DNA of 34,574 bases from an uncultured Alphaproteobacteria bacterium (GTDB lineage Bacteria; Pseudomonadota; Alphaproteobacteria; Rhodobacterales; Rhodobacteraceae), in the NCBI GenBank assembly GCA_902567635.1, contig CACFNV010000012.1, positions 1-34,574 on the forward strand, read 5' to 3'. Within the stretch, counting starts at the first letter, position 1; every line of letters starts with the position of its first letter. Shown here in pieces: positions 1-34,574 of the stretch. The notes beneath the pieces are model-generated. The model saw nothing but the letters and a program-made list of their open reading frames with translations. It was not told where the DNA came from and made no database searches. The translations under genes and the position numbers were made by a program.

Positions 1-958
1 AGAACAATCCTTACCAAGCCCTTCAAAAATGATCTCGCCCCAAGAATGGCCAAAAAGTGAAAAGTTAACAGATTGGGAGTTAGACAAAGATATTAGTAAG
101 GGTAAGTTCCACCTTATAAAAAAAGTTAGAGTGGGCGAAGAAGCGGCCAAATTAAGATTTGAAGAATTTTTAGATAAAAGAATTAGCCAGTATTATTTAT
201 CTAGAGATAGATTGGATAAGGTAGAAAGCTCCAATTTGTCAGAAAACTTAGCTTATGGGGAAATATCTTCAAGGCAGATTTGGCATGCAGTATTTAAAAT
301 TTACTCATTGAATGAAGACAATAGTGAGATGTTTGTAAGGCAGTTAGCATGGAGAGATTTTGCTTGGTACCTATGCTTTCACTGTCCTCATATACTTAAA
401 AAAAATTGGAAAAGTGAGTGGGATGACTTTCCTTGGACAGAAAACCCAGATGCATTAGTCCGCTGGCAGAGAGGTATTACTGGAGTGCCAATAGTAGACG
501 CAGGAATGAGAGAATTATACGTTACAGGTAGAATGCATAATAGAGTTAGAATGATAGTGGCATCTTATCTAACAAAGCACCTGCTCATAGATTGGAGACA
601 TGGTCTTAACTGGTTTGCAGATTGTTTGATTGATTGGGACCCTGCATCAAACGCTTTGGGATGGCAATGGGTTGCAGGGTCTGGTCCTGATGCAAGTCCC
701 TTTTTTAGAGTGTTTAACCCAGAGCTTCAATCAAAAAAATTTGATCCCAAAGGTGTATACATCAATAAATTTTTAAAAGTTAGGTCGGAGTTTCAAGGTG
801 AGGCTCAAGAGTATTATGATATGGTACCGAAAATCTGGCGGTTAAAAAAAGATGAATATCCAAAAATGCCAATTGTTGATCTGAGGGTTGGAAGAGATAG
901 AGCGTTAGCGGCATACTCAGATTTTAAGAAACATCAGATTTCTGGAGTTTCCTCATGA
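1..958 (+). CDS. phrB: Deoxyribodipyrimidine photolyase, C-terminal part (5' end outside window)
   Basis: Light-driven, FAD-dependent repair of UV-induced pyrimidine dimers in DNA. The frame is open to the left edge of the window (first full codon at base 2), so the ATG at base 29 is internal and the N-terminal antenna (Rossmann) domain is missing here. What remains is the helical FAD-binding/catalytic domain. The signature blocks are RQLAWRDF, MHNRVRM, LIDWRHG, NALGWQWVAG and FFRVFNP. By comparison with E. coli PhrB, the three tryptophans of the electron-transfer chain (W306, W359, W382) and the flavin-contacting Asn378 all have counterparts. The stop overlaps the next start (ATGA at 955-958), so it is the visible first gene of a five-gene operon ending at 5488. 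Arginine codons are almost all AGA/AGG (about 19 of 21), a useful reference for the native codon habit. A cryptochrome function cannot be excluded without the N-terminus and a tree; photolyase is more likely. Confidence 0.93.
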   Translation, partial: EQSLPSPSKMISPQEWPKSEKLTDWELDKDISKGKFHLIKKVRVGEEAAKLRFEEFLDKRISQYYLSRDRLDKVESSNLSENLAYGEISSRQIWHAVFKIYSLNEDNSEMFVRQLAWRDFAWYLCFHCPHILKKNWKSEWDDFPWTENPDALVRWQRGITGVPIVDAGMRELYVTGRMHNRVRMIVASYLTKHLLIDWRHGLNWFADCLIDWDPASNALGWQWVAGSGPDASPFFRVFNPELQSKKFDPKGVYINKFLKVRSEFQGEAQEYYDMVPKIWRLKKDEYPKMPIVDLRVGRDRALAAYSDFKKHQISGVSS

Positions 959-2238
959 AAATTTGTGTTGTCGGCTCCGGTATATCGGGACTAAGTGCAG
1001 CTCTTGCCTTATCCGAGAAGCATGAGGTTTTTTTATTTGAAAAAAATAATTATTTTGGAGGACATTCAAACACACTTCAAGTAAAGAAAGATGGAAACAG
1101 TTTTTCTGTCGATACAGGATTTATTGTATTCAACGAAAAAAACTACCCAAATTTAACAAGTCTTTTTGAAAATTTAAACGTTAAAACGAAACCGTCCAAG
1201 ATGTCCTTCGGCTTTTCATTGGGAAATGGTGAGCTTGAATATTCGGGAAGCAATTTCAATTCTTTTTTTGCTCAGAGAAAAAATCTTTTTAGCGTAGATC
1301 ACCTCAAAGGCCTATATGATATTTTTCGGTTTAAGCGTATCGCATTAAATTTCCTTTCTAAGAATCAGGGCTCAAACGAAAGCATGAGAGATTTTCTTTT
1401 GAGAAATAACTTTGGCAAATGGTTTTCCGAGATGTTTATAGTTCCTATGGGAGCAGCTATCTGGTCGGTTCCAACAGGCAGTATTCTAGATTTTCCTGCA
1501 TATAGTTACCTAAGGTTCTTTTCAAATCATGGGCTTCTGAGCATGTTAAAGACGGAAATAGATTGGAAGACTGTAGACGGAGGGTCCGTAAAATATGTTG
1601 AAAAAATTATTCAAAAAATAGGGAAAAATGCTTTTGTTAATACATCTGTAAAAAAGTTAATAAGAAAGAAAAACAAATGCGAGGTAGCTTTTGGTAATGA
1701 CAAGGGAAAGATGCTTTTTGATAAAGTTGTTTTATCGTGTGATGGACCAGAAACATTAAAAATAATTGGTGATGCAAGTGAAAAGGAAAAAAGTATTTTG
1801 GGTATGTTCAAAACCTCCAAAAACAAAGTCGTTCTACACGGAGACTCGAGCCATATGCCACGAATAAAAAAAGTATGGTCTAGTTGGAACTTCATTACTA
1901 GTAATATTCAGGACTCTATTAATAAGCCTGTAGAGGTAACCTATTGGATGAATAAGCTACAGAATATAGTTAGTCGTGAGAATATTTTTGTTACGTTAAA
2001 TCCTAGCAAAGATATAGATGACAATAAGATATTTTATGAAACAAGTTATTCTCATCCGATCTTTGACATAAACACGAATACCGCTCAAGAGTTGACTAAC
2101 TCAATTCAAGGAGAGAATAATATATATTATGCTGGAGCAAAAATGGGTTTTGGCTTTCATGAGGATGGTTTAAATTCCGGTTTAGAAGTTGCAAAAAGGT
2201 TAGAATGTGTCCCTTCATGGTCTATTAAAGAGAGGTAA
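955..2238 (+). CDS. FAD-dependent amine-oxidase-like oxidoreductase (COG2907 type)
   Basis: A 427-residue flavoprotein of the amine oxidase/desaturase superfamily. The N-terminal dinucleotide-binding motif GSGISGL (residues 7-13) ends its second strand with Glu29 and is followed by GGHSNT at 35-40, the typical FAD pyrophosphate region. The C-terminal FAD motif is YYAGAKMGFGFHEDG. The start overlaps the photolyase stop by 4 bases (ATGA), implying translational coupling, and the DUF1365 gene follows after 5 bases. Proteins of this type are consistently found beside DUF1365 and Cfa-type methyltransferase genes, so a redox step on membrane fatty acyl chains (for example desaturation) is a reasonable inference. 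In Rhodobacter sphaeroides a comparable cluster is tied to the RpoE/ChrR singlet-oxygen response and to furan fatty acid synthesis; I cannot say from sequence which of those steps, if any, this protein performs. Confidence 0.9.
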   Translation: MKICVVGSGISGLSAALALSEKHEVFLFEKNNYFGGHSNTLQVKKDGNSFSVDTGFIVFNEKNYPNLTSLFENLNVKTKPSKMSFGFSLGNGELEYSGSNFNSFFAQRKNLFSVDHLKGLYDIFRFKRIALNFLSKNQGSNESMRDFLLRNNFGKWFSEMFIVPMGAAIWSVPTGSILDFPAYSYLRFFSNHGLLSMLKTEIDWKTVDGGSVKYVEKIIQKIGKNAFVNTSVKKLIRKKNKCEVAFGNDKGKMLFDKVVLSCDGPETLKIIGDASEKEKSILGMFKTSKNKVVLHGDSSHMPRIKKVWSSWNFITSNIQDSINKPVEVTYWMNKLQNIVSRENIFVTLNPSKDIDDNKIFYETSYSHPIFDINTNTAQELTNSIQGENNIYYAGAKMGFGFHEDGLNSGLEVAKRLECVPSWSIKER

Positions 2239-2243
2239 GCAAT

Positions 2244-2999
2244 ATGGTTAACTCATGTGTCTATTTTGGTGAAGTTATGCACATGCGATTAAAACCAAGA
2301 AAGCATCTTTTCAGGTATAAGGTTTTCAGTTTATTCTTGGATATTGATAACCTTGAAAATCTTCAAAAGGGGTCCAACTTTTTTAAAGTTAATAAATGGG
2401 CGCCTCTTTCTCTGTACACCACTGATCACGGTAGTCGTAAGGACAAAAATTTAAGAAACTGGGTTGATAAAAGCTTTAAAGAGCGTGGTTTAAAAAAACC
2501 AGAGAAAGTTTTTTTATTGTGTTTCCCTCGTGTTTTTGGATTAGGCTTCAGCCCATTGTCTGTTTTCTTTTGCTATAGAAAAAGTTTGCTCGATACTGTG
2601 ATTTATGAGGTGAAAAATACATTTGGTGACCAAACAGAATATTTCCTACCATGTAAGCCCGATAAAGATGGTAAAATTCGTCACAATCATATTAAAGAAA
2701 TGTACGTTTCTCCTTTCATAGATATGAACCAAACTTATCATTTCACTATTACCCCTCCTAAAGAAAGGCTATCAATAAAAATTAATGAAAGAGATCAAGA
2801 GGGTGATCTATTAATTGCAACTCAAACTGGTAGGGGAGAAATACTTAATGATAAGATACTATTTAAAGCTCTTACTAGATATCCTTTTATGTTAGCAAAA
2901 GTCCTGATTTTAATTCATTGGAATGCTTTGATTTTGTTCCTAAAAAGAGTTAAATATTATTCTTATTCAGAAGAGAAAATTAAGAATCAAAAAATATGA
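2244..2999 (+). CDS. DUF1365 domain-containing protein
   Basis: A 251-residue member of the DUF1365 family. Family hallmarks are the opening strand with HMRLKPRKHLFRYKVF, the HGSRKD segment, the GFSPLSVFFCY block in the middle, and the HNHIKEMYVSPF segment with several conserved His residues. There is no signal peptide, but a hydrophobic stretch close to the C-terminus (about residues 213-233) could lie against or in the membrane. The gene sits 5 bases after the amine-oxidase-like gene and overlaps the methyltransferase gene by 4 bases (ATGA at 2996-2999), a near-invariant neighbourhood for this family. No biochemical activity is safely assigned. The context points to modification of phospholipid acyl chains together with the two neighbouring enzymes. 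Confidence 0.9.
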   Translation: MVNSCVYFGEVMHMRLKPRKHLFRYKVFSLFLDIDNLENLQKGSNFFKVNKWAPLSLYTTDHGSRKDKNLRNWVDKSFKERGLKKPEKVFLLCFPRVFGLGFSPLSVFFCYRKSLLDTVIYEVKNTFGDQTEYFLPCKPDKDGKIRHNHIKEMYVSPFIDMNQTYHFTITPPKERLSIKINERDQEGDLLIATQTGRGEILNDKILFKALTRYPFMLAKVLILIHWNALILFLKRVKYYSYSEEKIKNQKI

Positions 3000-4210
3000 G
3001 TGAAAATTTTATCACAGATCTCAAGGGTCAAAAAAACTTACCTAGATGGTTTCCAAGTATTTTCAATATGATTAAAAACCCTAACCAAGGTAGCTTAGTA
3101 ATAGAGTTAACAGATGGTAGAAAGTTTTTGGTCCATAGCAAAAAAAAAGGAGCAAGCGCGAGAATAATAGTGAGAAATAAAGGTCTTTTTTCAAGGTTAG
3201 TTCGTGAAGGCCAGAACGGTTTCTCTGAATCATATATGGACTGTTGGTGGGATACCCCTGACTTACAGGCAGTTTTGGATTTCTTCTTAATGGCAGGTGA
3301 CAATATTTATGAAGAATTGATAGGCACAAGTATTGTAAGATTTTATGAGAGGTTTAATCATTGGTTGAAATCGAATTGGAAATTTCAGGCTCAGAAGAAT
3401 ATCGCCTATCACTACGATTTAGGAAATCAGTTTTATAAAGAGTGGCTCGACAAAACAATGACTTACTCGTCTGCGCTTTTTAAAAGTAAGGAGGAACCAT
3501 TAGCGAATGCTCAACTTAACAAATATGAATCTATCTGTAAAAGTCTCAATTTAAAAGAGGGTGATAAAGTTCTTGAAATAGGCTGTGGATGGGGGGGGTT
3601 TGCAGAGTATGCTGTTAAGACAAGAGGAGTAAATATCACCGGTCTGACATTATCAAAAGAGCAACTTGAATATTCAAAGCAAAGAATGTTCAAGAAGGGT
3701 TTTGGCGAAAAGAGTAATTTTATACTACAAGATTATAGAGATGAAAAAGGAAAATATGATGCTGTAGTCTCGATTGAGATGTTTGAGGCTGTAGGTGAAA
3801 AATATTGGCCTATTTATTTTCAAACTATTCAAAATGTTCTTAGGTCCGGAAAGTTGGGTTGCTTGCAAATAATAACAATCGATGAGAAATATTTTCCCAA
3901 ATATCGTAGAAGCGTCGATTTTCTACAGAAATATATATTCCCCGGAGGTATGCTACCTAGTTACGAAACATTACTTAATCAGGTTAGCCGGGCTAATCTC
4001 GAATTCATTTCAAGTAAAGAGTTCGGACAGAGTTACTCAAAAACACTCAGAATTTGGGCAGATAGGTTCAATTCGAAATGGGAAAAAATTTCACCTATGG
4101 GTTTTGATGACAGGTTCAATAGAATGTGGAATTTTTATCTCACGTCCTGTGCGTCATTCTTTTTTTCTGGTTCAGGAGATGTTACGCAGATAACTCTAAA
4201 AAAAAATTAA
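2996..4210 (+). CDS. Cfa-family SAM-dependent fatty acyl methyltransferase (probably not a true cyclopropane synthase)
   Basis: A 404-residue member of the cyclopropane-fatty-acyl-phospholipid synthase family, which transfers a methyl group from S-adenosylmethionine to the double bond of an unsaturated phospholipid chain. The SAM motif VLEIGCGWGG is at about 192-201, and the family block YHYDLGNQFY is near residue 140. IEMFEAVG carries the conserved Glu. C-terminal family features (KYIFPGGMLPS, YSKTLRIW, YLTSCASFF) are intact. Against E. coli Cfa, Cys139 corresponds to Ser159 (TYSSALF) and His266 to Gln291 (CLQIITI), two residues that help hold the bicarbonate used in ring closure. This favours a UfaM-like methylase that makes a methyl-branched unsaturated chain, an inference from alignment by eye. 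The gene overlaps DUF1365 by 4 bases; the MFS gene follows after 6. Confidence 0.9.
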   Translation: MSENFITDLKGQKNLPRWFPSIFNMIKNPNQGSLVIELTDGRKFLVHSKKKGASARIIVRNKGLFSRLVREGQNGFSESYMDCWWDTPDLQAVLDFFLMAGDNIYEELIGTSIVRFYERFNHWLKSNWKFQAQKNIAYHYDLGNQFYKEWLDKTMTYSSALFKSKEEPLANAQLNKYESICKSLNLKEGDKVLEIGCGWGGFAEYAVKTRGVNITGLTLSKEQLEYSKQRMFKKGFGEKSNFILQDYRDEKGKYDAVVSIEMFEAVGEKYWPIYFQTIQNVLRSGKLGCLQIITIDEKYFPKYRRSVDFLQKYIFPGGMLPSYETLLNQVSRANLEFISSKEFGQSYSKTLRIWADRFNSKWEKISPMGFDDRFNRMWNFYLTSCASFFFSGSGDVTQITLKKN

Positions 4211-4216
4211 CCTAAT

Positions 4217-5488
4217 TTGAAAAATATCCGCCTAAGTTATTTTATATATGCATTAAACGCGTTACCCCTCGCTTTAATTGTATTTCCACTTTTTGTTTTT
4301 GTCGGAGAACATTACTCGAGTAGTTTAGGAGTTTCTTTGCTGGGGATAGGCATTATTTTCCTGTGCGTAAGATTACTAGATGGGTTTTTAGATCCTCTTG
4401 TTGGTCTTCTCAGTGATAAATTTAACTTTTCGATGGGCCGTAGAAAATTTTGGTTAGTAATTTCTTTACCTATCACCACTTTATCTGTTTGGGGTTTATT
4501 CGCAGCTGATGTGTCAGGTCAATTTTCTATTCAATATTTCTCCGTAAATATAGTGTTATTGACAATTGGACTTTCTCTTTTTGGTCCTCCTTATTATTCC
4601 TTAGGTGCCGAGTTAAGCAAAGAATATTTGGAAAGATCAAAAATAGCTTTTCTTAGAGAGGGCTTTTTCTTATTAGGAACCATTTCATCTGCGTTGATCT
4701 ACGCTCTATCGGATGGATCTACTGAAGCTTTAAAGAATATCGCAATAGCAGTTATTATCTTGCACCCCATTTCAATTTTTCTCTCTCTTTTTTTTGTTAA
4801 GGAGAGTTCTGAGAAAAATAATATTGAAGGTTATATTGGTTTTATAAATATTTTTGAAACCATAATAACAGAAAGAAGAGTGCAAAAGTTTTTGTTGAGC
4901 CAGTTTTTTAACTCAGCAGCAAATGGTATTCCTGGTGCTTTATTCGCTTTTTTTGTAATTCATCGATTGGGAAGAGAGGATCTAGTTGGTCCTCTAATGC
5001 TAGTTTATTTAATTTCAGGAGTAATTGGTGTGCCAATTTGGATTTTTCTAGGAAGATTTATTCTCAAAACGAGGCTTTGGTGTTTTTCAATATGTTTTTC
5101 AATTTTGATTTTCTTTCTAGTTTTTTTTGTGGGTAATAATGACGTTTTTCTGTTTATCGTAATTTGTATTTTAACGGGTTTAAGCGTTAGTGCTGATATG
5201 GCATTACCAACATCTATTCAGGCAGATCTTTTAGACGAAGATTTAAAAAAAACTGGAAGTAATAGATCTGGTGCCTTTTTCTCAATATTGTCAGTGATTA
5301 ATAAAACATCAGCTGCGGTATCCGGCGCCTTCGTATTATTATTCTTGTATAGGGTCGATTTTGATCCAATGGGAAATAATAAAGAGGATACTCTTTTCTA
5401 CCTAACGTGCCTTTATGCCTTAGCACCTATCATTCTTAAAATCTTGCCATTATTTACAATGTGGTCCTTTAAAGAAGAAAAGAATTAA
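4217..5488 (+). CDS. MFS transporter, glycoside-pentoside-hexuronide:cation symporter type
   Basis: A 423-residue integral inner-membrane transporter with about twelve hydrophobic segments. The DPLVGLLSDKF...GRRKFW block between the second and third helices is the hallmark of the MelB-like MFS_2/GPH group. The best start is TTG at 4217, only 6 bases after the methyltransferase stop, with MKNIRLSY opening directly into the first helix; no ATG lies near the N-terminus in this frame. Transporters of this type recur at the end of photolyase/Cfa-type clusters in alphaproteobacteria, where they may act on a lipid or lysolipid rather than on sugar; that is inference. It converges with the SDR gene, leaving a 9-base gap with no obvious terminator. 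Confidence 0.88.
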   Translation: MKNIRLSYFIYALNALPLALIVFPLFVFVGEHYSSSLGVSLLGIGIIFLCVRLLDGFLDPLVGLLSDKFNFSMGRRKFWLVISLPITTLSVWGLFAADVSGQFSIQYFSVNIVLLTIGLSLFGPPYYSLGAELSKEYLERSKIAFLREGFFLLGTISSALIYALSDGSTEALKNIAIAVIILHPISIFLSLFFVKESSEKNNIEGYIGFINIFETIITERRVQKFLLSQFFNSAANGIPGALFAFFVIHRLGREDLVGPLMLVYLISGVIGVPIWIFLGRFILKTRLWCFSICFSILIFFLVFFVGNNDVFLFIVICILTGLSVSADMALPTSIQADLLDEDLKKTGSNRSGAFFSILSVINKTSAAVSGAFVLLFLYRVDFDPMGNNKEDTLFYLTCLYALAPIILKILPLFTMWSFKEEKN

Positions 5489-5497
5489 AAAGACTTA

Positions 5498-6355
5498 TTA
5501 TACAATCTTAAAAAACTTCGCCAGTAGCCTGTCTGAAAAAGATTTTGGTAGATATCTTGTAAAAAAGAATTGAACGCCAGAAGGTCCAAAAGAGTACTTT
5601 GCTTTCGGCCTTCCTTTTTTTGAAATATTATAGATTTTCTGGGCAAGAACGCTAACATCTTCGCCACCTTCTGATAATGATTTGACATATTTTGAGAAGT
5701 TAGAAAAAGATTTTTTATAATTTGTTTTTCCAAAAAGTGAAACTCGTTCATCAATATTTGACTTTGCCCAGATTGGTGTTTTAAATGATCTTGGTGCAAC
5801 TATGATCACATCGATTTTATACATCATAAGTTCGCGTCTCAAGCTCTCAGAAAACCCCTCAAGGGCGTGTTTACTTGTGCAATATGAAGACATGAATGGT
5901 TGTCCAATAGTTCCGCCCCCAGAGCTAATATTAATGATCTTACCAGGTCTCTGGTTTTTATTAGCAGTGCCAAGAAGAGGTAGGAATACTTGAACACAAT
6001 TAAAAGTGCCTACTACCATTGTGTCTAAATGTTGAGAGAATTCCTTTCGGTCTATATGTTCTACGGGCCCTAATTTCGCAATGCCAGCATTATTGACCAA
6101 TATATCTAAATTGTTGCCTTTAAGCTTTGACTTAACCTCTGAAAATGCTTTTTCTATTTCAGATCTTTTAGTCACATCAAAAACTAGAGGGAAAAATCTT
6201 TCCCCATATTTAACTCGTAATTTCTTAGAAGCATCCTTATCTCTGATGGATCCAAAAACCAAAAAACCCTCAGATATAAACTTCGTGACTAGTGCTTCGC
6301 CTATTCCAGAGGAACATCCTGTAATTAAAATGGACTTTTTCAACTTTTTTTCCAT
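5498..6355 (-). CDS. SDR family NAD(P)-dependent oxidoreductase
   Basis: A classical short-chain dehydrogenase/reductase of 285 residues. The nucleotide-binding motif TGCSSGIG is at 12-19, NNAG near 89-92, the catalytic serine in the ISSGGG segment (about 145), and the YxxxK pair is Tyr159/Lys163. The tail beyond residue 190 is longer than in minimal SDRs and is basic, which suggests a hydrophobic or membrane-associated substrate. Its start overlaps the stop of the upstream DUF6134 gene by 16 bases, so the two form a small minus-strand operon converging on the photolyase/methyltransferase operon. SDRs are frequent members of the same light-stress lipid clusters. The substrate is unknown. Confidence 0.9.
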   Translation of the reverse strand: MEKKLKKSILITGCSSGIGEALVTKFISEGFLVFGSIRDKDASKKLRVKYGERFFPLVFDVTKRSEIEKAFSEVKSKLKGNNLDILVNNAGIAKLGPVEHIDRKEFSQHLDTMVVGTFNCVQVFLPLLGTANKNQRPGKIINISSGGGTIGQPFMSSYCTSKHALEGFSESLRRELMMYKIDVIIVAPRSFKTPIWAKSNIDERVSLFGKTNYKKSFSNFSKYVKSLSEGGEDVSVLAQKIYNISKKGRPKAKYSFGPSGVQFFFTRYLPKSFSDRLLAKFFKIV

Positions 6356-7014
6356 AATTTGTGAATATTTCTGGTTCTGCTCTTTAACTGGAAATTAGCT
6401 GGGTATTTCCCAATTGAAAAACCGCTACCTACCCAATGGCCTTCTTTATCATATTGTAAAGTTAATTCAAGATCGCCTGAGATCTCCCAATTAGTTACTT
6501 TGACGTTTTTATTATTATATAAAATTTCCGACGTTCCTATTTTCTTGGTTTCAATATTTAATGGAGTTCCATCTTGGGAACTTAGCCAAATTTTCCTTTT
6601 TAGAAACTCAGGAGTAAAATAACTCGTTGTTGCAAATTTCTCCTTTATTAAACCAGAAAAAGCAGAGCCGTTGACTTCGAATCCATCTGATCTTTTTTGA
6701 CCCTTTACATAATATTTATTGCCGAACCAGGATGTATTGGAGTCTATTGATATAAGTTTTTTCTGGGACCATACCTCTCTGTTTTTTAAAGTGTATTTTA
6801 AGAATTTTAAGCCCAAGAATTTTGGTATGATTTCTACATCTATTAAGATTTCCAATCCCTCATCAACAATTGAGCAGGTTAAATTTGAATAACCAACTAA
6901 CTTATTATTTAAAAAAATATCAAAATTTATATTATTTCCACCAGCTAAGCCAACACTGGGAACACCAAATAATAATGGTGCCGAACTTAATATAAGAAAA
7001 TCACGCCTATCCAT
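6340..7014 (-). CDS. DUF6134 family protein with Tat-type signal
   Basis: A 224-residue probably exported protein. The N-terminus MDRRDFLILSS is a twin-arginine type signal followed by a hydrophobic stretch and a likely cleavage site near GLAGG (about residue 25). The mature part is beta-rich and matches the DUF6134 pattern: a FDIFLNNKLVGY opening, alternating hydrophobic strands, and a SYFTPEFL segment near residue 125. It would therefore lie in the periplasm, perhaps binding a lipid or hydrophobic ligand; that is inference. It is the first gene of a two-gene operon with the SDR (16-base overlap). The 262-base gap to the divergent mechanosensitive channel gene must hold both promoters. The family has no assigned activity that I know of. 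Confidence 0.8.
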   Translation of the reverse strand: MDRRDFLILSSAPLLFGVPSVGLAGGNNINFDIFLNNKLVGYSNLTCSIVDEGLEILIDVEIIPKFLGLKFLKYTLKNREVWSQKKLISIDSNTSWFGNKYYVKGQKRSDGFEVNGSAFSGLIKEKFATTSYFTPEFLKRKIWLSSQDGTPLNIETKKIGTSEILYNNKNVKVTNWEISGDLELTLQYDKEGHWVGSGFSIGKYPANFQLKSRTRNIHKLWKKS

Positions 7015-7276
7015 CAGATATATTTACCAGAATTTTATTTAGCATTTCGAGTTACATATAAATCTAAAAAAGGGTTGCTAAAACTGTATTTGTATATAAC
7101 CGTCAAATTATAGTTTAATATAGCCCTTTTTGTCATTTTGACCATAAAGTATTCATATTCCTATATTACCTGCTAACTTGCCTCTTCTTCAAATTAGTAA
7201 ATGTTAATTATTGCGTACGTATTTTGAGAAAAAACAAAGTATTGTTAATGATGCACAACGAATGTAAGTTCAATTT

Positions 7277-9598
7277 ATGAAAAATATTTTGAAATTATTT
7301 CCTGCCTTATGTGTCTTTTTAGTGACTCTTAGCGTAATTTCAGAAACGTTAGCTGAGACAAGAGAGCAATTGTTTGAAAAGTTCAATAGAACAGCGGAAC
7401 GGGCTGAAGACTCACTATCTCGGGGGGAGGCTTCAAATGAATCTCTTGGGATTCTTCGTTCAGATATATTTGAGCTTAGAAATCAAGCCCTGATTTTTCA
7501 GAAAGAAGTGAATGAAAAATATAACACTCAGAAACAAGAACTAAAATTAATTAATGACCTAATCTCAGATAGTAATATCGAGGGAACTTTATTATCAGAA
7601 AATAAGCTTAAAATTTTAGATTCATTGGAGAGTGTTACTGCTGACCTAGCAATCGCAAAGTTATCAGTAGCTCGAGCACAAAGACTTATTGAGGCCATTG
7701 ATGATTTAAAGCAATCTAGATTTAACAATCGTTTTTTCTCTTATGATTCTATGGTTTTGACGCCTAGCACGTATATATTAGGAGCAAAAAACCTGCTCAA
7801 TCTATTTACTGGTGTTGTTACAGACTTTGGTATGAATTTTAACTCTGAAGTTAAGAGAAAACTTTTGATAACAACAGACGCTGGTCGTTTTGCTTTGCTT
7901 TGCCTGATTTTCGGACTCTTAATTTTGATCTTTAGGCAAAAGATAACAACATTCATCTACGGCTCATTCTTAGAGCGTCCAAAAAAGCACCCGGCAGAGG
8001 TTTTTTTGCCAGCTTTAATAAGCTTTTCTGTATTATCATTGGGCACGTTAACTATTTTGATATTTTTCAGAGCATTGGGGGGTAATTATGGGCTCCCAAT
8101 ATTTGTAAACTCGTTGACCCCACTACTTATTGTTTTTCTAGTGGGCTATTTACTTAATTCATTGATTGCAGTTACGCAAAAATCAGCAGACGATATTGCA
8201 ACTGGGATTTCTCATAATCTATCGGGGCTCAAACTTTCTATCTTATTTTTATCAATTGTTTTAGCCGTTTATTCTTCGATAGATTATATGGCTGAACGAT
8301 CATTATTGTCAGCGGAAGCTGAAGTAACCGCAAATACCCTCGGACTTATTTTATTGGCTTTTGGTTTATTTAATTTTCTGAAAACTGTTCCCAATCTGTT
8401 TGACACTTTGTTTGGATTAACAGATAAAAATGGCAAAGGCCTTCACATTCCAGCGGTGGAATTGACGTCAAGAATATTGTCATATCTTGTAATATTCTTA
8501 GCTTTAGTTGGTTTGGGAGGCTACCTCCTTGCAGCATTCGAGTTTTCAAAAATTCTGGCTTACGCTTTTGGGATCATGCTTGTTTCGCTTTATATCGACT
8601 TTGTTTTAAGAAGTTTGTTCTTTTCAAACAGGAACTCAAAAAAGGAAGTCGCAAGTTTAGGATTCTTGATATGCAGTATGTTAAATATTCTGACTTTGCT
8701 CCTTTTAATGGGGTTAGTCTTTGGAATAGAGTTTTCAATATATAGAGAATTATGGTTGAGATTTAATGAGGGGCTGAGCTTAGGTGAAGTAACAGTAACC
8801 CCTACAGCTATTTTAAACTTTGCAGTAATATTTGGTCTGGGTTACTTGATAACAATTTTGGTGCAGAGAGTTATACAAAGAACTATCCTACCAAAAACCA
8901 AACTAGACCAAGGCAGTAGAAAGGCGTTGATTTCAGGTGTTGGTTATATTGGATACACGATTTCTGCAGTTGTTGCGCTATCATCAACTGGATTTAACCT
9001 TTCAAGTATTGCAATTGTGGCAGGAGCATTAAGTGTAGGTATAGGTTTTGGGCTTCAAACAATTGTCTCCAATTTTGTCTCTGGTATTATTCTTCTCATT
9101 GAAAGACCTATAAAGGAGGGTGACTGGATCGAAGCTTCAGGATTCTCTGGCACGGTAAGAAAAATATCTGTTAGGTCAACTCACATAGAAACTTTTGATC
9201 GTGCAATGGTAGTTGTCCCAAACTCAGAGCTTATCGCAGGGTCTGTTTTAAATTGGACCCATAGCAATGAGACTGGAAGGGTGAGGGTGTCAGTAGGAGT
9301 ATCATATGACTGTGACCCAAAAAAAATCGAAAAACTTCTTCTTAAGATTGGTAAAGCACACGATATGACACTTAATGATCCAGAGCCTTTTGTTAGATTT
9401 CAAGGTTTTGGAGATAGTTCTCTGGACTTTGATTTAATCATCTACGTAAGGGACAAGAATTATATGTACCAGGTTAGATCAGAGCTGCACTTCAAGATAT
9501 TTGATTTGTTTAAGAAAGAGGATATTGAGATTCCTTTCCCGCAGCGAGATTTAAATATAAAAAACCCAGAAGGCTTGTTGTTAAATAATAAAAAGTAA
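7277..9598 (+). CDS. MscS-family mechanosensitive ion channel with long periplasmic N-terminus
   Basis: A 773-residue channel that would open under membrane tension to release solutes on osmotic downshock. A signal peptide (about residues 1-26, hydrophobic core PALCVFLVTLSV) is followed by a charged, probably coiled-coil periplasmic region to about 150, then multiple membrane helices. The MscS core is at the C-terminal end. The pore helix has the Gly/Ala pattern AGALSVGIGFGLQ (about 582-594), followed by NFVSGIILLIERPIKEGDWIE and the beta domain with VVPNS. The C-terminal alpha/beta domain ends in EIPFPQRDL, a common closing motif. It is far larger than E. coli MscS (286 residues) and closer in layout to the large MscK/YbdG-like or DUF3772-type members. 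AlaX follows after 20 bases, so the two may be cotranscribed. Confidence 0.92.
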   Translation: MKNILKLFPALCVFLVTLSVISETLAETREQLFEKFNRTAERAEDSLSRGEASNESLGILRSDIFELRNQALIFQKEVNEKYNTQKQELKLINDLISDSNIEGTLLSENKLKILDSLESVTADLAIAKLSVARAQRLIEAIDDLKQSRFNNRFFSYDSMVLTPSTYILGAKNLLNLFTGVVTDFGMNFNSEVKRKLLITTDAGRFALLCLIFGLLILIFRQKITTFIYGSFLERPKKHPAEVFLPALISFSVLSLGTLTILIFFRALGGNYGLPIFVNSLTPLLIVFLVGYLLNSLIAVTQKSADDIATGISHNLSGLKLSILFLSIVLAVYSSIDYMAERSLLSAEAEVTANTLGLILLAFGLFNFLKTVPNLFDTLFGLTDKNGKGLHIPAVELTSRILSYLVIFLALVGLGGYLLAAFEFSKILAYAFGIMLVSLYIDFVLRSLFFSNRNSKKEVASLGFLICSMLNILTLLLLMGLVFGIEFSIYRELWLRFNEGLSLGEVTVTPTAILNFAVIFGLGYLITILVQRVIQRTILPKTKLDQGSRKALISGVGYIGYTISAVVALSSTGFNLSSIAIVAGALSVGIGFGLQTIVSNFVSGIILLIERPIKEGDWIEASGFSGTVRKISVRSTHIETFDRAMVVVPNSELIAGSVLNWTHSNETGRVRVSVGVSYDCDPKKIEKLLLKIGKAHDMTLNDPEPFVRFQGFGDSSLDFDLIIYVRDKNYMYQVRSELHFKIFDLFKKEDIEIPFPQRDLNIKNPEGLLLNNKK

Positions 9599-9618
9599 TT
9601 TTACCTATTAAATAAATT

Positions 9619-10344
9619 ATGAGCTCAGAAATCTTATACCTTAAAGACGCATACCTCAAAGAGGAGAAAGCCTTAATTAAGACTGTCTCCTATGAATCTG
9701 GCATTCAATTAGATAGGTCTATTTTTTATCCCAGAGGAGGGGGTCAACCAGGTGATCAGGGTTTACTTCGGTTGCCAGATAAAAATATTGAAATCGTCGA
9801 AACCATAAAAGGTCCAAATGGAGAGATTAATTTAATACCATCTAATATGGATGATCTAGTAGAACTGAAGAAGGGCGATGAAGTTGTCCAAGAGCTAGAT
9901 TGGCAAAAAAGATTTAAATATATGAGAACACATACGGCTCTTCATCTTTTATCTGTATGCCTTCCTTTCCCAGTTACTGGTGGCCAAATAACTTTTGAGA
10001 AAGGTCGGTTAGATTTTGATATGCCTGAAGCTCCTAACAAAGAAGAGCTAGAGAAAAAAATAAATGATTTAATCAGCGTTGACTATATTGTGTCCTATTC
10101 ATCTATTTCTCAAGAGGAGCTTAGAAAAAATCCGGAAATGGTAAAAACAATGTCTGTTAAGCCTCCAACTAATACAGATTTTGTTAGGTTGGTTCGTATA
10201 GGAGATGATCATGAAATCATTGACTTACAGCCCTGTGGAGGAACCCATGTTTCCACAACTTCTGAAATTGGGGTGGTCACAATATCTAAAGTAGAAAAAA
10301 AGGGGCGACTAAATAGGCGTGTATCAGTCATCTTGCAAGATTGA
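9619..10344 (+). CDS. alaX: Alanyl-tRNA editing protein (AlaX-M type, Ser/Gly-tRNA(Ala) deacylase)
   Basis: A free-standing editing protein that hydrolyses seryl- or glycyl-tRNA(Ala). The 241 residues match the medium-length AlaX class: an N-terminal beta domain with the glycine-rich motif [13 protein letters not shown] (about 36-48), then the zinc-binding editing core. The four zinc ligands are visible as H105 and H109 (HTALH) and C206 and H210 (CGGTH). There is no C-Ala domain and no aminoacylation domain. The start at 9619 is 20 bases after the channel gene. The gene ends 25 bases before a serine tRNA gene, whose probable promoter overlaps its 3' end. That neighbourhood may be chance, although the enzyme removes serine wrongly attached to tRNA(Ala). 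Confidence 0.93.
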
Positions 10345-10360
10345 GAAATGTCGATAAAAT
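10333..10360 (+). promoter_or_regulatory. Probable sigma-70 type promoter of tRNA-Ser
   Basis: A TTGCAA (-35, 10333-10338) and TAAAAT (-10, 10355-10360) pair are separated by 16 bases. This places a start site about 3 bases before the tRNA. The -35 box lies within the last codons of alaX. Spacing and position are good, but AT-rich DNA gives such matches by chance. Confidence 0.4.
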
Positions 10361-10369
10361 GTTTTTTGA

Positions 10370-10459
10370 GGAGAGGTGGCCGAGTGGTCGAAGGCGCACG
10401 CCTGGAAAGTGTGTAGGCGGGCAACCGTCTCCAGGGTTCGAATCCCTGTCTCTCCGCCA
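10370..10459 (+). tRNA. tRNA-Ser (anticodon GGA)
   Basis: A 90-base gene including an encoded CCA. The acceptor arms GGAGAGG and TCTCTCC pair (one G-T), with discriminator G and CCA at 10457-10459. The anticodon arm CACGC-CTGGAAA-GTGTG gives anticodon GGA, which reads UCC/UCU serine codons. The long variable arm typical of class II tRNAs (GGCGGGCAACCGTC region) is present, and the T arm contains GGTTCGAATCC. A degenerate copy of its 3' end occurs 3.4 kb downstream, which marks it as a probable integration site. Confidence 0.97.
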
Positions 10460-10460
10460 A
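10440..10460 (+). repeat. Left copy of att-like direct repeat (tRNA-Ser 3' end)
   Basis: The last 21 bases spanning the tRNA-Ser T arm, acceptor strand and CCA are matched at 17 of 21 positions by 13853-13873 in the same orientation. tRNA 3' ends are classic attachment sites for tyrosine integrases. The match was found by eye and no integrase gene is present. Confidence 0.4.
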
Positions 10461-10541
10461 TAACCTAACTATAGTATGTTTATATAAATATGTAGTGACC
10501 TATTGGGCGGGCCTGATATAACATTCCAAGTATACGATCTA

Positions 10542-10820
10542 TCATAAAGATAAGCATCCCTTTAGACCTGCTGGCAAAACCAACCATGCACCTGAATCGT
10601 ACAATTTGGCCCCAAAACCTTTAGTATCAGATGCAATTGTCAGAGTGATATTTGAATATCCCAAAACTGCAAAACCATCTGGTAATTCTTTGACAAAACC
10701 TTTTGGTGGGAAAAGTACAAGTGCAGAAGGAGCAGCGTCTGAAAGACGCATAACAAGCGCCATAATGGCTATCCACATAATCAAAACGGAGATAACTAAA
10801 CTAAGCCATTTAATAATCAA
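10542..10820 (-). CDS. Small membrane-anchored protein of unknown function
   Basis: A 92-residue protein that I do not recognise. It opens with one strong hydrophobic segment (IIKWLSLVISVLIMWIAIMALVM, about residues 2-24 in total), which would anchor it in the inner membrane. The rest is a soluble tail of about 65 residues rich in Gly, Pro and small residues, probably periplasmic. The start is TTG at 10820, which overlaps the stop of the upstream 350-residue gene by 11 bases; there is no in-frame ATG alternative at that junction. It is the last gene of a four-gene coupled operon, and the overlap with the preceding stop is the main argument that it is real. It may be a partner of the 350-residue protein, which also has a single N-terminal membrane segment. 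No terminator is obvious before the tRNA gene. Confidence 0.6.
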   Translation of the reverse strand: MIIKWLSLVISVLIMWIAIMALVMRLSDAAPSALVLFPPKGFVKELPDGFAVLGYSNITLTIASDTKGFGAKLYDSGAWLVLPAGLKGCLSL

Positions 10821-11862
10821 AGATATGTTCCAATTGCAGTTGATTGATCTCGTTTTGCCTTATCCATTCTGCAAGCATTTTGACCTTAATTTCTATTAGA
10901 TGACGTTGGTCACCGTAACCTTGTCGTGAAACGCTGAATAGACTTTCATTATAAGGTAATTTTGAATTCACTGATAACATGATATCATCATTTCCTGAAA
11001 TTTCGATGAAATTTGCACCTTCTAATGCCATTTCGACGAGTAAGTGAGTCAACTTTCTATAGCGTGGCGTTTCAACTTCAATCCCTGCAGGGTGCTGTGC
11101 TATTACCGTCACGCCTTTAAAACTTTTGAGTATGTCAACAGGAAGTCCCTCAACGATCATCCGCAACGACAAAGCGTCAGGTCCTACGTTTGCGACTGCA
11201 GATTTGATAAGTTTGGAATAAGCTTGCTTAACTCTGAATTCTAAACCCAAAGCGAAGTTTCGTTCTTGATCTCTAAACGCACCTGTATTAGCTTTGGAAA
11301 GCTGTAAAATATTTTCCTCGAAGTCCCATTGATACCAAGGAACTTGCTGTAAAAATTTTGCGTAATCTGCCGATTGTTGAGCTGAAACCTTGTCTAGCCG
11401 ACTATGTTGATCGCCACGTATCCATGTTGATACACGCCCAAGTGTTTCTTCATAGAGGCCTTTGAGTGCAAGTTCTGCTGAAAAGCTGACGCCAATAGAA
11501 TAAATTGTCTGCTTTGTTTCAAAATCAAAACCACCATGCGATGCTGATTTTTTGGACAATGCACAAAGCGAAGACCAAAAACCCGATATACCTTTTAGAT
11601 ATTTATAATCATGTGGATCACCTAATTGAATGACTTTGGCATAGTCATCATAAGCATTTACGATATGCCATTCTGGATAAGTTAAAAATGTACGTGATTC
11701 TGTACGGTGGTACTCTGTGGGTAACATTGAGATGAAATCTGACGTCACTTCATCTTTTAGGCACATCGTTTCAACATATGCAATTGGAGAAAGTAATAGG
11801 GTTATCAGTGCTATAAGTGCAAAAAATATTCTTCTAAGATACCGCAAGATTGCCCGTGTCAT
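10810..11862 (-). CDS. Conserved-looking protein of unknown function with N-terminal membrane anchor
   Basis: A 350-residue protein not assigned to a named family. A basic N-terminus (RAILRYLRRIF) leads into a hydrophobic segment (about residues 12-28), so it is probably anchored with the bulk outside the cytoplasm. The soluble part has motifs that look like a folded, conserved domain: FLTYPEWHIVNAYDDYA near 60-75, GFWSSLCAL near 94-102, and SIGVSFSAELALKGLYEETLGR near 121-142. The aromatic- and acid-rich first block could bind a ligand or metal, but no catalytic motif is clear. The start overlaps the DUF4383-like stop by 4 bases (ATGA) and its stop overlaps the next start by 11. Arginine codons are mainly CGN, unlike the left flank. 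Its place after a secreted FAD oxidase suggests a shared envelope function. Confidence 0.78.
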   Translation of the reverse strand: MTRAILRYLRRIFFALIALITLLLSPIAYVETMCLKDEVTSDFISMLPTEYHRTESRTFLTYPEWHIVNAYDDYAKVIQLGDPHDYKYLKGISGFWSSLCALSKKSASHGGFDFETKQTIYSIGVSFSAELALKGLYEETLGRVSTWIRGDQHSRLDKVSAQQSADYAKFLQQVPWYQWDFEENILQLSKANTGAFRDQERNFALGLEFRVKQAYSKLIKSAVANVGPDALSLRMIVEGLPVDILKSFKGVTVIAQHPAGIEVETPRYRKLTHLLVEMALEGANFIEISGNDDIMLSVNSKLPYNESLFSVSRQGYGDQRHLIEIKVKMLAEWIRQNEINQLQLEHIFDY

Positions 11863-12263
11863 TTATGACCCAAGTATAAACCAGACCATAGTGCAAATCC
11901 ACCAAGTGCAATATGTGGTAAGTTTGCGAGAACACGAAACAGTGTAAAAGATAATCCTTCTGAATCATTTGTGAATATTCCCAAGTCCAGATAACCGTAG
12001 CCCGTGAGAAAGCCAAAAATGCCATCTCCAAGATAAAGTACACCAAAAACAATAAGAAACATTTTCGCGGAACGCTGACTATAGAGGGCTGCTGATAAGG
12101 CCCATAAAGCTGATGCTACATGTAAGCTATCATCGAAAATATCTAATGCAAAAATACCAAAAGCCCGACCTTCAGTATCGGTTAGACCGGGTATGTAGTT
12201 CAATGAAGCAGCAAAAAGCAGAATACAAAAATACCCTAATGATATTTTTTTAAGCAATTTCAT
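11859..12263 (-). CDS. DUF4383-like four-helix membrane protein
   Basis: A 134-residue integral membrane protein with four hydrophobic segments (about 7-25, 46-64, 69-90 and 108-130). The layout and the NLPHIALGGFALWSG segment at the C-terminus resemble the DUF4383 family, and histidines in the second helix (SLHVASALWAL) and last helix (NLPHI) could face each other. A haem- or quinone-binding role is conceivable but not shown. Both ends overlap neighbours by 4 bases (ATGA), with an AAGAGG ribosome site just before its start inside the end of the FAD oxidase gene, so expression is tightly coupled. As a membrane partner encoded next to a Tat-exported flavin oxidase, it may anchor that enzyme or pass on its electrons; that is inference. 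Confidence 0.75.
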   Translation of the reverse strand: MKLLKKISLGYFCILLFAASLNYIPGLTDTEGRAFGIFALDIFDDSLHVASALWALSAALYSQRSAKMFLIVFGVLYLGDGIFGFLTGYGYLDLGIFTNDSEGLSFTLFRVLANLPHIALGGFALWSGLYLGHK

Positions 12264-13753
12264 AACCTCTTCATGTATTTATCCCAAAGGGCATTTCTAA
12301 AGATTAGTTTCGGATCAATTTCTCGCTTTGATTGAACAAATTCGCTTAGTCTTGGATATGCCCGGCTGATTTGATCAATAGTAGCGTGTAGGCGGTATGG
12401 AAGGTAATATGTTCCTCCGATCCCAATAATGCCTTCTATTAGAGCTTCTGTCATTCGGTTCATATCTGCCTCAGCTCTTTGTGTCATTTCCTGTGAAAAT
12501 GACATCACAGCGGCAATTCTTGGGACGGGTGCATACGCTAAGATACTTTGCTTATCGGTATCAACGTATCGCAAAGTTATGTTTAAGAATTCCTGATATG
12601 ATGCAGGAATAACCGCTCGGCATATATCCAAAAAATCTGAAAACTTGTCCGGTGACACAAAGTATTCATGCAAAATATCAGTCCTAAATGGATTGCGATC
12701 ATCAAGTGTTACTACAGGTTCATTTATAAGCGAATTTCGCGTCACGGCGCCCTGTCCAATTTTTGGCAAAAGACTTGTTTCAGTCCACCAACGGAACCGT
12801 TTCAGGCGTTCGTTTCCAAGCTGGGAACGATAGATATGCCGTGCGATTTTTGACATCTGGCCAGAACCAGAAGCGGCAGGTATTTCCCTTTGATCTTTTG
12901 AAGGCCTATATGTGATCATCAATGCTTCTTCAAAAAAATTCTCGCGATCCACATTTAATCGCCCGTAAGCCATTTTAACGTCAGGATCATTTATAGCTGT
13001 AACAAACCGATCACCATATTCCGTTGCAGGAAATGTATCATATGAGGGTTCCAAGAGTAAATTTTTTGTCATATCGACATCGAGTTCTGTAATCGCACCC
13101 GTTAAACCGTATCCGCCCATTGTTAGATTAAATAACGCCGTATTTTGTGTGGGAGAGCATGTAATAAGTTCGCCATCTGCGAGCACCATTTTTAAGCTGA
13201 GGACCGTTGCACCCATGGGTCCAAGTTTGACAGGCCAACCATGTGCATTTACGCAAAATGTAGCAGCCAAACCAAAATCATTATTCGACTGCATAACCAT
13301 TGGCGAGTAGCCCAGTCTATCTAGTTGTGAAATCACCTGTGACCACCGAATACCTGCATGAGCGCGATAGCTTTGATTTGATCTGTCTGTCTCCAAAAAA
13401 GCGTTATTGTATCTGATTGCGTGCCCTCTTTTCGGAATTGCTTGTCCTCCCATAGAGTGACGAGCAGCACCAATACTCACAGGCCGTCCAGATTCTTTGG
13501 CTTCAGCGATTTCTTTACGAATTGCATTTACGAATTTATCTCCAAGGTCATTGCTTATAGTGATGTGCCTAAAAATAGGAGTTTCTGACAACAAACTGGC
13601 GTCATTTAAGGTATTTTTGTTGCCAGAAGGTACGAATGCGGAAGTACCATCTAATGACGGGTTGGAGCTGGAGACATAACGTGTTCCTGTTATGCCAAGA
13701 GCAGCGCCAGCACCTAAAAGAAATGTTCTTTTTGAAATATTTTTCACACTCAT
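12260..13753 (-). CDS. FAD-linked oxidase of the VAO/aldonolactone oxidase type, probably Tat-exported
   Basis: A 497-residue flavoprotein of the vanillyl-alcohol oxidase superfamily (FAD_binding_4). The N-terminus has a Tat-like signal, SKRTFLLGAGAALGITG, with KR in place of RR, so the enzyme is probably folded in the cytoplasm and exported. The FAD domain begins near residue 58. RPVSIGAARHSMGGQ places His99 where family members such as aldonolactone and alditol oxidases attach FAD covalently. A glycine-rich FAD block (GPMGATVLSLKMVLADGE and NLTMGGYGLTGAI) follows. The C-terminal half matches the sugar-lactone oxidase fold only loosely, so the substrate is unknown; an alcohol, lactone or sterol-like molecule are all possible. 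It is the promoter-proximal gene of the four-gene operon. Confidence 0.85.
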   Translation of the reverse strand: MSVKNISKRTFLLGAGAALGITGTRYVSSSNPSLDGTSAFVPSGNKNTLNDASLLSETPIFRHITISNDLGDKFVNAIRKEIAEAKESGRPVSIGAARHSMGGQAIPKRGHAIRYNNAFLETDRSNQSYRAHAGIRWSQVISQLDRLGYSPMVMQSNNDFGLAATFCVNAHGWPVKLGPMGATVLSLKMVLADGELITCSPTQNTALFNLTMGGYGLTGAITELDVDMTKNLLLEPSYDTFPATEYGDRFVTAINDPDVKMAYGRLNVDRENFFEEALMITYRPSKDQREIPAASGSGQMSKIARHIYRSQLGNERLKRFRWWTETSLLPKIGQGAVTRNSLINEPVVTLDDRNPFRTDILHEYFVSPDKFSDFLDICRAVIPASYQEFLNITLRYVDTDKQSILAYAPVPRIAAVMSFSQEMTQRAEADMNRMTEALIEGIIGIGGTYYLPYRLHATIDQISRAYPRLSEFVQSKREIDPKLIFRNALWDKYMKRL

Positions 13754-13772
13754 AACCTATAAATGATACCTA

Positions 13773-13814
13773 ATTTTGATATTATGTAACTAATTGTCAA
13801 CTATAGTCATAGTT
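13773..13814 (-). promoter_or_regulatory. Promoter with overlapping palindrome for the FAD oxidase operon
   Basis: On the minus strand a perfect TTGACA (13795-13800) and CAAAAT (13773-13778) are 16 bases apart, about 20 bases before the FAD oxidase start codon. An inverted repeat, AACTAT-GACT-ATAGTT (13799-13814), runs into the first two bases of the -35 box, where a bound repressor or activator would act. No regulator gene is present in the operon. Confidence 0.45.
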
Positions 13815-13852
13815 TAAGAGATATGGAAGAACGCTGAGAGATATATCCCAGA

Positions 13853-13873
13853 GAGTCCGTGTCTTTCCGTCAA
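13853..13873 (+). repeat. Right, degenerate copy of the tRNA-Ser 3' end
   Basis: This 21-base block, ending in TCTTTCCGTCAA, matches the tRNA-Ser 3' end at 17 of 21 positions (15 of the last 18). Upstream of it the rest of the tRNA is absent. It is read here as the decayed second attachment site of an insertion; chance similarity is possible. Confidence 0.35.
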
Positions 13874-14267
13874 ACCCATTATAATATATAAGGTATTGAT
13901 TCATATTGCTTTTTTCTATCAAGGTGTTGAAAAGGTGAATACTTTAATGGATAGTTTTAGATTTTCACTGTTTCAGCTCAGGAAATCTATACAATTAATA
14001 CTTTCTGTCGTTAATAGTTGTGGTTTGGGAATTAGGAAGCAAACTAAGTTTGGCAAGAAAAGTCATCCAATTATTTTGTTTCCTACCCAGCCCATCAAAC
14101 AGATAACTAAATTCAAGATGAGATTACAATTGAAAATATATTAATTCTCAATACGCTTGGAATATAGTGGACAAATAGTAGACTAAGCCTAGTCTAGTCA
14201 TATTTTTGCGGTCATCATAATTTATATCAATAACTGTGCTGAAAGCCAAATCTAGGGAATTAACCAT

Positions 14268-15449
14268 TTGAAAGACAGTATTGAAACTAATTCGAAGGTC
14301 ACTCCTTTTCAATTTAAGGTCTCTGAAGAAGATCTAGAAAAAATCCTTTACCGAGTAGCGAGTTATCCCTGGCATGAGATGCCTGATGATGGTGGATGGG
14401 ATTATGGTACTAACATGGACTATCTAAAGGAGCTTTGTAACTATTGGGTCAATGAGTTTGATTGGAGAGTACAAGAGAAAAAAATCAATTCCTTTTCAAA
14501 TTATAAGGCATTAGTTGATGGAATTGATATGCATTTTGTATTCGAAGAGGGAAGCGGTAAAAATCCCACACCATTGATAATTAGCCATGGCTGGCCAGGT
14601 TCTGTGTCCGAGTTCTTTGAAATTATCCAGCCACTTGCTCATCCTGAGCGTTTTGGTGGTAAGATCGAGGATGCCTTTACTGTGATAATACCATCGCTAC
14701 CAGGGTTTGGCTTTTCAGGAAGACCGCCGCGACCTTATGGCCCACGCAAAATGGCTTCTATTCTTAACTCTTTAATGACAGATACACTTGGATTTGAGAG
14801 TTATCTTGCGCAGGGTGGTGATTGGGGCGGTGCAATATGCTCTTGGCTCGGCTTTGATCATTTTTCTGCATGTTCAGCTATCCATATCAATGTCTTGACA
14901 ATGCGTCACCCTGATGGTCCTCAAACAGCTGAAGAAAGAGCTTGGGAAAATCAGTTCAATGCGGATCAGATAATGCAGGATGGCTATCGTACTCAACAAG
15001 CAACACGCCCTCAGACTTTGAGTTATTCTATGATGGATAGCCCAGTTGGTATAGCTGCCTGGTTGATAGAGAAATTCCATGACTGGTCAGATGTAGAAAC
15101 GGGAAAAATTGAAAGCGCCTTTTCAAAAGATGAACTACTCACCAACATAATGATCTATATTTCTACCCGCACATTTAATTCGGCGTCTTGGATTTACTAT
15201 GGTCGACGGGAGGAAGGCGGGCGCATTCTTTCACCGGAGGGGAAAAGGGTTGAAGTTCCAACTGGATGTGCGGTATTCCCGGCGGAGATGCTAAATTGGG
15301 CGCCTCGCTCTTACGTAGAGCGAATATACAATGTCCAACATTGGACTGAGATGCCACGTGGAGGTCATTTTGCAGCAATGGAAGAGCCTGAATTGTTGTT
15401 AGGTGATATCCGCAACTTCGCTCGAAGTCTTCGCGGTAAAGATTCTTGA
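14268..15449 (+). CDS. Epoxide hydrolase, EHN-domain alpha/beta hydrolase
   Basis: Cytosolic hydrolase that opens an epoxide ring with water through a covalent aspartyl ester. The 393 residues comprise the N-terminal EHN domain (about 12-120, with the WHEMPDDGGWDYG segment) followed by the alpha/beta hydrolase core. The HGWPGS oxyanion loop starts at His107, the nucleophile is Asp185 in GGDWGG, and the catalytic His is His367 in RGGHFAAMEEPE. GFGFSG after the second strand is typical. Length and domain order match microsomal-type bacterial epoxide hydrolases. The start is TTG at 14268 with an AGGGA-type ribosome site about 10 bases upstream. Arginine codons are strongly CGN-biased (about 18 CGN to 4 AGR), like the island to its left and unlike most of the window, suggesting recent acquisition. 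The natural substrate is unknown. Confidence 0.92.
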   Translation: MKDSIETNSKVTPFQFKVSEEDLEKILYRVASYPWHEMPDDGGWDYGTNMDYLKELCNYWVNEFDWRVQEKKINSFSNYKALVDGIDMHFVFEEGSGKNPTPLIISHGWPGSVSEFFEIIQPLAHPERFGGKIEDAFTVIIPSLPGFGFSGRPPRPYGPRKMASILNSLMTDTLGFESYLAQGGDWGGAICSWLGFDHFSACSAIHINVLTMRHPDGPQTAEERAWENQFNADQIMQDGYRTQQATRPQTLSYSMMDSPVGIAAWLIEKFHDWSDVETGKIESAFSKDELLTNIMIYISTRTFNSASWIYYGRREEGGRILSPEGKRVEVPTGCAVFPAEMLNWAPRSYVERIYNVQHWTEMPRGGHFAAMEEPELLLGDIRNFARSLRGKDS

Positions 15450-15630
15450 AATAATTCCAATATAGTTAGTTATAAGTAATAAAAAATAGTAACATAACTT
15501 TTACGCACGCAAAATATTCTCAATTTTGCTAGGTCAACCAGTTTATGTTGGGATAAATTAAGAGATCTCACCTAGTAATCCAATATCTTACTTTGGGTAT
15601 TGACCCTTTTAATTAGGTCTTTTGACTTGG

Positions 15631-16026
15631 TTAAAGATAGTAGTCTTTATCCAAAACTTGTTCTAACCAATCAGCAACCTTACCGTCCAATGCTTCCTGA
15701 ATTGCTATATGTTCCATTGAAGAGTCTTTTGTCGCGCCGTGCCAATGCTCTTCCTCGGGAGGAATCCATACCGAGTCTCCTATTTTAATAATTTTCGGAG
15801 CTTCATTTCTTAGTCCCACAAGACCGATCCCACTTACTACGAAGAGAGTTTGTCCTAACGGGTGGGTGTGCCAAGCTGTTCGCGCTGTGGGCTCAAATGA
15901 AACTTTTACTGCTCGAACCCTAGCAGGTTCTGGTGCCTCAATAATAGAGTCTTGCATAACGTTTCCATGAAACCAATCTGAAGGTGCTCTCTTTGGTTTT
16001 CTACTATCAAACTTGAATATCTTCAA
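15631..16026 (-). CDS. Cupin domain protein (hydroxynitrile-lyase/decarboxylase-associated type)
   Basis: A 131-residue single-domain cupin. Metal ligands are visible as His53 and His55 (WHTHPLGQT), Gln59, and His94/His96 (EEHWHGA). The use of Gln instead of Glu in motif 1 and the HTHPLGQTL wording are typical of small manganese cupins related to bacterial hydroxynitrile lyases and to proteins annotated with carboxymuconolactone decarboxylases. It has no signal peptide. It stands alone on the minus strand, 182 bases from the epoxide hydrolase end and divergent from the CoA transferase. An enzymatic role on a small organic molecule is likely, but its substrate cannot be read from the sequence. 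Confidence 0.88.
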   Translation of the reverse strand: MKIFKFDSRKPKRAPSDWFHGNVMQDSIIEAPEPARVRAVKVSFEPTARTAWHTHPLGQTLFVVSGIGLVGLRNEAPKIIKIGDSVWIPPEEEHWHGATKDSSMEHIAIQEALDGKVADWLEQVLDKDYYL

Positions 16027-16200
16027 TTCTTATACTCCTCTTTTTATAAAATAGGTTTTAAGTTATTAGATACTTTCTTTAAATTAGTTTATGGCTCAAT
16101 TTAAGATATTGAAACCTTCACTTTAGTAATGCATAATTTTGTTATCTATATATGCTTGTGTTTAAAAAATGACCATTAATTAATTTATATGGTGATCTTC

Positions 16201-17424
16201 ATGGCCTCAGAAAGCAAAAATAAGGAAAAAAAGTTACCTTTAGAAGGTGTGGTTGTATTAGATATCACTAGGGTAGTTGCAGGGCCCTATTGCTCAATGA
16301 TTCTTGCCGACCTAGGTGCAACGGTAATAAAAATTGAAAATCCAAATGACCCTGACTACACGCGCAACTTTCCTCCATTCACAAGAAATGATAATGAAAG
16401 CGCTTTTTTCGCTCAGTATAATAGGAATAAATTAGGAATGACAATAGATCTAAAGTCTGAAGATGGGAAGAAGATTTTGAGACAATTAGTAAAAAAAGCA
16501 AATATTCTAGTAGAAAATTTTCGTCCAGGCGTTATGAAAAGTTTAGGTTTGGGATATGATAATCTTCAAAAGGAAAATGAGGCTCTTGTTTATACTGCTA
16601 TAAGTGGTTTTGGACAAACAGGCCCTAAATCTTCAAGACCTAGCTTCGATAACACAGGACAAGCTGAAAGCGGTTTGTGGTCAATGAATGGATATCCTGA
16701 TAGGCCACCCGTTCGTGTAGGAACAATTATAGGAGATTTGGCTGCCTGCTTTTTTGGAACAATAGGAACTATTGTAGCTTTGAGAGAGGCCGAGAAAACA
16801 GGAAAAGGACAAATGGTTGACGTTGCTCAGGTAGACTCAACATTATGTCTCACTGAAAGCGCACTTCTTCGTTATTCGGTGAATAAAGAGGAGGCTAAAC
16901 CAACTGGAAACGACCATGCATTTGTTCGTCCATATGAGCAATTCCGATGTAAGGACGGCTATGTTTTTTTTGGTGGGTACAATGATAAACAATGGAAAGA
17001 AACCCTAAAAGCCTTTGGATCAAACGAATTGTCGACAGATCCAGAGATAGATACAATGCATAAAAGATTTAATAAGGAAGTTTATGAAAGACGGATTAAG
17101 CCTCTAATAAATGGTTGGTTTAGCCGATATACAAAAGCTGAGCTAGAGGCGATGTTAGCAGACAAAGTCCCACTTAGTCCCATTAAAGGAATAAGTGAAG
17201 TTATTGAAGATGTACAGTTACTAGATAGGAACATGATTGTTGATATGCCTGTGCTCAGTGAGGTAGTAAAGATGTTTGGAAATCCAATAAAACTTTCTGA
17301 TATGCCTCAACACTCTTTTAAAAGAGCTCCAAATCTTGGAGAAAATAATAATCAGATTCTAAAAAATTTTTTAGGAATGGATGATCAAAAAATAAATGAA
17401 TTAAAAAATAAAGGTGTTATTTAA
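16201..17424 (+). CDS. CaiB/BaiF family (family III) CoA transferase
   Basis: Transfers CoA between an acyl-CoA and a free carboxylic acid in the cytosol. The family opening LEGVVVLDITRVVAGPYCSMILADLGATVIK is complete (given only as a landmark: LDITRVVAGPYC), followed by KIENP, YNRNK and VLVENFRPGVM-like blocks (ILVENFRPG here). The GQMVDVAQVDS segment carries the Asp (207 by this numbering) that forms the aspartyl-CoA intermediate. I chose the ATG at 16201 because GGTGA at 16191-16195 is a well-spaced ribosome site; an ATG four codons upstream (16189) has none. The expected length is about 400 residues and here it is 407. There is no partner in an operon, so the substrate (carnitine-, oxalate- or succinate-type) is not indicated. 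Confidence 0.92.
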   Translation: MASESKNKEKKLPLEGVVVLDITRVVAGPYCSMILADLGATVIKIENPNDPDYTRNFPPFTRNDNESAFFAQYNRNKLGMTIDLKSEDGKKILRQLVKKANILVENFRPGVMKSLGLGYDNLQKENEALVYTAISGFGQTGPKSSRPSFDNTGQAESGLWSMNGYPDRPPVRVGTIIGDLAACFFGTIGTIVALREAEKTGKGQMVDVAQVDSTLCLTESALLRYSVNKEEAKPTGNDHAFVRPYEQFRCKDGYVFFGGYNDKQWKETLKAFGSNELSTDPEIDTMHKRFNKEVYERRIKPLINGWFSRYTKAELEAMLADKVPLSPIKGISEVIEDVQLLDRNMIVDMPVLSEVVKMFGNPIKLSDMPQHSFKRAPNLGENNNQILKNFLGMDDQKINELKNKGVI

Positions 17425-17548
17425 GAAACAAGATAAAACAAAAAACATCATTTTTATAAGACTTCTTTTTTTATAAATTTGCATGCTTTGCCAGATAAAG
17501 GTTAATAGTAATGATTTTTTGTTCAATATATTGTTGAGAGAATAGACT

Positions 17549-18541
17549 TTAAGTATGAGAAGGACTCTTATTTGTGACTTCTCTTAAGACCTCTAGATAA
17601 TTTTTTGCTAATTTCATTTTTTCTGCGTAGCCCTTTTTTAGCATTAGTTCATGAACTTTAGGTAGCCTCCAGCAAGGAACATGCATAATCAAGTGATGTT
17701 CCAAATGATAATTCACCCAATAAGGCGCTAGCAATAATCTCATAATGGGATTAGCGTATGTAGTTCTAACGTTCTTAAGCTCATTAGTTGAGAATTCAGT
17801 AGCAGCATGCTCAGCAATATTTCTTAATCTAACCACTACCTGAAACCAAGTTACTAACGGTAAAAACCAGAAAGCGAACCACCACCACCATGCTCCAAAA
17901 TACCACATGATTATGAAAATGAATGTATTTGAGATCAATGGTTGGAATATAGAGTTTGATTTAAAAGTTTGTGCTTGCTCCTGGGAGCTATCAATGGCAT
18001 CTCTGTCAAAAGCCAATTTAAAGGAATTCATAACTTGCTTAAAAACTGCATTAAAGCCTGTTTGTCCTGTTATGTCTCTGAAAAACTTTCGCCACAAACT
18101 TTGGTTTGTAATAGGAAAAGGTTTCGATAAAACACGATCAGGATCTTTATCTGTTTGTGTATGCTTATGATGCATTAAATGGTAATGCCTATAGGAAAAA
18201 AGATCGGCCAAAATAGGGCAGCCACACACCCAAAAGCCAATTTTTTCATTTAAAGTTGTGTTAGCAAAAAGAGCTCTATGAGCCGCATCATGCATTAATA
18301 TTGCCAAACCTAGTTGCCTTGAACCTATTATCATCAGAGTTACACAAAATGTAAAAACGTTAGGCCAAACGGAAAATAGGATTAAGGCAAACCCTATCGT
18401 AGTATAGCAGTGTAGAACCAAAAAAAAACCCATAAGGTCGGAACGTTCCGCTAGAGGACGGATCTCACTTGATAAAAAATATTTTCTCTCACTCACCATA
18501 TTGAAAAAAAAGCCGCCTTTTGAATAAATAAATTGTAACAT
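17549..18541 (-). CDS. Membrane fatty acid desaturase
   Basis: A di-iron integral membrane enzyme that introduces a double bond (or hydroxyl) into an acyl chain using oxygen. The 330 residues contain the three histidine boxes: HDAAH at 84-88, HYHLMHHKH at 119-127 and HLEHH at 279-283, plus NIAEH near 241-245. The membrane segments fall at about 36-82 and 202-234. The ATG at 18541 has no ribosome site; Met15 (MVSERK) is an alternative start with a weak AAGGCGG upstream. It lies 70 bases downstream of acnB on the same strand, with a hairpin between them. Given the other acyl-chain-modifying enzymes in the window, a phospholipid substrate is plausible, though carotenoid-type desaturases and hydroxylases share the same boxes. 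Confidence 0.9.
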   Translation of the reverse strand: MLQFIYSKGGFFFNMVSERKYFLSSEIRPLAERSDLMGFFLVLHCYTTIGFALILFSVWPNVFTFCVTLMIIGSRQLGLAILMHDAAHRALFANTTLNEKIGFWVCGCPILADLFSYRHYHLMHHKHTQTDKDPDRVLSKPFPITNQSLWRKFFRDITGQTGFNAVFKQVMNSFKLAFDRDAIDSSQEQAQTFKSNSIFQPLISNTFIFIIMWYFGAWWWWFAFWFLPLVTWFQVVVRLRNIAEHAATEFSTNELKNVRTTYANPIMRLLLAPYWVNYHLEHHLIMHVPCWRLPKVHELMLKKGYAEKMKLAKNYLEVLREVTNKSPSHT

Positions 18542-18590
18542 AAAATTAATTTATAAACTGAACTTTTTTGGATGGAATAATCTAAATTAC

Positions 18591-18612
18591 AAATGCTACA
18601 GTCGTAGCATTT
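18591..18612 (-). terminator. Hairpin at the end of acnB
   Basis: A perfect 9-bp inverted repeat, AAATGCTAC-GACT-GTAGCATTT on the minus strand, starts at the last base of the acnB stop codon. It is followed by an AT-rich but not pure T tract. It probably acts as a weak terminator or a 3'-end stabiliser between acnB and the desaturase gene. Confidence 0.5.
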
Positions 18613-21404
18613 TAAAAATGAACTGATAACGTATCAGAGGGTTTCTCACTAGGTGGTGAGAATTTTGTGAGATTAAGTCCTTTAACTGCTTTTTTGTACT
18701 CCTCTAAAGTGGGGGTTCTTCCAAGGATAGCGGAAAGAACCACAACTGGAGTTGACGCTAGCAGCGACTCTCCTTTTTTCTCTTCAGAGTCTTCAACCAC
18801 TCGCCCTTTAAATAAACGAGTAGATGTAGCTAAAACAGTGTCCCCTTTTTCTGCCTTCTCTTGATTACCCATACATAGATTGCAACCTGGTCTTTCAAGG
18901 TATAAAATATTTTTATACTCGACGCGGGCAGTATTCTTTGGAGCTTCGTCATCAAATTCAAATCCAGAGTATTTTTGTAAAACAGTCCAGTCTCCCTCTT
19001 CTTTTAATTCGTCAATTATATTATAGGTGGGGGCCGCAACTACTAAAGGCGCCTTAAATTTGACGGTTCCATAATCATTTTCTAAATTCTTAAGCATTCC
19101 AGCAACAATCTTTATATCCCCTTTATGAACCATGCATGAACCTACAAAGCCAAGGTCAACTTCTTTTTCCGCGTTATAAAATGAAATTGGTCTAATTGTA
19201 TCGTGGGTATATCTTTTGGATACATCAATATTATTTACATCTGGATCTGCAATCATTGGCTCATCAATCTCGTTCAGGTCAACGACTACTTCCGCAAAAT
19301 ACTTTGCGTCATCATCAGGAACTAAAGCTGGTCTTTTACCAGATTTTATCTCGTCAATCCTTTTATTTGCAATTTCTATTAGTCCCTTAAGAACTTTTTT
19401 CTCATTATCCATCCCTCTTTCAATCATAATCTTTATACGGTCTTTTGCAATTCCTAGAGATTCTATAAGAGTTTCGTCCTGTGAAATACAGATAGAAGCT
19501 TTCGCTTTCATTTCAGCAGTCCAGTCTGTGAATGTAAAAGCTTGGTCAGCAAGGAGTGTGCCTAAATGTACTTCGATTATCCGTCCCTGAAACACATTTT
19601 CGCCAAACTGCTTTAACATTTGTGCTTGGGTTGCGTGCACTATGTCTCGAAAGTCCATATATTCATTCATTACACCCTTGAACGTAACTTTGACTGATTC
19701 AGGTATAGGCATGCTTACCTCTCCGGTTGCCAACGCAAGAGCTACAGTTCCAGAGTCAGCCCCGAAGGCAACTCCCTTAGACATCCGAGTATGAGAGTCT
19801 CCTCCAATAATTATTGACCAGTCATCTACAGTTATATCATTTAAGACTTTATGAATTACGTCTGTCATAGAGTGATAAACACCCTTGGGATCTCTTGCTG
19901 TAATGAGACCAAATTTGTGCATAAAATTCATTAGTTTTGGGATATTTTCCTGCGCTTTAAAGTCCCAAACTGATGCTGTATGACAACCAGACTGATAAGC
20001 ACCGTCAATAGTTGGTGCGATAATGGTAGCAGCCATCGACTCTAACTCTTGCGAGGTCATCAAACCGGTGGTGTCTTGTGAGCCAACTATGTTTACTCCT
20101 ACCCTTACGTCTGAACCTGCGTAAAGAATTTTTCCCTCAGGAATACTCACTGCATTTTTATTGAAGATTTTTTCTACAGCTGTAAGACCTTGGTCTTGAT
20201 AAAAGATTTCCTTGGCCTTTGCAAAGGGAGAAGGGAAATTATTTCCTAATAACTTAGATGCAAAATTTTGAAGTTTCTTTCCAAAAACAATTGCATATGA
20301 CCCACCAGCTTTCATAAATTCTATTTTTTGTGGTGTGAAAGAAGAGCTTAAATCAACAAGTTCTTTCTCTCCGTATTCATCATACAGTTTTTTCTTTTTG
20401 GAATTAATCGTAAATACCGTGCCTGTCTCAACGGAGTAGGCTTGCTCTAAAATTGGTTCTCCATCATTGTTTAGGATAACATTTCCGCTACCATCTCTTT
20501 TCTTTACCCAGTTCTTCAAGTCAAGACCAATGCCTCCTGTCACCCCTACCGTTGTTAAAAATATGGGTGAAATTCCGTTTGTGCCGGCAACAATTGGGGC
20601 TATATTTACGAACGGTATAAATGGACTTGCCTGCTTACCTGTCCATAGCGCAACATTATTTATTCCGGACATTCTGGAAGAACCGACACCCATAGTTCCC
20701 TTTTCAGCTACAAGCATTACTTTTTTATCAGGAAATTGGTTTTGCAGTTCTTGAATTTCGACCTGTGCTTTTTTTGAAATAAAACATTTTCCGTGAAGTT
20801 CACGATCTGATCTCGAGTGGGCTTGATTTCCTGGAGATAAAAGATCTGTTGATATATCACCTTCTGCTGCAACATAGGAAACTATTTTAATTTCTTCATC
20901 TATTTCGGGAAGTTTTGTAAAGAAATCAGCTTTAGAGTAACTTTCTATTATACTTTTAGCAGTTTCATTCCCATTTTTAAAAGCTTTCTCAAGTCTATCT
21001 GTATCAGCCTCATAGAGGAAAACTTGAGTTTTAAGTATCTCACCAGCTTTACCCGCTATTTGATTATTATCGCCTAAAGCAAGATCAATTAGGACAGTGA
21101 CTGAGGGACCGCCTTTCATGTGAGATAACAGTTCAAATGCAAAATCTGGTTTAATCTCCTGAACCACATAAATCTCAAGAATTATTTCTTTAAGGAAATT
21201 AGCTTTTTCATTTGCTGCTGGCGTCGTTCCAGGAAGAGTATTGAAAATGAAGAAATTTAAAGACTCTTTTCTATGTTTACTGCTTGGATCTTTAATTTGT
21301 GAAATGATTTCGGTAGTAAGTTGCCCGCTGTCTATCGGCTTTGGATGCAAGCCCTGTTTTTTCCTTTTTTCAATTTCCTCTAAGTATTCTTTATATAAGC
21401 TCAT
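18612..21404 (-). CDS. acnB: Aconitate hydratase B
   Basis: TCA-cycle enzyme isomerising citrate and isocitrate, and in many bacteria also hydrating 2-methylaconitate. The 930 residues show the AcnB domain order: an N-terminal HEAT-like domain (1-160), the swivel domain, then the catalytic domains. The [4Fe-4S] ligands are Cys757 (GSCMVHKG), Cys841 and Cys844 (GCNLCMGNQ). The protein is longer than E. coli AcnB (about 865), and the distance from the first to the second cluster cysteine is 84 residues against 59, because of an insertion around GFEFDDEAPKNTARVEYK. Long forms of this sort occur in alphaproteobacteria and Bacteroidetes as I recall. A GGGGAC-type ribosome site precedes the ATG. 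It has its own promoter and a 3' hairpin. Confidence 0.97.
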   Translation of the reverse strand: MSLYKEYLEEIEKRKKQGLHPKPIDSGQLTTEIISQIKDPSSKHRKESLNFFIFNTLPGTTPAANEKANFLKEIILEIYVVQEIKPDFAFELLSHMKGGPSVTVLIDLALGDNNQIAGKAGEILKTQVFLYEADTDRLEKAFKNGNETAKSIIESYSKADFFTKLPEIDEEIKIVSYVAAEGDISTDLLSPGNQAHSRSDRELHGKCFISKKAQVEIQELQNQFPDKKVMLVAEKGTMGVGSSRMSGINNVALWTGKQASPFIPFVNIAPIVAGTNGISPIFLTTVGVTGGIGLDLKNWVKKRDGSGNVILNNDGEPILEQAYSVETGTVFTINSKKKKLYDEYGEKELVDLSSSFTPQKIEFMKAGGSYAIVFGKKLQNFASKLLGNNFPSPFAKAKEIFYQDQGLTAVEKIFNKNAVSIPEGKILYAGSDVRVGVNIVGSQDTTGLMTSQELESMAATIIAPTIDGAYQSGCHTASVWDFKAQENIPKLMNFMHKFGLITARDPKGVYHSMTDVIHKVLNDITVDDWSIIIGGDSHTRMSKGVAFGADSGTVALALATGEVSMPIPESVKVTFKGVMNEYMDFRDIVHATQAQMLKQFGENVFQGRIIEVHLGTLLADQAFTFTDWTAEMKAKASICISQDETLIESLGIAKDRIKIMIERGMDNEKKVLKGLIEIANKRIDEIKSGKRPALVPDDDAKYFAEVVVDLNEIDEPMIADPDVNNIDVSKRYTHDTIRPISFYNAEKEVDLGFVGSCMVHKGDIKIVAGMLKNLENDYGTVKFKAPLVVAAPTYNIIDELKEEGDWTVLQKYSGFEFDDEAPKNTARVEYKNILYLERPGCNLCMGNQEKAEKGDTVLATSTRLFKGRVVEDSEEKKGESLLASTPVVVLSAILGRTPTLEEYKKAVKGLNLTKFSPPSEKPSDTLSVHF

Positions 21405-21488
21405 AACTGTCCCCGAAGCCTACTTGTCTATTAAGACCATTTTAATTCTATTGTTAATAAAAAAAGTAAAACCACTTTTTCCCCAAAT

Positions 21489-21515
21489 ATTATACCTATA
21501 CAAGTTTGCTTGCAA
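21489..21515 (-). promoter_or_regulatory. Promoter of acnB
   Basis: On the minus strand, a perfect TATAAT (21489-21494) lies downstream of TTGCAA (21510-21515) with a 15-base spacer (16 if CTTGCA is used). This predicts a leader of about 75-80 bases before acnB. The -35 box sits inside an 8-base palindrome, CTTGCAAG. Confidence 0.5.
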
Positions 21516-21606
21516 GAGTTTAGGGTTTCACTCACTTTCTATTTATTCCCCACGTTTTTAAAATAAAAGTTAAAAATTTCTAAATATAGCCATATGTGTT
21601 ACAATT

Positions 21607-21631
21607 CATTTTATCAAATGAAAATAAAATG
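21607..21631 (+). promoter_or_regulatory. Inverted repeat just before the ribosome site of the class II aldolase-like gene
   Basis: CATTTTAT (21607-21614) and ATAAAATG (21624-21631) are perfect inverted copies separated by 9 bases. The right arm ends two bases before the GGAG ribosome site. It could be an operator or an RNA hairpin near the ribosome site; in AT-rich DNA chance is also possible. Confidence 0.3.
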
Positions 21632-21644
21632 TGGAGCTCTTTAA

Positions 21645-22415
21645 ATGAACAAAAAAACGAGCAATCTGTTTGAAAGCGGTAAGATATCCAAGGAGGAGTG
21701 GGACACGAGAATTGATCTTGCAGCATGTTATCGATTGATGAACCACTTCGGAATGGATGACCTCATTTACAACCATATTTCTGCTAGGGTTCCAGGTCCT
21801 GAAGAACATTTCCTTTTAAACCCTTTTGGTCTTCTATATGAAGAAATCACAGCATCAAACCTAGTTAAGGTAGATTTAGATGGAAATATAATTTCTGACA
21901 CTAGGGATCGAATTAATCCCGCAGGTTTTGTAATTCACTCATGTGTACACAAAGAACGCCCAGATATGCTTTGTGTGATTCATACCCACACAACAGCGGG
22001 AGTTGGCGTTTCGTCTCAAGAGGAAGGCTTGTTACCATTAAGTCAAACCTCTTTGCTCTACAAAAATCTAATTGGTTATCATGAATATGAAGGATTAGCA
22101 TTAAACCTTGAGGAACAAAAAAGACTGCTTGCAGATTTGGGTAAAGACAAGCAACTTTTGATTTTAAAAAATCATGGTTTATTATCATGTGGGAAAAGTA
22201 TTCCTGAAGCATTTATTATGATGTATTACCTAGAGCAAGCTTGCCGTATTCAGATAGCGGCGCAAGCTGGGAATAAGGTCACTTTACCGTTGCCTCAGGT
22301 TCAGGAATTAGCACATAAACAGGCTATGAAAGGTTTTGGGACTGCATTAGGCGTAATGGAGTTTACGGCTCTTAAAAGGCGTTTGGATCGACTCGGATCT
22401 GATTATGCAAATTGA
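21645..22415 (+). CDS. Class II aldolase/adducin family protein
   Basis: A 256-residue protein of the L-fuculose-phosphate aldolase/adducin fold. Zinc-binding histidines are visible as His113 and His115 (IHTHTTAG) and His177 (KNHGLLS), with the YNHISARVPG block near 42-51. The position of the catalytic Glu of FucA (Glu73, before the FHM segment) appears to be Gly here (PAGFVIHS), as in many adducin-type members. A classical retro-aldol reaction on a sugar phosphate is therefore doubtful; decarboxylation or another zinc-dependent reaction is possible. The start at 21645 has GGAG 8 bases upstream. It is divergent from acnB and convergent with the nitroreductase gene, so it is probably transcribed alone. 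Confidence 0.9.
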   Translation: MNKKTSNLFESGKISKEEWDTRIDLAACYRLMNHFGMDDLIYNHISARVPGPEEHFLLNPFGLLYEEITASNLVKVDLDGNIISDTRDRINPAGFVIHSCVHKERPDMLCVIHTHTTAGVGVSSQEEGLLPLSQTSLLYKNLIGYHEYEGLALNLEEQKRLLADLGKDKQLLILKNHGLLSCGKSIPEAFIMMYYLEQACRIQIAAQAGNKVTLPLPQVQELAHKQAMKGFGTALGVMEFTALKRRLDRLGSDYAN

Positions 22416-22446
22416 TGCTTGGTTTGACAGATATTGAAAGCCAGCC

Positions 22447-23106
22447 TTAGTCTAGAAATACAGAAAATTCATCAATATCAGCTCTTTCACTGATCAGGGT
22501 GTTTTCTGGAGCTTTTGCAGCGAAGCCCAGAGACATTCCTGATACGATTATTTCTTCCTGAGGTATATTTAAAACCTTGTGAACTGTCGAGCCAAACTCA
22601 CACCAAGCTTGTTGAGGACAGCTCTCAAGACCATGTTCCCTTGCCAATATCATTACATTTTGCATAAACATGCCGACGTCAAGCCACGACCCATAAAGTA
22701 AGTCTCGATCCATTCGAAAGAATAAACCTATAGGTGCACCAAAAAACTCAAAATTACGTAACATTGCTTTTTTGCGAGCAGGATAATCATCTTTTTCAAT
22801 TCCATAAAGCTCGTAAAGAGAATACCCTATTTTACGTTTCCTTGAAATATAGGGCTCTCTTAAAGGTGAGGGCATATACTGATATTCTAAATCAGCCTGA
22901 TCATTCTTTATGGCTTCTTTGATCGCCTTCGATAATCTTTCCTTTGTTTTTCCTATAACGCATGTAACTTTCCAAGGTTGTGTGTTTGTTCCTGAAGGCG
23001 CTCTACACGCATCCCTTAAAATTTTTTTCACAATTTCTAAAGGTACTTTTTTTGGGAGAAACCTTCTTATTGAGTGTCGCTCGGTTATTGCTTGTGTAAC
23101 ATTCAT
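22447..23106 (-). CDS. Nitroreductase family FMN-dependent oxidoreductase
   Basis: A 219-residue cytosolic flavoprotein using NAD(P)H to reduce nitro compounds, quinones or enones. Family marks are the opening ITERHSIRRF (residues 7-16), the FMN-phosphate region RAPSGTNTQPW (35-45), and the C-terminal SGMSLGFA block, which contacts FMN. The motif SCPQQAWCEFG (about 161-171) is typical of the larger nitroreductase subgroup. The gene lies 50 bases downstream of the acyl-CoA synthetase gene on the same strand and may be cotranscribed with it. The physiological substrate is unknown. Confidence 0.92.
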   Translation of the reverse strand: MNVTQAITERHSIRRFLPKKVPLEIVKKILRDACRAPSGTNTQPWKVTCVIGKTKERLSKAIKEAIKNDQADLEYQYMPSPLREPYISRKRKIGYSLYELYGIEKDDYPARKKAMLRNFEFFGAPIGLFFRMDRDLLYGSWLDVGMFMQNVMILAREHGLESCPQQAWCEFGSTVHKVLNIPQEEIIVSGMSLGFAAKAPENTLISERADIDEFSVFLD

Positions 23107-23156
23107 TTTAAATATCGGATTTCATATGTATATATTTTAGGTTAGTTATTTTTTGT

Positions 23157-24803
23157 TTATGATAGATCTTCGCGTCTTTTTTTTCTCAGAAGAAATCTTT
23201 GAATTTTTCCGCTGGGAGTTTTAGGAAGTTCTTTGACATAGTGTATTTTCCTAGGGAAAGCGTGGGCTGCAAAATTTGTCTTTACCCACTTTTGTAATTC
23301 ATCTGTTAGGCTATCACTTTCATTAAATTCTGGCATTAGAACTACGAATGCCTCTATTACTTCTCCTCTTACTTGATCTGGAGCCGCGATAACAGCGCAT
23401 TCACTTACAGATTTATGGGTGATTAGGGCTGATTCAACCTCAAATGGACCTATTCTATATCCTGCCATTATAATGACGTCGTCATCCCTTGTAGAAAAAT
23501 AAAAATATCCATCCCCATCTACTTTACCAGTATCTCCCGTTATATAATATTTTCCGTTCTCAGAAAATTTCTCGGCACTCTTCTCTTTGTTGCCGATATA
23601 ACCTGTAAACCAAGCAAATGGGCTATCTTTTAATACCAAAGCAACTCGTCCTAATTCATTAGGATTTGCCGGTACATCTTCATCTTGCTTGAGAATAACA
23701 GCTGACCATCCTGGCATCACCTTACCCATTGACCCATCTCGTAGACTATTTTTTAAAGACGAGTAGTGATGATTATTTATAACCATACTGGTTTCTGTTT
23801 GACCATAGTGATCATGGACATGAATCCCTAAAGCTGATTTCGCCCAGTCGTTAATTTCAGGTGTTAACGGTTCACCAGCACTTGAAGCACACCGAAGTGA
23901 AATACTTTCTTTATGGTTGAGATCTGCCGAACGCAAAGCTCGATAAACTGTTGGAGCAGCTGCAAAATTTGTTACCTTTTGCTTCTGCAATATATCGAAA
24001 GTGATATGGGGATCAAAGCCACCTTGAAGAAGTATACTAGGAGTCCCCGTTGTTAAAGCAGCCAAAACACCACAATAAAGTCCGTAAGCCCAACCAGGGT
24101 CTGCAGCATTCCAGAAGATATCGTTTGGTTGGAGATCAAAAGCAAACTCGGCATAGGCTTGTAGGCAGGCAAGTGCTTTTATTGGAACAATTAAACCCTT
24201 TGGTTGTCCAGTGGTTCCCGAAGTAAAAATATGTATTATCGGAGCGTCAGCACCTAATTTTGGAGGTAGAAATTTATCTGTTTCTATTTCAAGAAGAGTT
24301 TCCCATCTTTGAGCCCAATTTGGTGTTTTTTGTTTCTCAGCCGTAGTTATTACTTCGATTTTTCTATCTAAAATGAGCTCATCACTGGGCTTTAACTTTG
24401 GCTGTTGTGTTTCATCACAAACCACTATTTTTGCCCTGCTACCATTCAATCTTAGTGAAATTGCTGGAGTAGAAAAAGCTGTAAAAAGAGGTACATGAAC
24501 CGCTCCAATCCTCCATATTGCCAGCAATGTAATAATATATTCTCTACTTTTACCCATAAGAGTAGCTATTCTGTCTCCTGATTTTATTCCTTTTGAAATA
24601 AGTCCTTCGCACAATTGCTTAGATTCTTCTTTTAAATCTCCGTAGGTTAAGTCAGTAGCAATCATTTTGGTATCAAAAATCCTAAAAGCTAGATTTTCAG
24701 AAAGATGATCGTCACAAATCAGTTTTGCTACATCAACGCAATCTGAGGAGTATTTATTGCATAGTTCCTCAACACGTTTACTATGTTTTTCAGATGTTTT
24801 CAT
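23157..24803 (-). CDS. AMP-dependent acyl-CoA synthetase
   Basis: A 548-residue member of the ANL (AMP-forming) superfamily that activates a carboxylic acid to an acyl-adenylate and then to acyl-CoA. The P-loop-like motif FTSGTTGQPKG lies near residues 193-203. The DHYGQTE block and the YITGDTGKVDGDGYFYFSTRDDDVI hinge region (motif: TGDTGKVD) are present. The catalytic lysine is in TPSGKIQR near the C-terminus. It has a complete N- and C-terminal domain and resembles acetyl/medium-chain acyl-CoA synthetases rather than true Acs, which is about 100 residues longer. An AGGA ribosome site is 6 bases before the ATG. The chain length of its substrate cannot be told. The nitroreductase gene follows after 50 bases. 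Confidence 0.92.
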   Translation of the reverse strand: MKTSEKHSKRVEELCNKYSSDCVDVAKLICDDHLSENLAFRIFDTKMIATDLTYGDLKEESKQLCEGLISKGIKSGDRIATLMGKSREYIITLLAIWRIGAVHVPLFTAFSTPAISLRLNGSRAKIVVCDETQQPKLKPSDELILDRKIEVITTAEKQKTPNWAQRWETLLEIETDKFLPPKLGADAPIIHIFTSGTTGQPKGLIVPIKALACLQAYAEFAFDLQPNDIFWNAADPGWAYGLYCGVLAALTTGTPSILLQGGFDPHITFDILQKQKVTNFAAAPTVYRALRSADLNHKESISLRCASSAGEPLTPEINDWAKSALGIHVHDHYGQTETSMVINNHHYSSLKNSLRDGSMGKVMPGWSAVILKQDEDVPANPNELGRVALVLKDSPFAWFTGYIGNKEKSAEKFSENGKYYITGDTGKVDGDGYFYFSTRDDDVIIMAGYRIGPFEVESALITHKSVSECAVIAAPDQVRGEVIEAFVVLMPEFNESDSLTDELQKWVKTNFAAHAFPRKIHYVKELPKTPSGKIQRFLLRKKRREDLS

Positions 24804-24823
24804 GCAGAATCCTTTACTTGTTT

Positions 24824-24852
24824 ATTCAAGCTTAAACTGACTTTCTTTTCAA
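24824..24852 (-). promoter_or_regulatory. Possible promoter of the acyl-CoA synthetase gene
   Basis: On the minus strand TTGAAA (24847-24852) and TTGAAT (24824-24829) are separated by 17 bases, about 20 bases from the start codon. The -10 match is only 4 of 6, so this is a modest candidate. Confidence 0.3.
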
Positions 24853-24910
24853 GATTCTTTTCCCTAAAGCTAAATATCAGATTAAAGAGCGCATTAAATT
24901 GGATAAAAAA

Positions 24911-25021
24911 ATGGCAGACTGACCATGGTCTGCACGAGCTGATTTAGAAGCTACCCTTATTAAACGTAGGAGGAAATACGTTCTATTAACGATGCTCATT
25001 ATGCAATTTTTATGCCTATAG
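24911..25021 (+). pseudogene. Short reading frame interrupted by in-frame TGA; possible gene remnant
   Basis: From an ATG at 24911, with GGA 7 bases upstream, the frame reads MAD, then TGA, then 32 further codons to TAG at 25019-25021. The part after the TGA looks protein-like: an acidic/basic stretch (ADLEATLIKRRRKY) followed by a hydrophobic run (VLLTMLIMQFLCL), as at the N-terminus of a membrane protein. I do not recognise it. It may be a decayed gene start, a small membrane peptide with a nonsense mutation, or chance. An inverted repeat overlaps its first codons, so non-coding function is another option. Confidence 0.2.
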
Positions 25022-25158
25022 TGATTAAATCTTTGACACTTCAACTATTAACATAGAAATAAATGGAATTTTTAATTACTTGATGTTTCTCTTTAAGGCA
25101 ACTAATACAGAAGCGAATTATAAAATGTTTATTTGGAATACTATTTTCAAGGAAAAAA

Positions 25159-26388
25159 ATGTTAATTATATCCTTTTTTGCATTACTTGTTTCAATTTTT
25201 TTTCTTCAATTGGGATCTAGTATTCTAGCTCCTTTTGATGCATTAGCAGGGCTAGAAATTGGTTTTAGTAATGTGGAGTTAGGTCTTCTGGGGTCTAGTC
25301 ACTTTGCTGGTTTCCTGATTGGTTGTTGGGTAGCTCCTTTTATAATGGGAAGAGTTGGCCATATTCGGGCTTTCACCATATTTGCCTCTTTTAGCGTTTT
25401 AGGAAGCTTGATGCATCCTATTATAATTAACCCCTATTTTTGGTGTTTTTTGAGAGTTTTGGCAGGGATATCGATAGCTGGGTGCTTTACGATTGTTGAA
25501 GGTTGGTTAAATGCTAAGGTATCAAATTTAAATAGGGGAAGGGTTTTTGGGAGTTATAGGTTTGTTGATCATGGTGGAGCTGCTTTAGGTTCAATATTTA
25601 TTGGGTTGTTAGATACAGAACAACTTCTAACCTATAATATTATAGGGGTTTTTTTATGCCTATGTATACTACCGCTGGCATTTACCTCTAATATACCGCC
25701 TACAATTCCAAGAGCACCATCTTTAAATATTGTAAAAGCCTTCAAATTGTCACCCTTAAGTTTTGTAAGTGTGTTTGTTGTTGGGGCTACTAATCCCGCC
25801 ATTAGGATGGTGGGGCCTATATATGGTGCTGAAAGAGGCTTTAGCTCGCTTGAGGTAGGTATTTTTTTATCTTTGGCTTTAATAGGTGGTGTAATCTCTC
25901 AAATCCCTTTGGGCTTTGTAGCTGATAAATTTGACCGGAGATGGGTACTGATTTTTTTGTCCTTTGCTTCATTATTTTGTTGCTCCTTGATCGCTCTATT
26001 TGGAGATGAAAGTTTTTTCATATTTTCCGTTTCTATTTTTTTCTTCTCTTTTTTTGCTTTACCAATATTTTCAGTTGCTGCTGCGTATGCAAACGATTTC
26101 TCTGATGATACTTTTTTTATAGATTTAGCGGCTTCTCTAATATTTATATATGGCATCAGTGCAATTCTAAGTCCCCTATTAGTTTCTACTCTTTTCGAAA
26201 TATTTGGGTCAGATATACTTTTTGTGTATATTGGTCTTATACACTTATCCCTATGTATTTTCGGTTTTTACAGAATGACTATCAGGCCCTCCAGTGATAC
26301 AAAACAACCTTACCTCATATTACCGAGGACAAGCTTTGTCTTTTTGAAAATGTTTGGCAAGAGGAAGACTGAAAAAAATAAAGACTGA
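25159..26388 (+). CDS. MFS transporter (YcaD-like)
   Basis: A 409-residue inner-membrane transporter with about twelve hydrophobic segments. The VELGLLGSSHFAGFLIG and VEGWLNAKVSNLNRGRVFG segments, with conserved Glu and Asn-Arg-Gly-Arg between helices 4 and 5, resemble the YcaD group of the major facilitator superfamily. A second-half motif DKFDRRW lies between helices 8 and 9. The start at 25159 has AAGGA 6 bases upstream. Its stop overlaps the lptF start by one base (TGATG at 26386-26390), so the two genes are translationally coupled; a functional link to lipopolysaccharide export is possible but unproven. Substrate unknown. Confidence 0.9.
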   Translation: MLIISFFALLVSIFFLQLGSSILAPFDALAGLEIGFSNVELGLLGSSHFAGFLIGCWVAPFIMGRVGHIRAFTIFASFSVLGSLMHPIIINPYFWCFLRVLAGISIAGCFTIVEGWLNAKVSNLNRGRVFGSYRFVDHGGAALGSIFIGLLDTEQLLTYNIIGVFLCLCILPLAFTSNIPPTIPRAPSLNIVKAFKLSPLSFVSVFVVGATNPAIRMVGPIYGAERGFSSLEVGIFLSLALIGGVISQIPLGFVADKFDRRWVLIFLSFASLFCCSLIALFGDESFFIFSVSIFFFSFFALPIFSVAAAYANDFSDDTFFIDLAASLIFIYGISAILSPLLVSTLFEIFGSDILFVYIGLIHLSLCIFGFYRMTIRPSSDTKQPYLILPRTSFVFLKMFGKRKTEKNKD

Positions 26389-27515
26389 TGAAAACAATTG
26401 ACAAATATATTTTTATGCAACTAGTGAAGCCTTTCTTCCTATTTTCATTTACTTTTGTAGGGATTCTATGGCTGGTACAAATCCTGCCAAAACTAGAGAA
26501 TTTGGTTTTAAATGAGCAGCCCTTTTTTATATTTTTTCAAGTTGGTTTAAACACAATTCCGCAAGTAGCATATTTTGTTACACCAATTGCAGCTTTTTTT
26601 TCCACGATTTACGCTATCAATAAACTATTCGCAGAAGCAGAAATTGTAGCGATAATAGGGTCTGGATTTTCCTATTCCTCAATTGGGAAAGTAGTATTCG
26701 TTTTTGGGATTTCAGTGAGCATATTTTTACTGGTTTTAGTTTTCTTTATTCTACCGAAAAGCGCATTCAAATTGCAGTCTATCTTTTTTCAAATAGAGCA
26801 AAATTATTCTGCAAAATTAGTAAATGTAGGTAAGTTCTTTCATCCGGTTTCAGGAATAACAATTTATGTCAGAGACTCCGATGAAGATAATCAGATGAAA
26901 GGAATTTTTGTTTTTGATAATCGAAACAAAGCCTACTCGCTATTATATTCGGCAAGGGAGGCAACGATTAGAGAAAATGATGGGGTCAAAGACTTAATAA
27001 TGAAAGATGGAGTATTACAAATTTCTACCACGGATGAAAAAAGCGTTGTATCAATAAGATTTGATAACTTTGGATTTAATCTAAATTCTTTTCTTCCAAA
27101 AACTGAAACATACGTAGCTTCACCGTTAGAAGTTTCGCCCTATACGGGACTGTTTAAGTCTAAGGATTTAGCAGCCCTTACCAATTACACTCAAACAGAA
27201 TATGTGGCCGAGAGTCACATGAAACTTGCCTCAATAATATCTCCCATTTCTCTAACTATGCTTGCTATGATAAGCTTGGTTCTTTTGGGTTATGAAAAAA
27301 ATAATAATAATCTCATAATAATATTTTCATCTTTGGTTGCTCTTTTTATGCAGGCTTCAATAATCGGTCTTAAATCTCTTCTTGTTCAATCCCCAAGTCT
27401 AGTTTTTCTTATTTACCTGCCTCCCCTTATAATTCTATTAATTGTTTTATTAATTATAAAGTGGTTTGAAAGATCCAGAGTTGATTTTGAAAGTGAAAAC
27501 AGGAGCGAATATTAG
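26388..27515 (+). CDS. lptF: LptF/LptG family lipopolysaccharide export permease, LptF-like
   Basis: A membrane subunit of the LptB2FG transporter that extracts lipopolysaccharide from the inner membrane and passes it to LptC/LptA. The 375 residues follow the YjgP/YjgQ layout: IDKYIFMQLVKPF at the N-terminus leading into three membrane helices (about 14-35, 50-80 and 100-122). A periplasmic beta-jellyroll region (about 123-270, with GITIYVRDSD) and three C-terminal helices follow. The wording is closer to LptF than to LptG. The usual partner lptG does not follow; the next gene is trkH after 168 bases. It overlaps the upstream MFS gene by one base. Confidence 0.88.
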   Translation: MKTIDKYIFMQLVKPFFLFSFTFVGILWLVQILPKLENLVLNEQPFFIFFQVGLNTIPQVAYFVTPIAAFFSTIYAINKLFAEAEIVAIIGSGFSYSSIGKVVFVFGISVSIFLLVLVFFILPKSAFKLQSIFFQIEQNYSAKLVNVGKFFHPVSGITIYVRDSDEDNQMKGIFVFDNRNKAYSLLYSAREATIRENDGVKDLIMKDGVLQISTTDEKSVVSIRFDNFGFNLNSFLPKTETYVASPLEVSPYTGLFKSKDLAALTNYTQTEYVAESHMKLASIISPISLTMLAMISLVLLGYEKNNNNLIIIFSSLVALFMQASIIGLKSLLVQSPSLVFLIYLPPLIILLIVLLIIKWFERSRVDFESENRSEY

Positions 27516-27683
27516 TAATAGATGAGAAAAGAATTTTTTTATTCTTAAAAATTTATTGGCGAAGTATTTAAGGTGGTAGCTAATCTCAAAAACTCGGTCT
27601 TTAAAATATTTTCAATGACTCTCACTTATTAATTTGGGTTAAAGTCAGTTGTATTATTATTTAATTTAAATTAGATTTATCTG

Positions 27684-29132
27684 ATGCTATTTAGAGAACT
27701 CAGATCTGCGGGATTGATAGTAGCCTATGTTGGTCTTTTTTTCTCCCTACTTATGTTCGTGCCCTGGTTAGTCTCAATTTTTACAGGCTGGGAAGGAGGG
27801 AGTTCTTTTTTTTGGTCTGGTTTTATGACAGGTTTATTCTGTTCTTTAGTTATAATAGCGTGTTATGGAGAACAGCCAAAAGTAACGCCTAGATTTGGTA
27901 TTTTAGTGGTTAATCTACTTTGGTTTTTACTTCCAATCCTTTGCGCCATTCCTCTTTTAAACTCCAGTGCAGAATTGAGTTTCACGGATGCTTTATTTGA
28001 GGCTACTTCGGGTTTAACCACTACTGGTTCAACCGTTATGACAGAATTACTTTCTTTTGATAGGCCGATACTTTTATGGAGAGCAATTATGCAGTGGGTT
28101 GGAGGGTTAGGAATTTTATCCCTTGGATTAATATTACTTCCTTTTCTTAGGATAGGTGGCATGCAGCTTTTCAGAATGGAAAGTTCTGACAAAGCAGACA
28201 AACCTCTTCCTCGGCTAATAGAAATATCTAGGTCTATAATAATCATCTATTTGATCTTATCATTAGCATGCGTAATTTCTTACTTAGCAGTTGGCGTTCA
28301 GCCCTTTGATGCTCTAACACATGCGATGACAACAGTGGCTACTGGCGGATTTTCCACCCACGATGAATCTTTGGGTTATTTTGATAGTTCCTCTGTTTTG
28401 TGGGTAGCCATTGTTTTTATGATAGTAGGCGGTTTGCCGTTTAATGTTTTTATAGCTATATTTTTTACGCGGAATACTCCAAAACTTGACCCTCAAGTCT
28501 TGGTCTTTTTCCTAATTATTTTGTTTTCTTGCGCTTTACTGATTGCTTATCAATATTCAAACTACTCACCGTCTTATTATGAGAATGTGCAATACATATT
28601 TAATGTAGTTTCGATTGTAACAACAACAGGTTTCTCAAGTGGTAATTTTATGGATTACGGAACACTCGGCCCTGCCATATTTTTCTTCCTCATTTTTATC
28701 GGAGGTTGTGCTGGTTCAACATCTGGAGGTATTAAAATTTATAGGTTTATTGTTTTGGCTCAAGTTATAAAAGCTTCTCTTAGGCAGCTCGTTTATTCAA
28801 AAGGAGTTTTTTTACTTAGGTATGGGAGTAAATTGGTGGATCAGGAAATATATCGGTCGGCTATAACAATGATATGCTGTTTTTTTGCTTTTTTAGTAAT
28901 TTTTACTCTAAGTCTTTCTTTATGTGGTTTAGATTTAATTACCGCATTATCCGGCGCTACAACTGCTTTAGCCAATGTAGGTCCAGGTTTAGGAGACACC
29001 ATTGGCCCAGCAGGAAATTTTAGCGGCTTAGATAATTTAGAAAAATACATCTTGATTTTTGCAATGGTTCTTGGACGCTTAGAGCTATTAGTAGCTATGG
29101 CATTTTTTCTTCCGATGTTTTGGAGACATTAG
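27684..29132 (+). CDS. trkH: TrkH-family potassium uptake protein
   Basis: The membrane subunit of a low-affinity K+ uptake system. The 482 residues contain the four pore-loop repeats whose glycines form the K+ filter: TTTGSTV (about 111-117), TTVATGGFS (about 214-222), TTTGFSSG (about 311-318) and ALANVGPG (about 425-432). The GGCAGSTSGGIK segment (about 343-354) precedes the intramembrane loop of the third repeat unit. Length and repeat order match TrkH. The regulatory NAD-binding subunit TrkA is not next to it and must be encoded elsewhere, as is common. The upstream gap of 168 bases is AT-rich with no clear promoter. The gene converges with the acetoacetyl-CoA synthetase gene across only 3 bases. 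Confidence 0.95.
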   Translation: MLFRELRSAGLIVAYVGLFFSLLMFVPWLVSIFTGWEGGSSFFWSGFMTGLFCSLVIIACYGEQPKVTPRFGILVVNLLWFLLPILCAIPLLNSSAELSFTDALFEATSGLTTTGSTVMTELLSFDRPILLWRAIMQWVGGLGILSLGLILLPFLRIGGMQLFRMESSDKADKPLPRLIEISRSIIIIYLILSLACVISYLAVGVQPFDALTHAMTTVATGGFSTHDESLGYFDSSSVLWVAIVFMIVGGLPFNVFIAIFFTRNTPKLDPQVLVFFLIILFSCALLIAYQYSNYSPSYYENVQYIFNVVSIVTTTGFSSGNFMDYGTLGPAIFFFLIFIGGCAGSTSGGIKIYRFIVLAQVIKASLRQLVYSKGVFLLRYGSKLVDQEIYRSAITMICCFFAFLVIFTLSLSLCGLDLITALSGATTALANVGPGLGDTIGPAGNFSGLDNLEKYILIFAMVLGRLELLVAMAFFLPMFWRH

Positions 29133-29135
29133 AAA

Positions 29136-31094
29136 TTAATCTTGCTGAAGCTCAGCTAAATTTTTAAAGTAGTTAAGGGCCTCTGGATTTGCTAGCGCTT
29201 CTTTGTTTTTTATTTCCTTATTATGCACAATGTCCCTAACAGCTAGTTCAGTTATTTTTCCAGATCTAGTTCTTGGAATATCACCGACAGCAATTATTTT
29301 TGATGGTATATGCCTTGGGCTCAAATTAGTTTTTATTTTTTGAATAATTCTATTTTTTGTGTCGAGATCTAGTCTGAATCCAGGTTGCAATTTTAAAAAT
29401 AATATAACTCTAGTATCACCATTCCAATCTTGGCCGATAGCAATAGACTCGTTTATTTCCTCTAATTGCTCCACCTGACGATAAATCTCGGCTGTCCCAA
29501 TACGTACTCCACCAGGGTTCAATGTGGTATCGGAGCGACCAAAAATTACTATTGTCCCTCTCTCAGTTATTTTTGCCCAATCGCCATGTCTCCAAACTCC
29601 CTCAAAAATATTAAAATAAGCAGACTTATAATTTTTATTTTCAGGATCATTCCAAAATTTTATCGGCATTGATGGAAAAGGTTTTTTACAAACCAATTCG
29701 CCTTCCTGACCAATCAATGGATTGCCTTTATTATCAAATATATCAACATCCATTCCCAAACCCCTGCATTGAATTTCTCCTCTTATAACTGGATCAAAGG
29801 GATTGCTGAGAACAAAGCAGGAAAGAAGGTCTGTTCCCCCAGAGATCGATGCAATTTGAAGGTCTGGTTTTATTTTGTCCTTAATAAAATCATAACCCTC
29901 TGGACTGAGTGGTGATCCTGTAGAACAAAGAGTGCGAACAGATTTTAAATCAAAAAGTTTTCGAGGCACCACTTCGGTCTTTGATAATGCGTCAATATAT
30001 TTTGCGGAAGTCCCAAAGATGTTTATTTTTATTGTTTCAGCTAATTTTAAAAGCTTTGATGAGTCGTTATGGAATGGGTTGCCTTCGTAGAGAACTATTG
30101 AACTCTCGCAAAATAAAGAGCCAACTAACCAGTTCCACATCATCCATCCACAAGTAGTAAAATAAAAAACTTTTTCTTTTTTCTGAATGTTCAAATGAAG
30201 TTTATGTTCTTTTGCATGCTGAATTAATACGCCCCCTACGCAATGAACGATACATTTTGGTTTTCCTGTAGTTCCAGAAGAGAAAACTACGTAAAGAGGA
30301 TCATTAAAGTTTACAGGGATAAATTTTTCCATAGGGGGTGAAAGATAAACAGTTTCAAAATTCGTAAATGACCTGTTATTGGACTCCTCTTCTACATAAT
30401 TAAAAATTATTATTTCCTCAACAGTCGATAGGCTTTTCGCAATAGTTTCAATTTCATTCGTTCTTTCAATAAGCTTTCCATTGTAAAAATACCCATTTGC
30501 GGCAACCAATATCTTTGGCTCAATTTGCTCAAATCTATCAATCACTCCAGCTGCTCCGAAGTCACTGGAACAGGAAGAAAAAATACCTCCTAAAGATGTA
30601 GTTGCTAGCATAGTAATTATTGTTTCCGAGCAGTTTGGCATGTAGGCACAAACACGATCACCTTTCTTTACCCCTTTAGATCTAAGCCAGCCAGCCATCC
30701 TTAGTGCCTTATCTTTTAGCTCCTTACGAGATAGTGTTTTTTGGGTTCCTGTTTCTCCAAATTCTTCTATCGCTATTTCGTCTGTAGGATTACGAAGGAG
30801 GTTTTCAGCATAATTTATCTTGCTATCTGGAAAAAATTTTGCACCTGGAAAATTATTTTCATTTTGAATTATTCTGGTTCCTTTTTCTCCAATTATCTGA
30901 GTAAAGTCCCAAACAAAATCCCAGAATCTTGAGGTGTTTGTAACAGACCAATTCCAGATTTCTGGATAATTCATTTCAATTTTTAAAGAGTTTTTTTTAT
31001 TAACAAAATCAATGAATTTGGCTAATTCAGATTGTTTAGTTACATTAGCTGGAGGTTGCCATATGATTTCACTAGATTGCATTTTTTTCTCCAA
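29136..31094 (-). CDS. Acetoacetate-CoA ligase (acetoacetyl-CoA synthetase)
   Basis: Activates acetoacetate to acetoacetyl-CoA with ATP in the cytosol, feeding ketone-body or polyhydroxybutyrate-derived carbon into central metabolism. The 652 residues carry the AacS/Acs N-terminal domain (IIWQPPANV, then FPGAKFFPDSKINYAENLL-type wording) and the phosphate loop FSSGTTGKPK (about 270-280). VHCVGGVLIQHAKEH is characteristic of acetoacetate ligases. GWMMWNWLVGSL and the C-terminal RTRSGKITELAVR with the catalytic lysine are intact. Its start overlaps the end of the HAD phosphatase gene by 23 bases, so it is the last gene of a three-gene minus-strand operon. Confidence 0.94.
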   Translation of the reverse strand: MEKKMQSSEIIWQPPANVTKQSELAKFIDFVNKKNSLKIEMNYPEIWNWSVTNTSRFWDFVWDFTQIIGEKGTRIIQNENNFPGAKFFPDSKINYAENLLRNPTDEIAIEEFGETGTQKTLSRKELKDKALRMAGWLRSKGVKKGDRVCAYMPNCSETIITMLATTSLGGIFSSCSSDFGAAGVIDRFEQIEPKILVAANGYFYNGKLIERTNEIETIAKSLSTVEEIIIFNYVEEESNNRSFTNFETVYLSPPMEKFIPVNFNDPLYVVFSSGTTGKPKCIVHCVGGVLIQHAKEHKLHLNIQKKEKVFYFTTCGWMMWNWLVGSLFCESSIVLYEGNPFHNDSSKLLKLAETIKINIFGTSAKYIDALSKTEVVPRKLFDLKSVRTLCSTGSPLSPEGYDFIKDKIKPDLQIASISGGTDLLSCFVLSNPFDPVIRGEIQCRGLGMDVDIFDNKGNPLIGQEGELVCKKPFPSMPIKFWNDPENKNYKSAYFNIFEGVWRHGDWAKITERGTIVIFGRSDTTLNPGGVRIGTAEIYRQVEQLEEINESIAIGQDWNGDTRVILFLKLQPGFRLDLDTKNRIIQKIKTNLSPRHIPSKIIAVGDIPRTRSGKITELAVRDIVHNKEIKNKEALANPEALNYFKNLAELQQD

Positions 31095-31755
31095 GAATTT
31101 TTTCTGTTTTCAAGAGGGATAACAACTGATCTAGCTCATCAGCAATAAAATCGGCGTCAGCATCAATTAAGCTTTCCCTGCCATTATAACCCCATGTAAC
31201 TCCAATGGTTTTGCATTTAGCTAACTTACCCATCACTATATCATGAACCGTATCTCCTATCATTATAGACCTATTACTATCAACTGAAAGCTTCCTTTGA
31301 GCATATAATGCCATGTCTGGTTTGGGTTTTGCGGGGAAATCGTCTGATGTCATAATTAAATCAAAGAAGTACTCTATTTTGTGATGTTTCAATCCTCTAA
31401 AAAGACCTCTAGAAGATTTATTTGTTGCTATTCCTAGTAGCCAACCTTCACTTTTCAAAAACTCTAGTAGTGAGTGAACTCCTTTAAAAATTGGCTCGAA
31501 ATCTATACCTTCTTCATCCTTCTCTTGATACCATTTTCTGTACTCGGCCGCTATAACATTTGGATCAATTGTTAAGTCATTTGGGAGATAGTTTTTGAGG
31601 GCTGTTACTAGCTTATGGCCTATGCCTGCCCTTACTTTGGTAGGGTCAGGCTTAGGTAAGCCGCATCTAACAAACGCTTCAATAGTGCCCTCAACTATAA
31701 TATCAGCAGAGTCTACTAAGGTCCCATCGTAATCAAAAAGAATAAGTTTTTTCAT
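31072..31755 (-). CDS. HAD-superfamily hydrolase, phosphoglycolate phosphatase-like
   Basis: A 227-residue haloacid dehalogenase-type phosphatase. Motif I is FDYDGTLVDS with the nucleophile Asp8 and acid Asp10, motif II is ATNKSSRG, motif III has the lysine in KPKPD, and motif IV is MIGDTVHDI with the Mg-binding Asp residues. The helical cap between motifs I and II (about 15-85) is of the C1 type seen in Gph, PGMB and related enzymes. The gene sits 9 bases after the MFS gene and overlaps the acetoacetate-CoA ligase gene by 23 bases. Its substrate is likely a small phosphoester such as 2-phosphoglycolate, but HAD specificity cannot be told from motifs. Confidence 0.92.
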   Translation of the reverse strand: MKKLILFDYDGTLVDSADIIVEGTIEAFVRCGLPKPDPTKVRAGIGHKLVTALKNYLPNDLTIDPNVIAAEYRKWYQEKDEEGIDFEPIFKGVHSLLEFLKSEGWLLGIATNKSSRGLFRGLKHHKIEYFFDLIMTSDDFPAKPKPDMALYAQRKLSVDSNRSIMIGDTVHDIVMGKLAKCKTIGVTWGYNGRESLIDADADFIADELDQLLSLLKTEKILGEKNAI

Positions 31756-31764
31756 TTTCTCGCT

Positions 31765-32985
31765 CTAAGAAAGTTTAGAAATTTTAGTTCCATAAGAGAC
31801 AAACATGAAGAGAATAGAAGCAAAAATAGCAAAAAACGACATAAACATAAATTGAGCATCTATTTTGTACCCCAGATCTATAAAATATCCGCTAAGAACC
31901 GGTCCAATTGCTGAGCTCAAAACCATTACTGCCAAACCAACGGTTCTTATTGAAGCTAAATTCTTTGTTCCAAAAAATTCGGGAAAAAAAGTTCCATAGA
32001 CAACAGAATAGGCTCCTTGCATCGTTCCAAGAAAAACAAATACTAAGATTAAGGTCAGATAAGAATTAGCAGAGGCTAAAGTTGTAAAACCGAGAATAAG
32101 AGGCAATAAAAAAAATGGAAGAATATTTTTGGTATTAAGCCTGTCCACTAAATAACCAAAAATGTATAAGGAAAAAAGACTAGTGAATGAGTAGAATGGT
32201 ATAAGTATTACGAACTCTGACATTTCCCATCCTTTGACATTTACGAGATGAACTTGATGAAAAAAGAGTGTAGTCGTAAACATAGGAGAGGTCATTAATC
32301 CAGGTAGAGCTAGCCAAAAAACCCAGTTTTTTAGCATTTCGTTTCTAGTCCAGGATTTGTTATTCATTCCCGTTTGGGTTATCTCAGCATTTCCACTGTC
32401 CTTTTTATCTCTTTCAACTGTCAGAAAAATTAAAATTGATAGCAAAATTATTACGCAAATAATAAGTGCAATAAACCAAGTCCTCTCCCATACAAAAATT
32501 CCAATTAAAATAACGAATATAGTTGGCAGTGACGCTTCAGCTAAAGTATATCCCGAATTCGCTACTGCTACAGCCTTGCCTCTGTTCTTAGAGAACCACT
32601 TTCCACAATAAACCATTGACAAATGTCCTAACATTCCTTGTCCAAAAAAGCGCAGACCAAGAATGATAAAAATCAAGAAAATAAAAGAACTGTTTATAGC
32701 CATACAAAAGACAAAGGCCATCAATCCAAAAATAACAATGCTGCTCATCATTTTAGCAGATAGTTTGTCAGCATATCCTCCAACAAATAATATTAAAATG
32801 GCTGATGACAGTGTCGCAATTGAATAAATCAGTCCCCATTCTCCATGACTCAAATTAAATGCATGCCTGATTTCTGCCGAATAAAGTGAAATGAAAAATG
32901 TTTGTCCAAAAGCTGAGCAAAAAGTGAGAATAAAAACAATGTAAAGCCAACGGAAATTTTTTATATAAAAAGAAATGTTGACCAT
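31765..32985 (-). CDS. MFS transporter
   Basis: A 406-residue inner-membrane transporter with about twelve hydrophobic segments. The loop between helices 2 and 3 has GGYADKLSAKMM, the degenerate G-x-x-x-D motif of the major facilitator superfamily. HEWGLIYSIATLSSA-type wording near residue 47 and GYLVDRLNTKNI in the second half resemble the monocarboxylate/oxalate-formate antiporter-like branch. It is the first gene of a minus-strand operon with the HAD phosphatase and acetoacetate-CoA ligase, which makes uptake of a short keto or hydroxy acid (for example acetoacetate or 3-hydroxybutyrate) an attractive inference. The 79-base gap to the divergent enoyl-CoA hydratase gene must hold both promoters. 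Confidence 0.88.
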   Translation of the reverse strand: MVNISFYIKNFRWLYIVFILTFCSAFGQTFFISLYSAEIRHAFNLSHGEWGLIYSIATLSSAILILFVGGYADKLSAKMMSSIVIFGLMAFVFCMAINSSFIFLIFIILGLRFFGQGMLGHLSMVYCGKWFSKNRGKAVAVANSGYTLAEASLPTIFVILIGIFVWERTWFIALIICVIILLSILIFLTVERDKKDSGNAEITQTGMNNKSWTRNEMLKNWVFWLALPGLMTSPMFTTTLFFHQVHLVNVKGWEMSEFVILIPFYSFTSLFSLYIFGYLVDRLNTKNILPFFLLPLILGFTTLASANSYLTLILVFVFLGTMQGAYSVVYGTFFPEFFGTKNLASIRTVGLAVMVLSSAIGPVLSGYFIDLGYKIDAQFMFMSFFAIFASILFMFVSYGTKISKLS

Positions 32986-33064
32986 TATTTGTCTCGCTTA
33001 AAAAATTATTCTTACAATAACTCGACCATTCGTATACGCTAGAACGAAAATAGGAAAGCAATAA

Positions 33065-33838
33065 ATGGCAGAAATAGTAATAAGTAAATCAATTAATGAC
33101 CACGTGTCAGAACTAATAATAAACAGACCTGAGCATTACAATTCTTTTAATACCGACTTACGGCTTAAACTAGTAGACGCTATAAAAAGTATTGAAGATG
33201 ATGTTAGTAAAAGAGTAATTGTTGTTAAGGGAGAGGGACCCGGGTTTTGTGCTGGAGCTGATTTAACGGACGGAGGTCAAATGCCACCATCCAAGCAATT
33301 GAATGATGAATATTTCCCAATATTTGAGTCTATTGCGAAGAGCAAAAAAATATTTGTTGCTGCAATACATGGATCAGCTGCAGGTATAGGAACAGCATTA
33401 GCTATGAATTGTGATTTAATAGCGATGGCTGCGTCATCACGAATTTCAATGGTGTTTTCCAATATAGGATTGGTACCAGATGGCGGGGCAACATACCTTC
33501 TTCAAAAATCCTTAGGTTACCGTAAGGCTCTAGAGGTAATTATAAGTGGAAGTCATTTGTCAGCAGATGAGTGCTTAAACTTTGGATTGGCAAATAAAGT
33601 ATTTAAGGATGAAAAATTTTTTGAAGAAGTCATCGATTGGGCATCACAGATCTCTCTTAGGGCGCCTCTTGCGGCAGCTGCAGCTAAAAAGGTAATGAGG
33701 GCAAAAAGTTTTGATAATTATTGTGAGGCTTTTGAGAGTGAAGCTATAGAACAAGACAAATTAGCCTTGAGTAACGATTTTAGAAATGCGGTGGAGTCTT
33801 TTTTTAAAAAAGAGAAGCCGATCTTTAAGGGGAATTAG
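33065..33838 (+). CDS. Enoyl-CoA hydratase/isomerase family protein (PaaG-like)
   Basis: A 257-residue crotonase-fold enzyme acting on acyl-CoA thioesters. The two oxyanion-hole segments are visible, GFCAGADLTD (about 61-70) and HGSAAGIGTALAMNCDL (about 99-115), followed by FSNIGLVPDGGATYLL. The active-site position after VP is Asp139, as in the phenylacetate-pathway isomerase PaaG, while hydratases normally have Glu in this region. An isomerase or special hydratase role is therefore more likely than simple beta-oxidation hydration. AGGAAA before the ATG is a good ribosome site. The gene is divergent from the MFS/phosphatase/ligase operon and abuts the convergent hydrolase gene with no gap. 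Confidence 0.92.
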   Translation: MAEIVISKSINDHVSELIINRPEHYNSFNTDLRLKLVDAIKSIEDDVSKRVIVVKGEGPGFCAGADLTDGGQMPPSKQLNDEYFPIFESIAKSKKIFVAAIHGSAAGIGTALAMNCDLIAMAASSRISMVFSNIGLVPDGGATYLLQKSLGYRKALEVIISGSHLSADECLNFGLANKVFKDEKFFEEVIDWASQISLRAPLAAAAAKKVMRAKSFDNYCEAFESEAIEQDKLALSNDFRNAVESFFKKEKPIFKGN

Positions 33839-34574
33839 TTATATTGTTAAAAATTTGTAAAACGTTCTCACCTCTGCTGCGACTATTTCACTTTTCTCTT
33901 CATGTAGTAGATGTCCAGCGTTTGCAATTTTTATTAATTTTGAAGTTTTAACTTTTTTATTTGCATTGATAGAGTTAGCGTTTGGTACTATCCCATCTTT
34001 TTCCCCTATTATAAATAATATGGGAAAATTTATTTTATCCAAAATCTTCTTAAAAGTTTCTATGTCCCAATTAGAAATTAAATCCAAAGTTCCTTGAATG
34101 TGATCGCTATTTTTCATTAAATTTATATATGGCTCTATATCTTCTGTAGTTAAATTACTTCCGGATAAAGAAAGCAGTTTCCTTAAACTATTTTCAGCAC
34201 TATTAAAAAGCTTAACCCAATACTTTGTTAGAGGACTCCAGCTCATAGCTTTTGCCATTAATGGAAAAATTTTTCCTGCGGGACCCTCAAAGCTTTCCAG
34301 GGCGCCATTTATAGATATGGCGCTTGTTTTTGTACCAATTTTGTTAATTTCATAAGCGAGTTGAAGGGCAATGACGGCACCGATAGAGTGCCCCACGTAA
34401 ATTGAAGGGGTTTTTTTTAGACGCCTTGATAGCTTGACAAGATCTGACGTAATCAAATTGAGATCTAATGATTTGTTTTTTAGGTTTTTTGAAAATCGGT
34501 GACCTGGAAGGTCTACACATATAATTTGGTAATCAGATAAAAGTTCAACCATATTTTTCCAGGAATGAGAAGAA
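33839..34574 (-). CDS. Alpha/beta hydrolase, BchO-like, C-terminal part (5' end outside window)
   Basis: The frame is open to the right edge (SSHSWKN precedes the first Met seen), so the start and the first strand with the HG oxyanion loop are missing. Visible features are CVDLPGHRFS after strand 4, the nucleophile elbow GHSIGA, an acid in GEKDGIVPN and the catalytic His in NAGHLLHEE. The cap region reads SINGALESFEGPAGKIFP, then a GSNLTTEDIEPY segment and HIQGTLDLISNWD. This wording resembles BchO, the hydrolase encoded beside magnesium chelatase genes (bchD, bchI) in bacteriochlorophyll-making bacteria. That assignment rests on memory of the family, and a general esterase remains possible. 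It ends directly at the stop of the enoyl-CoA hydratase gene. Confidence 0.8.
   Translation of the reverse strand, partial: SSHSWKNMVELLSDYQIICVDLPGHRFSKNLKNKSLDLNLITSDLVKLSRRLKKTPSIYVGHSIGAVIALQLAYEINKIGTKTSAISINGALESFEGPAGKIFPLMAKAMSWSPLTKYWVKLFNSAENSLRKLLSLSGSNLTTEDIEPYINLMKNSDHIQGTLDLISNWDIETFKKILDKINFPILFIIGEKDGIVPNANSINANKKVKTSKLIKIANAGHLLHEEKSEIVAAEVRTFYKFLTI

Follow-up and report, generated by a model that had tools for sequence, protein, structure and literature searches.

The question raised by this locus is whether four closely packed genes in the window (the whole stretch of DNA analysed, 34,574 nucleotides from an uncultured Alphaproteobacteria bacterium) encode a single functional system, and which type of reaction it might carry out. 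The genes form a minus-strand block at positions 10542-13753, in which successive genes overlap by 4, 4 and 11 bases; these overlaps, reported in a preliminary description of this DNA, are confirmed by the gene coordinates. The features of the block and its borders are as follows.

12260..13753, minus strand: FAD gene (497 aa, ATG start), for a putative exported FAD-dependent dehydrogenase/oxidase of the VAO/PCMH superfamily with a KR variant of a Tat-like signal and residues His99, Gln155 and Tyr453
11859..12263, minus strand: DUF4383 gene (134 aa, ATG start), for a multi-helix membrane protein
10810..11862, minus strand: P350 gene (350 aa, ATG start), for a protein without a family match, containing Cys34 and Cys100, in which a single membrane helix at the N-terminus is followed by a helical domain and an alpha/beta domain
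10542..10820, minus strand: P92 gene (92 aa, TTG start), for a protein with an N-terminal membrane helix
10370..10459, plus strand: tRNA-Ser(GGA), the integration site adjoining the 3' end of the operon
10443..10460, plus strand: 18-nt repeat equal to the tRNA-Ser 3' end, the proximal end of the islet
13856..13873, plus strand: degenerate copy (15/18) of the tRNA-Ser 3' end that marks the distal border of the islet, close upstream of the FAD gene

The compact arrangement of these genes is largely retained in relatives. With start codons in the relatives chosen by a rule favouring ATG and profile fit, upon which these counts depend, the FAD/DUF4383 overlap is 4 bases in 72 of 78 pairs, that between DUF4383 and P350 is 4 bases in 47 and 1 base in 21 of 78 pairs, and that between P350 and P92 is 11 bases in 66 of 76 pairs. 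The P92 start, TTG in the window, is ATG in 73/76 relatives by the same ATG-favouring rule.

Across 149 genomes from the family to which the window belongs, the FAD gene was found in 15, DUF4383 in 14 and P350 in 16 genomes, with all three present together in 14 (Fisher P for every pair at or below about 1e-16). At 78 of 80 named loci these three genes are present in order, the remaining two loci being cut by contig starts. Only three partnerless copies were observed among the 149 genomes, and two of these are decayed remnants, viz. a FAD gene cut at 421 of 495 (G816) and a P350 fragment (G786); the third is a full-length but divergent P350 in a genome that is 73% complete (G906). In a survey of the phylum, an FAD gene was located within about 8 kb of P350 at 17 of 18 loci, not counting the window, in eight of these 17 on the opposite strand. 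P350 is broken at two loci (L079 and L043) that retain FAD and DUF4383, while P92 is absent beside P350 in 4/80 close loci and was undetected in L037-L042. The dN/dS values between the window and G009 copies, which are built upon few differences (35, 18, 24 and 7), are 0.22 for FAD, 0.26 for DUF4383, 0.20 for P350 and 0.05 for P92. Distance correlations among the four genes over 75 rows (r 0.45-0.67) were set aside as evidence because they lack a species control. Within the window's genus the operon is present in 2 of 22 congeners, many of whose genomes are incomplete, and it is also carried by Ruegeria pomeroyi DSS-3, where it corresponds to SPO_RS20280-SPO_RS22675, and by Tritonibacter mobilis, both of which are cultivable. 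The preliminary description had named rare co-occurrence as an observation that would speak against a joint system; across the 149 genomes and 80 loci the genes instead co-occur almost perfectly. The four genes are a conserved unit, and their near all-or-nothing inheritance in many bacteria points to a single enzyme complex on the outer side of the cell membrane.

The FAD protein matches Pfam FAD_binding_4 (E 3.5e-15; 56.4 bits against a gathering score of 26.4), and its structure model (pTM 0.86) has the two-domain VAO fold. A Foldseek search with this model gave an E of 3.5e-24, and in VIA comparisons the Z scores were 36.3 for DprE1 (decaprenylphosphoryl-ribose oxidase; rmsd 2.9, 400 aligned, 17% identity), 33.6 for GalDH, 32.3 for alditol oxidase and 30.5 for cytokinin dehydrogenases. 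As modelled, the protein belongs to the fold class of DprE1, galactonolactone dehydrogenase and alditol oxidase. Its HSMGGQ and YLPY stretches may resemble cytokinin dehydrogenase, and its Tyr-Arg may resemble vanillyl-alcohol oxidase. As regards the proposed Tat-like signal, 74 of 78 relatives have RR within the first 35 residues of the FAD N-terminus; the window copy has KR.

Three positions of this enzyme are informative regarding its chemistry. The first, His99, was earlier predicted to link the flavin, and His occupies it in all 78 close rows that are not gapped (one of the 79 is) and in 11 of 13 diverse proteins. The two exceptions, with Phe or Tyr, are distant relatives: one is on a Legionella lytica plasmid (L145), where P350 was not found within 7 kb, and the other (L044) comes from another class and from an assembly with 8% contamination. 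The GalDH residue aligned here is Leu. The FAD is predicted to be held covalently on His99. The second position, Gln155, is invariant (78/78 rows, 13/13 diverse proteins) and aligns with GalDH residue 113, the oxygen-gatekeeper position (the chain compared, 8qnc, is the A113G variant). According to PMC11099136, residue 113 is Gly in oxidases and Ala in dehydrogenases, the A113G change causes a large rise in oxygen reactivity, and a covalent His is tied to oxidase activity in aldonolactone enzymes. Gln155 at the gatekeeper position speaks for a dehydrogenase, the rule itself having been measured on Ala and Gly and not on Gln, whereas His99, under the tie reported in that paper, argues for an oxidase. 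With evidence on both sides, a dehydrogenase is taken as likelier than an oxidase on the basis of Gln155. The third position, Tyr453 (Tyr in 79/79 rows and 13/13 diverse proteins), aligns with DprE1 Lys418, which we take to be a catalytic residue of that enzyme, by a weak C-terminal match (21gq_A, E 0.035) with no gaps near the site. In PMC6128881, Lys418 is described as touching inhibitors in the DprE1 active site.

The second gene product passes the Pfam threshold for DUF4383 (PF14325; E 8.4e-8, 32.9 bits against a gathering score of 27), and this family was matched in 34/34 members scanned at E up to 0.1. The preliminary description spoke of a four-helix DUF4383-like protein; four segments are predicted in 50 of 79 members and five in 22 of 79 (loose threshold). 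Asp41, Asp44, Asp45, His48, Asp80, Asp93, Asn114 and His117 are invariant in 34 close sequences, and the conserved charged residues would lie within the membrane or beside it, towards the predicted periplasmic side. The protein has no nameable cofactor motif, and its pair of conserved His does not prove that heme or quinone is bound.

For P350, no Pfam or NCBIfam family was detected in searches up to E 1, and the best PDB match to its sequence had an E of only 0.27. Its structure model is confident, but no Foldseek match at E up to 0.001 was found for it in the PDB and viral structure libraries, and its best VIA Z was 6.8; VIA rows of intermediate score, among them helical bundles and small alpha/beta domains, were disregarded. 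Phage records contained no match to P350, and 26 pattern matches in viral contigs included no relatives. A weak match in G426 was rejected, being a glutamyl-tRNA reductase by eye. P350 has a positive N-terminus and one N-terminal hydrophobic helix, and Cys34 and Cys100 are present in 80 of 81 rows, with no further Cys in 66 of the 81; this combination was counted in favour of a periplasmic location. P92 likewise has one N-terminal hydrophobic helix, together with a conserved C-terminal LPAGLxGC motif, and gave no Pfam match above cut-off. Both proteins would be membrane-anchored, as originally described, and no family was found that would assign either of them a known, unrelated function. Among 18 diverse P350 rows, a P92 match accompanies all 14 that carry both Cys and none of the four that do not, a pattern that spans one or two lineages. 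As the close loci L048, L093 and L121 lack P92 yet keep both Cys (which are invariant columns), and the fourth such locus, L079, has a broken P350, the link between Cys34/Cys100 and P92 is only a hint.

The fold class, conserved residues, linkage and co-inheritance come directly from the sequences and models. We see about an even chance that the operon specifies a single flavin dehydrogenase, exported and tethered to the membrane, which feeds the respiratory chain. The FAD protein would be exported to the periplasm by its Tat-type signal and, with FAD predicted to be covalently bound on His99, would there oxidise a small hydroxylated substrate, possibly a sugar- or lactol-like one. P350 and P92 would be periplasmic partner subunits, each tethered by its N-terminal helix, and the DUF4383 protein may take electrons by means of the conserved Asp and His residues near its predicted periplasmic helix ends and hand them to a quinone or cytochrome of the respiratory chain. 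Complex formation, electron route and substrate class are what we infer here. A periplasmic oxidation system with a membrane partner, as proposed previously, stays the best reading, with a dehydrogenase now more probable than an oxidase.

The genes flanking the operon were also considered. Near the set at L035, L036 and L043, which represent one genus, are an Amidohydro_2 protein, whose start is Tat-like in L036, and an alpha/beta hydrolase, judged by eye to carry a membrane helix at its N-terminus; this context would fit an oxidation followed by lactone opening. Sugar-acid genes near L037 are also near L042, where no FAD or DUF4383 match was found within 8 kb. Beyond the operon and antisense readings, the largest flanking family occurs in at most 22 of 96 sequences (95 loci plus the window), and recurring families are taken as local synteny of related genera; one of them is LON-like by eye.

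The least unlikely alternative is a true periplasmic oxidase producing H2O2, for which the three membrane proteins merely serve as anchors or handle peroxide or product. The conserved His99, predicted to bind flavin covalently, the oxidase activity that accompanies covalent flavin in aldonolactone enzymes (PMC11099136) and the presence of alditol oxidase among the close folds agree with it, whereas the enzyme has a bulky Gln155 where aldonolactone oxidases carry Gly, and plain anchors hardly account for the strict co-loss of a multi-helix protein. Next in order, and also unlikely, P350 and DUF4383 may be factors for export, flavinylation or substrate uptake and not redox subunits. Strict linkage fits dedicated maturation factors equally well, and P350 has no cofactor-binding family match, but covalent histidyl-FAD in the VAO/PCMH superfamily generally forms without a helper, and the probable periplasmic-side position of the DUF4383 charged residues argues against this role. 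Third, and improbable as well, is a DprE1-like envelope enzyme oxidising a lipid-linked sugar for envelope synthesis, with P350 and DUF4383 presenting the lipid substrate. Although both the top structural Z (36.3) and the best NCBIfam match (63.5 bits) are to DprE1, the NCBIfam match misses its cut-off of 500 bits, Tyr453 replaces Lys418, no flanking family exceeds 22/96 sequences (the families were not screened for epimerases), and a patchy spread (2/22 congeners, many incomplete) ill suits envelope housekeeping. Lastly, that the genes share no function and co-travel as neutral cargo is very improbable, for although the operon lies within a tRNA-Ser islet in the window lineage, its overlaps are conserved across many genera, dN/dS is low for all four genes, two of three partnerless copies have decayed, and 17/18 surveyed loci are linked in two gene orientations.

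This islet at a tRNA-Ser hotspot had been missed previously. In the lineage of the window, copies of the tRNA-Ser 3' end flank the operon on both sides and mark it as an islet of 3.4 kb; the distal copy matches at 15/18 positions in the window and 16/18 in G009, against 0.007 same-strand matches expected per random window. No recombinase lies between the repeats, the non-overlapping ORFs of at least 70 aa there being the four operon genes only, and integrases are present at the same tRNA-Ser site in congeners. Of the 80 loci, 10 others have a tRNA no more than 3 kb from the operon, but no tRNA end copy was found beyond the operon there save a match with 4 mismatches in L101, which was discounted; L119 has tandem tRNA copies. 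Because such copies were not found elsewhere, the islet state is established only for the window and G009.

The range of compounds that a bacterium can oxidise beyond the cytoplasm is set by its exported flavin dehydrogenases. The unannotated P350 family and DUF4383 are here given a firm partner, and a role that can be tested in cultivable organisms; because the genes are inherited almost as a whole, the entire set lends itself to a single deletion, and the islet is one way in which such a module can reach a small genome. A broader proposal, which we advance tentatively as possible but more doubtful than the dehydrogenase reading, is that DUF4383, P350 and P92 constitute a new kind of membrane module that transfers electrons from, and docks, exported covalent flavoproteins, with P350 having a new fold, the enzyme being of a flavoenzyme subclass with Tyr453 in place of the DprE1-type Lys, and the whole respiratory module being mobile as a 3.4-kb recombinase-free tRNA-gene cassette.

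The VAO/PCMH superfamily is already known, but no earlier description of the four-gene operon was found in a literature search (the SPOA tags used being guesses), in agreement with the original view that no pathway of this composition has been described; DUF4383 was likewise not found together with 'FAD-binding oxidoreductase'. With regard to known systems, tycheposon-type tRNA islands of streamlined marine bacteria are likewise bracketed by tRNA 3' end copies, from which the operon islet differs in having no recombinase between its repeats. Alditol (xylitol) oxidases and cytokinin dehydrogenases share a similar fold at 15-17% identity to the FAD protein, and we know of no membrane-protein partners for them. 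L-galactono-1,4-lactone dehydrogenase/gulonolactone oxidase provides the best sequence match to the FAD domain (profile E 4.8e-21), but the GalDH family has Ala or Gly at gatekeeper 113 in place of Gln155; the window enzyme scores 12.5 bits for the Pfam ALO C-terminal domain, below the cut-off of 23.1 which its relative L035 passes at 24.1, and the GalDH catalytic pair Arg388/Lys456 falls outside the sequence-aligned stretches. DprE1 has the whole-enzyme fold and FAD_binding_4 in common with the FAD protein, which scores far below the cut-off of the DprE1 equivalog model (NCBIfam NF053785) and, unlike DprE1, has a Tat-like signal and three membrane-protein neighbours.

The four minus-strand genes run from 13753 to 10542 with successive overlaps of 4, 4 and 11 bases, which bears out the coupled four-gene operon recognised in the preliminary description. 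The first gene encodes a FAD_binding_4 protein (the FAD protein) and the second a DUF4383 protein according to Pfam, and no usable family match was obtained in Pfam or NCBIfam for the products of the third and fourth genes, which we refer to by their lengths as P350 and P92. The assembly containing the window is 1.5 Mb in size and 58% complete; a related genome, G009, holds a P350 gene that is 97% identical to the window copy.

In a survey of 149 evenly drawn genomes of the family, taken to be Rhodobacteraceae, in which the FAD, P350 and DUF4383 genes were counted, these three were detected in 15, 16 and 14 genomes, respectively, and all three occurred together in 14 (Fisher P about 1e-16 or lower for every pair). 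The earlier suspicion of an undescribed system is thus well supported by co-inheritance. The co-occurrence is broken in three genomes: G816 has a FAD gene alone, which ends at position 421 of 495; G786 (79% complete) has a P350 stretch of 81 residues; and G906 (73% complete) has a full-length but divergent P350, with no FAD or DUF4383 gene in the 12 kb read around it. The association of the P350 family with FAD_binding_4 proteins, by which this suspicion was to be checked, was also observed in a sample of the phylum, where P350 is present in 19 of 398 genomes. Of the 18 loci other than the window, 17 have a FAD gene no more than about 8 kb from P350, and 16 have a DUF4383 gene. Eight of these loci (L035-L041 and L043) carry the FAD gene on the other strand, and proximity retained despite altered orientation argues for a functional connection over simple operon inheritance, though two genera account for all eight. 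As P350 was found in 4 of 385 genomes sampled from the class and 2 of 22 of the genus, many of the latter incomplete, the gene set is an accessory trait.

A scan of the species-genome collection yielded 439 P350 relatives, of which the best 80, a sample biased towards close relatives, were retained. The exact four-gene order is present in 73 of these 80 loci, and one locus (L108) has the four genes in order with P92 in two parts. The FAD, DUF4383 and P350 genes are all ordered in 78 of the 80, with gaps of at most 143 bases between adjacent matches, and the remaining two are cut by contig starts. P92 was found in 76 loci, with no match in L048, L079, L093 and L121, and the P350 gene of L079 is broken into two pieces. 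In L043 of the phylum sample (7839-8366, minus strand) the P350 gene has an internal deletion and runs into the P92 C-terminus, but FAD and DUF4383 are retained. In L044 (2-2497, minus strand), a relative from another class whose assembly has 8% contamination, the ORF with the FAD domain continues into a methyltransferase-like domain; the gene directly after this ORF is of the P350 type and is truncated where the contig ends. Searching plasmids at the protein level identified P350 in four records from Ruegeria and Tritonibacter, all with the same four genes in unchanged order. On the Ruegeria sp. TM1040 megaplasmid (L003, 579-3791), a protein annotated with a reductive dehalogenase domain is divergently encoded beside the operon.

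The 3' end of the operon lies 82 bases from the end of tRNA-Ser(GGA), and an 18-nt copy of the tRNA 3' end with 3 mismatches (13856-13873) is found immediately upstream of the FAD start; 0.007 such matches are expected by chance per window. G009 has copies with 1 and 2 mismatches, one at each end of the operon segment, as well as an extra 1.07-kb segment between tRNA and operon (L046, 9403-10492) that is bordered by tRNA-end repeats and contains a 190-residue ORF, an arrangement of stacked small cassettes. An alanyl-tRNA-editing gene adjoins the tRNA in all 15 congeners fetched (L168-L182), and the content downstream differs widely. In four of these a phage-integrase gene, one of them short, is located 124 bases past the tRNA; in a fifth, an ORF 112 bases past it bears an integrase SAM-like domain (all five by Pfam); and three others carry an exact 18-nt copy of the tRNA end 1.3-3.1 kb downstream. 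These integrase-type ORFs and exact repeats mark the site (10370-13873 in the window) as a hotspot of integration in the genus, where the operon was probably acquired. No recombinase remains between the two repeats in the window.

P350 has a positive N-terminus and a single membrane helix (residues 12-30), so about 320 residues should lie outside the membrane. Its model, based upon 43 sequences, is confident (pLDDT 90.6, pTM 0.87), with a helical part that extends to residue 226 and, from 232 on, an alpha/beta domain. Foldseek gave no PDB or viral structure match at E up to 0.001 and the best VIA structure-comparison Z score was 6.8; from this weak search, P350 may represent a new fold. Cys34 and Cys100, present in 80 of 81 aligned rows, likely form a disulfide. 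P92 ends in a conserved LPAGLxGC, and in the DUF4383 protein His48, His117, Asp45, Asp80, Asp93 and Asn114 are retained in 10 of 10 diverse proteins compared; by the positive-inside rule, these would be near the periplasmic side.

We propose that the exported FAD protein, docked at the membrane by P350 and P92, would oxidise a hydroxylated small molecule, with the reduced flavin donating electrons to the DUF4383 protein, from which they would enter the respiratory chain. Possible substrate hints come from flanking genes, although as each group represents a single genus they provide weak evidence. Three loci, L035, L036 and L043, have close to the set an Amidohydro_2 protein and an alpha/beta hydrolase whose N-terminus bears a hydrophobic stretch; in L035 they are located as follows:

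4816-5727, Amidohydro_2 protein
9565-10545, alpha/beta hydrolase

The nearest NCBIfam family of the first is 4-sulfomuconolactone hydrolase (186.8 against a cut-off of 500), and its L036 counterpart has a Tat-like start. The neighbours of L037, L041 and L042, taken together rather than locus by locus, include a GMC oxidoreductase, a threonate-dehydrogenase-like gene and an enolase of the sugar-acid-dehydratase-like kind. L042 retains these neighbours with no FAD or DUF4383 match within 8 kb, which argues against their tight link to the gene set.

The FAD protein model (pLDDT 86, pTM 0.86) is closest to decaprenylphosphoryl-ribose oxidase, DprE1 (VIA Z 36.3, rmsd 2.9 over 400 residues), followed by L-galactono-1,4-lactone dehydrogenase, GalDH (33.6), an alditol oxidase (32.3) and cytokinin dehydrogenase (30.5), and by the curated Pfam and NCBIfam cut-offs, where one was reported, it falls outside all four. 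In the alignment with GalDH, His99 of the window enzyme replaces a Leu, at the position where, according to PMC11099136, covalent enzymes bear their flavin-linking His; it is present in 78 of 78 close relatives and 11 of 13 diverse ones (Tyr in L044, Phe in L145). Gln155, invariant in both groups (78/78 and 13/13), corresponds by counting in the alignment to GalDH residue 113 (structure 8qnc is the A113G variant). The same source gives Ala in dehydrogenases and Gly in oxidases at this position, with A113G improving oxygen reactivity 70- to 300-fold, and Gln155 should block oxygen no worse than Ala. The biochemistry put forward in the preliminary description is a reasonable guess, and weighing this gatekeeper above His99 shifts that tentative reading from oxidase to dehydrogenase. 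Tyr453, in 79 of 79 close relatives and 13 of 13 diverse ones, stands where DprE1 has Lys418 in a weak, locally ungapped match (E 0.035). As judged from sequence, the enzyme thus joins an oxidase-associated covalent-type His with a gatekeeper unlike that of oxidases and an altered active-site residue.
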